Source: Betaproteobacteria bacterium
Lineage (GTDB): Bacteria > Pseudomonadota > Gammaproteobacteria > Burkholderiales > SG8-41
DNA length: 53,498 nucleotides
Direction: 5' to 3'
NCBI GenBank assembly: GCA_025356695.1
Contig: JANXSE010000025.1
Location: 1 to 53,498, forward strand
Shown one piece after another: positions 1 through 53,498 of this stretch (position 1 is the stretch's first letter; every line of letters starts with the position of its first letter). The notes below the pieces were generated by a model. That model had not been told where the DNA came from, made no database searches, and was given only the letters and a program-made list of their open reading frames with translations. The position numbers were made by a program, and so were the translations under genes.

Positions 1-1118
1 TTGTAGGCGTCTGCAATCATGCCGCAGATCGCCGGCGCGATTGCCGAACCCAGCGCGCTGAAGGTGAATTGCAGGCCGACGGTGCTGCCGCCCATGTTTT
101 TCGGTGTTGCATCCATTGCCCAGGCCTGCAGCGCCGGGCGCATGGCATAGAGAAAAAATCCAACCAGCGCGACGAAAACGACGAACAGCGGTGTTTTCGT
201 GGCGAGTGCCATGCCGACGATGGTGATGCCGGTGACGGTCATGCCGCCCATGATGATGCGTTTGCGGCCGAGTTTGTCGGAGAGGTGGCCGCCGACCGGC
301 GCGGCAAGAAAGCCGCCGAGTTGCAGCACTGCCATGCAGATGCCGACCGCGAACGACGAATAATTCATTTCGTAGGCGAGATAGAGTGGCAGAAAGGTCA
401 GCAGACCCGATTGCGTCAGCGTGCGCATGCCGGTCGCCGCCGAAATCAGCATCAGCGCGCGATTGCGGAAGAGGCGGCCGAAGTTCTGCAGGTAATCGCC
501 GATGCTGTGGTGCGCGCCGGTTTCAGTGCGGTTACGTTCTGCGGTGAAGGCGCCGACGAACATCAGGATCAATATCGCAATGATGATGCCGGGCACGATA
601 TTGACGACGACCACGGTGCGCCAGCTCCAGCTCGCCAGCAGCAGGCCGGCCACCAGCGGTGCGACCGCTTCGCCGACATTGCCGCCCATGCCGTGCAGCG
701 ACAGCACGAAACCCTTGCGCGTCGGGTAGTGATTGGCGAGCGTGGCAATCGCCGCCGGGTGCCACAGATTGTTGCCGATGCCGACCAGCGAGACGCAGGC
801 CAGCACCATCCAGTACGAGTGCGTTACGCTCATCAGCGCGTACGGGAAGCCGATCCAGAACAGCGAAAAAGCCATCAGCGTGCCCTTCTTGCCGACCATG
901 TCGACCAGCATACCGCCGGGCATCGACATCAGGGCGCCGACGCCGTGCATGACCGTCATGATGAAGCCGATTTCGGTGTACGACAGATCGAGTTCGCGGC
1001 CGATCAGCGGCAACAGCAGCAGGAAGGTCGCCGGATACCAGTGCGTGAGCATGTGGCCGGCGGAAATCAGCCACATCTCGCGCATCGGTACCGGGGCAGC
1101 TGCGGACGCTGTGTTCAT
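1..1118 (-). CDS. MFS transporter (3' end cut by window edge)
   Basis: A major facilitator superfamily permease that would move a small solute across the inner membrane. Translating the minus strand from the ATG at 1118 gives about 372 residues with no stop before the edge. It has alternating hydrophobic helices and an MFS loop 2-3 signature around residue 70 (DMVGKKG), repeated in the second half as DKLGRKR. The N-terminus, with GHMLTHWYP and a glycine-rich helix 4, resembles the fosmidomycin-resistance/Fsr-like branch. Only the last one or two helices are missing. It sits upstream of, and divergent from, no gene; the co-directional Bug receptor begins further right. The substrate cannot be read from sequence. 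Confidence 0.88.
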   Translation of the reverse strand, partial: MNTASAAAPVPMREMWLISAGHMLTHWYPATFLLLLPLIGRELDLSYTEIGFIMTVMHGVGALMSMPGGMLVDMVGKKGTLMAFSLFWIGFPYALMSVTHSYWMVLACVSLVGIGNNLWHPAAIATLANHYPTRKGFVLSLHGMGGNVGEAVAPLVAGLLLASWSWRTVVVVNIVPGIIIAILILMFVGAFTAERNRTETGAHHSIGDYLQNFGRLFRNRALMLISAATGMRTLTQSGLLTFLPLYLAYEMNYSSFAVGICMAVLQLGGFLAAPVGGHLSDKLGRKRIIMGGMTVTGITIVGMALATKTPLFVVFVALVGFFLYAMRPALQAWAMDATPKNMGGSTVGLQFTFSALGSAIAPAICGMIADAY

Positions 1119-1180
1119 CGGGTCATTCGGGTATTTTGCGCGAAGGCGCCATCATAGCATCGGTAACCTGCACCAAAACG

Positions 1181-2161
1181 CTACTCCGGCTTGATGTCCG
1201 CTTCCTTGATCACGCGCGCCCACTTGGTGATTTCACTCTGGATCAGATCACGCAGTCCCTCCGGCGTGCCGGCCTCCGGCTCGATGCCCTGCGCGATGAG
1301 TTTTTCCTTCATCGCCGGGTCGCGCAGCACGGCGCCGATTTCGCGGTTGAGCAGCTGGAGGATTTCATTCGGCGTGCCGGCGGGGGCCAGCAGACCGAAG
1401 AGGCCGCGCGAATCGAAGTTGGGCAGCCCCTGTTCGATGGCGGTCGGTACGAAGGGCAGTACCGGCGAGCGCGTCGCGCTGGTGATGGCGAGTATCTTCA
1501 GCCTGCCGCTTTTCACCAGCGGCACGTAGACAGGAATGTTGTCGAACACCAGCGTGACGCGCCCGGCGATGAGATCGGGCTGGTAGGTCGCGCCCTTGTA
1601 CGGCACGTGCAGCACGTCGAGCCCCGCGGCTTTCTTGTACATCTCGCAGGTCAGGTGCAGCAGACCGCCGGTGCCCGATGAGGCACAGCTGTATTTTCCG
1701 GGTGCTGCTTTCAGCAGCGCGGTCAGATCTTTCAGATTGTTCGCCGGCAATTCGGGGCCGACGAAGAGGCCGTTGGGGATCGAACCGAACTTGGTGACCG
1801 GCGCGAAGTCCTTGCGCAGATCGTAGTTGAGAGAGCTGTAGTAACTCATGTTGATCGCGTTCGATGCCACCGAGCTCATCAGCAGGGTGTAGCCGTCGGG
1901 GACGGACTTGGCGACGGTTTCCGCGGCGAGGTTGCCGCCGGCACCCGGGCGCGGGTCCATGATGAACGATTGATTGAGGCGGCGCGTCAACTGGTCGGTG
2001 ATGCTGCGCCCGAACGCATCGGCGCTGCTGCCGGTGGCTAGCGACGTAATGAAACGCACCACCTTGGCGGGATAGGCGCGGTCCTGCGCCGGTGCGGCCG
2101 TCGTCGTTGCAAAGAGTGCAGCGCACAGAGCGGCGCGCGCCGTCAGCGGATGATTTCCCAT
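1181..2161 (-). CDS. Bug/TctC-family periplasmic solute-binding receptor
   Basis: An extracytoplasmic solute receptor of the Bug (tripartite tricarboxylate receptor) family, 326 aa, which binds small carboxylates or similar anions. The chosen ATG at 2161 follows a GGGGGAA ribosome-binding site and gives a clean signal peptide (about residues 1-26, ending AAPAQ). A longer frame open to 2221 has no signal peptide at its start. Family features are the YPAKVVRFI strand after cleavage, the GAGGNLAAE loop, and HVPYKG near residue 190. No TctA/TctB membrane subunit lies in the window, so it is an orphan receptor, as is common in Bordetella and Cupriavidus. It is the most divergent of the three adjacent receptors. 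Confidence 0.93.
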   Translation of the reverse strand: MGNHPLTARAALCAALFATTTAAPAQDRAYPAKVVRFITSLATGSSADAFGRSITDQLTRRLNQSFIMDPRPGAGGNLAAETVAKSVPDGYTLLMSSVASNAINMSYYSSLNYDLRKDFAPVTKFGSIPNGLFVGPELPANNLKDLTALLKAAPGKYSCASSGTGGLLHLTCEMYKKAAGLDVLHVPYKGATYQPDLIAGRVTLVFDNIPVYVPLVKSGRLKILAITSATRSPVLPFVPTAIEQGLPNFDSRGLFGLLAPAGTPNEILQLLNREIGAVLRDPAMKEKLIAQGIEPEAGTPEGLRDLIQSEITKWARVIKEADIKPE

Positions 2162-2241
2162 GGTCGTTCCCCCCAAAATTATTTTTTTAAGAACTGCGCC
2201 GGTGGTTCCGGCATTCTGCACGTTCTGCCTGTGCTGCCGTT

Positions 2242-3279
2242 TTATTCAACCGGTTTGATATTCGCCTCGCGCAATATTTTGCTCCATCGATCGGTTTCTT
2301 TTTGCAGGAATACGCCGAACTCGGCGGGCCCCGAATACGCCGCCTCCGCGCCCACCGCGTTCAGGCGCGCCTGCACATCCGGCAGCCGCAGCACCTCGAC
2401 GAGCGCCTTGTTTATTTTTGCGATGACGTCCTTCGGTGTGCCGCGCGGCGCCAGTATCCCGTACCAGCCAACCAGTTCATAGCCGGGCACCGCCTCGGCC
2501 ACCGGCGGCAGGCCCGGCGCCAGCTGTGTCGGCTCGCGCGTGGTGACGGCCAGCGAGCGCACCTTGCCGCCCTGCACGAAGGGCGGCATGGCGGGTGCCG
2601 CCGCGCAGGTCGAATGCATCTGTCCGCCCATCATGTCGGTGAGCGCGATGACGCTGCCCTTGTAGGGCACGTGCGCGAGTTTGATGCCGGCGAGGCTTTG
2701 CAACAGTTCCATGCACAGATGCGGCGTTGAGCCCTGGCCGCCGGAGCCGTACATGACCTGACCCGGCCGCGCCTTCGCGTAGGCAACAAACTCCGCCATC
2801 GTTTTCACCGGCAGTGTGGCGCTCACCGAAATCACAAACGCCGTTGAAGCGACCCCGGCGACCGGCACGAAGTCGCGCGTCATCATGTATTTCTGGTACA
2901 TCGTCGTGCTGATGAGTTGCGTCATGGTCGCCATCCACAACGTGTAACCGTCGGGCGCGGCTTTGGCGACCAGTTCCGCGCCGATCAGGCCCGAGGCGCC
3001 GGCGCGGTTGTCGACCACCACCTGCTGGCCCCACATTTCGGTCAGGCGCGTGCCGAGCAGCCGCGCGAGCACGTCGGGGCCGGAGCCGATGGTCGTTGCC
3101 GTCATCATGCGGATCGGCTTTGTCGGAAAGGCCGCATCCGTCGCGTTCGCCGCAGGCGCAAGCAGCAGTGCAAAGACGGCCGCACACGCACGTACGCCGC
3201 GGCAGTTCGCCGTCGTCATGCGGTGGCAGCGCGTGATGTTTGCCGGCAGCGCCGGTTGGTTCGGATGTCGCATCGTCAT
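2242..3279 (-). CDS. Bug/TctC-family periplasmic receptor, tandem copy
   Basis: A second Bug-family receptor, up to 345 aa. Its ATG at 3279 overlaps the TGA of the gene upstream as ATGA, which indicates translational coupling. This start gives an unusually long n-region before the hydrophobic core (about residues 30-46, ending PAANA). An internal ATG at 3219 would give a conventional signal peptide, and both starts are possible. The mature part has FPTKPIRMM, the RAGASGLIGAE loop, GQGSTPHLC and HVPYKGS. It is very similar to the next receptor (3276-4250) along its whole length, so the two arose by tandem duplication. Confidence 0.92.
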   Translation of the reverse strand: MTMRHPNQPALPANITRCHRMTTANCRGVRACAAVFALLLAPAANATDAAFPTKPIRMMTATTIGSGPDVLARLLGTRLTEMWGQQVVVDNRAGASGLIGAELVAKAAPDGYTLWMATMTQLISTTMYQKYMMTRDFVPVAGVASTAFVISVSATLPVKTMAEFVAYAKARPGQVMYGSGGQGSTPHLCMELLQSLAGIKLAHVPYKGSVIALTDMMGGQMHSTCAAAPAMPPFVQGGKVRSLAVTTREPTQLAPGLPPVAEAVPGYELVGWYGILAPRGTPKDVIAKINKALVEVLRLPDVQARLNAVGAEAAYSGPAEFGVFLQKETDRWSKILREANIKPVE

Positions 3280-4250
3280 GGCGCCGGCTTGATGCCGGCC
3301 TCGCGTAATACTTTGCCCCAGCGCAGCGTTTCCTGCTGCAGAAATTTTGTAAATGCCGCGGGCGATGATTCGACCGCTTCGGCGCCGACCGAAAGCAGAC
3401 GCTCCTGCACTTCAGGTGTCTTCAAAGCGCGGCCGATTTCCGTGCTGATCCGGTTGACGATGGCGGGCGGCGTGCCCAGCGGGGCGAGCAAACCGTACCA
3501 GCCGACCAGTTCGTAGCCGGCAACCGTTTCGGCCACCGCCGGCACATCGGCTGCGAGCGGCGTGCGCCGCTGCGTCGTCACGCCCAGCGAGCGCAGTTTG
3601 CCGCTGCGTGAAAACGACTGCACCGCCGGTGCTGCCACGCAGGACACCTGCACATGGCCCGACATCAGATCGGTGAGCGCCGGTGCGGCCCCCCGGTACG
3701 GCACGTGCAGCAGATCGGCGCCGGTCATCGATTTAAACAGTTCGATGCACAGGTGTGGCGTCGAACCCTGGCCGGCCGAGCCATAGAGCACTTGGCCGGG
3801 GCGCGCTTTGGCATAGGCGATCAGTTCGGCGATTGAATTGACCGGCAGCGCCGCAGTGACCGCGATGACATAGGGCGTCGAGGCGACCTGTGTGATCGGC
3901 GCGAAATCACGTGCCAGCAACAGCCGCTGATACATGGTCGTGGCGATGACGTGTGACATCGTTGCCATCCACAGCGTGTAGCCGTCGGCGCCCGAGTTGG
4001 CGGTGAGTTCGGCGCCGATCATGCCCGAGGCACCGGCGCGCGGATCGATGACGATCTGCTGCCCCCAGGCCTGCGTGAGTTTGGCGCCGATCTGGCGTGC
4101 CAGAATGTCGGGGCCGGAGCCGACCGTGGTGGCGATGATGATGCGGATCGGTTTGGCCGGATAAATGTCGGCCGCGCATGCCACAGTGCCGGCCGCCAGC
4201 ATGGCGACAGCTGCAAAAAAATGCAGGCAGAGGCGCTCGGGTACGATCAC
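3276..4250 (-). CDS. Bug/TctC-family periplasmic receptor, tandem copy
   Basis: A third Bug-family receptor, 324 aa, starting at a GTG (4250). The N-terminus is a classic signal peptide with a hydrophobic core at about residues 9-25 and an AxA-type site (VACAADIYP). The mature region has YPAKPIRIII, RAGASGMIGAE, GQGSTPHLC and HVPYRGA, nearly superimposable on the neighbour at 2242-3279, to which it is coupled by an ATGA overlap. The ligand probably differs slightly between the copies, because the surface loops vary. It lies between transport-type genes and a catabolic hydrolase/monooxygenase pair, so a substrate of that pathway is a reasonable guess. Confidence 0.93.
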   Translation of the reverse strand: MIVPERLCLHFFAAVAMLAAGTVACAADIYPAKPIRIIIATTVGSGPDILARQIGAKLTQAWGQQIVIDPRAGASGMIGAELTANSGADGYTLWMATMSHVIATTMYQRLLLARDFAPITQVASTPYVIAVTAALPVNSIAELIAYAKARPGQVLYGSAGQGSTPHLCIELFKSMTGADLLHVPYRGAAPALTDLMSGHVQVSCVAAPAVQSFSRSGKLRSLGVTTQRRTPLAADVPAVAETVAGYELVGWYGLLAPLGTPPAIVNRISTEIGRALKTPEVQERLLSVGAEAVESSPAAFTKFLQQETLRWGKVLREAGIKPAP

Positions 4251-4306
4251 AGGTGCGAAGGTTCGATGATGACTGCGACCGCCGGCGGCGGTCGCAAGCG
4301 CATGTC

Positions 4307-5080
4307 TTACTTCGCCGCGCCGGCGAGCAGCCGGTTGACTTCTTTCACGAACAACGCCGGATCATCGAGCATCGGGAAGTGCCCGCAACCTTCAAGCACG
4401 GCGACGCTGTTTTTGCCGACGGCCTCTTCGTAGAGCGCGCGGTTGCCGAGCGCATTGCCCTTGGCGCCGATGATCACTGTGGCCGGGCCCTTGAATTTTT
4501 TCAGCGAACCGATGGCGTCGAACTCGCGCATCGCGCGCATGACGTCGATCATCGCCCAGGCGCCGGCCTTGCGGCGGTCGATGTTCCAGCGCGCGAGGAT
4601 GTCCGGCGTGGCTTCGCGCAGGCGCGATTTGACTTCATCCATCGATTGCGTCGGCTCGCTGTAAGAGGCCTCGATGCGCGGCCAGGTGGCGAGCCAGTCT
4701 TTTTCCGCGCGCAGCGGGCATTCGGAGATCACCACCGGCTGCGTGCGGCTGGCGTGGTCGCGTGCCAGCGCAATGCAGATCGAGCCGCCGACCGAATCGC
4801 CGGCGACGGCGGCGCGTTCGATCTTCAGGCCGTCAAGCAGATCCACCACGGATTCCGCGTACATCTCGATCGAGTAGTGGTGCGTGAGCGGGTCGGAATC
4901 GCCGTGGCCCGGCATGTCCATGGCGATGACGCGCCACGACTTGGCGAATTCTTCCATGGTGAAGCGGTACTGCAGCGCGGAGGCGCCGTTGCTGTGCAGC
5001 AGCACCAGCGGCTTGCCGGCACCGGCTTCGACATAATGAATGCCGCCGTGTCTGGCGGACTGGACGTAACCTTCTTTCAT
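4307..5080 (-). CDS. alpha/beta-fold hydrolase
   Basis: A cytoplasmic alpha/beta hydrolase, 257 aa, of the size of esterases and C-C or lactone hydrolases. The oxyanion region is LLHSNGAS (about residues 27-34). The nucleophile elbow is GDSVGG with Ser near residue 95, and the catalytic His lies in GCGHFPML near 235. The strand that normally carries the acid reads IIGAKGNALG and lacks the usual Asp, so the acid is either displaced to another strand or absent. The gene lies between the Bug receptors and the flavin-dependent monooxygenase on the same strand, consistent with hydrolysis of an oxygenated product. The substrate is unknown. Confidence 0.92.
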   Translation of the reverse strand: MKEGYVQSARHGGIHYVEAGAGKPLVLLHSNGASALQYRFTMEEFAKSWRVIAMDMPGHGDSDPLTHHYSIEMYAESVVDLLDGLKIERAAVAGDSVGGSICIALARDHASRTQPVVISECPLRAEKDWLATWPRIEASYSEPTQSMDEVKSRLREATPDILARWNIDRRKAGAWAMIDVMRAMREFDAIGSLKKFKGPATVIIGAKGNALGNRALYEEAVGKNSVAVLEGCGHFPMLDDPALFVKEVNRLLAGAAK

Positions 5081-5136
5081 GACAAACTCCCCCGAATGAA
5101 ATGCAAATTGGCGTGTTTTTATTGTTGCCGTTGATT

Positions 5137-6258
5137 CTAAGCGACGCGCGGTGCTTTGACTTTTTTGCCGAGCGCCTGGTTCACGCGCGGCATGACTTCG
5201 GTGGCCATCAGTTCCATCGAGCGTTTAGACAGCGCCGGATCGGTCCAGTCCATGCCGGCGTAGACCAGTTCGCCGAAATCGCCGGTTTCCTCGTGCAGCT
5301 TGAGGATCTCGTCCACCACCTTGTTGACGCTGCCGTGGATGCTGAGGTTATCGAGAATGTAGTCCTCGGTGATCTCGGCGTCGGGTTGTTCCCGCGATGA
5401 CTTGAAGGCGCCGATGCGATTCGAGCGCTGCATTTTGATGCCCAGCATCTGCCAGTAGAAACGGTAGGGGCTATTCGGATCGTCGCGGCCGTAGCGTCTG
5501 GCGACCTTGTCGTCGTCGGCGACGAAGATGCTGCGCGCAACGCGCCAGTCGGCAGGGTCCGCCACCAGGCCGGCTTTTTTCTTGCCTTCGCAGTAATTCT
5601 GCCAGTGGCTGGGCAGCCATTTCGCCAGCAGGAAGTTGGCCGACAGCGGATGGAAATCGCGCTCGCCCATGGCGATCACGCCTTTCGAGAACGGTGCCAC
5701 CACGGTGCCGACAATCTCGGGCCGCGGCTGCTGGTAGGGCTTGTAGAGATGGCCGCGGCCGATATCGAGTTCACGCGTAGTTTTGGTCGTCACCTTGAAA
5801 CGGTTGTCCGCAAAGTCGATGTCGTAAGGCGACTCGCGCTCCCAAATGGCGAGAATGACATCAATGCATTCAGCGAACAGCTTGTTGCGATCCATCTCGA
5901 GATGGCCGAGCGCCTCGGCATCGCATTTGAGCGCACCGGCGCTGATGCCCAGGATGAAGCGGCCCTTCGAGAGGTGGTCGAACATCGCCGAGTTGGAGGC
6001 GATGATCACCGGATGCTGCTGCGACAGGTTGGTGGTGCCGGTGGCGAGTTTGATGTTTTTGGTGTCGCTGATCAGCGTGGCCAGAAACAGCAGGCTGTTA
6101 GTGATGTTCTCGGAACGCTCGGTCAGGTGTTCGCCGACAAAGGCATCGTAAAAGCCGAGTTTGTCGGCGAGGATGATGGCCTCGCGGTCTTCGCGCAGGG
6201 TGTCCGTCGGGCTGCGCTCGAGCGGATGCATGGGCATGGTGAAGTAGCCGAGTCTCAC
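5137..6258 (-). CDS. LLM-class (luciferase-like) flavin-dependent monooxygenase
   Basis: A 373-aa bacterial luciferase-like oxidoreductase that uses reduced FMN or F420; in betaproteobacteria FMNH2 is expected. It begins with the TIM-barrel strand MRLGYFTMPMHP, then LADKLGFYDAFVGEH, the LATGTTNLSQQHP block and GRFILGISAG, all typical of the group A/limonene-monooxygenase-like branch. The C-terminal helix carries the LHEETGDFGEL pattern seen in the family. A partner flavin reductase is encoded at 7470-8009 across the divergent LysR gene, so the two probably form a two-component monooxygenase. The start ATG follows a GGAGACC ribosome-binding site. Confidence 0.93.
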   Translation of the reverse strand: MRLGYFTMPMHPLERSPTDTLREDREAIILADKLGFYDAFVGEHLTERSENITNSLLFLATLISDTKNIKLATGTTNLSQQHPVIIASNSAMFDHLSKGRFILGISAGALKCDAEALGHLEMDRNKLFAECIDVILAIWERESPYDIDFADNRFKVTTKTTRELDIGRGHLYKPYQQPRPEIVGTVVAPFSKGVIAMGERDFHPLSANFLLAKWLPSHWQNYCEGKKKAGLVADPADWRVARSIFVADDDKVARRYGRDDPNSPYRFYWQMLGIKMQRSNRIGAFKSSREQPDAEITEDYILDNLSIHGSVNKVVDEILKLHEETGDFGELVYAGMDWTDPALSKRSMELMATEVMPRVNQALGKKVKAPRVA

Positions 6259-6406
6259 GGGAGGTCTCCTCTGTGCTGCGTGGTTTATTCTGCGCGGCGA
6301 TGCGCCGCCGGCGCGCTTTGAAGGGGCCTATGATACTCAAGAGCCACGGCACGACCATCAACCGCGAGACAAAACACTTTGTCCATTTATTCCAGTGCGG
6401 CCGCTT

Positions 6407-7348
6407 TCAGACGGGGCCTGCGCGCCTGCGTCTGGCGGCCGAAGGCGCGTTAGCGGGCCGTACGCCGCCGGCCGGCAGGCGCGTGATGGCGACCAGAAAA
6501 TCGATCATCACGCGCAGCTTGCTCGGCACGTGGCGCGTCGGCGGGTAGACGATGCTCATCGGCCGTCCTTCGACCGCGAAATTCTCCAGCAGCGGGCGCA
6601 GCGTGCCGGCGTTGATGTCGTGGTGGAAGGTCCAGCCGTTGGATTGCGCAATGCCGAGCCCGAGAATGGCTGCTTCGCGCATGGCTTCGCCGCCGGTGAC
6701 GACGAGGTTGCCGCTGACGGTGACCGGCATGGCGCGCCCGCGATGGCTGAAATGCCAGACCGGGCCGTAGTTGCTGATGATGCAATTGTGTTTGACGAGG
6801 TCGTCCGGCGTTTTCGGCTCACCGTGGCGCTTGAGGTAGGCCGGCGAGGCCGCCGTCACGCGCGGGCCGCGGTAGAGCGTGCGCGTGAGGTAATTCGAAT
6901 CGTTGAGGTCGCCAACCTGCACGGCGAGATCGAGGCCGCGCTCGATCAGGTTGACCTGGCGGTCTTCGAATGCCACGTCGAGCACGATGTCGGGATAACG
7001 CGCACTGAACGCCGCGGCGTGCGGCAGAAAGGTCAGGCGGCCGAACATGGTCGGCATCACCATGCGCAGACGGCCTTTCGGCGTTTCGCGCGCGCCCTTC
7101 ACCGAGGATTCCGCGTCTTCGATGTCGTTGAGGATGCGTTGGCAGCGCGAGAAAAATTCCCGCCCGTCGTCGTTGAGAGCCAGCTTGCGCGTTGTGCGCA
7201 CCAGCAATTGCACGCCGAGTTCTTCCTCCAGCCGGGTGACCGCCTTGGCCACTGCGGAAACCGAAACGCCAAGCTGTGCCGCCGCCGCGGTAAAGCTGCC
7301 GCTCTCGGCGACGCGCACGAAGGCCATCATGGTCAGCAGCTTGTTCAT
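6407..7348 (-). CDS. LysR-family transcriptional regulator
   Basis: A LysR-type regulator of 313 aa, starting at the ATG at 7348 (MNKLLTMMAF). The frame is open upstream to 7867 but that part is not LysR-like. The winged helix-turn-helix occupies residues 1-60, with AAAAQLGVSVSAVAKAVTRL as the recognition region, followed by a linker helix and a type 2 periplasmic-binding-like effector domain to about residue 295. The C-terminal tail is Arg/Ala rich. It is divergent from the flavin reductase and convergent with nothing, the normal geometry for a LysR regulator controlling a neighbouring catabolic gene. A perfect 8-bp inverted repeat lies just in front of its start. Confidence 0.95.
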   Translation of the reverse strand: MNKLLTMMAFVRVAESGSFTAAAAQLGVSVSAVAKAVTRLEEELGVQLLVRTTRKLALNDDGREFFSRCQRILNDIEDAESSVKGARETPKGRLRMVMPTMFGRLTFLPHAAAFSARYPDIVLDVAFEDRQVNLIERGLDLAVQVGDLNDSNYLTRTLYRGPRVTAASPAYLKRHGEPKTPDDLVKHNCIISNYGPVWHFSHRGRAMPVTVSGNLVVTGGEAMREAAILGLGIAQSNGWTFHHDINAGTLRPLLENFAVEGRPMSIVYPPTRHVPSKLRVMIDFLVAITRLPAGGVRPANAPSAARRRRAGPV

Positions 7349-7352
7349 GCGT

Positions 7353-7379
7353 TGATTATAGAAGAAATGGATATAATCA
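7353..7379. promoter_or_regulatory. Inverted repeat, candidate LysR operator
   Basis: TGATTATA (7353-7360), an 11-bp spacer, then TATAATCA (7372-7379): a perfect 8-bp dyad in the LysR/flavin reductase divergent region. Each arm contains a -10-like TATAAT, one on each strand. The dyad begins only 4 bp before the LysR start codon, so binding could block lysR transcription and act on the divergent gene. Assignment to LysR is inferred from position and symmetry. Confidence 0.6.
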
Positions 7380-7469
7380 TTTGACCGACGCATGACTTCT
7401 CGCGATTGACTTTGGTCAATACAATGCCGTTGCCACGCACGGTTTACCGGCGGATTTGACTGAATATTC

Positions 7470-8009
7470 ATGACAAAAAACGTTGAACTGCGCGTCGAAC
7501 GCAGCGTTGCTGCGGCAGCTGCCGTGCCGGGCATAGACCCGCGCGAATTGCGCCGCGCGCTGGCCGGGTTTCCGACCGGCGTGACGGTGATCACCGCGCG
7601 CACGGCGGACGGCCAGACCGCAGGTGTCACCGTTAATTCATTCTGTTCGGTGTCTCTGGCGCCGCCGCTGTTGTTGTGGTGCCTGTCGAAAACCGCACCG
7701 AGTCGCAGCGTCTTCACTGATGCAAGCCATTTTGCGATCCACGTGCTGGCGGCTGACCAGCGGCACCTGTCGCAACGTTTCAGCCGGCCGGCCGCCGACA
7801 AGTTTGCGGAACTGGATTTCAACGAAGGGCTGGGCCGCGCGCCGGTCATCGCCGGCACCGTCGCCACCTTCGAATGCCGTCTTGCACAGCAGCATGAGGG
7901 CGGCGATCATTTGATTCTGATCGGCGAGGTCGAGCGCTATGCGTATTCGAACCGCCATCCGCTGCTGTTCCACGGCGGCGACTACGACGTGCCGGCGACG
8001 CAAAAATAA
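7470..8009 (+). CDS. Flavin reductase domain protein (HpaC-like)
   Basis: A 179-aa NAD(P)H:flavin oxidoreductase of the split-barrel FMN-binding fold. Characteristic elements are LRRALAGFPTGVTVITA at about residues 27-43, the GVTVNSFCSVSLAPPLLL segment (residues 52-69) where flavin binds, and a C-terminal GEVERYAYSNRHPLLFHGG with the family's terminal substrate loop. It would supply reduced flavin to the luciferase-like monooxygenase at 5137-6258. It is transcribed away from the LysR gene, 121 bp apart, with the candidate operator between them. Confidence 0.94.
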   Translation: MTKNVELRVERSVAAAAAVPGIDPRELRRALAGFPTGVTVITARTADGQTAGVTVNSFCSVSLAPPLLLWCLSKTAPSRSVFTDASHFAIHVLAADQRHLSQRFSRPAADKFAELDFNEGLGRAPVIAGTVATFECRLAQQHEGGDHLILIGEVERYAYSNRHPLLFHGGDYDVPATQK

Positions 8010-8089
8010 TTTCCGCGCGCGCCGCGTTTCGGGAATAATCTCCCGCTGTTTCACCTCAACACACTAGACATGCACAAGGGGAGCACGCA

Positions 8090-8902
8090 ATGCTGATCGT
8101 CGATTCGCAGGTCCACATCTGGAAAAACGGCACGCCGGTGGTGATCCACCGCCAGATTCCGCAGTACACGAAGGATGATCTGCTGACGGAAATGAAAGAG
8201 GGCGGCGTCGATGCCGTCGTGCTGTGTCCGCCGAGCTGGGACCCGCAGGCGAATGAAATCTCGATCGAGGCCGCCGCCGCCCATCCCGACCGCTTCTGCG
8301 TGCTCGGCGGTTTCGATCCGAAAGATCCTGCCAGCAAGGCGCGTGTCGAAAAATGGCGCGAGCAGCCGGGCATGGTCGGCCTGCGCTTCGCCTTTTTGCG
8401 TAAGGGCGAAGACAGCTGGCTTACCGACGGCACCATGGACTGGGTGTGGGCGGGCGCTGAAAAAGCCGACCTGCCGGTCGCGCTGCTGGTGCCGGGCAAA
8501 TTGAACATCGTCGACCAGATCGCGAAAAAACATCCGCGCCTGAAAATCATGATCGACCACATGGCGCGCGTGCGCCACACCATGGATGATTCCGGCTTCG
8601 CCGACCTTGACGTGCTGCTGGCGCTGGCGAAACATCCGAACGTCGCGGTGAAGTTGTCGGGCGCGCCGAGTTATTCGAGCGATGCCTATCCGTACCGCAA
8701 TATTCACCCCTACATCAAGCGCCTTGTTGAAGCCTTCGGCCCGCAGCGCTCATTCTGGGGCACCGACGTCACGCGCATGCCGTGCAGCTACCGTCAGTGC
8801 ATGACCATGTATACCGAGGAAATGCCCTGGCTCAAGGGCAACGATCTTGAACTGGTGATGGGCAAGGCGATTTGCGACTGGCTGGGCTGGAAGCGCGGCT
8901 GA
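8090..8902 (+). CDS. Amidohydrolase family (amidohydrolase 2) TIM-barrel hydrolase
   Basis: A 270-aa metal-dependent hydrolase of the amidohydrolase_2 family, related to lactonases such as LigI and to decarboxylases. The metal or substrate motif at the first strand is DSQVHIW (residues 5-11). MIDHMARV near residue 161 and GTDVTRMP near 224 supply the central His and the strand-8 Asp. The usual first His of HxH is Gln-Val-His here, as in several fuconolactonase/LigI-like members. A GGGGAG ribosome-binding site lies 6 nt before the ATG. It follows the flavin reductase by 80 bp on the same strand, probably as one operon, and ends at a hairpin terminator. Confidence 0.93.
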   Translation: MLIVDSQVHIWKNGTPVVIHRQIPQYTKDDLLTEMKEGGVDAVVLCPPSWDPQANEISIEAAAAHPDRFCVLGGFDPKDPASKARVEKWREQPGMVGLRFAFLRKGEDSWLTDGTMDWVWAGAEKADLPVALLVPGKLNIVDQIAKKHPRLKIMIDHMARVRHTMDDSGFADLDVLLALAKHPNVAVKLSGAPSYSSDAYPYRNIHPYIKRLVEAFGPQRSFWGTDVTRMPCSYRQCMTMYTEEMPWLKGNDLELVMGKAICDWLGWKRG

Positions 8903-8972
8903 TCCGACGCGCGGGCTAACAATACGCAAACTTCTGAACAGTTATTGTTCGCTCGCGTCGGTACCCAAACTC

Positions 8973-9001
8973 CGGTTACGCGGTAACCGTATTTAATTTT
9001 T
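8973..9001 (+). terminator. Rho-independent terminator after the amidohydrolase
   Basis: Perfect 7-bp stem CGGTTAC/GTAACCG (8973-8979 and 8983-8989) with a 3-nt loop, followed by a T-rich run to 9001. It lies 70 bp after the amidohydrolase stop. The stop codon of the convergent kinase gene (8993-8995) lies within its T tract. Confidence 0.65.
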
Positions 9002-10267
9002 CGTCGGCGAGAGCCGGCTGTTGGCGAGATCCAGACGCTCGGCGAGAGTACTCACCAGCGCGCGCATGAAATGCAGCTGGCAACTGTCGCTCATGCGATC
9101 GAGCGCTTCGCTCGGGAACTCGGCATACATGACCTCGGTCATCGATTCGACACTGGCGTGGCGTTCGGCCTTGCCGCCGCGTATGTAGGCCATCTCGCCG
9201 AAACATTCGCCGCCCTCGATCAGATTGAGCAGGCGCCCCTGCCGGGTGGCCTTGACCTGGCCCTTGGCCAGGAAGAACAGGCTGTTGCCGGTGTCGTTCT
9301 CGCGGATGATGACGTGCCTCGCGGACTCGCGCGTCCAGCGGCCGGCACGCACCAGTTCCCAGATCTGGCCGTCGGCGAGCTTCGAGAGCATCTTCACGCG
9401 CCGCAGCGCCTCGTACTTTTCGCTGTCCTGGATGGATTTGTCCTGATAGCTGAGTCCGCCGATTTTCGCCAGTTCGAGCGCGAACTCGGCCCAGGTCGGG
9501 AAACGGTCCGCCGGTTTCTTCGCCAGCGCGGTGAGCAGTACCTTGTCAATCGCCGGCGGAATCGACGGCCAGTTGCGGCTCGGCGGCACCGGGTCTTCGC
9601 GCTGGATTTTGCGCACCAGTTCGCTCATGGTCTTCGCCACAAAAGGCTTTTCACCGGTAAACAGTTCGTAGAGCACGACGGCCCACGAGAACATGTCGCT
9701 CTGGTGCGTCAGTTCCGCGCCGCTCATCTGCTCGGGGCTCATGTAGGAAGGCGTGCCCATGCTGACCTGGTCCTTGTCGGCGTTGTGGCGCAGATAGGCC
9801 GCGCCGAAATCCGCAATCTTGATGTCGGTGCCTTTCGTGATCATGATATTGGCGGGTTTGATATCGCGATGAATGACGCCCTGCCGGTACGCGTAATCGA
9901 GCGCGCCGCAGCACTTGAAGCCGACCTGGATCGCGTCCTGCGTCGAATACAGTTTGAGCAGACCGGTGCGCTGCGTCAGATCGCCGCCGCCGACGTACTC
10001 CATGGCGATATGTCCGGAATCTTCGGTGACCACCGCATCGAGAATCGAGACGATATGCGGGTGATTGAGCTTGCCGGCAAGTGAAGCTTCGTTCAGAAAT
10101 TGCGCGCGCAGGACTTCGCCGTCCGACGAGTTCTTGAACACTTCAGTGTCGATCACCTTGACGGCGACTTCCGCGTTGGTGAAGGTATCCACGCCGAGAT
10201 AAACGGTCGCCGACGCGCCTTTTCCCAGAACGCTTTTTAATTCGTATTTGCCTATGCTCTTCAGCAC
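8993..10267 (-). CDS. Ser/Thr protein kinase with C-terminal cyclic-nucleotide-binding domain
   Basis: A soluble 424-aa eukaryotic-type (Hanks) kinase. The kinase domain is at residues 7-270: Gly-loop GKGASA (15-20), ATP-anchoring K37, helix C Glu E60, HRDIKPAN at 133-140, DFG at 153-155, and a GTPSYMSPEQ activation segment. A Crp-like cyclic-nucleotide-binding beta-roll follows at about 300-415, with FGEMAYIRGGKAERHASV as a partly conserved phosphate-binding cassette. There is no transmembrane segment and no PASTA domain, unlike PknB-type kinases. This suggests a cytosolic kinase gated by cAMP, c-di-GMP or a protein partner. No cognate phosphatase gene is next to it, and its targets are unknown. 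Confidence 0.95.
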   Translation of the reverse strand: MLKSIGKYELKSVLGKGASATVYLGVDTFTNAEVAVKVIDTEVFKNSSDGEVLRAQFLNEASLAGKLNHPHIVSILDAVVTEDSGHIAMEYVGGGDLTQRTGLLKLYSTQDAIQVGFKCCGALDYAYRQGVIHRDIKPANIMITKGTDIKIADFGAAYLRHNADKDQVSMGTPSYMSPEQMSGAELTHQSDMFSWAVVLYELFTGEKPFVAKTMSELVRKIQREDPVPPSRNWPSIPPAIDKVLLTALAKKPADRFPTWAEFALELAKIGGLSYQDKSIQDSEKYEALRRVKMLSKLADGQIWELVRAGRWTRESARHVIIRENDTGNSLFFLAKGQVKATRQGRLLNLIEGGECFGEMAYIRGGKAERHASVESMTEVMYAEFPSEALDRMSDSCQLHFMRALVSTLAERLDLANSRLSPTKN

Positions 10268-10523
10268 AAAATCACCTCAATCCTGCTTGTAACGGCGCAC
10301 TGACCGCGGCCCCGCGAAAATGCGGCACGTCTATTGGTACGCCTATTTCTGCAATTCGAAATCCAGTTTCTGCCGCCGCAACCGGCCGGCAATATTCCGC
10401 CTTCCGCCCGCAAAATACAATATATTGAAACGACTCCGGGAAACGGCAGTTGCCGCTGCCGGCGGTTTGCCCGTGCGGTGCGCGCACCGGTGCGTCTTGC
10501 ACATTCTGCAGGTTCCGCGCCCG

Positions 10524-11504
10524 CTATTCGCCCTTCAAGCCGCGCTCCTGCGCGATGCGGCGCCATAGGGCGATCTCGTTGCGGATCAGTGCGGCGAATG
10601 CTTCGGGTGTCATGCCGGTCACGGCCTGCGCGCCTTCGGCCGTCAGACGCGCTTTCACTTCGTCGGTGACGACGATCTTCTGAATTTCTGCGTTCAGGCG
10701 CGCGACGATTTCCTTCGGCGTTTTGCCCGGGGCGAACAGGCCCCACCAGGTCGAGGCGTCGAAACCGGGCAGACCGGATTCGGCGATCGTCGGCAACTGC
10801 GGCACGAGTTCGGAGCGTTTGCCGGTGGTCACTGCCAGCGCGCGCAATCGGCTGGCTTCGACCTGTGCCCACGCCGCCGGCAGGCTGCCGAAGGCCATCG
10901 GCACGTGTCCACCCACAAGGTCGGTGACCACAGCCGCGATTGCCTTGTACGGCACGTGGACGATGTCGATCTGCGCGCGCGCCGCGAAGACCTCGGCGAC
11001 CAGATGAACGATGGTGCCGTTGCCCGAGGAGGCGTAATTGATGGTGCCGGGCCGCGCTTTAGCCAGCGCGATCAGTTCGCGCACTGAGCGTGCCGGCAGC
11101 GACGGATGCACGAGCAGCAGCAGCGGGCCCTGGCCGACCATGGTGACGCCGGTGACATCGTTGAGCGGATCAAACGGCAGCGACGCGCGCGTTGCCGCGC
11201 TGGTGGTGTAGCTGATGGTTGCCAGCATCAAGGCATGGCCGTCGGGCGGCGATTTCGCGAGCACCTCGGCGCCGATCATCTGGCTCGCACCGCTGCGGTT
11301 TTCGATCACCACGGGCTGGCCCCAGCGCTCGGTCAGCTTGGCGCCGATCATGCGCGCGAGAATATCGGCCGAGCCGCCCGGCGTACCCGGCACGATCATG
11401 CGGATCAGCCGCGTCGGGTAGTCCTGCGCGGCACTGCCGGCCGCAGCAGCGAGCGCGAGCAGTCCGCATGCGGTTGCCGCTGCGGTTGTCGTGAATCGCT
11501 GCAC
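10524..11504 (-). CDS. Bug/TctC-family periplasmic receptor
   Basis: A fourth Bug-family receptor, 326 aa. The start is the GTG at 11504, preceded by a strong GGAGG 6 nt away; the frame stays open to 11702 but that extension lacks a ribosome-binding site and a signal. The signal peptide ends AAGSAAQDYP near residue 26. The mature domain has YPTRLIRMIVPG, RSGASQMIGAE, the NYASSGNGTIVHLV loop, and HVPYKA where most family members have HVPYKG. It is less similar to the tandem pair than those are to each other. The 256 bp between it and the kinase gene holds no further gene I can support. Confidence 0.93.
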   Translation of the reverse strand: MQRFTTTAAATACGLLALAAAAGSAAQDYPTRLIRMIVPGTPGGSADILARMIGAKLTERWGQPVVIENRSGASQMIGAEVLAKSPPDGHALMLATISYTTSAATRASLPFDPLNDVTGVTMVGQGPLLLLVHPSLPARSVRELIALAKARPGTINYASSGNGTIVHLVAEVFAARAQIDIVHVPYKAIAAVVTDLVGGHVPMAFGSLPAAWAQVEASRLRALAVTTGKRSELVPQLPTIAESGLPGFDASTWWGLFAPGKTPKEIVARLNAEIQKIVVTDEVKARLTAEGAQAVTGMTPEAFAALIRNEIALWRRIAQERGLKGE

Positions 11505-11622
11505 GATGCACCTCCGTTGGTCGACGACACCGGTGATTCTATCCCGCGGGTAGAATACCGGCTGATCGAAATCAGCCACAGAGCAGGATCCTTGTCCTGC
11601 ACCGCATGGAACCCGCACCACC

Positions 11623-12822
11623 GTGACTTCCTCCTCTTCATATCCATTGCCGACGGCGACTGCCGAATCGCTCGGCTTCTCGCCGCCGCGGCTCGCGCGC
11701 ATCGGCGCTGCGCTGCGCGCCGAGATCGCGGCAGGCCGTCTGCCCGGCGCCGTGCTGGCGATTGCGCGGCACGGACGGCTCGTCTGTCACGAAGCCTTCG
11801 GCTGGCTCGACCCGCAGGCCGAAGTACCGATGCCGGAGGATGCGCTGTTCAGCATCGCCTCGATGACCAAGCCGCTGGTCGCAGCGGCGGCGCTGTCGCT
11901 CTACGAAGAGGGGTGCCTGCTGATTAACGAGCCGGTCGGCCGCTATCTGCCGCAACTCGCGCAGATGCGCGTCGCTGCGCCGGGCGGCAGCGTGCCTGCG
12001 CTGCGACCGATGACGATCCAGGACCTGATGCGGCACACGGCCGGCCTCACTTACGGCAATCGCGGCTACGCGCTGTTCGAAGACAACGGCTTGAGTTCGT
12101 CCGACAGCGTCGCCGAGCGCATGAGCGGCGACGCGTTTTTGCAGAAACTCGGCGCGCTGCCATTGCACTTTCAGCCGGGCAGCGCCTGGGACTACGGATT
12201 CGGCTTCGACGTGCTCGGACTCGCCATCGAGGCGATTGCCGGGCAACCACTCGCCGGCTTCGCGCACGAGCGGCTGTTTGAACCGCTCGCCATGGCCGAC
12301 ACCGGCTTTGTGGCGCCGCCAGAAAAAGCCGGCCGCTACGCGAAGGGCTTCGCTAAAGACCCGTTGACCGGCAAGCCGCAGGTCATGCGCGACGGCACGC
12401 GGCGCAACCAGTTCGATTGCGGCGGCGGCGGCGCGGTGTCGACTGCCGCCGATTACTTGCGCTTTGCGCAGATGCTGCTCGACGGCGGCGTGCTCGACGG
12501 CCGGCGTGTACTCGGTCGCAAGACGGTCGCCTTCATGACCGCCGACCACATCGGCCCCGAAGTGGATACGACGCGCCTACGCGCGTATCCGAACATCAAC
12601 GGCTATGGCTTTGGGCTCGGCGTCGCGGTGCGCCGTCAGACCGGCATCGCGCCGATCATGAGCTCGGCGGGCGAATTTCAGTGGGCGGGATCGACCGGTC
12701 CGTACTTCTGGGTTGATCCGGCCGAGGGCCTGGTCGTCGTCTTCATGGCGCACGCGCCGGGCGCGCTGCGTTTCTACTACCGGCAGATGCTGCACGCGCT
12801 GGTGCTACAGGCGCTGGCGTGA
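11623..12822 (+). CDS. Serine hydrolase, class C beta-lactamase/esterase family
   Basis: A 399-aa member of the beta-lactamase (class C)/DD-peptidase fold with no signal peptide, so probably a cytoplasmic esterase such as EstB rather than a true beta-lactamase. The SxxK nucleophile motif is SMTK (about residue 87), in the context FSIASMTKPLVAAAAL. The second motif appears as WDYGFGFDVLG, and the KTG-box equivalent as WAGSTGPYF, a W-x-G version common in esterases. It starts at GTG, divergent from the Bug receptor, and is followed 30 bp later by the dehydrogenase gene, so it is probably the first gene of the following cluster. Confidence 0.92.
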   Translation: MTSSSSYPLPTATAESLGFSPPRLARIGAALRAEIAAGRLPGAVLAIARHGRLVCHEAFGWLDPQAEVPMPEDALFSIASMTKPLVAAAALSLYEEGCLLINEPVGRYLPQLAQMRVAAPGGSVPALRPMTIQDLMRHTAGLTYGNRGYALFEDNGLSSSDSVAERMSGDAFLQKLGALPLHFQPGSAWDYGFGFDVLGLAIEAIAGQPLAGFAHERLFEPLAMADTGFVAPPEKAGRYAKGFAKDPLTGKPQVMRDGTRRNQFDCGGGGAVSTAADYLRFAQMLLDGGVLDGRRVLGRKTVAFMTADHIGPEVDTTRLRAYPNINGYGFGLGVAVRRQTGIAPIMSSAGEFQWAGSTGPYFWVDPAEGLVVVFMAHAPGALRFYYRQMLHALVLQALA

Positions 12823-12852
12823 GGCGCCGCAGGGTAAGGACGGAATTTTGAT

Positions 12853-13920
12853 ATGACAACAACAACGGAGCGCACGATGCATGCAGTCGTCCTGAGGGAA
12901 TTCGGTCCGCCGGAAAACCTGAAGTGGGAGGAAGTGCCGACACCGCAGCCCGGCGCCGGTGAGGTGCTGGTGCGCGTCGGCGCGGTCAGCGTTGATCTTT
13001 TTCAGATGGTCTACCGCAGCGGCCGCGGCATGCCGCACGTCAAGCTGCCGCGCATCATGGGCAACGGCATCGCCGGCACGATCGCCGCACTCGGCCCGAA
13101 CGCCGATGGCGTCAAAACCGGCGAACGCGTGGTGATCAACAATAATCTGAGCTGCGGCAACTGTCGCTATTGCCGCGTCGGTCGCGAGACTCTGTGCCTT
13201 TATCTGAATAACCACACCGCGATGATCGGTGCGCACCGCGACGGCGGCTACGCCGAATTTGTTTGCGTGCCGGCGCGCAACTGTGTGCCGCTGCCGGCGG
13301 AGGTGTCGTTCGAGCAGGCCTGTTTGATTCCGAACACGATCGGGCCGGTGGTCAAGGCCTGCTCGGGACGCGCCGCCATTCGTGCCGGCGAGAACGTGCT
13401 GATCATCGGCGCCGGCGGCGGCATGGGCCTGCACGCGATCCAGGCGGCGCGCGCCTGCGGCGGGCGCGTGATTGCGGCGATCCGCTCGAACAAGACCGCG
13501 GCCACCGCGCGCGAAGCGGGCGCCGACGTCGTCTTCTCGACGCAGGAACACGACACCGTCCAGTACGTGAAAGGCATCACCGACGGCCTCGGCGCCGATG
13601 TCGTGCTCGACTTCGTTGCCCAGCGCGACACGCTGCCGGCCAGCATCAGTGCGCTGGCGCCCGGCGGGCGGCTCGTCATCATGGGCTATTTCCCGAAGGG
13701 CGGCGTGCTCGAAACGCCGACCTGGCTGTTCACCGAGGAGATTACCGTCACCGGCAACCGCTCGGCGGGCAGGCAGGATATCGCCGACACCGTGGCGCTG
13801 ATCCGGCAGGGGCGCATCAAGCCGCTGATCAGCCGCGTCTTCCCGCTGCAGGATGCCGTGATTGCGCACCGCGCGTTCGAGGCCGGCGAGATCGTCGGCC
13901 GCGCCGTGCTTGTCTGCTGA
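12853..13920 (+). CDS. Zinc-type alcohol dehydrogenase/quinone oxidoreductase-like protein
   Basis: A 355-aa medium-chain dehydrogenase/reductase. The nucleotide-binding domain has IIGAGGGMGLHAIQ (residues ~180-193). The structural-zinc lobe is intact: CGNCRYCRVGRETLC supplies four Cys near residues 102-116. The catalytic-zinc ligands are not: the first position, usually Cys, reads SVDLFQM, and the GHE motif reads MGNGIAG. It should therefore act without catalytic zinc, like quinone oxidoreductases or enoyl reductases, while keeping the structural zinc. It precedes the CoA ligase by 25 bp in one operon. A second ATG nine residues in (MHAVVLREFG) is an alternative start. Confidence 0.92.
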   Translation: MTTTTERTMHAVVLREFGPPENLKWEEVPTPQPGAGEVLVRVGAVSVDLFQMVYRSGRGMPHVKLPRIMGNGIAGTIAALGPNADGVKTGERVVINNNLSCGNCRYCRVGRETLCLYLNNHTAMIGAHRDGGYAEFVCVPARNCVPLPAEVSFEQACLIPNTIGPVVKACSGRAAIRAGENVLIIGAGGGMGLHAIQAARACGGRVIAAIRSNKTAATAREAGADVVFSTQEHDTVQYVKGITDGLGADVVLDFVAQRDTLPASISALAPGGRLVIMGYFPKGGVLETPTWLFTEEITVTGNRSAGRQDIADTVALIRQGRIKPLISRVFPLQDAVIAHRAFEAGEIVGRAVLVC

Positions 13921-13945
13921 GCCGCGCCGGCGGATCAATCCAGTT

Positions 13946-16075
13946 ATGCGCAAAAACCTTGAACGTTTTTTCAACCCGCGTTCGATGGCCGTTGTTGGTG
14001 CGTCGCAGGATCTCATCACCATCAGCGGACAGCCGCTGCAGCATCTGGTTTCGCATAACTATGCGGGCCGCCTTTATCCGGTGAACCCGAAGTATCAGGA
14101 GATCCTCGGCGTTAAGTGCTGGCCGTCGATCGAGTCGTTGCCGGAGACGCCCGACCTCGTTTTGGTCTTGATCAACGCATCGCGCGCGGCGGAGATGCTG
14201 CGCGCCTGCGGGGAAAAGGGCGTGCAGTTCGCGATTGTGTTCAGTTCCGGTTATTCCGAAGTTGGTGGTAAAGGCATCGAAATGCAGCGCGAGCTTGCCG
14301 CCGTCGCTGCCGATTACGATATTGGCGTCATCGGGCCCAACTGTCAGGGCATGATCAATGTCACAGGCAACGTCTACGCCGGCTTCGGCTCGGTGTTCTT
14401 CACCGGCTACGATGCGGGCGCGGTGAGCATGGTGTCGCAGAGCGGCGGATTCGGTTTCTCAGTCATGAACCTCGCCTCTAAAGACGGCGGCGTGAACTTC
14501 CGCCAGATGGTGACGACAGGAAACGAGATCGGTGTGAGCACGCTCGATTTCATCGAATACTTTATCGACGATGAGAAAACCGATGTCATCACTGCGTATA
14601 TCGAAGGCCTGAAAGACGCGCGGCGTCTGGTCGAGGTCGGTCGTAAGGCGCTGGCAAAAAAGAAACCGATTCTGGTGTGGAAGGTCGGCAACACCGAGCA
14701 GGGGAGCCGCGCCGCGGCCTCGCATACCGCCAATCTCGGCGGCGCCATGGCGCTGTATCAGGCGGCATTCAGGCAGTCGGGCATCATCCAGATCGAGGAC
14801 ATTCAGGACGTCGTCGATTACAGTCGCGCGTTTCGCTGCGGCAAGCTACCGCACGGCAACCGCGTTGCCATCATTACGGTGTCGGGTGGCGCCGGTATCC
14901 TGATGACCGATGAATGCGTGGCGCGCGGCATGCAGGTGCCGTCTTTGTCGGCAGAGACAGTGGAAAAACTGCGCACCATCGTGCCGTCGTTTGGTTCGAT
15001 TCAAAATCCGGTCGATGTGACGGCTGCCATCTTCAATGATCTCAGTTTGATCCGCCGCACCCTGCAGGCGATTCTCGACGACCCGAACGTCGATGCGATT
15101 GCGATGATCAATGCCTCGCTGCAGGGCGAACTGGCCGACAACATTGCCGCCGAGATCATCGAAATCGCCGCGCATACCGACAAGCCGATATTTCTGGCGT
15201 GGAGCGCGCGCGACGAACTGGCGCGCGATGCCTATGCAAAACTCGATGCGCTGAAAATCCCGCATTACAAATCGCCGGTGCGTTGCGGCCGCGCGCTGGC
15301 GGCGTTGTCGGCGTTTGCGCATTCGCTGCGGCGCGAGGATGAGCGTCTGCGGGAGCGTGTGCCGGTGCTGTCAGCACGCAGCGTGCAGGATGCGCTGGCG
15401 GGACGGCGCGACGATCTGTCGGAACACGCGGCCAAACAGGCGCTTGCCGCGTACGGGATCGGTGTGACCCGCGAGAAGCTGGTGCAGAACGCGGCGGAGG
15501 CGGTGGTTGCGGGGCGCGCGCTTGGTTACCCGGTGGTGCTGAAAGTGCAGTCGCCGGATATTCCGCACAAGACCGAGGCGCGCGCGGTGAAGCTCGGCGT
15601 CGCAGCGGATGAGGGCGTCAAGGCCGCCTTCGACGAGATCATGCAAAACGCGCGCGCTTACAAGCCGGACGCGGACATTGAGGGCGTACTGGTACAGGAA
15701 ATGGTGAGCGGCGGCATCGAGGCGATCCTCGGCGTCACCAATGATCCGCTGTTCGGGCCGGCGGTAATGTTCGGCCTTGGCGGCATTTTTTCCGAGGTAT
15801 TGAATGACGTGTCGTTTCGCATGGCGCCGGTCACCCATTCGGTGGCGCGCGAAATGATCGACGAAATCAAGGGCGGCGCGGTACTCAAGGGCGCACGTGG
15901 CGCGGCACCCGCCGACATCGAGGCGCTGGCTGATGCCATCGTGCGCGTGTCGGCGATGGCCGTCGATCTGGAAAACCACATGGCCGAACTCGATATCAAC
16001 CCGTTGTTCGTCTTTCCGCAGGGGCGCGGTGTCAAAGCCGGCGATGCTTTAATCAAGCCATTGCAAAACCGCTGA
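13946..16075 (+). CDS. ADP-forming acyl-CoA ligase (acetate-CoA ligase family)
   Basis: A 709-aa fused alpha-beta NDP-forming acyl-CoA synthetase. Domains in order: CoA-binding Rossmann domain (about 8-135, NPRSMAVVGASQD), ligase-CoA domains (about 150-460) with the phosphorylated-His motif SHTANLGGA, and a C-terminal ATP-grasp domain (about 480-705) with GYPVVLKVQSPDIPHK. The ATG at 13946 is chosen because the conserved domain begins there; the frame is open 28 codons further up. It activates a carboxylic acid with ATP and CoA. Unlike the homologue at 32310-35018 it has no GNAT domain, so it is probably catabolic. It is followed by an acyl-CoA dehydrogenase. Confidence 0.95.
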   Translation: MRKNLERFFNPRSMAVVGASQDLITISGQPLQHLVSHNYAGRLYPVNPKYQEILGVKCWPSIESLPETPDLVLVLINASRAAEMLRACGEKGVQFAIVFSSGYSEVGGKGIEMQRELAAVAADYDIGVIGPNCQGMINVTGNVYAGFGSVFFTGYDAGAVSMVSQSGGFGFSVMNLASKDGGVNFRQMVTTGNEIGVSTLDFIEYFIDDEKTDVITAYIEGLKDARRLVEVGRKALAKKKPILVWKVGNTEQGSRAAASHTANLGGAMALYQAAFRQSGIIQIEDIQDVVDYSRAFRCGKLPHGNRVAIITVSGGAGILMTDECVARGMQVPSLSAETVEKLRTIVPSFGSIQNPVDVTAAIFNDLSLIRRTLQAILDDPNVDAIAMINASLQGELADNIAAEIIEIAAHTDKPIFLAWSARDELARDAYAKLDALKIPHYKSPVRCGRALAALSAFAHSLRREDERLRERVPVLSARSVQDALAGRRDDLSEHAAKQALAAYGIGVTREKLVQNAAEAVVAGRALGYPVVLKVQSPDIPHKTEARAVKLGVAADEGVKAAFDEIMQNARAYKPDADIEGVLVQEMVSGGIEAILGVTNDPLFGPAVMFGLGGIFSEVLNDVSFRMAPVTHSVAREMIDEIKGGAVLKGARGAAPADIEALADAIVRVSAMAVDLENHMAELDINPLFVFPQGRGVKAGDALIKPLQNR

Positions 16076-16138
16076 GCGCCGTTGTGTGAAAATGTGTGCT
16101 CAACACCGTTTTGACACGGCAGAATTCTCGAGGACTCC

Positions 16139-17278
16139 ATGCAACTGAAACCCGAAGTGCAATCCCTGTGCGACGAAATCCGCCGCTTTCTTGCCAAAGA
16201 GGTGGATCCTCGCGCGCTGGAAATCGAAGAGAGCGATGCGATCCCTGCCGATCTCATGCAGAAAGCGCGCGAGCTCGGTCTGTTCGGTCTGACCATCCCC
16301 GAAGAGTACGGCGGCATCGGCCTCGATCTCGCCGGCAAGTGCGCGGTCGAGGAGGTCATGGGACTGACGCATTACGGCTTCGCCACCGTGATCGGCAATC
16401 ACACCGGCATCAGTTCCACGGGCATCGTCGCGCTCGGCAATGAAGCGCAGAAGAGAAAATACCTGCCGCGCATGGCTTCCGGCGAATGGGTCGGCTGTTT
16501 TGCGTTGACCGAAGCCGAGGCGGGTTCCGATCCCGCCGCTTTGCGTACAACGGCGGTGAAGAAGGGCGACCGCTGGGTCATCAACGGCGAAAAAATCTAC
16601 ATTACCAACGCACCACAGGCCGGCGTTTTCACGGTGATGGCGGCGACCGACAGAGCGAAAGGTGTCAAAGGCATTTCCGCCTTCATCGTCGAGCGCGGCT
16701 GCAAGGGGCTGTCGGTGGGCCGCAACGAATTGAAGATGGGCATGCGCGGCTGCAACACGGCGCCGGTGTCCTTCGTTGATTGCGAGGTGCCGGCGGAAAA
16801 CATGCTCGGGCCCGAGGGCATGGGTTTCGTGCAGGCGCTGAAAACGCTGACGCAGGGGCGCGTCACGCTGGCTTCGCGTTGTATCGGCATGATGGACAAG
16901 TTGATTGAGAAAAGCGCCGAGCACATGAGGCTGCGCTCGCAGGGCGGCCACAAACTGGCCGAGTATCAGGGCCTGCAATGGATGCTCGCCGACATGGCGG
17001 TGCAGCGCGATGCGGCGCGTTTGCTCACATACCGTGGCATCGAAACCCTGATGCGCGGCGAACGCGGTTCGCTGGACGCGGCGATGGCCAAACTCTCGGC
17101 GACCGAGGCGCTCGGGCGCGTGGTCGATGCGGCAGTGCAGATCCACGGCGGCATGGGCTATATGCGCGAGGCCGGCATCGAAACGGTGTTCCGCGATGCG
17201 CGCGTCACGCGCATTTACGAAGGTACTTCGGAAATTCAGCGCAATATCATTGCGCGTGAATTGTTAAAAGACGATTGA
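16139..17278 (+). CDS. Acyl-CoA dehydrogenase
   Basis: A 379-aa FAD-dependent acyl-CoA dehydrogenase that introduces an alpha-beta double bond into an acyl-CoA and passes electrons to ETF. It has the three-part fold: helical N-domain; beta-domain with CFALTEAEAGSDPAALRTTA (about 120-139) and ITNAPQAGVF; and a C-terminal helical domain ending RIYEGTSEIQRNIIARELL, where Glu in YEG is the catalytic base of the short/medium-chain type. IHGGMGYMREAGIE is the FAD-contacting loop. A GAGGA ribosome-binding site precedes the ATG. It lies between the acyl-CoA ligase and the SDR on the same strand. Confidence 0.96.
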   Translation: MQLKPEVQSLCDEIRRFLAKEVDPRALEIEESDAIPADLMQKARELGLFGLTIPEEYGGIGLDLAGKCAVEEVMGLTHYGFATVIGNHTGISSTGIVALGNEAQKRKYLPRMASGEWVGCFALTEAEAGSDPAALRTTAVKKGDRWVINGEKIYITNAPQAGVFTVMAATDRAKGVKGISAFIVERGCKGLSVGRNELKMGMRGCNTAPVSFVDCEVPAENMLGPEGMGFVQALKTLTQGRVTLASRCIGMMDKLIEKSAEHMRLRSQGGHKLAEYQGLQWMLADMAVQRDAARLLTYRGIETLMRGERGSLDAAMAKLSATEALGRVVDAAVQIHGGMGYMREAGIETVFRDARVTRIYEGTSEIQRNIIARELLKDD

Positions 17279-17293
17279 ACGAAAGGTCGAGCA

Positions 17294-18070
17294 ATGGCAA
17301 CCGTTAAAGAATTGATGAATCTCGAAGGCCGCGTCGGTGTCGTCACCGGCGGCGCGACCGGGCTTGGCTTGCAGATGGCGACTGCGCTGGCGGAAGCCGG
17401 CGCCAACGTGGTGATCTGCTCGCGCAAACTGGAGAATTGTGAGGAGGCGGCGCACGGCATCGAAAAGCTCGGCGTCAAGGCGCTGGCCTACGGCTGCGAC
17501 GTCACCAAGCCCGAGCAGGTCGAGGCGCTGAAAGACGCGACCATGAAAAAATTCGGCCGCGTCGATGCGCTGGTCAACAACGCCGGCCGCGCTTGGGTGG
17601 CGCCGGTCGAAGAGATGCCGCTCGAGCGCTGGCAGCAGGTGCTCGACCTGAATATCACTGCGCCCTTCCTATGCGCACAGGCGTTCGGTCGCGAAATGAT
17701 CAAGGTGAAACGCGGCAAGATCATCAACATCGCCTCGATCGCGGGTCTCGTCGGACGCAATCCGAAAAACTACAACTCGATCGCCTACGGCACCAGCAAG
17801 GGCGCGCTGGTCAACTTTACGCGCGATCTGGCGGTGAAGTGGGCGCAGCACAACATCCAGGTCAACGCGATCTGCCCGGGTTTTTTTGTCACGCCGATCA
17901 ACGTCAAGATGTTCGACAAGGTCAGCGAGCAGATCGTCGGTGAAATTCCGCTCGGGCGCACCGGTGGCGACGATGATCTCAAGGGGCTCATCGTGGTGCT
18001 GGCGTCGGATGCCTCGAACTTCATGACCGGCACCGTGATTCCGGTGGATGGTGGTACCACGGCTTGGTGA
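17294..18070 (+). CDS. SDR-family oxidoreductase
   Basis: A 258-aa classical short-chain dehydrogenase. Visible elements are the cofactor motif TGGATGLG (residues 18-25), NNAG near 94, the catalytic Ser in NIASIAG near 145, Tyr-Lys in AYGTSKGAL near 162-166, and a C-terminal GTVIPVDGGTTAW. The sequence resembles gluconate 5-dehydrogenase/3-oxoacyl-ACP reductase-like members and may oxidise a 3-hydroxyacyl-CoA formed after the acyl-CoA dehydrogenase. It starts 15 bp after that gene with an AAAGGT ribosome-binding site, so the two are co-transcribed. Confidence 0.95.
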   Translation: MATVKELMNLEGRVGVVTGGATGLGLQMATALAEAGANVVICSRKLENCEEAAHGIEKLGVKALAYGCDVTKPEQVEALKDATMKKFGRVDALVNNAGRAWVAPVEEMPLERWQQVLDLNITAPFLCAQAFGREMIKVKRGKIINIASIAGLVGRNPKNYNSIAYGTSKGALVNFTRDLAVKWAQHNIQVNAICPGFFVTPINVKMFDKVSEQIVGEIPLGRTGGDDDLKGLIVVLASDASNFMTGTVIPVDGGTTAW

Positions 18071-18128
18071 AATAAGAAAAGGCAAACACCGCGCCGGTTG
18101 TTTCAAACGTCTCTGGGAGGGGATTTCT

Positions 18129-19667
18129 ATGGCACTGCATCGTGTGGCAGCAGCATTCGCAGCAATCGTCGGCGTCGGCTTTTGTGCAAACGTCCTGGCG
18201 GCGCCGGATTGCGCGGCGATAGCCAAACTGGCCTTGCCGGACGTCGTCATCAGGTCCGCGCAGGTCGTGGCGGCAGCCGCGCCGGTGCCCGAGTATTGCA
18301 AGGTGCTCGGCACGCTTGAACAGACCATACAGTTTGAGGTTGCACTGCCGATCGCGCAGTGGAACGGCAAACTGTTTTACGCCGGCGGCGGTGGATTCAA
18401 CGGTTCGATTCCCAATCTGACGCAGGGGCTCGCTCGCGGTTACGCCGCGGCAGGATCGGATACCGGGCACACTGGCGTCAATTCGCTGGCGGCGGCGTGG
18501 GCGCTGAACAACACGCAGGCGCAGATCAATTACGGGCACCGCGCCACACATCTCGTTGCCGAATTGTCCAAACAAATCGTGCGAAAATTTTACGAACGCA
18601 ACGAACAGCGCGCGTATTTTGTCGGGTGTTCGAACGGCGGCAAGATGGGTCTGACCGAGTTGCAGAAATATCCGCAGGACTTTGATGGCGTGGTGGTCGG
18701 CAATCCCGTCATCGATCGCACGCGACTGATGATGTCGTACACCTACAACGCGCGCGCGCTGACACCGGCGCCGATTCCGCCACAAAAAATCGCGCTGCTC
18801 GAAAAGGTTACGCTGGCGGCCTGCGACGGGCAGGATGGTCTGGTAGATGGCGTGATCGATGCGCCGGCGCAATGCAAAGTCGATCTGCGCGCAATGACCT
18901 GCCGTGGCGGCGATGCGGCCGATTGCTTTACTGCCGGCCAGGTGGCCGCACTGGAGAAGATCTACAACGGCCCGCACGACAGCGCGGGCAAGCGCCTTTA
19001 TCCGGGGTTCCCGCCCGGGCACGAGGACGATTACGAGGCCTACATCACCGGCAGCGGCAAACTCAATGCGTATCCGTCGGGACAGTGGTCGTTCCAGGAC
19101 GGTTTCATGCGCTACTTCGTGTTCGGCGAAAAATATGACGCGGTGGCGGATTTCAATTTTGACCGCGACATCGCGGCGTTCGCGCCGTTTGAAAAAGACC
19201 AGGACGCGGTGCAAACCGACCTGTCAGCATTCAAGGCGCGCGGCGGGAAATTGATCATGTATCACGGCTGGGCCGACCATTCGATTACGCCGCTGCGCAC
19301 GGTGCAGTATTTCGAAGACGTGCGCAAGGTTCACGGCGGGTCCACCGAGGACTTCGCGCGGCTTTTCATGGTGCCCGGCATGCATCATTGCTCAAAGGGA
19401 CCGGGGCCGAACAGCTTCGGCGGATCGGGGCAGGGATTTTCGCCGCGCTATGAGCCCGACTTCGATGTTGTGATGGCGCTCGACCGCTGGGTCGAACAGG
19501 GCGTGGCGCCACGCCAGATCGTGGCGACCAAATACGTGAATGACGATGCAAAGCAGGGCGTGGCGCGTACGCGGCCGCTTTGTATGTATCCGCAGGTGGC
19601 GCGTTACAAAGGCATGGGCGGCATTGACGATGCTGCCAATTTTTCCTGCGTGACGGCGGCGAAGTAG
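18129..19667 (+). CDS. Tannase/feruloyl esterase-family secreted hydrolase
   Basis: A 512-aa exported esterase of the tannase/feruloyl esterase family, which cleaves gallate or hydroxycinnamate esters. The ATG at 18129 follows GGGAGGGG and gives a signal peptide cleaved near residue 25 (VLAAPDC). The catalytic CS-D-HC pattern is complete: Cys167-Ser168 in FVGCSNGG, an Asp in HGWADHSITP, and His-Cys in GMHHCSKGPG; the two cysteines form the disulfide linking nucleophile and His in this family. Many cysteines elsewhere fit a periplasmic or outer location. It closes the catabolic cluster and ends at a strong terminator. Confidence 0.93.
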   Translation: MALHRVAAAFAAIVGVGFCANVLAAPDCAAIAKLALPDVVIRSAQVVAAAAPVPEYCKVLGTLEQTIQFEVALPIAQWNGKLFYAGGGGFNGSIPNLTQGLARGYAAAGSDTGHTGVNSLAAAWALNNTQAQINYGHRATHLVAELSKQIVRKFYERNEQRAYFVGCSNGGKMGLTELQKYPQDFDGVVVGNPVIDRTRLMMSYTYNARALTPAPIPPQKIALLEKVTLAACDGQDGLVDGVIDAPAQCKVDLRAMTCRGGDAADCFTAGQVAALEKIYNGPHDSAGKRLYPGFPPGHEDDYEAYITGSGKLNAYPSGQWSFQDGFMRYFVFGEKYDAVADFNFDRDIAAFAPFEKDQDAVQTDLSAFKARGGKLIMYHGWADHSITPLRTVQYFEDVRKVHGGSTEDFARLFMVPGMHHCSKGPGPNSFGGSGQGFSPRYEPDFDVVMALDRWVEQGVAPRQIVATKYVNDDAKQGVARTRPLCMYPQVARYKGMGGIDDAANFSCVTAAK

Positions 19668-19681
19668 CTTGTTCGGTGAGC

Positions 19682-19710
19682 CGCGCGCCGGTTCAGGGCG
19701 CGCGATTTTT
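19682..19710 (+). terminator. Rho-independent terminator after the tannase-family gene
   Basis: An 8-bp GC stem CGCGCGCC/GGCGCGCG (19682-19689 and 19697-19704) with a 7-nt loop and then ATTTTT. The stop codon of the convergent adenosyltransferase gene (19693-19695) lies in the loop. Confidence 0.75.
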
Positions 19711-20250
19711 GCCCTGTTGCCAGAGCACGTCGCCGCGACTGGCGTGCGCATTGAGCGCGCGCGCGGCAACAAACAGAAAATCCGACAGGCGGTTTAAGTA
19801 CTGCACCATGACGGCAGGTTGCGGCGATTCGGCATGCAGTGCTACCAGCACGCGTTCGGCGCGACGGCAGGCGGTGCGCGCGACATGTGCGAGCGACGCG
19901 GCACGTGTGCCGCCGGGCAGGATGAAATCCTTCAGCGGCGTGAGGTCGGCATTGAAGTGGGCGATGGCGTCGTCAATGCGCGTGCAATGCGAGTCGCTCA
20001 TGAGGGTGTGCCCCGGCACGCTCAATTCGCCGCCGAGGTCGAAGAGGTCGTGTTGCACGCCGTCGAGGCATACGCGCAATTCATCGGGCATCGGTTCGGC
20101 GAGCAGTAAACCAAGCACGCTGTTCAATTCATCTACGGCGCCCATGGTTTCGACGCGCAGCGCGGATTTTGAAAGGCGCGATCCGTCGGCAAGCCCGGTG
20201 CTGCCGTCGTCGCCGGTGCGCGTGACGATTTTGGTGAGTCGATTGGCCAT
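19693..20250 (-). CDS. Cob(I)alamin adenosyltransferase, PduO type
   Basis: A 185-aa PduO-type ATP:corrinoid adenosyltransferase that makes adenosylcobalamin from cob(I)alamin and ATP. The N-terminal ATP-binding motif is TRTGDDGSTGLADGSR (residues 10-25). VETMGAVDELNSVLG follows at about 33-47, and the C-terminal helix carries RTACRRAERV and NRLSDFLFVAARALN, where Arg and Asp contact ATP. It lies 60 bp downstream of the SulP gene on the same strand. No cobalamin riboswitch fits in that short gap. Its last codons are shared with the terminator of the convergent tannase-family gene. Confidence 0.95.
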   Translation of the reverse strand: MANRLTKIVTRTGDDGSTGLADGSRLSKSALRVETMGAVDELNSVLGLLLAEPMPDELRVCLDGVQHDLFDLGGELSVPGHTLMSDSHCTRIDDAIAHFNADLTPLKDFILPGGTRAASLAHVARTACRRAERVLVALHAESPQPAVMVQYLNRLSDFLFVAARALNAHASRGDVLWQQGKNRAP

Positions 20251-20310
20251 GGTGGGCGAAGGTTAAGCCAAATGCCGCGTCGTGACAACAACGTTTGCGC
20301 GCCGGCGATG

Positions 20311-21996
20311 TTAATCGTTGCCGAGCCGGGCGCGCAGCGTATCGAGTGCCACCGTTTCCGTGCTGAAGAAATTCTCTGCACCGATCCGCGCAGCGAGGCC
20401 GGTGCGTGCCAAAACAGACATGACTTGTTGTTTGATGCCGCTGAAGCCGATGGTGGTGCCGGCGGTCTTCAGTCTATCGTGGAGGTTGGACAGCATTTCG
20501 ACGCCCGACGCATCAATCTCATTGATGCCGCTGCCCACCACCAGAATGTATTTGAGGTCCGGATTGCTGCGCGAAAGCGCGATGACGGCTTCTTCAAAAT
20601 ACGCAACGTTGACGAAAAAAAGCGAGCGGTCAAAACGCAGGGCGCCGAGCTTCGGGTGCAATGCATCGATCTGAAAATGTCCGGCGTCGTGTAATGTGCC
20701 GTCGGCGTGCATGCCGAGCACCGCGACGCGCGGCCGCATCATCCGGTAGAGCAGCAGCACCAGCGACAGAATGATGCCGGTCAGGATGCCGATCTGTATG
20801 CCCGGTGCGAACGCGAGCGTGGCGAGGAAGGTGACCGCGGCGGCGATGCCGTCGTCGCGGCGCGCGCGCCAGGATCTGGCGATGCTGGCGAAATCGATCA
20901 GGTTTGCGAGAGCGACGATGATGATTGCCGCGAGCACCGGTTTGGGCAGGTGATGCAGCAGCGGTGTGAAAAACAGCAGTGTGAGCAACACGAAGATCGC
21001 GGAAAAAACGGAGGACATCCCGGTGCGGGCGTGCGCGGAGAGATTCAATGCCGAGCGCGAGAAAGATCCGCTGACCGGTATCGTCTGGCTGAAGGCGCCG
21101 GCGATTTTGGCCAGGCCCTGGCCGATCAGTTCCTGGTTCTCGTCCCAAGGCGTGCGCGTTTTCATGGCAATGATTTTGCAGCTCGACATCGCTTCCATGA
21201 AGCTGATCAGCGCAATGATGAAACCTGCCGGCAGCAGCGCGACGGTCGAATTCCAGTCGAGCTGCGGTATGCCGAAGGCGGGCAGGCCCTGCGGAATGTC
21301 GCCGACGATGCGGCCGCCCATGTTTTCATAGCCGAGCAGCCAGCTTGCCATGGTGAGCGCCGCGACCGTGATCAATACGCCGGGTAGCCGCGGCGCCAGT
21401 TTTTTAAATCCGGCCAGCAAAGCGATGGCGGCGACGCCGAAGAGCAGGGAAGTCGCATGCATCGAGTCGAGGTTGGCGATGACGTGCCAGATGTCGAGCA
21501 GAAAATGCGTCGTTTGCGCCGCCGGTATACCGAGCAGTGCGGGCAGTTGCGACAGTCCGATGATGATGGCCGCGGCGTTGATGAAGCCCATCAATACCGG
21601 GTAGGACAGGAAGTTGAGCAACATCCCCATGCGCATGAGGCCGAACGCCAGCTGAAACAGGCCCGACACCAGCGCCAGCAGGATTGCGAATGTCATGTAC
21701 TGCTCGCTGCCGTGCGGGGCGAGCTGCGAAATGCTGGCTGCCGTCAGCAGCGAGGTCAGTGCCACCGGTCCGGTCGACAGCACGCCCGAAGACCCGAACA
21801 GCGCACCGATCACGCAGGGCAGCAGCGCTGCATACAGGCCGTAATAAGGCGGCACGCCGGCAAGCTGCGCGTAGGCGAGTGACTGCGGGATGGCCAGCAG
21901 GGCAACGCTGAGGCCGGCGACGAGGTCGGCCCTGACGGTGGCGCCTTGCAGCGGAAACCAGTTCAGGAAGGGCAGTAAGCGGCGCGCGGCGATCAT
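20311..21996 (-). CDS. SulP-family anion transporter with STAS domain
   Basis: A 561-aa inner-membrane permease of the SulP (SLC26) family, moving sulfate, bicarbonate or another anion. The ATG at 21996 is chosen because the conserved N-terminus (LPFLNWFPLQGATVRADLVAG) begins just after it; the frame stays open a further 120 codons without family similarity. About 12-14 hydrophobic helices occupy residues 20-420, including the LAIPQSLAYAQLAGVPPYYG signature and PVSGSFSRSALN. A cytoplasmic STAS domain follows at about 430-545 with INEIDASGVEML. It is divergent from the cytochrome c genes and probably co-transcribed with the adenosyltransferase gene. Confidence 0.94.
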   Translation of the reverse strand: MIAARRLLPFLNWFPLQGATVRADLVAGLSVALLAIPQSLAYAQLAGVPPYYGLYAALLPCVIGALFGSSGVLSTGPVALTSLLTAASISQLAPHGSEQYMTFAILLALVSGLFQLAFGLMRMGMLLNFLSYPVLMGFINAAAIIIGLSQLPALLGIPAAQTTHFLLDIWHVIANLDSMHATSLLFGVAAIALLAGFKKLAPRLPGVLITVAALTMASWLLGYENMGGRIVGDIPQGLPAFGIPQLDWNSTVALLPAGFIIALISFMEAMSSCKIIAMKTRTPWDENQELIGQGLAKIAGAFSQTIPVSGSFSRSALNLSAHARTGMSSVFSAIFVLLTLLFFTPLLHHLPKPVLAAIIIVALANLIDFASIARSWRARRDDGIAAAVTFLATLAFAPGIQIGILTGIILSLVLLLYRMMRPRVAVLGMHADGTLHDAGHFQIDALHPKLGALRFDRSLFFVNVAYFEEAVIALSRSNPDLKYILVVGSGINEIDASGVEMLSNLHDRLKTAGTTIGFSGIKQQVMSVLARTGLAARIGAENFFSTETVALDTLRARLGND

Positions 21997-22169
21997 GGTA
22001 TGGCGGGTTTTATTTTCTACCGGTGCTGCCGGCGCGATGAACTGCACAATGTTTGCATGGGCAACCGCGAAAAAAACAATGCAGATGGTGGAAGCCCAAG
22101 TGTGTTCCGGATTATCTGGCAACCGTCCGGCCGGCGCAATCACGCCGGTGCACGCCCGGATTTTTCCGG

Positions 22170-22175
22170 TATAAT
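22170..22175 (+). promoter_or_regulatory. Candidate -10 element for the cytochrome c pair
   Basis: A perfect TATAAT 50 bp before the chosen start of the first cytochrome c gene, in the 229-bp region shared with the divergent SulP gene. No convincing -35 sits 17 bp upstream, so an activator may be needed. No Fnr box is present here. Confidence 0.4.
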
Positions 22176-22225
22176 CACGCGAGTTTTTTGGCGCCTTCAT
22201 GGAATTCAAGCGGGAAGACAAGCGA

Positions 22226-22570
22226 ATGAAAATGCGTATCGTAGTGAGCGCAGCCCTGGCTGCGGCAGCGTTGGTGATGGGCGCCTCGGCATTTGCCGCC
22301 GGCGATGCCGCCGCCGGCAAACAGAAAACGGTGATGTGCGCGGGCTGCCATGGCATTCCGGGTTACAAGACCGCATTCCCGTCGGTCTACAACGTGCCGA
22401 AACTCGGCGGCCAGCACGCCGGTTACATCGTCAAGGCTTTGCAGGGCTACAAGGCCGGCGAACGCAGTCATCCGACGATGCGCGCGATTGCCGCCGGCCT
22501 GAGCGATCAGGATATGGCCGATCTCGCCGCGTATTACTCGGCGGACAGTGCCAAGACCGCAGCCAAATAG
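22226..22570 (+). CDS. Cytochrome c class I, small periplasmic (c553/c4-like)
   Basis: A monohaem c-type cytochrome, 114 aa from the ATG at 22226, which begins a good signal peptide (MKMRIVVSAALAAAALVMG, cleaved near ASAFA). The frame is open nine codons upstream, but those residues are charged. The haem site is CAGCH, and the sixth ligand is probably the Met in HPTMRAIA. The spacing of PKLGGQHAGYIVKALQGYK is that of one half of a diheme cytochrome c4. It is followed 10 bp later by a second cytochrome, so the pair may act together in electron transfer to a terminal oxidase. Confidence 0.94.
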   Translation: MKMRIVVSAALAAAALVMGASAFAAGDAAAGKQKTVMCAGCHGIPGYKTAFPSVYNVPKLGGQHAGYIVKALQGYKAGERSHPTMRAIAAGLSDQDMADLAAYYSADSAKTAAK

Positions 22571-22580
22571 GATGACGACG

Positions 22581-22898
22581 ATGACGAAAATTATTTTGAT
22601 GGCCGCGGCATTTGCATTCAGCACGTTCGCGCAGGCGGGTGACCCCGCCGCAGGCAGGGAAAAAGCCAAGGTATGCGCGGCCTGCCACGGCGAAGGCGGC
22701 GTTGGCGTGAGCGCAATGCAGGATTTTCCGAAGCTCGCCGGGCAGCAGAACGATTACCTCGTTCGCGCCCTCAAGGATTATCAACTGGGCACGCGCAAGA
22801 ACCCGGTGATGGCCGCACAGGCCGCCAACCTCAAGGCTGCGGATATCGCCGACCTTGCGGCGTGGTTCTCGAGCCAGCAGGCGCTTGCAGTGAAATAA
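22581..22898 (+). CDS. Cytochrome c class I, small periplasmic, second copy
   Basis: A monohaem cytochrome c, 105 aa from the ATG at 22581 (MTKIILMAAAFAF), which follows TAGGA at a good distance; the ATG at 22572 is an alternative three codons up. The signal peptide ends FAQAGD. The haem motif is CAACH, and the C-terminal half has KLAGQQNDYLVRALKDYQ and NPVMAAQA, with Met as likely sixth ligand. It parallels the upstream cytochrome closely, so the two are duplicates equivalent to the halves of a c4. A terminator follows 21 bp after the stop. Confidence 0.94.
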   Translation: MTKIILMAAAFAFSTFAQAGDPAAGREKAKVCAACHGEGGVGVSAMQDFPKLAGQQNDYLVRALKDYQLGTRKNPVMAAQAANLKAADIADLAAWFSSQQALAVK

Positions 22899-22918
22899 CC
22901 GCGTCCGTATCGACGCGT

Positions 22919-22950
22919 AAAAAGCCGGACGTTCAGTCCGGCTTTTTTTT
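22919..22950. terminator. Bidirectional rho-independent terminator
   Basis: An A tract, an 8-bp stem AGCCGGAC/GTCCGGCT (22923-22930 and 22936-22943), a 5-nt loop and a run of eight Ts. It works for both the cytochrome c genes (+) and nth (-). The nth stop codon (22933-22935) is in the loop, and the T tract encodes the final KKK-rich residues of Nth. Confidence 0.9.
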
Positions 22951-23610
22951 CGCCTTTATCACCGCTGGCGACGCCGGCGTTTTGGTCTTGCCGCGAAATT
23001 CGCAGAGGTCGGCGATCAGACAGGACGGGCATTCCGGATTGCGTGCCTTGCAGACGTAACGACCGTGCAGGATCAGCCAGTGATGAGCGTGGAGTTTGTA
23101 TGCGTCCGGCACGACTTTGAGCAGTTTTTCTTCGACCGCCACCACGTCCTTGCCGGGTGCGATGCCGGTGCGGTTGGAGATCCTGAAGATGTGCGTATCG
23201 ACTGCAATGGTCGGCTGGCCGAAAGCGATGTTCAGAACCACGTTGGTGGTTTTGCGACCCACGCCCGGCAGTTGTTCGAGCAACACGCGCGTCTGCGGCA
23301 CTTCGCCGCCGTGTCGTTCCAGCAGCAGGCCGCAGGTGGCGATGATGTTCTTCGCCTTGGTGCGGTAGAGCCCGATGCGTTTGATGTAAGGCTCTAGGCC
23401 GGCGACCCCCAGCGCGTGGATGGTCTGCGGCGTATGGGCTGCTTTATAGAGTTCGCGCGTTGCTAGGTTCACGCTTTTGTCGGTGGCCTGCGCCGACAGG
23501 ATGACGGCGACCAGCAACTCGAACGGAGAGCGGTATTCGAGCTCGCCTTTCGGCACCGCAGTGGCGGCGTGCAAACGCCGGAAAATTTCTTCGCGTTTTG
23601 CTGAATTCAT
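22933..23610 (-). CDS. nth: Endonuclease III
   Basis: DNA glycosylase/AP lyase that removes oxidised pyrimidines, 225 aa from the ATG at 23610. The frame is open to 23685 but E. coli Nth (211 aa) begins at the equivalent of MNSAKREEIF. The helix-hairpin-helix LPGVGRKTTNVVL has the catalytic Lys at residue 120, and VDTHIFR has the catalytic Asp at 138, the same numbers as in E. coli. The 4Fe-4S cluster motif C-x6-C-x2-C-x5-C is complete near the C-terminus. A short Lys-rich tail is added by the overlapping terminator. The RnfB-type ferredoxin gene lies nearby, echoing the rsx-nth linkage of enterobacteria. Confidence 0.97.
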   Translation of the reverse strand: MNSAKREEIFRRLHAATAVPKGELEYRSPFELLVAVILSAQATDKSVNLATRELYKAAHTPQTIHALGVAGLEPYIKRIGLYRTKAKNIIATCGLLLERHGGEVPQTRVLLEQLPGVGRKTTNVVLNIAFGQPTIAVDTHIFRISNRTGIAPGKDVVAVEEKLLKVVPDAYKLHAHHWLILHGRYVCKARNPECPSCLIADLCEFRGKTKTPASPAVIKAKKKPD

Positions 23611-23826
23611 CGGTTGACCGGAAAAATGCCCTGCTGTCGCAAAACGCCGAGCGTAATCGTGCCGGAGCCGCCTGACAACAATCATCGCGGATTGACGAAA
23701 ATGCCGGCAGCATCGACCAGTCTTCCGCAGTGCGTTGCGCGCACTATTTCACGAACCAATCCCGGCGCGATCTACGTTAAATTTCTAAATTGATGTTGTT
23801 AAAGGGAAAATCGAAATGGCCTGCGG

Positions 23827-23843
23827 TTGGCATGCTACTTGCA
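23827..23843 (+). promoter_or_regulatory. Sigma-54 (RpoN) promoter
   Basis: TTGGCATGCTACTTGCA matches the -24/-12 consensus TGGCACG-N4-TTGCA with one mismatch, and the invariant GG (23829-23830) and GC (23841-23842) are exactly 10 bp apart. Transcription would start near 23854, about 50 nt before the diguanylate cyclase ATG at 23904. The rest of 23611-23903, between nth and this gene, holds no coding region I can support. No enhancer-binding-protein site is recognised. Confidence 0.8.
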
Positions 23844-23852
23844 CCATTTGGC

Positions 23853-23880
23853 CCGGGGGCGCCGCCAAACCGGCGTCCGG
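23853..23880 (+). other. Hairpin in the 5' leader of the diguanylate cyclase gene
   Basis: A CGCCG/CGGCG stem (23860-23864 and 23871-23875) with a 6-nt CCAAAC loop is extended by an outer CCGG/CCGG pair across a small internal loop. It begins at the predicted sigma-54 transcript start, so the mRNA would begin in this structure. It does not match a known c-di-GMP riboswitch. Confidence 0.45.
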
Positions 23881-23903
23881 GGTAAACAGGGGATAGCAGA
23901 ACC

Positions 23904-24773
23904 ATGCCGCGCAAAAGCAACCGAACATCACAAATCGGTTCGTTCATTCTGAATCAGGACCGCCAGCGCTGGCTGTCGCTCGGCGCGCTCGCGCTGACGG
24001 CGGTGGCTGTAATCGATTACGTCACCGCATTCAAACTGCAACTGGCACTCCTTTACGCGATACCGCTGCTGATGCTGACCTGGGCGGCGGGCCGTTTGTT
24101 TGGTGCGATGCTGTCACTGATCGTCTGCACGACGTGGGCGTTGATCGATGTTACGGCGGGGCGCTACCTCGAAAATCCGAAGCTGCTCTATTGGGAGTGG
24201 GGCGTCTGCATGTCCGGATTTTTGTTGCTGGTCTTCGGGCTCAGCATGTTGCGGCGCATGCTCGAGGACGCGCATTTTCAGTCGCGCAAGGACACTCTGA
24301 CCTCGCTCGTCAACAAAGGCGGGTTTTACCAGATCGTCAGCGCTGAAATGGAGGTTTGCCGGCGCTACCGGCGCACGCTGTCCATTGCCTATATTGACTG
24401 TGACAACTTCAAGATGGTCAATGACCAGCACGGCCATCACGTCGGCGACGATCTGCTGCGCGTGATTTCGAAAACCATGCAGCGCAAGCTGCGTTCCTCC
24501 GACCTGCCGGGCCGGCTGGGCGGCGACGAATTTGCCATCATGCTGCCGGAGACCAGCGCCGAAGCCTGCCGCATGGTGGTCGAAATGTTGCAGCAACGCC
24601 TGCTGCAGGAGATGGCCGATCACAACTGGCCGGTGACGTTCAGTATCGGCATTGCGACTTTTACGCGCATGCCGTCGTCGATCGAAGACATGATCCGCCA
24701 GGCCGACAAGCTGATGTACGCGGTCAAGAACACCAGCAAGGGCGCGATCAAGCAGGAAGTCTTCAGCGGCTGA
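23904..24773 (+). CDS. Diguanylate cyclase (membrane-anchored GGDEF protein)
   Basis: A 289-aa enzyme that makes c-di-GMP from two GTP. The N-terminal 115 residues form about four hydrophobic segments (roughly 24-42, 46-60, 66-82, 100-116), an integral-membrane sensor with no named domain. The GGDEF domain spans about 125-285. The metal-binding Asp is in YIDCDNFK (164-166), GGDEF is at 206-210, and an inhibitory I-site RSSD is at 197-200, five residues upstream, so product feedback is expected. The C-terminal ADKLMYAVKN is the usual end motif. There is no EAL domain. Expression appears RpoN dependent from the promoter at 23827-23843, linking it to motility, surface or nitrogen cues. Confidence 0.96.
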   Translation: MPRKSNRTSQIGSFILNQDRQRWLSLGALALTAVAVIDYVTAFKLQLALLYAIPLLMLTWAAGRLFGAMLSLIVCTTWALIDVTAGRYLENPKLLYWEWGVCMSGFLLLVFGLSMLRRMLEDAHFQSRKDTLTSLVNKGGFYQIVSAEMEVCRRYRRTLSIAYIDCDNFKMVNDQHGHHVGDDLLRVISKTMQRKLRSSDLPGRLGGDEFAIMLPETSAEACRMVVEMLQQRLLQEMADHNWPVTFSIGIATFTRMPSSIEDMIRQADKLMYAVKNTSKGAIKQEVFSG

Positions 24774-24784
24774 GGTCGCGCGTT

Positions 24785-25405
24785 CTAGCGGGGTGTTTGC
24801 TTTTGCCTGATACGCGCGCGTGCGCGCGTAACTGCGCGCTGCACGGCGCTTTGTTTGCGCGCAGCCGCTGCTTTCAATTCGGCGTTTTTTTCAGCGACGG
24901 CGCGGTTGCGCGCCAGCCGCAGCAAACGCGCCTCGTAACGTCCCTTCGCCTGTTGCGCCGCCACGCGGCGCCCGGCGTCATCAACTTGCCTCACACCCGA
25001 CATCACAATGCAGTCAACCGGGCAGGGCGGCAAACACAATTCGCATCCGGTGCACGCTGCGGCGATGACCGTGTGCATGAGTTTCGATGCGCCGACAATC
25101 GCATCGACCGGGCAGGCCTTGATGCACAGCGTGCAGCCGATGCAGCGTGCCTCATCAATTACAGCGACTGCGGGTGGTTTTCTTACGCCGAAGCACGGAT
25201 CGACCGGCGCATACGGCGCACCGAGCAGCGCGGACAACGCGCGTGCGCCGTCGTCACCACCCGGTGGGCACTGGTTGGGGCCGGCATCTCCCGCCGCCAT
25301 CGCCTCGGCATACGGCCGGCACGCCGCGTAGCCGCACTGCCGGCACTGCGTCTGCGGCAGCAAGGCGTCGAGTCGTGCGATCAGATCGGAATCGGGCATG
25401 GCCAT
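24785..25405 (-). CDS. rsxB: RnfB/RsxB-type electron-transport ferredoxin
   Basis: A 206-aa iron-sulfur protein of the RnfB family. Near the N-terminus is the Fer4-like cluster motif CRQCGYAAC with a following Cys after about 16 residues. Two classical 4Fe-4S motifs follow, CIGCTLCIKACP and CTGCELCLPPCP (about residues 87-128). The C-terminal 70 residues are Ala/Arg/Lys rich and helical. The N-terminal membrane anchor of canonical RnfB is absent, so this is the soluble betaproteobacterial form usually found without other Rnf subunits. The ATG at 25405 is used; a GTG two codons up and an ATG two codons down are possible. Confidence 0.93.
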   Translation of the reverse strand: MAMPDSDLIARLDALLPQTQCRQCGYAACRPYAEAMAAGDAGPNQCPPGGDDGARALSALLGAPYAPVDPCFGVRKPPAVAVIDEARCIGCTLCIKACPVDAIVGASKLMHTVIAAACTGCELCLPPCPVDCIVMSGVRQVDDAGRRVAAQQAKGRYEARLLRLARNRAVAEKNAELKAAAARKQSAVQRAVTRARARIRQKQTPR

Positions 25406-25517
25406 ATGCACAGTCGTGATGATGCGATTCTAGCAGTGCACCGCGGCCGTCGCGGTTTGACCCCGCCCTATGCGCGTGATAGAACACGCGCAGTGCGTCG
25501 CCTTTGGAGATTTTTGT

Positions 25518-26558
25518 TTGGATATCCGGCTCGAACAATTGACACGCATCGCCGCAGTGACCCTGCTGGTGCTGGGCTGTTTGCTGGTGCTGCAGCCTTT
25601 CGTCACCGCGCTGATGGTTGCCGCGATCGTCTGCTTTTCGACCTGGCCGGTCTATGACTGGCTGGTGCGGCGGCTGGGTGGGCGCCGCGCTCTCGCGGCG
25701 CTGGCGATGACACTTTTGCTCGTGCTGGTGATTGTGCTGCCGGTGGCGTTGTTGGCGCTGACGCTGGCCGATACGGCGACACCGGCGATCGATTGGCTGC
25801 GCGATACTTTTGCGCACGGCATGCCGTTGCCGCCCGACTGGGTGCGGGACCTGCCGCTGGCCGGCGAGAGCCTGGATACCACGTGGCGCGAACTCGCCGC
25901 CAACAAGGAGAAGCTTGCCGAGTTGATCAAGAGAATCGCGCCGCCGGTGCAGCAGGGTCTGTTCAAATCAGGGCTGCTGCTCGGTGAAGGCGTCATTCAG
26001 CTGAGTCTGGCGGCGTTCATTGCGTTTTTTCTGTATCGCGATGGTGAAGTGCTGGTCAATGCGACGCGCGAGGCGATGAAACGGCTCGCCGGCGAACTGG
26101 CGCCGGGCCTGCTGGTGACGGTCGGTGGCACGGTGCAGGGCGTGGTCTACGGACTGGTCGGCACCGCCATCGCGCAGGGCATTGTTGCCGTGATTGGTTT
26201 TGCCATTGCCGGCGTGCCGGGTGCACTGCTGCTGGGCTTTCTCACCTTCATGCTGTCGATGGTACCGATTGGCCCGCCGTTGATCTGGGGCGGGGCCACG
26301 GCCTGGCTCGCGTATCAGGAGCAGCCGGGCTGGGCGGTCTTCATGGCGGTCTACGGTTTTGTCGTCATCAGCGGCATCGACAACGTGATCAAGCCGCTCT
26401 TGATCAGCCGCGGCAGCAGCCTGGGGTTCGCGCTGGTCTTTCTTGGCGTGATGGGGGGCGTCTTCGCGTTCGGCTTCGTCGGCATATTTCTCGGGCCGAC
26501 GCTGCTGGCGGTCGGGCTCTCGGTGCTCGACGAGTGGCTCAAACCGCGCCCGCTCTGA
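25518..26558 (+). CDS. AI-2E-family transporter (PerM/YdiK type)
   Basis: A 346-aa integral membrane protein of the AI-2E/UPF0118 family; members have been linked to export of autoinducer-2 and to Na+/H+ exchange. The TTG at 25518 is chosen because GGAGA sits 7 nt ahead of it, while the frame's first ATG at 25470 has no ribosome-binding site. About eight helices are visible: two pairs at the N-terminus, a long soluble loop (about 95-140, with the RDLPLAGESL segment), and a C-terminal block with the family motif GIDNVIKPLLISRGSSL and a final LGPTLLAVGLSVLDEW. Confidence 0.93.
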   Translation: MDIRLEQLTRIAAVTLLVLGCLLVLQPFVTALMVAAIVCFSTWPVYDWLVRRLGGRRALAALAMTLLLVLVIVLPVALLALTLADTATPAIDWLRDTFAHGMPLPPDWVRDLPLAGESLDTTWRELAANKEKLAELIKRIAPPVQQGLFKSGLLLGEGVIQLSLAAFIAFFLYRDGEVLVNATREAMKRLAGELAPGLLVTVGGTVQGVVYGLVGTAIAQGIVAVIGFAIAGVPGALLLGFLTFMLSMVPIGPPLIWGGATAWLAYQEQPGWAVFMAVYGFVVISGIDNVIKPLLISRGSSLGFALVFLGVMGGVFAFGFVGIFLGPTLLAVGLSVLDEWLKPRPL

Positions 26559-26577
26559 ACTGCGGCGGCAGTAAAAA

Positions 26578-27306
26578 TCAAATTTTCGGCAGCAACTGCC
26601 AGCAGTTGTTGAGCAAACCCTCGATCGGCTGGAAATTGGTTTTGTACGCCATCTTGCGGCTTTGCGCGATCCAGTAGCCCAGATAGAGATACGGCAGTCC
26701 CAGCGCGCGGCAGCGCTCGATCTGCCAGAGAATGTTGTAGGTGCCGAAACTGGCGCTAGCCGTGTCCGGGTCGAAAAATGTGTAGACCGACGACAGGCCG
26801 TCCTGCAGTTCGTCGACGATACTGACCATGCGCAGCTCGCCGTCTTCACGGAACTCGACCAGCCGCGAATCGACATTGCTCTGCAGAAGAAAGTGACGGT
26901 ACTGTTCGCGACTGTCCTGGTCCATGCCGCCGCCGGCGTGGCGTGCCGCCTGATAACGCAGATACAGGGCGTAGTGTTCGGCGCTGTATTTGAGATCGAG
27001 AATGTTGGACACCAGCGCGGCGTGTTTTTTTCGGATGCGGCGCTGCGTGCGGTTCGCTTCGAATTCGGCGGTGACAATACGCACCGGCACGCAGGCACGG
27101 CAGTGGTCGCAATACGGGCGGTAGGTGAAGGCGCCGCTGCGGCGAAAGCCGGCCTGCACCAGTTCGCCATAGACCGGGCTGTCGATGAGGTGGCTGGGCG
27201 TGGCCACTTGCGAGCGCGCCATGCGTTCCGGCAGATAGCTGCACGGATACGGCGCCGTCGCATAAAACTGCAGCACCGACAGGAAATTGTCGTTAAGCGA
27301 GGTCAT
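26578..27306 (-). CDS. bpt: Aspartate/glutamate leucyltransferase
   Basis: A 242-aa bacterial ATE1-like transferase (Bpt) of the N-end rule, which moves leucine from Leu-tRNA to proteins starting with Asp or Glu. The N-terminal half has [14 protein letters not shown] and the Cys-rich [12 protein letters not shown], both hallmarks of the ATE family. The C-terminal GNAT-like half has [17 protein letters not shown] and [14 protein letters not shown]. It overlaps the 3' end of aat by 14 bp, so the two N-degron transferases are translated from one mRNA and would feed substrates to ClpS-ClpAP. Confidence 0.96.
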
Positions 27307-27988
27307 GGTTGAGCACCCAGGCTCCGGAAATTGGCGGGTAGTTTACCAATTCGCCGAGTTTTCGCATAAACGCCGTGCGCGGGATTGCGCGGCCCCCCAT
27401 CCGTTCGAGATGCGCCGTATGCATCTGGCAGTCGATCAGTTCGAAGTCCCAGCGCTGCAGTTGGCGCGCCAGATGCACCAATGCGATCTTCGAGGCGTCG
27501 GGCACACGCGTGAACATCGACTCGCCGTAGAACATGCGGCCGATGGCCACGCCGTAGAGCCCGCCGGCGAGTTCGCCGTCGATCCAGGTTTCGATCGAAT
27601 GCGCGATGCCGCGCCGGTGCAGCGTGTGATATGCCTTGATCATGGCGTCGCTGATCCAGGTGCCGCGCTGGTTCGCGCGCGGTTCGGCGCAGGACTGCAT
27701 GACCTCGCGAAACGCGCTGTCCGCGCGCACTTCAAAGGCGCGGTTGCGCAGTACTTTGGCGAGCGAGCGCGTGACTTTGATTTCCGCCGGCACCAGCACC
27801 ATGCGCGGGTCGGGGCTCCACCACAGGATCGGCTCGCCGTCGCTGAACCACGGAAAGATGCCCTGGCGGTAGGCCTCGATCAGGCGTTCGGCGCTGAGGT
27901 CGCCGCCCGCGGCGAGCAGGCCGTTGGGTTCGGCCAGCGCCGATTGCACGGGCGGGAAAGGCTCATTGGATTGCAACCAGCGGATCAT
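27293..27988 (-). CDS. aat: Leucyl/phenylalanyl-tRNA-protein transferase
   Basis: A 231-aa transferase that adds Leu or Phe to proteins with N-terminal Arg or Lys. Signature segments are [20 protein letters not shown] (residues 23-42), [20 protein letters not shown], and later [20 protein letters not shown], with the final [16 protein letters not shown]. The length matches the E. coli enzyme (234 aa). It is the first gene of the aat-bpt operon. Confidence 0.97.
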
Positions 27989-28048
27989 GGAGCGCCATTC
28001 TACGGTCGTTACGACCGCGCGTGGCGATGATCCTGCCGGGGCGCCTGC

Positions 28049-28816
28049 TCAGGCGGGGCGGTCGCTGTTGCGCAGACGCGCGGCGTCGCGGATGACGATC
28101 TGGCGGCCGTTGACGTTGATGGCGCCGGCGCTGATCAGTTCGTGCAGTGTGCGCGAGAAATATTCCGGCGTCACCGACAGTCGCGAGGCGATGATGCTTT
28201 TTTTCGCCGGCAGCAACACTGCGAGTGTGGCGGCAGGTCCCGCCGTCGCGCTGGCGAGCAGATAATTGACGATGCGTTCGCGGCCCGATTGCAGCGAAAC
28301 CGACTCAAGATCGATGGCGAATTTGCGCGCCTGCTGTGCGGCGATGTTGGCCAGTGCCAGCGCCAGCGATACATCCTTGCCGGCGCGGTCGAGCAGGGCG
28401 TCGCGCGCGAGCAGCACGACCGTGCTGTCGACCAGCGCTTCGGCGCTGGCAAAAGTCTCGATGCCGAGCAGTGCGGCGGAGAGTCCGATCACGTCGCCGG
28501 CTTCGGCGAGGCGGATGACCTTGTGGCCGGCCTCCGGATTGCCGACGCTCAACATGATGCGGCCGCTGGCCACGATGTAAAGCCCCTGGCAATGTGCGGC
28601 CACGCCGAAGAGGCGTTCGCCGCGGGCGATATCAAGGCGGGTAGCGCTGCCGGCAAGGCGTGCAAGCACGGCCGGCGCCAATTCGCTCAGCGCAGTGACA
28701 CTGCGCAGGGCGGTGGTTATTTCGCGGTCCTGTGATGCCGCTTTGGGCCGGACATTCATCGCCGGCCTCGCGTCATGTATTGCCAGGTGGTTGTCGCGCA
28801 TATTCATGCCGTTCAT
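28049..28816 (-). CDS. Crp/Fnr-family transcriptional regulator without Fe-S cysteines
   Basis: A 255-aa Crp-superfamily regulator. A cyclic-nucleotide-binding-like beta-roll occupies about residues 40-150 (GERLFGVAAHCQGLYIVASG), a long dimer helix follows, and the winged HTH is at about 195-245 with KKSIIASRLSVTPEYFSRTL as the recognition segment. It has a single cysteine, so it cannot hold an Fnr-type cluster; it could sense NO via haem (Dnr-like) or another ligand. Three in-frame ATGs (28816, 28807, 28801) compete as the start. An Fnr box lies 53 bp ahead, so the four-Cys Fnr at 35078 probably activates it, creating a cascade. Confidence 0.93.
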   Translation of the reverse strand: MNGMNMRDNHLAIHDARPAMNVRPKAASQDREITTALRSVTALSELAPAVLARLAGSATRLDIARGERLFGVAAHCQGLYIVASGRIMLSVGNPEAGHKVIRLAEAGDVIGLSAALLGIETFASAEALVDSTVVLLARDALLDRAGKDVSLALALANIAAQQARKFAIDLESVSLQSGRERIVNYLLASATAGPAATLAVLLPAKKSIIASRLSVTPEYFSRTLHELISAGAINVNGRQIVIRDAARLRNSDRPA

Positions 28817-28868
28817 CCGGAAATCTTCATATTGAGAGCAAGTAAACCGTTATTTGCCCGGTCGGCCG

Positions 28869-28882
28869 TTGATATGGATCAA
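28869..28882 (-). promoter_or_regulatory. Fnr box upstream of the Crp/Fnr-family gene
   Basis: TTGAT-ATGG-ATCAA is a perfect match to the Fnr consensus TTGAT-N4-ATCAA. Centred at 28875.5, a class II position (-41.5) puts the start near 28834; the hexamer TTTACT at 28846-28841 on the minus strand is a fair -10. Confidence 0.8.
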
Positions 28883-28914
28883 AGTGTTATAGGGTTCCCG
28901 GCATCGGCCGGCGG

Positions 28915-30123
28915 TCAGGCCGCGGCCTCCGCCGCGGTTTCCGGCATGCTGCCGGTCAACAGGTAGTCGATCAGTTCGGCGACCGGGCGGATCGCCTGGC
29001 CAAAGGGCAGGCCTTCGCTGCCGCGGAAAAACAGGCCCTTCGAGACATCGCCCTTGAGGGCGTAAGCCAGCCGCGTGTCGATGCAAAATTGGCCTGACGA
29101 CGCATGCCCGTCGCGCAGTCCGCAGACGGTCAGACAATTGAGCCCGGGCACGCAGCGCCTTTGATCGGCCTTGGCGTTCGATTGCAGGGCTTTTTCGCGG
29201 CGCAGGTAGCGTTTGAGCCAGGGTGTGAGAACAGCACGTGCGGGCAGTCCGGCTACGCTCATGAATTCGACGATGTCTTCGCGCTGCGCCTGCGCCAGCA
29301 CCGTTTTGAAATTCGCATGTGCATCGCCTTCCTCGGTGACGGCGAACGGCGTGCCGACTTGCACGGCGGCGGCGCCCAGTGCCAGCAACTGGCAAAGGGC
29401 CTCGTGCGTATTGACGCCGCCGGCGGCGATTAATGGAATGCGTTCGCGCTCGATGCCGAGCTCGCGCATCAGCGCGAATATGCCTTCAAGGACGGGTTCG
29501 AAGTCATAGCGCGGATGGTTGATTTCCTCTGGGCGCGTCGCGCCGAGGTGGCCGCCGGCGTAACGTGGATGTTCGATCACGATCGCGTCGGGCAGGCGGT
29601 TCTTGCGCAGCCATTTCTTCAGCACAATGGCGGTGCCGCGGACATCCGACAAAATCGGCAGCAGGGCGATGTCGGGGAAATTGCGCGTCATGTCGGGCAG
29701 ATCGAGCGGCAGGCCGGCACCCATCACGATGGCGTGCGCGCCGCTCTCGCAGCACTGGCGCACTTGGGCGGCGTGGTCAGCCACTGCTTTCATGACATTC
29801 ACGGCCACCGCACCGCGTCCGCCGGCCAGTTTCAGGGCGGCGCGAATTTCCCGGTCGAGCGCGACCAGGTTTGCCGCGTTGAGCGCTGCGCGGTCAGTCG
29901 ATCCGGCGGTGCGTTCCAGCAAATCGGGGTGATGATGGCGCAGATCGACGCTGGATATGGTGCCGAGCGCACCCAGCGCGGCGACGCTGCCGGCGAGACG
30001 ATGGGCCGATACGCCGATGCCCATGCCGCCTTGCACCACCGGCAGCAGTGCGCGGCCGCGCAGCATCCAGCGCCGTGCGCTGGTTTGGTCCGTGTTGATC
30101 ACCGTGGTGGCCGGCGTACTCAT
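28915..30123 (-). CDS. Nitronate monooxygenase-like FMN protein
   Basis: A 402-aa TIM-barrel flavoprotein of the nitronate monooxygenase/2-nitropropane dioxygenase family. The ATG at 30123 (MSTPATTVINTDQ) is used; a frame open to 30714 is antisense-free but lies within the upstream radical SAM gene in another frame. FMN-binding features are VVQGGMGIGVSA (about 27-38), HAIVMGAGLPLDLP, the EHPRYAGGHLGA loop, LIAAGGVNTHEAL and GAAAVQVGTPFAVTEE. The C-terminus adds a region with four cysteines (CVPGLNCLTVCG then QFCIDTRLAYALKGD) that is not part of the barrel and may bind metal. It starts 13 bp after the radical SAM gene, whose stop overlaps its AAGG ribosome-binding site. Confidence 0.93.
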   Translation of the reverse strand: MSTPATTVINTDQTSARRWMLRGRALLPVVQGGMGIGVSAHRLAGSVAALGALGTISSVDLRHHHPDLLERTAGSTDRAALNAANLVALDREIRAALKLAGGRGAVAVNVMKAVADHAAQVRQCCESGAHAIVMGAGLPLDLPDMTRNFPDIALLPILSDVRGTAIVLKKWLRKNRLPDAIVIEHPRYAGGHLGATRPEEINHPRYDFEPVLEGIFALMRELGIERERIPLIAAGGVNTHEALCQLLALGAAAVQVGTPFAVTEEGDAHANFKTVLAQAQREDIVEFMSVAGLPARAVLTPWLKRYLRREKALQSNAKADQRRCVPGLNCLTVCGLRDGHASSGQFCIDTRLAYALKGDVSKGLFFRGSEGLPFGQAIRPVAELIDYLLTGSMPETAAEAAA

Positions 30124-30136
30124 GCAGACCGGCGCC

Positions 30137-31093
30137 TTAACCGTAGGCGATACAGTTCTCGCACACGGTGCCGCGGACATCCTTGCGCAGATGCGCGGCG
30201 CGCAGTTTGACGAACCCCTCGGAATTCCATGCGTCCATGAACGAGACTTTATTGAGGTCCCCCATGGTCCAGTTGGCCGTCGCGTCGAAGCAGCATGCGG
30301 AGAGCTTGCCCTCGGCGGTGACATGGCCCTCGGTGAAGGCCGACCAGCAGGGCAGCGGTTCGCGCAACGCGCCGATGCGGCCCTGGTTGCCGGCGGTCGG
30401 CCGGTAGCCGAGTTCGCTTTCGCGTTGCGTGGCGAACGCGCCCATCGAGTACAGCGGTAGCCAGTAATGCTGGTCGACGTAGGGCAGCACCTGTTCTTTG
30501 AGCAGGGCCTCCATCTTGGTCTGTTGTTCGCCGTCATAGCGGATCGACGAAGCGTAAAGACCGGTCTTGTAATTTTTTTCCCGGCGCAGTTCCCATGCCG
30601 AGCGGATGTTGGCAAGCGCGTGACGGAACAGGCGGCCGGCCACCCCCATGATTTTTTCGAACTGTTCCTCGTCGGCGGCGTTGACCGACCACTTGAGTGA
30701 ATCGAGCCCCGCACTCATGCATTCATCAAGCGCTTCAGGAAAGGCCATCGATGCGTTCGACGTCAGAAAGACGTACGGCATCTGCAGTTCGCTCTTGAGG
30801 TAACGGATGCAATCGACCAGCAGGCGCGGATTCATGAAGGATTCGCCGAGATAAAACACGCCGATCTCCTCGACGCCGGCGTCGCGCATCTCGCGCGTAA
30901 CGCGTTTGAAGAGGCCGAAGTCCATGTCCCATTTCGGCTGCACTTCGCGCGTGCGCAGCGCGCAAAAACCGCAGCGGTAGTTGCAGCGCGGCGAGATTTC
31001 GATTTTCACGGCCTTCGGCGCCGGCAGCGAGGCCTGCTGGTATTGCGCCGGTATGCGCGTGACGTTGTCGATGCGGTCGGTAATGGTTGTCAT
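30137..31093 (-). CDS. Radical SAM protein with SPASM-like C-terminal cluster
   Basis: A 318-aa radical SAM enzyme. The SAM-cleaving cluster motif C-x3-C-x2-C is CNYRCGFC (Cys 37, 41, 44), within KIEISPRCNYRCGFCALR. A glycine-rich GVFYLGESFMNP strand follows. The last 75 residues carry a SPASM-type set of cysteines (CWSAF, ACCFD, and a terminal CENC), so a second Fe-S cluster is likely. SPASM proteins modify peptides or proteins, but no precursor peptide is visible nearby. The ATG at 31093 suits the predicted Fnr-dependent transcript; the ATG at 31114 would leave a leader of only about 11 nt. It is the first gene of an operon with the nitronate monooxygenase-like gene. Confidence 0.93.
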   Translation of the reverse strand: MTTITDRIDNVTRIPAQYQQASLPAPKAVKIEISPRCNYRCGFCALRTREVQPKWDMDFGLFKRVTREMRDAGVEEIGVFYLGESFMNPRLLVDCIRYLKSELQMPYVFLTSNASMAFPEALDECMSAGLDSLKWSVNAADEEQFEKIMGVAGRLFRHALANIRSAWELRREKNYKTGLYASSIRYDGEQQTKMEALLKEQVLPYVDQHYWLPLYSMGAFATQRESELGYRPTAGNQGRIGALREPLPCWSAFTEGHVTAEGKLSACCFDATANWTMGDLNKVSFMDAWNSEGFVKLRAAHLRKDVRGTVCENCIAYG

Positions 31094-31159
31094 GAATTCG
31101 CTTTTTTCTTGCATATGATTAAACCCGCTCCACCTTATGTTGAAGAGGGCTTGAATTCA

Positions 31160-31173
31160 TTGATTTGGATCAA
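31160..31173 (-). promoter_or_regulatory. Fnr box for the radical SAM operon
   Basis: TTGAT-TTGG-ATCAA is a perfect Fnr site centred at 31166.5. At -41.5 it predicts a start near 31125 on the minus strand, with CATAAG (31139-31134) as -10, reading into the radical SAM/nitronate monooxygenase operon. Confidence 0.82.
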
Positions 31174-31235
31174 ACGCGGCAGATGTGGCGGCGCCGCGTG
31201 GCTGGTTGCGGCGGACGGGCCAAACAGCGGTTCTC

Positions 31236-31249
31236 TTGACCGAGATCAA
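31236..31249 (+). promoter_or_regulatory. Fnr box for the universal stress protein genes
   Basis: TTGAC-CGAG-ATCAA has one mismatch to consensus. It is centred at 31242.5, and a -41.5 geometry predicts +1 near 31284 with TAAGAT at 31271-31276 as an exactly placed -10. The first stress-protein ATG is at 31353. Confidence 0.8.
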
Positions 31250-31352
31250 ATCCCATTCGAAGCGCGCGCATAAGATGTCATTAAAGGTTAGCGGTAATGC
31301 CGCCGGCACCGGCTCGGATTCTATCCGGCGGATTTTTAAAGGAGCGACGATC

Positions 31353-31796
31353 ATGTTCAAACATATTCTGATTCCGACCGACGGTTCGCCGGTCGCCGCC
31401 AAGGCGGTCAAGGCAGGCCTTGAACTGGCCAGGGAAATCGGCGCAACGGTCACCGCTTATTACGGACTCGATCCGATGCCGGCGCCGTACTACGGCGACG
31501 GTTACACTGTCGACGCGCGCACCATAACCGACATCGAGCGCAGTGCGCGCGCCACCGGCGAGAAAGTGCTGGCGAAAATCGAACAGACGGCAAAGGCGGC
31601 CGGCGTGCCTTTCAACGCGTTGATTACCAAGCCGGCCACGCCTTACGATGGCATTATCGCCGCCGCCAGGAAATGCAAATGCGACGTGATCTTCATGGCG
31701 TCGCACGGCCGCCGCGGCATTGCCGGGCTGGTGCTGGGCAGCGTGACCAACAAGGTGCTGTCGCACTCGAAGATCCCGGTTCTGGTCTATCGATGA
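31353..31796 (+). CDS. Universal stress protein (UspA family), ATP-binding type
   Basis: A 147-aa single-domain UspA protein. The start at 31353 has GGAG 8 nt ahead; the longer open frame to 31185 has no signal. The fold markers are MFKHILIPTDGSP at the first strand and a C-terminal ASHGRRGIAGLVLGSVTNKV, equivalent to the G-2x-G-9x-G-S ATP-binding loop with the first Gly replaced by Ala. It would be induced when oxygen is low from the Fnr box at 31236-31249. It is followed by a second Usp gene in the same direction. Confidence 0.95.
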   Translation: MFKHILIPTDGSPVAAKAVKAGLELAREIGATVTAYYGLDPMPAPYYGDGYTVDARTITDIERSARATGEKVLAKIEQTAKAAGVPFNALITKPATPYDGIIAAARKCKCDVIFMASHGRRGIAGLVLGSVTNKVLSHSKIPVLVYR

Positions 31797-31866
31797 TGCG
31801 ACGGAGTTTTTTGAAGACCGGAGCATGTCCGGATCCGCAACAAAACGAACGAAAGGAAATGCGGTC

Positions 31867-32295
31867 ATGAAGATACTGATTGCGGTTGACGGTTCGGCGC
31901 ACTCGCTGGATGCAGCCCGTTACGTCATCGAGCACGCCGCGTGGTATCGCGACAAGCCCGAGTGCGAACTTGTCGTCGTGCACGCGCCACTGCCGCATCT
32001 GCCGCGCATGGGCCTGGTGGTCAGCAGCGAACAGGTCCAGCATTATTATCAGGAGGAAGGCGCCAAAGCCCTTGCCGGTGCCAAGCGTCTGCTGGACGCA
32101 TCGGGGCTGACTTACCGCGAACACATCATGGTCGGGCCGGTCGCCGAGTCGATTGTGCAGCAGGCCAATACCTTGGCCTGTGACATGATCGTGCTGGCGA
32201 CGCGCGGCATGGGCGCGGCGGCCAACATGCTGCTGGGCTCAGTGGCCACGCGGGTGCTGCATCTGTCGGCCGTGCCGGTGATGCTCGTCAAGTAG
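31867..32295 (+). CDS. Universal stress protein (UspA family), second copy
   Basis: A 142-aa UspA-family protein starting MKILIAVDGSAHSLDAARY after an AAAGGAAA ribosome-binding site. The nucleotide loop ATRGMGAAANMLLGSVATRV has the G-9x-G-S pattern. It is only moderately similar to the Usp 70 bp upstream, so the pair is old. Both probably share the Fnr-controlled promoter. It is convergent with the acyl-CoA ligase/GNAT gene, 14 bp away. Confidence 0.95.
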   Translation: MKILIAVDGSAHSLDAARYVIEHAAWYRDKPECELVVVHAPLPHLPRMGLVVSSEQVQHYYQEEGAKALAGAKRLLDASGLTYREHIMVGPVAESIVQQANTLACDMIVLATRGMGAAANMLLGSVATRVLHLSAVPVMLVK

Positions 32296-32309
32296 CCTTT
32301 AGAGGCGCC

Positions 32310-35018
32310 TCACGCCGCCGCAAGCGCGAGCGTGGCGGTGCGCGAACCCGCGTCGTCCGGGGTGTGCTCGATGGTGAAGCCAAGGCCGGTGCACAGCTTG
32401 TGCATGCTGGTGTTGTTGGCGATGACGTGGCCGATCATCGTCGTCAGGCCGCGGTCGCGCGCCACTTCGATCAGGCGCTGCATCAGAATGCGGCCCAGTC
32501 CGCGCTTCTGCCACGCGTCGTCGACGACGATCGCGAATTCACAGCTCCGTCCGTCCGGGTTGGTGATGTAGCGCACGACGGCGATTTCCGTTTCGGCACC
32601 GCCTTTGCCGCCGTCGTTGCAGACGGCGACAAACGCCATTTCACGGTCATAGTCGATTTGCGTGAAACGGACCAGCATGGTTGGCGTGAGTTCGCGCACC
32701 GCGCCCATGAAACGAAAGTAACGGCTTTCCTGCGACAGACGGCGCACGAATGCCTGTTCGATCTCGGCGTCTTCCGGCCGGATCGGGCGCATGATGAAAC
32801 GTTTGCCGTCGTCCAGCTCGCATTCAGAAACGAGTTCCGCCGGGTAGGGGTGGATGGCCAGATGCGAATAACGCGGCAGCGCGGCGTTGCGCGGTGAAAT
32901 GACGATGCGCGCATCAACCGCGGTGACGCCGGCGGGGTCGACGATCAGCGGATTGATGTCGAGTTCATCAATCCACGGCAGTTCGCAGGCCATCTCGGAA
33001 ACGCGCAGCAGGGTCGATTCCAGCGCCGCCATGTCGGTGGCCTGCAGATTGCGGAAAGCCCCGAGCATTTTTGACACCCGCGTGCGCGCGATCATTGCGG
33101 CGGTCAGCGTCTGGTTCAGCGGCGGTAGATCAAGCGCGCGATCGCGCAGCACTTCCGCGGCGGTGCCGCCGGCGGCAAATACGATGGCCGGTCCGAACAC
33201 CGGATCACGCACGATGCCCAGCATCAATTCGCGCGACTGGCTGGAGGACTGCATTTTTTCGACGACTACACCGGCGATGCGCGCCTGTGGACGTTCGCGT
33301 TTGGCGTTGGCGATGATCTGTCCGTAGGCCTTGCGTATCGCATCGGCGTCGGCAAGGTTCAGACGGATGCCGTCGATGTCGCTCTTGTGGCTGATATCCG
33401 GCGAGTCGATTTTCAACGCAACCGGATAACCGAGTTCGGCGGCACGCTGCATGGCCTCGTCGACGCCGCCCGCCGTCAGCGCGCGTCCGACCGGGATGCG
33501 GAACGCGCTCAGCACCGCCTTGGCTTCAATCTGCGTGAGGGCGCGGCGCCCTTCCGCCAGCGCCGATTCGATGATCTGTTTGGCCGCTTGAATATCGGGG
33601 GCCGTTTGTTGTTCGCTCGGCCCCGGGGTTTGCAACAGCGTTTGCTGGTTCATGTAAAACGCCGAGACATGCGCAAACATGTCCACCGCGGGCTCCGGCG
33701 TGCGCAATACCGGGATGTGGGCCCTGGCGAAAACCTGGCGCGCGTCGGCAACCGATTGTTCGCCCATCCAGCAGGCCAGCAGCGGTTTGCGCGAGCCCTG
33801 TGCGCTGTCGACCACAGCCAGCGCGATGGCCATCGCATCAGTCATCGCCTGCGGTGTGAGAATGACAAGCGCGCCGTCCACCGCCGGATCGGCCAGGCAG
33901 GCCTTGACTGCAGCACCGTAACGTTTTGCATCGGCGTCGCCGATCAAGTCGAGCGGATTGCCGTGCGACCAGGTGGCAGGCAGCTTGTCCTGCAGTGAGT
34001 CGACCGTCGAGGCGGCGAGTGTGGCCAGCGGCAGGCCGAGTTCGGTGGCGCGGTCGGCCGCCATTACGCCGGGCCCGCCGCCATTGGTGATGATGGCCAG
34101 GCGGTTGCCCTGCGGGCGGATGCGCGAGGCCAGCGCCTGCGCCGCCGCCACCAGCTGGCCGACCGTTTTGACGCGTACCACGCCGGTGCGCCTGACCACC
34201 GCGTCAAACACGTCGTCGCCGCCGACCATGGCGCCGGTGTGCGACTGGATGGCGCGCGATCCGGCCGGATAACGTCCGACCTTCATCAAAATGACCGGCT
34301 TGATGCGTGCGGCCGCGCGCAGTGCGCTGACAAAGCGCCGCGCGTCGCGCACGCCTTCGATATAGAGCAGGATGTGGGCGGTCGCCGGATCGTTGGCCAG
34401 GTAATCGATCAACTCGCCGAAATCGACGTCGGTGGAGGCGCCGAGCGAAACAATGCTGGAAAAGCCGACGCGATTGGGCGCGGCCCAGTCGATCAATGCC
34501 GTGCAGACCGCACCCGATTGCGAAATCAGGCCGAGCGAACCGGCGCGCGCGGTACCGCGGGCAAAGGTGGCGTTGAGGCCGCTCGACGGTCGCATGATGC
34601 CGAGACAGTTCGGGCCCAGCAGGCGGATGTTGTATCGGCGCGCGTTCGCGAGCATGGCCTGCTCGAGGGCGGTGCCTTCCGCGCCGATTTCGCCAAAGCC
34701 GGCGCTGATCACCACCGCGGCTTTGATGCCGGCGCGCCCGCATTCCTCGACAAGGCCCGGCGCAGTCGGTGCCGGCGTCGCGATGACCGCCAGATCAACG
34801 CGTTCGGGCAGTTCGGCGATCGAGGCGTAACAGCGCACACCTTGCACGGTGGCGCGATTTGGATTCACGGGGAAAAGTTTGCCGGCGAATTTTGCGTCCA
34901 GCATGTTGCGCATCAAGACCGCGCCGATGGTGCCGGCACGCTCGGTGGCGCCGATGATGGCGACAGACGACGGTTCGAACAGGGGCGCCAGGTAATGGCG
35001 TGTGGCTAGGGAGTTCAT
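32310..35018 (-). CDS. Acyl-CoA ligase (ADP-forming)/GNAT acetyltransferase fusion, Pat-like
   Basis: A 902-aa protein with the architecture of the lysine acetyltransferase Pat/PatZ. Domains in order: CoA-binding domain (about 8-135, EPSSVAIIGATER), ligase-CoA domains (about 150-470) with the SHTGAMVGG His motif, ATP-grasp (about 500-710) with GYPVALKIDSPDISHK, and a GNAT domain (about 730-890) with the acetyl-CoA loop QKRGLGRILM. In Salmonella and E. coli the fused ligase part is a regulatory module and the GNAT part acetylates and inactivates acetyl-CoA synthetase. Here the SHTG His is retained, so ligase activity cannot be excluded. It follows fnr by 59 bp on the same strand, which suggests co-regulation with oxygen supply. 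Confidence 0.95.
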   Translation of the reverse strand: MNSLATRHYLAPLFEPSSVAIIGATERAGTIGAVLMRNMLDAKFAGKLFPVNPNRATVQGVRCYASIAELPERVDLAVIATPAPTAPGLVEECGRAGIKAAVVISAGFGEIGAEGTALEQAMLANARRYNIRLLGPNCLGIMRPSSGLNATFARGTARAGSLGLISQSGAVCTALIDWAAPNRVGFSSIVSLGASTDVDFGELIDYLANDPATAHILLYIEGVRDARRFVSALRAAARIKPVILMKVGRYPAGSRAIQSHTGAMVGGDDVFDAVVRRTGVVRVKTVGQLVAAAQALASRIRPQGNRLAIITNGGGPGVMAADRATELGLPLATLAASTVDSLQDKLPATWSHGNPLDLIGDADAKRYGAAVKACLADPAVDGALVILTPQAMTDAMAIALAVVDSAQGSRKPLLACWMGEQSVADARQVFARAHIPVLRTPEPAVDMFAHVSAFYMNQQTLLQTPGPSEQQTAPDIQAAKQIIESALAEGRRALTQIEAKAVLSAFRIPVGRALTAGGVDEAMQRAAELGYPVALKIDSPDISHKSDIDGIRLNLADADAIRKAYGQIIANAKRERPQARIAGVVVEKMQSSSQSRELMLGIVRDPVFGPAIVFAAGGTAAEVLRDRALDLPPLNQTLTAAMIARTRVSKMLGAFRNLQATDMAALESTLLRVSEMACELPWIDELDINPLIVDPAGVTAVDARIVISPRNAALPRYSHLAIHPYPAELVSECELDDGKRFIMRPIRPEDAEIEQAFVRRLSQESRYFRFMGAVRELTPTMLVRFTQIDYDREMAFVAVCNDGGKGGAETEIAVVRYITNPDGRSCEFAIVVDDAWQKRGLGRILMQRLIEVARDRGLTTMIGHVIANNTSMHKLCTGLGFTIEHTPDDAGSRTATLALAAA

Positions 35019-35077
35019 GCGTTGGGTGGTGCCGGCGCGGCGGGGCGAAACGTGTGCTCCGCGCTTGCGTCAACTGC

Positions 35078-35824
35078 CTATGGATGTGGGTGCCCCGCGC
35101 ACTGGCTTACCATGGCGCGCAGGCGGTCCGCGTCGAGTATCTCAACGCTTTTGTTCTGCACGGCGATAATGCCTTCGGTCTGGAAATGCGAGAGGGCGCG
35201 GCTGATCGTTTCGAGCTTGAGGCCCAGATAGCTGCCGATTTCGTTGCGCGTCATGCGCAGCAGAAAGCGCTTCGGCGAATAGCCGCGCGCGGCAAAACGT
35301 TGCGAAAGATTGAGCAGAAAGGCCGCCAGGCGTTCTTCCGCGCGCATGCTGCCCAGAAGCAGCATCACGCCGTAATCGCGCGCAATTTCGCGGCTCATGA
35401 TGCGGTGGAAATGCTGCTGCAGCGTGGGGATGTCGCGGCTTAATTTTTCGAGATCGCCGAAGGGGATTTCGCAGACCTCGCTGTCTTCGAGCGAGACTGC
35501 ATCGCACATGTGTTTGCCGCTGCCGATGCCGTCCATGCCGAGCAGTTCGCCGGCCATGTGGAAGCCGGCCACCTGTTCACGGCCATCGTCATGCATGACG
35601 CAGCTTTTGAAGAAGCCGGTGCGCACGGCATAGAGCGACTGCAGGGCGCCGCCGGCGCGGTACAGGTAATCGCCGCGTTTGAGCGGGCGCTTGCGATTGA
35701 CGATCTCATCGAGTTGCTGCAGTTCCTCGCCGGCGAGCCCGGCTGGCAGGCAAAGCTCCTGCAGGCTGCAGGCCGAGCAAGCCGCGCGCAGGGTGTGTGG
35801 GACAATTGGAATCACCGTATTCAT
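35078..35824 (-). CDS. fnr: Fnr-type oxygen-sensing transcriptional regulator
   Basis: A 248-aa Fnr/Anr orthologue that binds DNA as a dimer when it holds a [4Fe-4S] cluster. All four cluster ligands are present: Cys16, Cys19, Cys25 (ACSACSLQELC) and Cys118 in SEVCEIPF, matching E. coli C20, C23, C29 and C122. The HTH recognition helix carries E205, S208 and R209 (LKLETISRAL), the residues that read TTGAT, so the boxes found here are its expected targets. The ATG at 35824 follows AAGG; an in-frame ATG ten codons up is less likely. It is divergent from hemN. Confidence 0.96.
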   Translation of the reverse strand: MNTVIPIVPHTLRAACSACSLQELCLPAGLAGEELQQLDEIVNRKRPLKRGDYLYRAGGALQSLYAVRTGFFKSCVMHDDGREQVAGFHMAGELLGMDGIGSGKHMCDAVSLEDSEVCEIPFGDLEKLSRDIPTLQQHFHRIMSREIARDYGVMLLLGSMRAEERLAAFLLNLSQRFAARGYSPKRFLLRMTRNEIGSYLGLKLETISRALSHFQTEGIIAVQNKSVEILDADRLRAMVSQCAGHPHP

Positions 35825-35907
35825 GTCTGGGCCTTTTTTGCTATTGCGGCGCACCAGAGCAATCTTAAATCCTGCCTTGCCGGAGTGGCGCGGAATCCGG
35901 TCGAAGG

Positions 35908-35921
35908 TTGATCTATGTCAA
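35908..35921 (+). promoter_or_regulatory. Fnr box for hemN
   Basis: TTGAT-CTAT-GTCAA has one mismatch to consensus. It is centred at 35914.5, and the -41.5 geometry predicts +1 near 35956 with GATACT (35943-35948) exactly at -10, 15 nt before the hemN ATG. On the opposite strand no -10 fits fnr, so activation is directed at hemN. Confidence 0.8.
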
Positions 35922-35970
35922 AACTGCCGGGGTCGACTTGCGGATACTAGCACTTCACGAAACTGAAAAC

Positions 35971-37386
35971 ATGCTACAGACAGTGATCACCCCACCGCCC
36001 GCCCTGCCGGCGCTCGAAATCGACCTCGATCTGATCCGCCGCTTTGACAGCCGCGGGCCGCGCTATACGTCCTATCCGACCGCTGATCGCTTTGTCGAGG
36101 CGTTTGACGCGGAAGCCTACCAGTCCTGGCTGGCGCGCCGGAATATCGGCGGCATCGTCAGGCCGCTGGCCCTCTATTTGCACCTGCCGTTTTGCAGCAC
36201 GCTGTGCTTTTACTGCGGCTGCAACAAAATCGTCACGCGCGACCGCAGCAAGGGCGAGACCTATCTGAAATATCTCGAAGAGGAAACCGCGCTGCAGGCG
36301 TCGCTACTGGGCGGCGACACCAAGGTGCGGCAGATGCATTGGGGCGGTGGCACGCCCAACTTCTTTACGATCGAGCAGGTGCGCGGGTTGATGGGCCGGT
36401 TGCGCGACCGCTTCGAGTTCGATCCCGCCGGCGAATACGCGATCGAAATGGATCCGCGCGCCGCCAATGCCGAATACGTCGCCAGTCTGGGCGAACTCGG
36501 TTTCAACCGCATGAGCGTCGGTGTGCAGGATTTCGATCCCGATGTGCAGCGCGCAGTGCACCGCATCCAGAGCGAGGCGGAAACGCTCGAGGTGATCAAC
36601 GCGGCGCGGGCGCATGGTTTTACCGGCATCAACGTCGATCTGATCTACGGCCTGCCGAAGCAGACGCTGGTGAGCTTTGAGCGTACCCTGAAACGGGTGA
36701 TCGAGGTGGCGCCGGACCGCATCGCAGTCTACAACTATGCGCACATTCCGTCGTTGTTCAAGCCGCAGCAGCGCATCCGCGAAGCGGACCTGCCGTCCCC
36801 GGATACGCGGCTTAAATTGCTGACGATGGCGATCCATCTTCTGACCGGTGCCGGTTATCAATATATCGGCATGGATCATTTTGCAAAAAGCAACGATGGT
36901 CTGGCAGTGGCCCAGCGCAAGGGACTGTTGCACCGGAATTTCCAGGGTTACTCGACGCATGCCGATTGCGATCTGCTTGCGCTCGGCGTGTCGGCGATCG
37001 GCAACATCGGCCCGACCTACAGCCAGAACCAGCGCAATATTGACGACTACTATCACACGCTGGACCGCGGCGAGCTGCCGGTGATGCGCGGGCTCGAACT
37101 CTCCGCAGACGATTTGCTGCGGCGTGCGGTGATCGGCGGCCTGATGTGCAATTTCGCGCTGGACAAGGAATCGTTCGCCATCGCCTACCTGATCGATTTC
37201 GACAAGTATTTCGCGCCCGAACTCGCGGAGCTTGGTGAAATGGAACAGCTCGGCATGCTCGAACTCGGCAAGAGCGAGATTCGCGTGACGTCGAAAGGGC
37301 GGCTGCTTGTGCGCAACATCTGCATGGTCTTCGATCGCTACCTGCGCCAGGACCAGGAGCGCCGCCGCTACTCGCGCGTGATCTAA
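35971..37386 (+). CDS. hemN: Oxygen-independent coproporphyrinogen III dehydrogenase
   Basis: A 471-aa radical SAM enzyme that decarboxylates coproporphyrinogen III to protoporphyrinogen IX without oxygen. The cluster motif is C75-x3-C79-x2-C82-x-C84 (FCSTLCFYCGCNK), the form with the fourth Cys that distinguishes true HemN. The RYTSYPTADRF segment precedes it and HWGGGTPNF follows. The ATG at 35971 is preferred to the earlier frame start at 35908, which lies inside the Fnr box. It supplies haem for anaerobic respiration under Fnr control. Confidence 0.97.
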   Translation: MLQTVITPPPALPALEIDLDLIRRFDSRGPRYTSYPTADRFVEAFDAEAYQSWLARRNIGGIVRPLALYLHLPFCSTLCFYCGCNKIVTRDRSKGETYLKYLEEETALQASLLGGDTKVRQMHWGGGTPNFFTIEQVRGLMGRLRDRFEFDPAGEYAIEMDPRAANAEYVASLGELGFNRMSVGVQDFDPDVQRAVHRIQSEAETLEVINAARAHGFTGINVDLIYGLPKQTLVSFERTLKRVIEVAPDRIAVYNYAHIPSLFKPQQRIREADLPSPDTRLKLLTMAIHLLTGAGYQYIGMDHFAKSNDGLAVAQRKGLLHRNFQGYSTHADCDLLALGVSAIGNIGPTYSQNQRNIDDYYHTLDRGELPVMRGLELSADDLLRRAVIGGLMCNFALDKESFAIAYLIDFDKYFAPELAELGEMEQLGMLELGKSEIRVTSKGRLLVRNICMVFDRYLRQDQERRRYSRVI

Positions 37387-37588
37387 GCGCTTTGTAACGG
37401 ATCCCGTGTGATCTGAGCCGCGCCGCCGCCGTCCCCTGCATCCGCAAGGCCCGCGCGCGTCTGCAGTCATCCTCCCGAGGTATTTTGCGCTCAGCGCCGC
37501 TGTGCCGGTGCGGGCGCATGGTAACGACTTGCGCAACGCAAAATGCTACACTTCGCAGCCTTAAAAATGCCACGTTCCGGGATCGCAG

Positions 37589-39007
37589 ATGAACGAGAAA
37601 AAGCACGTCAAGTTTAACGGACGGTTGGTCATCGTCGGCTTTGGATCGGTCGGGCAGGGCAGCCTGCCGCTGCTGCTGCGACACATCGATATGCCCATCG
37701 AACGCGTGTCCATACTCACCGGCGACACGCGCGGCATTGAAGAATCCAAACATTTCGGCATCAAGTTCAACGTCAAGCCGCTGACGCGCGAAAACTACAA
37801 ATCCGTGCTCGATCCGCTGTTGTCGAAGGGCGACTTTCTGCTCAACCTTTCGGTGGAAGTCTCCAGCGTCGATCTGATCGAATACTGCTGCAAGCGCGGC
37901 GTCATGTATCTCGATACCTGTATTGAACCCTGGCTCGGCGGTTATTACGACACCAGCATTTCAGCGTCGCGGCGCTCCAACTACGGCCTGCGCGAAGAAG
38001 TGCTGCGGCTGCGCGGCAAATATTCGACAGGCGCGCCAACGATGATTCCGACCCACGGCGCCAATCCAGGCCTGATTTCGCACTGGGTCAAGCAGGGGCT
38101 GATCAACCTGTCGCGCGACATCCGCAAACGCGCTGCCAAGCCGGAGTCGCGTGAAGACTGGGCGCGTCTTTCCATGCAGCTCGGAGTGAAGGCGATCCAC
38201 TGTTCCGAGCGCGACACGCAGGTCGCCAATCCGGGCAAACGCCGGCTCGAATTCGTCAACACCTGGTCGGTCGACGGTTTTGTCGGTGAGGGCTCGCAGC
38301 CCTGCGAACTCGGCTGGGGCTCACACGAGAAGCATTTTCCACGCGACGGCAAACAGCACAAGTTCGGCTGCAAAGCGGCGATTTATCTGACGCGCCCCGG
38401 CGCCTCGGTACGCGTGCGTTCGTGGACGCCGCTGGAGGGTTGCTTCCACGGTTTTCTCATTACCCATGGCGAGGCGATTTCGATTTCAGATTACCTGACG
38501 GTGCGTTTCGGCAAGAAAGTCATGTACCGGCCGACCTGCCATTACGCCTACCATCCCTGCGACAACACGATACTGTCGCTGCATGAGTACGCGGGCAAGA
38601 ACTGGGCGCTGCCGGAGAACAAGCGCATTCTGATGGACGAAATCTACGACGGCGCCGATGAACTCGGCGCGCTGCTGATGGGGCATGCGCGCGGCGCCTA
38701 TTGGTACGGTTCGCGCCTGACTATCCACGAGGCGCGCAAGCTTGCGCCCTTCAATAATGCGACCAGCCTGCAGGTCGCCGCCGGTGTCATGGCCGGCGTG
38801 GTGTGGGCGATGGAAAATCCGCGCCGCGGCGTGTGTGATCCCGATGACCTTGATTTTCAGCGCGTGCTTGAAATCGCCAATCCCTATCTGGGCAGCGTTG
38901 GCGGTACCTATACCGACTGGACACCGCTGGATGATCGCGGACAGTTGTTCCCGGAAGATGTCGATGCGGGCGATCCGTGGCAGTTCAAGAATATCCGCGT
39001 CGTCTGA
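37589..39007 (+). CDS. hss: Homospermidine synthase
   Basis: A 472-aa NAD-dependent enzyme of the saccharopine dehydrogenase-like homospermidine synthase family, which joins two putrescines (or putrescine and spermidine) into sym-homospermidine. The Rossmann motif is VIVGFGSVGQGSLPLLLRH (residues 14-32). Family signatures include DTCIEPWLGGYYD, PTHGANPGLISHWVKQGL, TWSVDGFVGEG and GAYWYGSRLTIHEAR, and the length is normal for the bacterial enzyme. It follows hemN by about 200 bp on the same strand, a gap with no gene. Homospermidine would replace spermidine as a polyamine. Confidence 0.95.
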   Translation: MNEKKHVKFNGRLVIVGFGSVGQGSLPLLLRHIDMPIERVSILTGDTRGIEESKHFGIKFNVKPLTRENYKSVLDPLLSKGDFLLNLSVEVSSVDLIEYCCKRGVMYLDTCIEPWLGGYYDTSISASRRSNYGLREEVLRLRGKYSTGAPTMIPTHGANPGLISHWVKQGLINLSRDIRKRAAKPESREDWARLSMQLGVKAIHCSERDTQVANPGKRRLEFVNTWSVDGFVGEGSQPCELGWGSHEKHFPRDGKQHKFGCKAAIYLTRPGASVRVRSWTPLEGCFHGFLITHGEAISISDYLTVRFGKKVMYRPTCHYAYHPCDNTILSLHEYAGKNWALPENKRILMDEIYDGADELGALLMGHARGAYWYGSRLTIHEARKLAPFNNATSLQVAAGVMAGVVWAMENPRRGVCDPDDLDFQRVLEIANPYLGSVGGTYTDWTPLDDRGQLFPEDVDAGDPWQFKNIRVV

Positions 39008-39068
39008 AGCCGTCACGCAGCCGGCCGTTCGGGCTCATGCCGGCGTCTGGCGCGCGGGCCTGCCGACG

Positions 39069-39608
39069 ATGACTGCAACGCCGGTGCCGATGGAAGAACC
39101 CTCTGCATGGGTGTGCCGCTTTGCCCCGCGCATACGCACCGGCGGCTCGGTGCTCGACGTCGCCTGCGGCGGCGGCCGGCATGCCCGCTATCTGGCCGGA
39201 CAGGGCCTGGAGGTTCTTGCCACCGACATCGACGCGACCGCATTGGAAGGGCTGACCGGCGTCGATGGCGTGCAGACGCTGCGCGCCGATCTCGAGGGCG
39301 CGCCCTGGCCGTTTTCCGGCCGGCAGTTTGACGCGGTCCTGGTTACCCGCTACCTGCACCGGCCCCTGCTCGGGGCCATGGTCGACACGCTGGTGCCCGG
39401 CGGCGTGCTAATTTACGAGACCTTTGCCGCCGGCAACGAGCGCTTCGGGCGGCCGCGCAATCCGGAGTTTCTGTTGCAGCCGGGCGAACTGCTGGAGCTC
39501 GCGCGCGGGCGTTTGCGCGTGGTTGCCTTCGAGGATCTCTACGTCGAACTGCCGAAGCCGGCGATGGTACAGCGGATCTGCGCCGTGCGACCCGCAGCCG
39601 GCGGCTGA
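39069..39608 (+). CDS. Class I SAM-dependent methyltransferase (small)
   Basis: A 179-aa methyltransferase of the Methyltransf_25/TehB-like type. The SAM-binding Gly-rich motif I is VLDVACGGGRHARYL (about 28-42), the acidic loop is EVLATDIDA, and motif IV reads FDAVLVTRYLHRPLL. The ATG at 39069 is chosen at the start of similarity; the frame extends back to 38742 across the end of hss. It starts 61 bp after hss on the same strand, and the substrate is unknown. Confidence 0.9.
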   Translation: MTATPVPMEEPSAWVCRFAPRIRTGGSVLDVACGGGRHARYLAGQGLEVLATDIDATALEGLTGVDGVQTLRADLEGAPWPFSGRQFDAVLVTRYLHRPLLGAMVDTLVPGGVLIYETFAAGNERFGRPRNPEFLLQPGELLELARGRLRVVAFEDLYVELPKPAMVQRICAVRPAAGG

Positions 39609-39709
39609 AAAATCCGCCCTTGCTGTAACCTTTTCGCGGTTCGCGCGTTGGCTAAAGTAATGCCCTTGCTGCGCCGTTGTCAGGTGTATGCGCACGGGGC
39701 GCCAACAGG

Positions 39710-39907
39710 ATGAACGAGATGAGTTTCAGCGAGCACAAAATACCGGCAAATTCACCGCTGCAATACGCAGACGAGGTGTTGTGCGCCAACTGGAACCCGC
39801 TGGCGTTGCTGGTGGCCGAACCCGTGAACCGCGCACCCGCGGCGGCCGTTGACGGCGGCGATGCCGAGGCTTTTCTGGCGCGGCTGTATCGTTGTCAGCA
39901 GGCCTGA
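39710..39907 (+). CDS. Small hypothetical protein upstream of dapA
   Basis: A 65-aa acidic, soluble product (MNEMSFSEHK at the start, ending RLYRCQQA), preceded by AACAGG. An ATG at 39719 is an alternative start. There is no signal peptide, helix-turn-helix or metal motif. A frame of this length is not random-looking in this GC-rich context, and the gene-free flanks on both sides support it, but I recognise no family. Confidence 0.5.
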   Translation: MNEMSFSEHKIPANSPLQYADEVLCANWNPLALLVAEPVNRAPAAAVDGGDAEAFLARLYRCQQA

Positions 39908-40068
39908 GCGCAAAGTCCGGCCCGAATTGCCGGGGGACCTTATTTTATCGTCGGTGCAACCTGCGCCCCGAAGGCCGGTCTGAAGCATTGGTTGGGCGAT
40001 TCCCGAATGCGGTAGAATCTGCGGCTAATTCGTGGGTTGTCGACCAATTTTTCAGGAAAAACCGATAG

Positions 40069-40953
40069 ATGGCATCACTAAGCGGCAGCGTTGTGGCGAT
40101 CGTTTCGCCGATGCATGAGGACGGCAGTCTTGATCTCGATGCATTCCGCAAACTGATCGACTGGCACATCGCCGAGGGCACCGATGGGATCGTCGTCGTC
40201 GGCACGACCGGCGAATCGCCAACGGTTGATTTCGACGAGCATCATTTGCTGATCAAAACGGCGGTCGAGCATGGCAACCGCCGCGTGCCCATCATCGCCG
40301 GCACTGGTGCCAATTCGACCCGCGAGGCGATCGAACTGTCGGCCTATGCCAAGCAGGTCGGTGCCGACATGAGCCTGTCGGTGGTGCCCTACTACAACAA
40401 GCCGACGCAGGAAGGCCTCTACCGGCATTTCCGCGCTATCGCCGAAGCAGTCGAGATTCCGCAGATCGTCTACAACGTGCCGGGGCGCACCGTCGCCGAT
40501 CTGTCCAATGAAACCATGCTGCGTCTGGCTGAAATCCCGAACATCGTCGGCCTCAAGGACGCGACCGGCAACCTCGAGCGCGGCAGCGAACTGCTGCGGC
40601 AGGTGCCGGCCGGCTTTGCGGTCTATAGCGGCGACGATGCGACCGCGCTTGCCCTGATGTTGCTCGGCGGCCATGGCGTGATCTCGGTCACCGCCAACGT
40701 GGCGCCGCGCCTGATGCACGAGATGTGTGTTGCCGCGCTGAAACCCGATCCGGTGCGCGCCCGTGAACTGAACAACCGCCTGCTGGGATTGCACCGCCAT
40801 CTGTTCGTCGAGGCCAACCCGATCCCGGTCAAATGGGCGCTTGCGCAAACCGGGCAGATCGGCAATGGCATACGCCTGCCGCTGACCCCGCTGTCGGAAA
40901 ACTGTTTCGAACCGGTGCGTGCGGCACTGTTGCAGGCAGGCATCAAAGTTTAG
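40069..40953 (+). CDS. dapA: 4-hydroxy-tetrahydrodipicolinate synthase
   Basis: A 294-aa class I aldolase that condenses pyruvate with aspartate semialdehyde in lysine and diaminopimelate synthesis. The substrate loop is GTTGESPTV (45-53), Tyr135 lies in IVYNVPGRT, and the Schiff-base Lys163 is in [10 protein letters not shown]. The start follows AGGAAAA at good spacing. It begins an operon with bamC (13 bp) and the MBL-fold gene, an order usual in betaproteobacteria. Confidence 0.97.
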
Positions 40954-40966
40954 CGAAAGCGCCACG

Positions 40967-42121
40967 ATGAAGCGGATTATGAAAATCAGAAACTGGATGG
41001 TGCTGCTGCCATTGCTGCTGGCGGCATGCGGCGGTCTGCCCACGATCCAGAGCGACAAGGTCGATTACAAGTCGCAAAGCTCGAAACTGCCGCCGCTGGA
41101 GATCCCTCCCGATCTGACCAAGCCCGGTACCGATGATCGTTTTGTGGTGCCCGACATCAATGCGCGCGGGCCGGCCAATGCCTCCGATTACAACAAGGAC
41201 CGCAGCGGACGTCCGAACGCGGCGACGTCGCTGGTGCTGCCATCACAGGACGATGCGCGCATCGAGCGTTCCGGCTCGCAACGCTGGCTGGTGGTGAAGG
41301 GTGAACCCGACGCCGTCTGGAACATCGCCAAGCAGTTCTGGCAGGAACTCGGCTTTATCGTCAACGTCGAGCTTCCCGACGCCGGTGTGCTGGAGACCGA
41401 TTGGGCGGAAAACCGCGCCAAGGTCGACGGCGGTGCGATCCGCAATTTTCTCGGCCGCGTGCTCGACAGCGTGTATTCGACCGCCGAACGCGACAAGTAC
41501 CGTACGCGCCTTGAACGCGGCAGCACCCCCGGCACCACTGAAATCTATATCAGTCATCGCGGCATGGAGGAGGTCTACACTACCACCGGCAGCCTTGGCA
41601 CCAAAGACACCAAATGGCAGCCGCGTCCGCCCGACCCCGAACTGGAGGCGGAGATGCTGCGCCGCCTGATGACGCGTTTCGGCGTGCAGCAGGAGCGTGC
41701 CAAAACCGAAGTCGCGTCTGCCGCCAAGCCGGCCCTGCGCGCGACACTGATCAAGGGTAAAGACGGCGCCGGCCAGTTGTCGGTGGACGATCAATTCGAC
41801 CGTGCCTGGCGCCGCGTCGGCCTCGCGCTCGATCGCGTCGGCTTTACGGTCGAGGACCGTGACCGCTCGAAGGGCCTCTACTTCGTGCGTTATGTCGACC
41901 CGGATGCCGATAACAAGACGGCGGAGTCCAAGGGCTTCTTTGCCAAGCTCAATCCGTTCAACAAGTCGGACAAGAAGGGCCCGCCCAGCGAGCAGTTCCG
42001 CATCCAGGTCAAGGACGCCGACGCCAACAGCGAAGTCAGCGTGCTGGGCAAGGACGGTGCGGTTGAAACATCCGCCACGGCTGCGCGTATTTTGTCGCTG
42101 CTCTACGAGCAGTTGAAGTGA
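40967..42121 (+). CDS. bamC: Outer-membrane assembly lipoprotein BamC
   Basis: A 384-aa lipoprotein (NlpB/BamC) of the BAM complex. The signal peptide ends in the lipobox LLAAC, giving a lipidated Cys near residue 21. The mature N-terminus is the flexible segment that contacts BamD (DKVDYKSQSSKLPPLEIPP). Two helix-grip domains follow at about 85-220 and 270-384. The start is the ATG at 40967, or possibly 40979. It sits between dapA and the MBL-fold gene as in relatives. Confidence 0.94.
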   Translation: MKRIMKIRNWMVLLPLLLAACGGLPTIQSDKVDYKSQSSKLPPLEIPPDLTKPGTDDRFVVPDINARGPANASDYNKDRSGRPNAATSLVLPSQDDARIERSGSQRWLVVKGEPDAVWNIAKQFWQELGFIVNVELPDAGVLETDWAENRAKVDGGAIRNFLGRVLDSVYSTAERDKYRTRLERGSTPGTTEIYISHRGMEEVYTTTGSLGTKDTKWQPRPPDPELEAEMLRRLMTRFGVQQERAKTEVASAAKPALRATLIKGKDGAGQLSVDDQFDRAWRRVGLALDRVGFTVEDRDRSKGLYFVRYVDPDADNKTAESKGFFAKLNPFNKSDKKGPPSEQFRIQVKDADANSEVSVLGKDGAVETSATAARILSLLYEQLK

Positions 42122-42188
42122 GCCGCGTTCGCGTCGTTCGCCGGGCCGCGCGCCCGGTCTGCGCTCTGCGCGGGGCAAAAAAACACTG

Positions 42189-42953
42189 ATGCGTTTTGCG
42201 TCGCTCGGCAGCGGCAGCGAGGGCAACGGGCTGGTCGTCGAGTGCGGTGGCACGCGCCTGCTCGCCGATTGCGGCTTCGGTCTGGCCGAAACCGTCGCCC
42301 GTCTGGCGCGCCTCGGTATCGAGGCGGAATCAGTCGATGCGGTCCTGGTCACGCATGAACACGATGACCATGTCGGCGGCGTCGCGAGATTCGCGCGCAA
42401 ATACAAAAAGCCGGTGTGGCTGACCCATGGCACGCTGCAGGCGTCGATGGCGGTGATGTCCGGCGTAGAGAATGTGCGGGTGTTCGACTGTCACCAGCGC
42501 TTTTCCATCGGCGCGATCGAGGTCGAGCCCTACACGGTGCCGCACGATGCGCGCGAACCCTCGCAGTTTGTGTTCGGCGACGGCAACGTGCGCTTGGGTC
42601 TGCTGACCGACGCCGGTTCGCTCACCGCGCATATGCGGGAAGTGCTGAACAATCTCGACGGGTTCGTGCTCGAATGCAATCATGATCCGGAACTGTTGCG
42701 CAACAGCAGTTATCCGGAACGGCTCAAGCAGCGCATCGGCGGCCGCTTCGGCCATCTGTCAAACGAGGCGGCGGCGGAATTGCTGGCAGGGCTCGAGCGC
42801 AGCCGTTTGAAGCATGTCATCGCCGCACATTTGAGCCAGAAGAACAACCGTCCCGCACTGGCGATTGCGGCGCTGGCGCGCGCGCTTTCCTGTGCGGAAG
42901 ATTGGATTTGTGTCGCCGACCAAGCGCAGGGTTTCGACTGGCGGGAGATTTGA
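42189..42953 (+). CDS. MBL-fold metallo-hydrolase (YycJ-like)
   Basis: A 254-aa metallo-beta-lactamase-fold protein of the YycJ/WalJ-like nuclease-type group. The metal motif is THEHDDHVGG (about residues 55-64), then HDAREPSQF, TDAGSL and a final AAHLSQKNN supplying further ligands. It starts with the typical SLGSGSEGN. The third gene of the dapA operon, it ends 35 bp before a strong terminator. A role in DNA repair or RNA processing is suggested only by family. Confidence 0.93.
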   Translation: MRFASLGSGSEGNGLVVECGGTRLLADCGFGLAETVARLARLGIEAESVDAVLVTHEHDDHVGGVARFARKYKKPVWLTHGTLQASMAVMSGVENVRVFDCHQRFSIGAIEVEPYTVPHDAREPSQFVFGDGNVRLGLLTDAGSLTAHMREVLNNLDGFVLECNHDPELLRNSSYPERLKQRIGGRFGHLSNEAAAELLAGLERSRLKHVIAAHLSQKNNRPALAIAALARALSCAEDWICVADQAQGFDWREI

Positions 42954-42985
42954 CCGCGGGCTGCATTGCGCGCGGTGTTCAGGTG

Positions 42986-43016
42986 AAAAAAAAGCCGGCC
43001 CGCAGGCCGGCTTTTT
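42986..43016. terminator. Bidirectional rho-independent terminator
   Basis: An A tract, an 8-bp stem AGCCGGCC/GGCCGGCT (42993-43000 and 43005-43012), a 4-nt loop and a T tract, placed between the convergent MBL-fold gene and the repeat lipoprotein gene. Confidence 0.92.
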
Positions 43017-43032
43017 CGTTCCGCAGACGCAA

Positions 43033-43296
43033 TTACTTCTTCATTGTGTCCTTGGCTGCTTCGGCTGCGCCTTTGGCGGCATCGGCCGCGCCTTTGGCTG
43101 CATCAGCTGCGCCCTTGGCGGCATCGGCTGCGCCCTTGGCGGCGTCTGCCGCGGCTTCAGGAGCCGGCGCCGGTGCCGGTGCCGGCGTGGCGGCCGGTGC
43201 CGGGGTTGCCGGAGCTTGCGGGGCCGGCGCGGGTTTTTCGCCGCAGGCAGTAAGGCCGAGCGCGAGAATGGCGGAAATCAGGAGGGTGCGTTTCAT
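43033..43296 (-). CDS. Small Ala-rich lipoprotein with heptad repeats
   Basis: An 87-aa lipoprotein. The signal peptide ends LGLTAC, so the Cys near residue 18 would be lipidated. A Pro/Ala stretch (residues 22-46) is followed by four AADAAKG-type heptads plus a fifth degenerate one, and a KDTMKK tail. The repeat should form an amphipathic alanine helix, as in LEA-like or Lpp-like proteins, and could anchor or space the outer membrane. The coding DNA is itself a 21-bp tandem repeat. It stands alone between two intergenic gaps, with its own terminator. Confidence 0.88.
   Translation of the reverse strand: MKRTLLISAILALGLTACGEKPAPAPQAPATPAPAATPAPAPAPAPEAAADAAKGAADAAKGAADAAKGAADAAKGAAEAAKDTMKK
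43046..43150. repeat. 21-bp tandem repeat inside the lipoprotein gene
   Basis: Four units of 21 bp (43067-43087, 43088-43108, 43109-43129, 43130-43150) with a fifth, more degenerate unit at 43046-43066. Each encodes one heptad on the minus strand. Most changes between units are at third codon positions, so protein sequence is held while DNA drifts. Confidence 0.9.
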
Positions 43297-43455
43297 GGTG
43301 TGTCCTCAAATAGTTGAATACGAATCATCAGCTGCGAAAAATTCTGCCTCTGGCAGGAATTCCTTTGAACGGCCGCAAATGCCGCCGCTCCGGAACGGAA
43401 TTGTATGCCCAACGCATCGGAAATTCCAGCACCGGCCGTTTTTCCTGCGTGATAC

Positions 43456-43956
43456 CTACAGGCCGGTCTGGTGCGCGGCTACGGCGGGCGCCGACGCCTG
43501 CCAGATTTCGTCGAAGCGCTTGAGCAATGAATGCGTTGCGGCGACATCGCCAATCGTCGCCGCGCCGCGTACATCGTTGTAATGAAAGCGGTGCACGAAA
43601 CGCGCCTCATCCGCAATTGAGAACGGGTCGTAAACGCGGCGCGCGACTGGCAGCGTCTGGCGGATTGCGATGCCGTGGCTGAATTGCCTGAGCAGCATGA
43701 TCAGGCGCGGACATTCGCGCACGATGTTGCCCGTTTCATGCAGCACGATATGAATGCGGTTGGTGCGTTTGGTCAGCAACAGCCGGCGCATCAGGTCGAA
43801 CCGCTGCGGCGTGTTGAACGCGTGGGTGATGCGGCGGTCGAAAATCCGCACCGTGTGCGTTGCGTTCGCGATCAACTCGTCCAGCGCTGCTTCATAGGCG
43901 ACATTGCCTTCGAGCTTGCGCTCGCCGGGCATGTTCTCTGGCGGCACGGGTTGCAT
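43456..43956 (-). CDS. Conserved hypothetical protein, phospholipase D-like fold suspected
   Basis: A 166-aa soluble protein I do not assign to a named enzyme. It has a VRIFDRRI strand followed by LTKRTNRIHIVLHE and FHYNDVRG. It resembles the betaproteobacterial conserved unknowns found next to acetyltransferase or ribosomal oxygenase genes, in which PLD-like backbones have lost the HKD motif; that relation is a guess. It begins 3 bp after the JmjC gene's stop on the same strand, so it belongs to that operon. Confidence 0.8.
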   Translation of the reverse strand: MQPVPPENMPGERKLEGNVAYEAALDELIANATHTVRIFDRRITHAFNTPQRFDLMRRLLLTKRTNRIHIVLHETGNIVRECPRLIMLLRQFSHGIAIRQTLPVARRVYDPFSIADEARFVHRFHYNDVRGAATIGDVAATHSLLKRFDEIWQASAPAVAAHQTGL

Positions 43957-43959
43957 GGC

Positions 43960-45141
43960 CTAGCGGCGGGCACGTGCGGCCGTCGGCCGTCGGTTGGACT
44001 TTTTGGCTGCCGGTTGCGAGGCACTCCTGCCAAACCGGAGGTAGCCCGAGGCATGCCAGTCTTGCAATAGTGCGAGCGCGGCACGGCTCAAGTGCGTGCC
44101 CGCGGCGATTGCGCGTTCATCGGCCAGCGTCCGCAGGATGCGCGCGTCGGTTGAGGTCACGACGATCGATTCGCCGTTGATGAAAAACGCTTTGCGGTCG
44201 AACAGCATGCGGGTTCTCAAATCCAGCTGCAGCCCGCGCTTGTCGGCCTGCTGCGCGAAGGTCGCGGTGCTCATGCGCGGCGGCGGGTCAAACACGACGC
44301 TCTGCCGCGGTTCGCTTAGCATTTCACCGAGGCAGCGGTCGATGTCCGCATTGCTCCAGCGTATTGACTCGATCATGCCGCGCAGGACGCCGCGCATCTG
44401 CGCGCTGATCTCGGCGGGATGGCGCCGCTGCTTGAGGCCGGGATCGCGGTAGACGCTGCCGTCTTGCAGGCGGTCCTGGAGGTAATCGAGAAAATGCGAC
44501 GCTACCTCGCGTTGCGCCGGCGCACGCATGCCGATCGACCAGGTCAGGCATGCGTCGAGCGCGGTGCCGTTGTGCGCGTAATGCGGCGGCAGATAGAGCA
44601 GATCGCCGCTTTGCATCACCAGATCGTGCTGCGCGCCAAAGCGCTTGAGTATCTTCAGCGGCACGCCGTCGATCAACGACAGATCGCGCTGCTTGCCGAA
44701 CTGCCAGCGGCGCGTGCCCGCGCCCTGCAGCAGAAATACATCGTAGCTGTCAAAGTGCGGACCGACACCGCCGCCGGGCGCGGCGTAACTGACCATCACA
44801 TCGTCCTGCCGCGCATAGGGGATGAAACCGAAATCGTTTTGCAGTTGTCTGGCCGCCGGCACCAGGGTATCAACGCCGTTCACCAGCAGCGTCCATTGGG
44901 TCGGCGGCAGTTGTGCGAAGTCGTGCCGGCGGAAAGGGCCGTGCCGCACCTGCCAGCGACGACCGCTGCCGATCACCAGACGCGATTCGGCATCGTCGCG
45001 GCAGGCCAGATCGATCAGATCGTCGCGTCCGAGCGCGGTGGCAAGGCCGGGCGCAATGCCGCGCAGCACGAGCGGCTTTTTCTGCCAGCAATCGCGCAGA
45101 AAACGGGCAATGCCAAATGTGGAAAGCGGGGTTTTCTTCAT
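43960..45141 (-). CDS. JmjC/cupin ribosomal oxygenase (RoxA/YcfD-like)
   Basis: A 393-aa 2-oxoglutarate/Fe(II)-dependent oxygenase like E. coli RoxA/YcfD, which hydroxylates an Arg of ribosomal protein L16. The facial triad is visible: His129 and Asp131 in GPHFDSYDVF, and His190 in YLPPHYAHNG. The N-terminal WQKKPLVLRG is characteristic. A C-terminal winged-helix-like dimerisation half (about 215-360) follows, then a basic Arg/Ala tail of about 25 residues. It leads an operon with the unknown gene downstream. Confidence 0.93.
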   Translation of the reverse strand: MKKTPLSTFGIARFLRDCWQKKPLVLRGIAPGLATALGRDDLIDLACRDDAESRLVIGSGRRWQVRHGPFRRHDFAQLPPTQWTLLVNGVDTLVPAARQLQNDFGFIPYARQDDVMVSYAAPGGGVGPHFDSYDVFLLQGAGTRRWQFGKQRDLSLIDGVPLKILKRFGAQHDLVMQSGDLLYLPPHYAHNGTALDACLTWSIGMRAPAQREVASHFLDYLQDRLQDGSVYRDPGLKQRRHPAEISAQMRGVLRGMIESIRWSNADIDRCLGEMLSEPRQSVVFDPPPRMSTATFAQQADKRGLQLDLRTRMLFDRKAFFINGESIVVTSTDARILRTLADERAIAAGTHLSRAALALLQDWHASGYLRFGRSASQPAAKKSNRRPTAARARR

Positions 45142-45220
45142 GTTTTTATTATAACTTCATGATTACAGGATCGGCTCCTGCGCGGTCCGGCCGGTGCGAT
45201 ACGCGTGAAAAAAAGCCGCA

Positions 45221-45248
45221 TTGCCGGGGTGAATACCTTTGCTACAAT
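45221..45248 (+). promoter_or_regulatory. Candidate sigma-70 promoter of the peroxiredoxin-slyD operon
   Basis: TTGCCG (45221-45226), a 16-bp spacer, and TACAAT (45243-45248). The start would be near 45255, about 30 nt before the peroxiredoxin ATG at 45285. Confidence 0.55.
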
Positions 45249-45284
45249 CGCCCCGTCGGGTTGCAAATTATTGCGGAGACTCGC

Positions 45285-45761
45285 ATGTTGCAGGTTGGCC
45301 AGCCAGCACCAGCATTCGATCTGCCCGATGCCGACATGGAGTGCGTCAGCCTGTCGACGTACCGCAACCGCAGGAATGTCGTGGTGTATTTTTATCCGCG
45401 CGACGACACGCCGGGCTGCACCATGGAATCGATCGACTTCAGCGATTTGCACGAGGAGTTCGATCGTTGCCAGACCGAGGTGCTCGGCATCAGCATGGAC
45501 GATTTCCTGAGCCACAGCGAGTTCCGGGACAAGTACGGTATCGCGGTAAAACTGCTGTCGGATGTCGAGGGCGAGGTGTGCGGCAATTACGGGGTATTGC
45601 AGGAAAAGGAACGCGACGGCGTGCGCAAAAACTGGATCCAGCGCTCGACCTTCGTCATTGATAAACGCGGCCTGATTGCGCAGGCGTGGTACGGCGTCAA
45701 ACCACGCGGACACGCCGCCGACGTATTGCAAACAATAAGGAGCACGGGCAAATGCAAGTAG
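45285..45761 (+). CDS. bcp: Peroxiredoxin (Bcp/PrxQ family), one-Cys form
   Basis: A 158-aa thiol peroxidase of the Bcp/PrxQ family. The peroxidatic Cys45 sits in DTPGCTMES. In E. coli Bcp the resolving Cys is five residues later; here that position is Ile50, so the enzyme must use another thiol (Cys20, Cys60s region or Cys in GEVCGNYG) or an external reductant. The ATG at 45285 has GGAG 7 nt ahead; the open frame extends much further up but without similarity. Its stop overlaps the next gene by 10 bp. Confidence 0.92.
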   Translation: MLQVGQPAPAFDLPDADMECVSLSTYRNRRNVVVYFYPRDDTPGCTMESIDFSDLHEEFDRCQTEVLGISMDDFLSHSEFRDKYGIAVKLLSDVEGEVCGNYGVLQEKERDGVRKNWIQRSTFVIDKRGLIAQAWYGVKPRGHAADVLQTIRSTGKCK

Positions 45762-46231
45762 CACAGGACATGGTGGTTAAACTGCAATACGAACTGCGCA
45801 ATTCGGAAGGCGAAGTGCTGGAAAAAACGGAAGAGGCCCTTGAATACCTGCACGGCGGCCATCAAGGCATGTTCCCGCGCATCGAAGAGGCGCTTGAAGG
45901 CAAAAAAGCCGGCGAGTCCTGCGAGGTTTATCTGCAGCCATCCGATGCGTTCGGCGATTACGATGAATCGCTGGTGCAGATCGAGCCGCGCGACAAGTTT
46001 CCGAAAGACATTGAAGTCGGCATGCGCTTCGAGGGCGGCGCCGAGGAAGGGCACGGCACGGTGGTTTATACCGTCACCGACATTGCCGACGGCAAGGTGG
46101 TAGTCGACGGTAATCATCCGCTCGCCGGCATGGCGCTGCGTTTCAACTGCACGGTCGAGAACGTGCGTGCGCCGACGGCGGAAGAACTCGAGCACGGGCA
46201 TGTGCACGGCGCGCACGGTCACGATCACTGA
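45752..46231 (+). CDS. SlyD-like FKBP peptidyl-prolyl isomerase
   Basis: A 159-aa FKBP-type prolyl isomerase and chaperone with an inserted IF domain (about 70-125), as in SlyD. LEYLHGGHQGMFPRIEEAL is the FKBP signature, and the extended C-terminus is His rich (HGHVHGAHGHDH), which could bind nickel or zinc. Start ATG 45752 follows AAGGAG and overlaps the peroxiredoxin stop, so the two are translationally linked. Confidence 0.93.
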   Translation: MQVAQDMVVKLQYELRNSEGEVLEKTEEALEYLHGGHQGMFPRIEEALEGKKAGESCEVYLQPSDAFGDYDESLVQIEPRDKFPKDIEVGMRFEGGAEEGHGTVVYTVTDIADGKVVVDGNHPLAGMALRFNCTVENVRAPTAEELEHGHVHGAHGHDH

Positions 46232-46244
46232 GCAGACCTGGTTT

Positions 46245-47150
46245 TCAGCGGCCTGGGCTGACTGAAAACTGCACGCGGCCGCTGTTTTTGCTGACACGCA
46301 CCTGCAGCCAGTTGACGTCCGGGCTGCCGAACACCTCCGCGCGCGTGAAATTGGCAAGCGGTTTTCCGCTCTGCGGATCTTTCAGCGGTTGATCGACGCG
46401 GTAGATGTGGGTGTCGCCGTGGCCCAGCAGCACGGCACCGCCGAAGTCCGCCGTCTCGTGCGCGAGCGCGGCGAGCAGCGTGTCGTAACCGCGGCGCGGA
46501 TTACCCGAGCGCAAAAACGGATTGGCCTGCATCAGCACGACGATGCCGCGCGCATTCTGCGTGCGCGCTTGCGCGAACGTCTGCCGCAGCCAGGCGAGGG
46601 CAGCTGCGGTGCGTTCAGCGGCTTCCTGCGGCATCCTCGAATTGTTGTCACCGCCGGGAAAATTGAGCGCGACAAACAAAACGCCCTCGTGTTGCCAGCG
46701 CATATGTTCGGGGTAGCGCGGTGCCGCCGTATCGTCGCTTTGCCGCGACAGCCTGAGCGGCGTCTGGCCGAGGCTTGCCCCGCTGTTGAAAAAACGCGTG
46801 CGCAATGCGGCGAGCCGTTCCAGCGGATCGTAACCGCCGGCAAACAGGCGGTGGCAGTCGGTCCATTCATTGTCGCCCGGGATGTAAATGAAGGCGTGCC
46901 GCGATGCTTCAAACATCGCGTGGCGCTGTGCGAACACCGCGTCGCCGCAGGACGTCAGGCCGCTTTTGAAGTCGCCGACGTGGACCACAAACGCAAGCTC
47001 GTGACGGTTGATGTCCTGCAGCATGTCGGCAAACGGCGCTTCTTCGCTGCTGCCGTAGGGCGTGTCGCCCAGCAGTGCGAACGAAAAATCAGCGCTTGCG
47101 CCGCTGCTGAACGTCAGTGCGAGCAACGCGATGACGGCGCGCAGGTTCAT
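46245..47150 (-). CDS. Secreted metallophosphoesterase-like protein
   Basis: A 301-aa exported protein with a signal peptide ([17 protein letters not shown], cleaved after SASA-type site near ADFSF). The metallophosphatase-like motifs are [26 protein letters not shown] and a late [10 protein letters not shown], which together resemble the calcineurin-like D-x-H, GD, GNH(D) and GHxH series with some substitutions (GDNEW for GNHE). It is coupled to mutS by an ATGA overlap. Its substrate is unknown. Confidence 0.86.
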
Positions 47151-49726
47151 GCGTCGAGCAGTTTGCGGATGTCGTAGAGCGCTTCGAGCGCCTGTTTGGG
47201 TGTCAGCGCGTCGGGATCCAGCGCCTGCAGTTTTACCAGCAACGCCGGGTTGACCGGCGCCTCCGGCTCGGTGGCCAGAGCGCCCGGCGCCGAGAACAGA
47301 TCCGGCTGGCGGTCGCGTGCCACGCTTGCCGCCTCTAACTCGAAAAGATGTTTTTTCGCGGCACGGATGACGGCCGCCGGTATGCCCGCCAGTTGCGCCA
47401 CCTGCAGGCCGTAACTCTGGTTGGCCGGGCCTTCCTCGACGCTGTGCAGAAAGACGATGCGGTCCCTGTGTTCGACTGCGTCGAGATGCACGTTGATCGC
47501 GTGCTTGAATTCCTGCGTGAGGCGCGTCAGTTCGAAGTAATGCGTGGCGAACAGCGTGAGACACTTATTGGCGTCGAGCAGCTGGCGGGCGATCGCCCAC
47601 GCCAGCGCGAGGCCGTCGAAGGTCGAAGTGCCGCGGCCGATTTCGTCCATCAGCACGAGGCTGGCCGGCGTGCCGTGATGCAGGATATAGGCCGCTTCGG
47701 TCATTTCAACCATGAAGGTCGAGCGCCCGCCGGCCAGATCGTCGGCAGCACCGATGCGCGTGAAGATGCGGTCGAGTGCGCCAATGACGGCGCGTTTGGC
47801 CGGTACGAAGGAGCCGCAATGCGCGAGCAGCGCAATCAGCGCGACCTGCCGCATGTAGGTTGATTTGCCGCCCATGTTCGGGCCCGTCACCAGCAGCAGC
47901 TGTCGCGCTGGCGAGAGCTGCGTGTCGTTGGCGACGAAATTGTCGATTTGCTGCTCGACCACCGGATGACGTCCGCTCTCGATTTCGATGATGGCTGTGT
48001 CGACCAGTTCGGGTTCGCACAGCGACAGTGTCTGCGCGCGTTCGGCGAAGGTCGTCAGCAGATCGATTTCGGCGAGCGCACCGGCGACGCGCTGCAGCGC
48101 GGAGATCTCCGGTGCGAGCGCATCGAGCACCTGGTCGTAGAGCAGTTTTTCGCGCGCCAGCGCGCGGTCCTGCGCGGAGAGCGCCTTGTCTTCGAAGATC
48201 TTGAGTTCCGGCGTGATGTAGCGCTCGGCATTTTTCAGCGTCTGCCGGCGGCGGTAATCGTCGGGCACTTTCTCCGACTGCGCGCGCGTGACCTCGATGT
48301 AGAAGCCATGCACGCGGTTGTATTCGACCTTGAGCGTGGTAATGCCGCTCCTCGCGCGTTCGCGCGCTTCAAGGTCGAGCAGGAACTGTCCGCAGTTGTT
48401 CTGGATGGCGCGCAGTTCGTCCAGATCCGGATCGAAGCCGTCGGCGATCACGCCGCCTTCGCGCAGCACCGCCGACGGTTCGGCGAGGATGGCGCGCGTC
48501 AACAGCGAATGCGCCGATTCGAGCGGGCGCGCTTCCTGCGCGAGCTCCTGCAGGCGCGGGCTGCCGAGCCGCGCGAGCTGCGCGCTGATGGCGGGAAGCT
48601 GGGACAGCGTGTCGCGCAGGCCCGAGAGGTCGCGCGGTCGCGCACTCTTGAGCGCGATGCGCGCCGTGATGCGCTCGACGTCGGTGCAGGTTTTGAGTGC
48701 GCTGCGCAATGCATCCGCCGCGAAGTCGCCGTCGCCGGCCAGCAGGCCGACCGCGGCCAGACGCGTGCGCACCGTTTTGTGATCGCGCAGCGGATGATGC
48801 AGCGTGTGGCGCAACAGGCGGCTGCCCATGCCGGTGGCGCAGCTGTCGAACAGCGAGAGCAGCGTCGGCGCCGCTTCGCCGCGGATGGTTTCGGAAATCT
48901 CCAGATTGCGCCGCGTCGCCGGGTCGATGCCGATATAGGTGGCGCTGTCTTCCACCGACAGACCGCTGATATGGGCGATCGAATTGCCCTGTGTGGCGCG
49001 CGCGTATTCGATCAGCGCACCGGCGGCGCAGACGGCGGCGGGCAGGCGGTCGATGCCAAAGGCGCTCAGATCATGCGTGTTGAACTGGCGCGTCAGCGCG
49101 CGGCGCGCGGCCTCGTCATCAAATTGCCACACCGGCAGGCGCTTCACCGCGAAGCCCGGATTTTCCGGCAGCACGATGGAAGAGGATTCGGCGACCAGCA
49201 CTTCGGCCGGTCGCAGGCGTTCAAGTTCGCCGGCAAGTTGTTCCCTGCTGGTGACCGCGGCACGCATGCGGCCGGCGGCCAGCGCCAGCCATGCCATGCC
49301 AATCTCGTTTTGCTGCGGCCACAGCGCAAGCAGCACGTTGTCGCGTTTGTCGTCGAGCAATGCCGCGTCGGTCAGCGTGCCTGGCGTGACTATGCGCGTA
49401 ACCTTGCGCTCGACCGGGCCCTTTGATGTGGTCGGGTCGCCGATCTGTTCGCACACCGCCACCGACTCGCCGCATTTCACCAATTTGGCGAGGTATTGCT
49501 CGACGGCGTGATACGGCACGCCCGCCATCTTGATCGGTTCGCCGGCCGAGGCGCCACGCGCCGTCAGCGTGATGTCGAGGAGGCGTGCCGCCTTTTCGGC
49601 ATCGCCGAAAAACAGCTCGTAAAAATCCCCCATGCGGTAAAACAACAGCATGTCGGGGTGGTCTGCCTTGATGCGCAGATACTGCTGCATCATCGGCGTA
49701 TGTTTGCTCAATCCGGGGTCGTTCAA
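47147..49726 (-). CDS. mutS: DNA mismatch repair protein MutS
   Basis: An 859-aa mismatch-recognition ATPase. The TTG at 49726 is chosen: it follows AAGGAAG and places the HTPMMQQYL motif as in E. coli (853 aa). A GTG at 49777 lies 17 codons upstream. Mismatch-binding Phe35-x-Glu37 is in MGDFYELF. Connector and lever domains follow, and the ATPase has Walker [12 protein letters not shown], Walker [17 protein letters not shown] and [14 protein letters not shown] loops. Domains are complete, so it looks functional. The last codon overlaps the start of the metallophosphoesterase-like gene as ATGA. Confidence 0.97.
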
Positions 49727-49789
49727 GTCGCTGTCTTCCTTGGGGAAATCACTCGTAAATATTTTTTCGCATGGCACTTCGAATGAAAA

Positions 49790-50704
49790 CTACGGAAGTT
49801 TCCCCGCGCCGCCGGATTTCTTTGTTGCCAGCGTTTGCGACAACATCGTTAGCAGATCAATTGAACTGCTTGCCGCAATTTGTGTTCGCCCCAATGGGCT
49901 GAAATTGCAAAATACCGCCTCTTTGAGCGGGCTTGATGCAAAAACGAAACCGTCGTATGACGTGGTTTGATGGTCAAAGTCGGCTGAAACTTCGACCCGA
50001 TAGCCAAAAGAATCGAGCTTGCGAATGATTTCGGCGTGAAGCTTCTGCGAGTGCGTCGAAATTAAAACGTAATCAATCAACTTTTGTTGCAATGAGCCGC
50101 GACACCCCTCAATCATTTCGACTTCATAGCCCTGAATATCCGCGTGCAAAATGTCGATCCCGGAGGCGTGGCCGTCTTGCAGAAAGGTGTCGACTTCGAA
50201 CTGGTTCTTTCCAACAGAGGCTTCAATGAATGTGCCGGTGTAGCCGTTCTGTTTGAAATTGTGGATGCCCGCTTGAATATTCTCTTTGTCCGGTTCCACC
50301 AGATACACGGCAGATGCGGGACGCATCTTTTTCAGCCACATCGAGTAATGCCCCCAGTACGCGCCAAGCTCAAGCATGGATGGCGCCTCGGGCAGGACCT
50401 TCAGCAGTTCCTGGAATACATATTCTTCAAGAGGTTCGTGTACGCCGCGATTGATGATCAAAATTTCGCTGAATTCACCATAGTACGCGTAAGGCCCGCT
50501 TAGCGGCACTCGGTGGCCGTTGTGAAGAATAATAAAATTATTCTCAACAACCCCGGCAAGAGCATGTCTGTTGATGAGCAGGTTTAGCGGGTCAGAGATG
50601 ATTTCTCTGAATCGGCCTGCGAAATCATTGGCCTCTGCTTTTAAGAGCATTTTATAAACCTTGTCGGTCAGATTAAGCCGTGACGCCGGCCGGTCGGAAC
50701 GCAT
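49790..50704 (-). CDS. FkbM-family methyltransferase, AT-rich
   Basis: A 304-aa SAM-dependent methyltransferase of the FkbM family. Motif I is MLELGAYWGHYSMWLKKM (about 112-129), and the family hallmark DILHADIQGYEVEMIEG follows at about 185-201. FkbM enzymes O-methylate sugars or antibiotics, often in surface-polysaccharide loci. Base composition is strikingly different: sampled 60-base rows inside it are 38-43% GC against about 65% in mutS, and it uses A/T-ending codons freely. This points to acquisition from another lineage. No partner genes or mobile element are visible around it. Confidence 0.9.
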   Translation of the reverse strand: MRSDRPASRLNLTDKVYKMLLKAEANDFAGRFREIISDPLNLLINRHALAGVVENNFIILHNGHRVPLSGPYAYYGEFSEILIINRGVHEPLEEYVFQELLKVLPEAPSMLELGAYWGHYSMWLKKMRPASAVYLVEPDKENIQAGIHNFKQNGYTGTFIEASVGKNQFEVDTFLQDGHASGIDILHADIQGYEVEMIEGCRGSLQQKLIDYVLISTHSQKLHAEIIRKLDSFGYRVEVSADFDHQTTSYDGFVFASSPLKEAVFCNFSPLGRTQIAASSSIDLLTMLSQTLATKKSGGAGKLP

Positions 50705-50795
50705 TTAGGCCGCCGGTATCCGGGCGGGCGGTCCGTGGCGCCTGACTGAGCGCGTATTGTGCCTGAAACAGCAGGCACGCCAACTAAACGGCGTC

Positions 50796-53498
50796 TCAGG
50801 TGCTCAAGCCTGGCGCGTCCGGGGCGAGGGTAAAACGGAAGGTGGTTCGTTCGCCCGGGGCCGACTCGGCACCGACACGGCCGCCATGAAAATCGACCAG
50901 GCGTTTGACCAGCGCGAGGCCGACGCCGGTGCCCGGGAACTCCTGCTCGCTGTGCATGCGCTGGAAAAGGTTGAACAGTTTGCCAGCGTATTTCTGGTTG
51001 AAGCCGGCGCCGTTGTCGTGCACGAAGAACTCCGGGATGCCGTTGACGACGGTGGTGCCAACTTCGATCCGCGCATCATTGCGTTTGGAAGAAAACTTGA
51101 ACGCATTGCCGATCAGGTTGGCGAGTATCTGCCGCACCATCGTGGGGTCGGCGGTGACGCTTGGCAAGGCACCGACCGTGCAGCCTGTGCGCGGGTAGGT
51201 GACCATCAGATCCTCTACGATCTGCTCAACCATCTTTGCCACATCGACGGTTGAATCTTTACGCTGCAGGCGTTCGGTGCGCGAGTATTCGAGTATGTCC
51301 TTGATCAATTGATCCATCTTTTGTGCGCCGGCCGCCACGCGTTCGAGCATGTGGAGACCTTCACTGCTGAGCCTGTCTGCTTCCGTCTCGAGCAGCATGC
51401 CTGCATATCCGCTGATTGCGCGCAACGGTGCGCGCAGGTCGTGCGATACCGTATAGCTGAAGGTTTCGAGGTTTTTCATCGCGTACTCGAGCGCCTGTTT
51501 GCGCGTATCCAGTATCGAATTGAGCCTGCGCGCCTCGGCTTCCGCGCGCGTGCGTTGTTCAACCTCGGTTGCCAGTATCGCGTTGTGCTGTTGCAACGTG
51601 TTGTGCGCTTGCAAAAGTTCCTCGTTCAGCGTCTGCAGCCGGAGTTCGGCCTGCTTGATGGCGCTGATATCGGTCGCCAGAACATAGAAGCCGGCAACCG
51701 CGCCGTCGCGGAAATCGGGAAGGTATCTGGACCAGGAGTAGATCGTTTCGCCGTCCGTTTGCAAGTGCTCGCGTTCCATGTGCTGGGGTTCGCCGCGCAG
51801 CGCCGCGGCAAACTGCGATTCGTAGGTTTTGAGTTTGTCCGGGTCGAGAATTTCCTGTAGCCGGCGCCCCAGCATATCCGCGGGCGATTTGCCCCACCAT
51901 TGCTGATAGACCTTGTTGGCGAAGCGGCAGCGCATGTCGTGGTCCCAGTAGGAAATCGCCCCCGGCACATTGTCGGCAATCGCCTTGATGAAATGCTCGC
52001 TGGCCTGCAGCGCGGCATTGGTCTGTTCGAGCGTCAGCGTGCGTTCGGTCACCAGTTCCTCTAGATGGTGGCGGTGACGTTCGAGTTCGGCGCCGATGCG
52101 CTTGCGTTCGGTGACGTCTTCCCAGATGCCGACATAATGTGTGATGCGGCCGTCGGCCTGATGAATCGGCGAAATCCGGATGCTCTCGATGTACTCCTCG
52201 CCGTTCTTGCGCCGGTTGATGAATTCGCCGGTCCACGGTTCGCCGCGCGCCAGGACTGCCCACATCAGTCCGAATGTCGAGCGCGGTGTTTTGCCTGAAC
52301 TCAGTATGCGCGGGTTCCGGCCGAGCAGTTCTTTCCGCGAGTAACCCGTCTCACGCAGAAACGCTTCGTTAACGTATTCGATATGCCCATTCATATCGGT
52401 GATGACGATGCTGCTGAAACTTTGCTCGACAGCGAGCGAGAGCTTGCGCAGTTGCTGCTCGCGCTCGAATCGATCGGTAATGTCGGTATAGGATGCAATC
52501 ACCGAGGTGACCGGGTCGTCAGCGGATTCGCGGACCGGTTCGGCATTGACGATGTGCCAGCGTATGCTGCCGTCGGGCTGGTGCACGCCGCGCACGATGT
52601 TGCGCTGGGACTGGCCGGTTCTGATTGCCCGCACAACGGTGCGCTCGTCATGGGCGAGGGCATTGCCGTGTTCGTCGATGGGCATAGGCACTTTGCCCGG
52701 TTCGCGCCAGAGTTCGATCATTTCGGCTTCCGTGCGGCCGAAGATTTTTTCGGCGGCGGGATTGGCGGAGAGCACGCGCCCCTCGGCATCGAACATCACG
52801 AGGCCTTCGCTCAGCCAATGGATCATTGACCGGTGGTGCGATTCGCTTTTTCGCAGCGCGTATTCAGCCCGCTTCATGCTGGTGATATCGCGCGAAATGC
52901 CATAGGTACCGGTGATGTTGCCGTCGGCGTCGCGCAGCGGCCCTTTGGTGGTGAGAAATATCCGCGCACCGTCGGCCGTTGTCAGCGATTCCTCGGATGT
53001 GATTGGCTTGCCTGCGGCCATGACCTGCATATTTGTTCGTTGCATCAATTCGGCCTGCGCCGGCGGAAATAGCAGGTAGTCGTCGTTGCCGATTACCGCT
53101 TCTTGCGCCTTGCCAGTGACGCGGCATGCCTCGCGGTTGAACAGCAGGTAACGGCCGTCGCGATCCTTGGCGAAAATCGAATCGGACGAACTGTCGGCGA
53201 TGGCGTCGAGCAGCTGCAGTGCGCGCAGCCGTTCGGCCTGGTCCTGATGGTGGAGATTAGCGTCCTGCAGTGCGCGTTGCGTGCGGTAGTATGCGCCCAG
53301 CGCGAGCGTTGCGAATACGGCAATCAAACCGGCGAGTGCGATCCACATTGCGTCGCGCAGTGCGGCGGCAACGATCTGTGCGTGGTCGATCTTGGTGGCG
53401 ACCACCCAGTCGGAACCGTCCACCAGACGCGCCACGCCGAGGACCGGGATGCCGCGGTAGTCGACTGCTTCGACCGCGGGCCCCGGCGGAATGCTGCG
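50796..53498 (-). CDS. Multi-PAS sensor histidine kinase (5' end cut by window edge)
   Basis: A sensor kinase of at least 900 residues that runs off the right edge; the GTG at 53435 is internal. The edge encodes the last part of a periplasmic sensor (VDYRGIPVLGVARLVDG, like Cache domains), then one transmembrane helix (WIALAGLIAVFATLALGAYY). Four PAS/PAC units follow, then coiled coil. The catalytic core has the H-box SYTVSHDLRAPLRAISGY, N-box NLIGNAFKFS, G1 DNGAGF and G2 GTGVGLALVKR. There is no receiver or output domain. Its phosphotransfer partner is not in the window. Confidence 0.94.
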   Translation of the reverse strand, partial: RSIPPGPAVEAVDYRGIPVLGVARLVDGSDWVVATKIDHAQIVAAALRDAMWIALAGLIAVFATLALGAYYRTQRALQDANLHHQDQAERLRALQLLDAIADSSSDSIFAKDRDGRYLLFNREACRVTGKAQEAVIGNDDYLLFPPAQAELMQRTNMQVMAAGKPITSEESLTTADGARIFLTTKGPLRDADGNITGTYGISRDITSMKRAEYALRKSESHHRSMIHWLSEGLVMFDAEGRVLSANPAAEKIFGRTEAEMIELWREPGKVPMPIDEHGNALAHDERTVVRAIRTGQSQRNIVRGVHQPDGSIRWHIVNAEPVRESADDPVTSVIASYTDITDRFEREQQLRKLSLAVEQSFSSIVITDMNGHIEYVNEAFLRETGYSRKELLGRNPRILSSGKTPRSTFGLMWAVLARGEPWTGEFINRRKNGEEYIESIRISPIHQADGRITHYVGIWEDVTERKRIGAELERHRHHLEELVTERTLTLEQTNAALQASEHFIKAIADNVPGAISYWDHDMRCRFANKVYQQWWGKSPADMLGRRLQEILDPDKLKTYESQFAAALRGEPQHMEREHLQTDGETIYSWSRYLPDFRDGAVAGFYVLATDISAIKQAELRLQTLNEELLQAHNTLQQHNAILATEVEQRTRAEAEARRLNSILDTRKQALEYAMKNLETFSYTVSHDLRAPLRAISGYAGMLLETEADRLSSEGLHMLERVAAGAQKMDQLIKDILEYSRTERLQRKDSTVDVAKMVEQIVEDLMVTYPRTGCTVGALPSVTADPTMVRQILANLIGNAFKFSSKRNDARIEVGTTVVNGIPEFFVHDNGAGFNQKYAGKLFNLFQRMHSEQEFPGTGVGLALVKRLVDFHGGRVGAESAPGERTTFRFTLAPDAPGLST

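Follow-up and report, generated by a model that had tools for sequence, protein, structure and literature searches.

What might a radical SAM protein and a flavoprotein resembling nitronate monooxygenase be doing side by side in a betaproteobacterial genome? The answer that we consider likely is that they belong to an FNR-switched anaerobic island, in which an enzyme of the UfaA/FabX type is accompanied by an uncharacterised radical SAM protein. In the window -- the whole stretch of 53,498 nucleotides that was analysed -- the radical SAM gene comes first on the minus strand and the flavoprotein gene follows it (Table 1); both ORFs are intact, and the gap of 13 bp between them, given in the preliminary description of this DNA, was confirmed and is also found in the nearest relative, locus L001. 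Genes for Fnr and HemN are found 4-5 kb from the pair.

Table 1. Features of the radical SAM/ufaA region, in window coordinates.
Feature	Position	Strand	Basis
UfaA/FabX-type flavoprotein (NMO family, PF03060), 402 aa	28915..30123	-	intact ORF, Pfam and PDB sequence matches
Four-cysteine [4Fe-4S] ligand region, C324/C330/C334/C347	29083..29154	-	aligned with FabX C300/C304/C308/C320
Radical SAM protein with SPASM/twitch domain, 318 aa	30137..31093	-	intact ORF, Pfam, alignment, structure model
Radical SAM CX3CX2C cluster motif, C37/C41/C44	30962..30985	-	alignment
SPASM/twitch domain, C249-x12-G-x4-C267 ... C311-x2-C314	30152..30349	-	Pfam, alignment
Perfect FNR box TTGATNNNNATCAA, palindromic, 67-80 bp before radical SAM ATG	31160..31173	-	motif scan; similar position in relatives
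-10-like CATAAG, 20 nt past FNR box	31134..31139	-	sequence
FNR-like box, 1 mismatch, facing divergent usp gene	31236..31249	+	motif scan
Universal stress protein (PF00582), divergent neighbour	31353..31796	+	Pfam
Second universal stress protein (PF00582)	31870..32295	+	Pfam
Perfect FNR box between ufaA and downstream Crp-family gene	28869..28882	-	motif scan
Crp/Fnr-family regulator; top NCBIfam match FtrB, under FtrB cut-off	28049..28816	-	Pfam, NCBIfam
Fnr, NF008365, 273.9 bits (cut-off 228)	35078..35854	-	NCBIfam
hemN, oxygen-independent coproporphyrinogen III oxidase, TIGR00538, 589.8 bits (cut-off 324.95)	35908..37386	+	NCBIfam

Five matches to the FNR box with no more than one mismatch are present in the window, against 1.08 expected, and none of 100 shuffles gives five. 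When the intergenic regions of five loci were aligned by eye, the box was one of the two best-kept blocks, followed in four of them (the exception being L003) by a -10-like CATAAG or CATAAC. Of 74 radical SAM loci, 42 have a box with at most one mismatch no more than 300 bp from the start of the gene, and 29 have a perfect one; from their own background, about 4.3 and 1.9 would be expected. The other three of the 77 loci were omitted from this count, the gene start being missing or too near an edge. For ufaA, with the limit set at 360 bp from the matched start, boxes are found in 14 of 35 loci (5 perfect; about 3.3 expected), with three of the 38 ufaA loci, L078-L080, omitted as having ufaA directly after the radical SAM gene. 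At this stringency, 32 of the 74 radical SAM loci and 21 of the 35 ufaA loci show no box. A conserved box at promoter distance places the pair in the predicted FNR regulon, in agreement with the low-oxygen control proposed in the preliminary description. That description has both genes share one Fnr promoter; besides the box upstream of the pair, however, those at 31236-31249 and 28869-28882 are so placed that they might act on the divergent usp gene and on the Crp-family gene downstream, respectively, which gives the island more than a single FNR site. The usp-facing box is perfect in all four relatives compared (L001, L002, L003 and L035). In L002 and L035, the gap between the radical SAM gene and ufaA is wider than in the window and itself contains an FNR box, so that ufaA there has its own FNR site. 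In the window, the 13-bp spacing suggests that the two genes are co-transcribed.

The flavoprotein scores 115.6 bits against the Pfam NMO family, and its four best matches among solved structures, 7e1q included (E 3e-52), are chains labelled 2-nitropropane dioxygenase. Code 7E1Q occurs twice in the paper on the H. pylori FabX structure (PMC8626469), and from their near-equal scores and lengths we read all four chains as one enzyme. FabK enoyl-ACP reductase was also considered and rejected (TIGR03151, 70.8 bits against a cut-off of 453.1). In the alignment with the best FabX chain, 126 of 342 positions are identical (36.8%); the catalytic H182 of FabX becomes H192, and the FMN contacts N99, E175, Q240 and T243 are all kept, as N109, E184, Q255 and T258. 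Of the residues through which FabX contacts ACP, R164 is kept, K152 and R160 are replaced conservatively, by R162 and K170, and T130 is lost, to L140. The FabX [4Fe-4S] ligands align one to one with the four cysteines listed in Table 1, which are invariant in all 15 homologues aligned, taken from 121 sequences; the preliminary description had made its reading depend on such conservation, while placing these cysteines in a tail outside the known fold. Since they fall on the FabX cluster ligands, that tail is a known cluster domain. By these alignments the flavoprotein is of the FabX/UfaA type, new in a known family, and it has a clear likely role in unsaturated fatty acid synthesis at low oxygen.

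Isabella and Clark, writing on UfaA of Neisseria gonorrhoeae in 2011, reportedly refer in their title to anaerobes without FabA. UfaA (called at E 1e-60 or better) is found in 71 and FabA (called over its own cut-off) in 12 of 200 order-level genomes, drawn from the order of the nearest relative, G001, with G001 as the center of the sample; none has both (hypergeometric P 0.004). Forty genomes with the radical SAM gene were our own choice from the 77 loci: a close UfaA (at least 56% identity) is present in 24 of them and FabA in 5, the two never coincide (P 0.007), and 11 genomes lack both; three further genomes have weak UfaA matches only, at 34-35%. Kinship weakens these and all the co-occurrence and linkage P values below, since the genomes are not independent. 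A desaturase-family match is seen in 31 of the 40; G001 has UfaA and two desaturase matches, with FabA absent. Judged from G001 and from the 200- and 40-genome sets, the window's host probably lacks FabA. (Loci in G001's group are mostly titled Burkholderiales or Betaproteobacteria.)

FabX/UfaA-type enzymes produce unsaturated fatty acids, according to the passages available from PMC8626469 and PMC11300592, and the first of these reports that FabX requires oxygen for activity. The gonococcal protein, NGO1024, is induced 9.6/7.9-fold without oxygen in the accessible part of PMC3032703, where the table entry beside it gives MtrR, not FNR. Passages of PMC11300592 term it essential for anaerobic unsaturated acyl synthesis and state that the anaerobic electron acceptor of the gonococcal FabX homologue is unknown; an excerpt of PMC4549310 gives a Ralstonia homologue as 55% identical to UfaA.

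Turning to the radical SAM protein, the three cysteines of its CX3CX2C motif are invariant in all 32 aligned sequences, as are C249, C267, C311 and C314, the pattern of the twitch motif, a short form of SPASM with four cysteines. These additional cysteines had also been described as lying outside the known fold; they fall in the Pfam SPASM domain PF13186, at 44.3 bits against a cut-off of 21.5. All 19 NCBIfam families found at E 0.01 or below score far under their cut-offs, the best at 57.3 bits against 380; MoaA, PqqE, viperin, the W-cofactor maturase and the other NCBIfam radical SAM families were set aside, their curated cut-offs having been missed. A search of PHROGs gave nothing useful. 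A first structure model (pLDDT 57.4) was discarded, and a second, built from a more varied alignment, reached 78.5. Its best Foldseek match is viperin, a nucleotide enzyme, though ties do not discriminate, and the fold search picks no single reaction, the rows from DesII to anSME lying within less than 2 Z.

How firmly, then, are the two genes tied to each other? At least 21 of the 77 loci have ufaA and the radical SAM gene only a few kb apart, a lower bound because many loci stop at contig edges. ufaA comes directly after the radical SAM gene in seven (L001, L002, L013, L017, L023, L035, L069), is separated from it by a Crp-family gene in seven (L020, L033, L040, L042, L047, L049, L050) and takes other layouts in seven (L016, L024, L048, L059, L060, L061, L065). 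Few genomes of the order-level sample carry the radical SAM gene (9 of 200 at E 1e-60); UfaA accompanies it in eight of the nine, against 63 of the 191 other genomes (one-sided P 0.0012); the ninth, G138, has FabA in place of UfaA. The radical SAM gene and ufaA are no more than 5 kb apart in 6 of 8 genomes of that sample, whereas ubiU and ufaA are that close in 3 of 38 (P 0.0002). Removing G001 leaves a co-occurrence of 7 of 8 (P 0.003) and a linkage of 5 of 7 against 3 of 37 (P 0.0009), and linkage persists with divergent radical SAM proteins of 52-64% identity (L126-L128). The sets overlap, six of the nine order-sample genomes being also among the 77 loci (L001, L010, L022, L032, L033 and L049), as judged by the length of the contig and the position on it. 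A class-level search of 274 genomes gave the radical SAM gene at E 1e-45 in two, one of them G001; in the second (55%), no ufaA was present within the 18 kb read. A link to ubiquinone synthesis was tried and rejected: four of the nine genomes with the radical SAM gene have ubiU, as have 62 of the 191 others (P 0.48), and the two genes are linked in none of the four.

The association is not strict. At E 1e-60, 63 of the 71 UfaA genomes have no radical SAM gene, and 16 of the 40 radical SAM genomes have no close UfaA, which together rule out a strict two-gene system. In Azoarcus sp. L1K30 (L046/G026), a genome assembled as one 4.96-Mb scaffold, the radical SAM gene occurs and neither close UfaA nor FabA does; since 11 of the 40 genomes, this one included, lack both, the radical SAM protein does not require the UfaA pathway, the other ten being mostly MAGs of which the completeness is not given. 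The preliminary description had looked to gene neighbourhoods for a pairing beyond one strain and had suggested a joint modification system: the pairing does recur and is statistically linked, but it is not obligate, and the joint system stays unproven. As far as sequences can tell, the radical SAM protein represents an uncharacterised family, putatively under FNR control, with a real, non-obligate link to ufaA.

Its other neighbours were counted with a home-made gene caller in 78 mapped loci in which a radical SAM gene was called (none was called in L048, L075 and L076; L068 has no row; L129 repeats L049 and L130 repeats L032; and the ufaA genes of L048 and L065 were added from a separate search). 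Within six genes lie usp in 28, ufaA in 23, ccoN in 18, fnr in 15, hemN in 9, nrdD in 6 and ubiU in 6. An SCP2-domain gene takes the ubiT position in three loci, and genes for NnrS, hemerythrin and SirB occur in others; Pfam, run on one or two examples of each, supplied the names NRDD, SCP2, NnrS, hemerythrin and SirB, and the cco, nar and ubi names were read from the sequences and gene order. Loci L059-L061 are arranged as ubiU-ubiV-SCP2-ufaA-radical SAM, in some cases with an intervening gene, while in L126 and L127 ufaA-nrdG-nrdD adjoins the radical SAM gene on the opposite strand. The radical SAM gene also stands beside ccoNOPG, nrdDG, ubiUV(T), hemN or usp and, at other loci where ufaA is not nearby, beside genes of glycan or pilus type. 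This variety is an argument for a pure neighbourhood effect, in which the two genes are members of the FNR regulon, housed in one anaerobic island, and act on unrelated substrates, a rival reading that we hold to be nearly as likely as not. That usp is a commoner neighbour than ufaA, that L002 and L035 have a separate FNR box for ufaA, and that 11 of the 40 genomes have neither UfaA nor FabA all speak for it; against it, the radical SAM-ufaA linkage is far tighter than that of either ufaA or the radical SAM gene with ubiU, and it recurs with the divergent radical SAM relatives.

The co-occurrence and tight linkage in the order-level sample, together with the operon-like spacing in the window and L001, would fit a joint pathway, in which the radical SAM protein would have as its target for modification UfaA itself, the acyl product of UfaA or its electron partner, and both proteins would be needed for anaerobic membrane lipids. 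We think this unlikely: the many UfaA genomes without the radical SAM gene argue against any general need of UfaA for it, and the radical SAM genomes without close UfaA also count against a joint pathway. It is on account of Azoarcus sp. L1K30 and the unrelated surroundings that a shared substrate is given this low rating and the neighbourhood effect a higher one. A more specific proposal, which we regard as rather improbable, is that UfaA has the twitch radical SAM protein as its dedicated partner when unsaturated lipids are made strictly without oxygen; the partner would activate the flavoprotein or its electron outlet, or repair them, or else add a second radical-based step, a desaturation or another modification, on the acyl chain that UfaA acts on.

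That the radical SAM protein might be a RiPP maturase with an unseen precursor is highly improbable. Small ORFs (at least 18 aa) upstream of the gene were inspected by eye in five loci, the window and four relatives, and none is a convincing conserved precursor peptide; they differ between loci in position, length or sequence, or run antisense to the start of the radical SAM gene. The best Foldseek match, for what the ties allow, is to a nucleotide enzyme. The earlier view that neither a precursor peptide nor a known pathway explains the pair agrees, as to the precursor, with the upstream regions of these five loci, and finds no support, as to the pathway, for the flavoprotein, which is of the FabX/UfaA type. 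Hardly credible is a true nitronate monooxygenase detoxifying nitroalkanes, as the earlier suggestion of detoxification would have it: this rests on generic family and record names -- the Pfam NMO score, the naming of some relatives, and the label borne in the PDB by the FabX chains themselves -- while chains named nitronate monooxygenase match far more weakly than FabX (E 2.6e-7 or worse; 3bo9, a 'putative nitroalkan dioxygenase', E 1.4e-10), the FabX cluster ligands are kept, and ufaA excludes FabA.

The preferred reading, an FNR-switched island with UfaA and a radical SAM companion, would work as follows. As oxygen drops, Fnr, encoded 4 kb off, would bind and activate the promoter at 31160-31173, from which the radical SAM and ufaA genes would be transcribed as one unit. 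UfaA would act as an acyl-ACP dehydrogenase/isomerase of the FabX type, its FMN and His192 removing hydrogen from a medium-chain acyl-ACP and the enzyme then moving the double bond to the cis position, while the C-terminal [4Fe-4S] cluster hands on the electrons; elongation of the product would yield membrane unsaturated fatty acids, in place of oxygen-dependent desaturases. The radical SAM protein would split S-adenosylmethionine at its CX3CX2C cluster and, using one auxiliary twitch cluster, perform an oxygen-independent step on a putative substrate that is probably small or envelope-linked. It would be an FNR co-regulated companion often found next to ufaA, not an obligate subunit.

If the radical SAM protein were indeed a dedicated partner, this would bear on how FabX-type enzymes function without oxygen as electron acceptor, and a radical SAM family with predicted FNR control and a preference for the ufaA neighbourhood offers a concrete lead on anaerobic electron disposal. 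A search mostly confined to papers outside subscription found no literature tying the radical SAM protein to FabX/UfaA. More generally, betaproteobacterial genes named "nitronate monooxygenase" may be fatty acid enzymes.

Among known systems, the closest to the flavoprotein is FabX of H. pylori, with which, as described in the available passages of PMC8626469, it shares the NMO fold family, the catalytic histidine, the four FMN contacts, R164 and the four cysteines. It differs in being 37% identical, in the changes at T130, K152 and R160, in the longer spacing of its first cysteines (C-x5-C, where FabX has C-x3-C) and in having its gene behind an FNR box. UfaA (NGO1024) of N. gonorrhoeae is likewise an anaerobically induced FabX homologue of a betaproteobacterium, a likeness drawn from its description in partial sources, not from its sequence; unlike in the window, no adjoining radical SAM gene is mentioned for it in the literature passages available. 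The SPASM/twitch enzymes BtrN, MoaA, DesII and SkfB have the CX3CX2C core and auxiliary-cluster domain of the radical SAM protein and match the fold of its model over almost the full length, yet at 14-18% identity in the structure alignments. HemN, NrdD/NrdG and UbiU/UbiV are oxygen-independent stand-ins for oxygen-using enzymes, with known reactions. The genes for HemN, NrdG and UbiU-UbiV lie in the same kind of islands and neighbourhoods as the radical SAM gene, and the simplest view of the radical SAM protein is as a further member of this oxygen-independent replacement set.

The FNR-like box at 35908-35921 lies exactly on the TTG called as the start of the hemN open reading frame. Translation of hemN therefore probably begins at a codon downstream of this one, and the probable targets of the box are hemN, the oxygen-regulator gene fnr or both. 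The Crp/Fnr-family gene that follows ufaA may encode a second-tier regulator of the island; in seven related loci, gene maps show ufaA separated from the radical SAM gene by a Crp-family gene.

Features of the window around the focal pair, fnr and hemN
Feature	Position	Remarks
Crp/Fnr-family regulator gene	28049-28816	next after ufaA; perfect FNR box of its own
CoA-ligase fused to GNAT acetyltransferase	32310-35018	between stress genes and fnr
FNR-like box	35908-35921	1 mismatch
Saccharopine dehydrogenase-fold protein	37589-39007	472 aa; adjoins hemN

Tandem pairs of radical SAM genes were seen in the related loci L005 (6931-8957), L010, L021 and L071, where a divergent copy, 38-48% identical, directly precedes the CNYRCGFC-type gene; this copy is of the CDFxCFFC type in L005 and L021, the two for which the motif was read. 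In Azoarcus sp. L1K30, whose genome is a single 4.96-Mb scaffold, a close UfaA, FabA and a desaturase match were all absent at the thresholds applied. The record titles of L001 (the nearest relative), L023 and L061, which name Chitinophaga pinensis and Bordetella parapertussis, seem to clash with their gene content, which resembles that of uncultured betaproteobacteria; these are possibly mislabelled MAGs.

The order of stress genes, CoA-ligase-GNAT fusion and fnr is conserved in L001 and three other loci (L002, L003 and L035), and the CoA-ligase portion of the fusion is TIGR02717-like, with a score under the cut-off. The saccharopine dehydrogenase-fold protein, for which NCBIfam profiles gave no matches, we take to be possibly homospermidine synthase-like.
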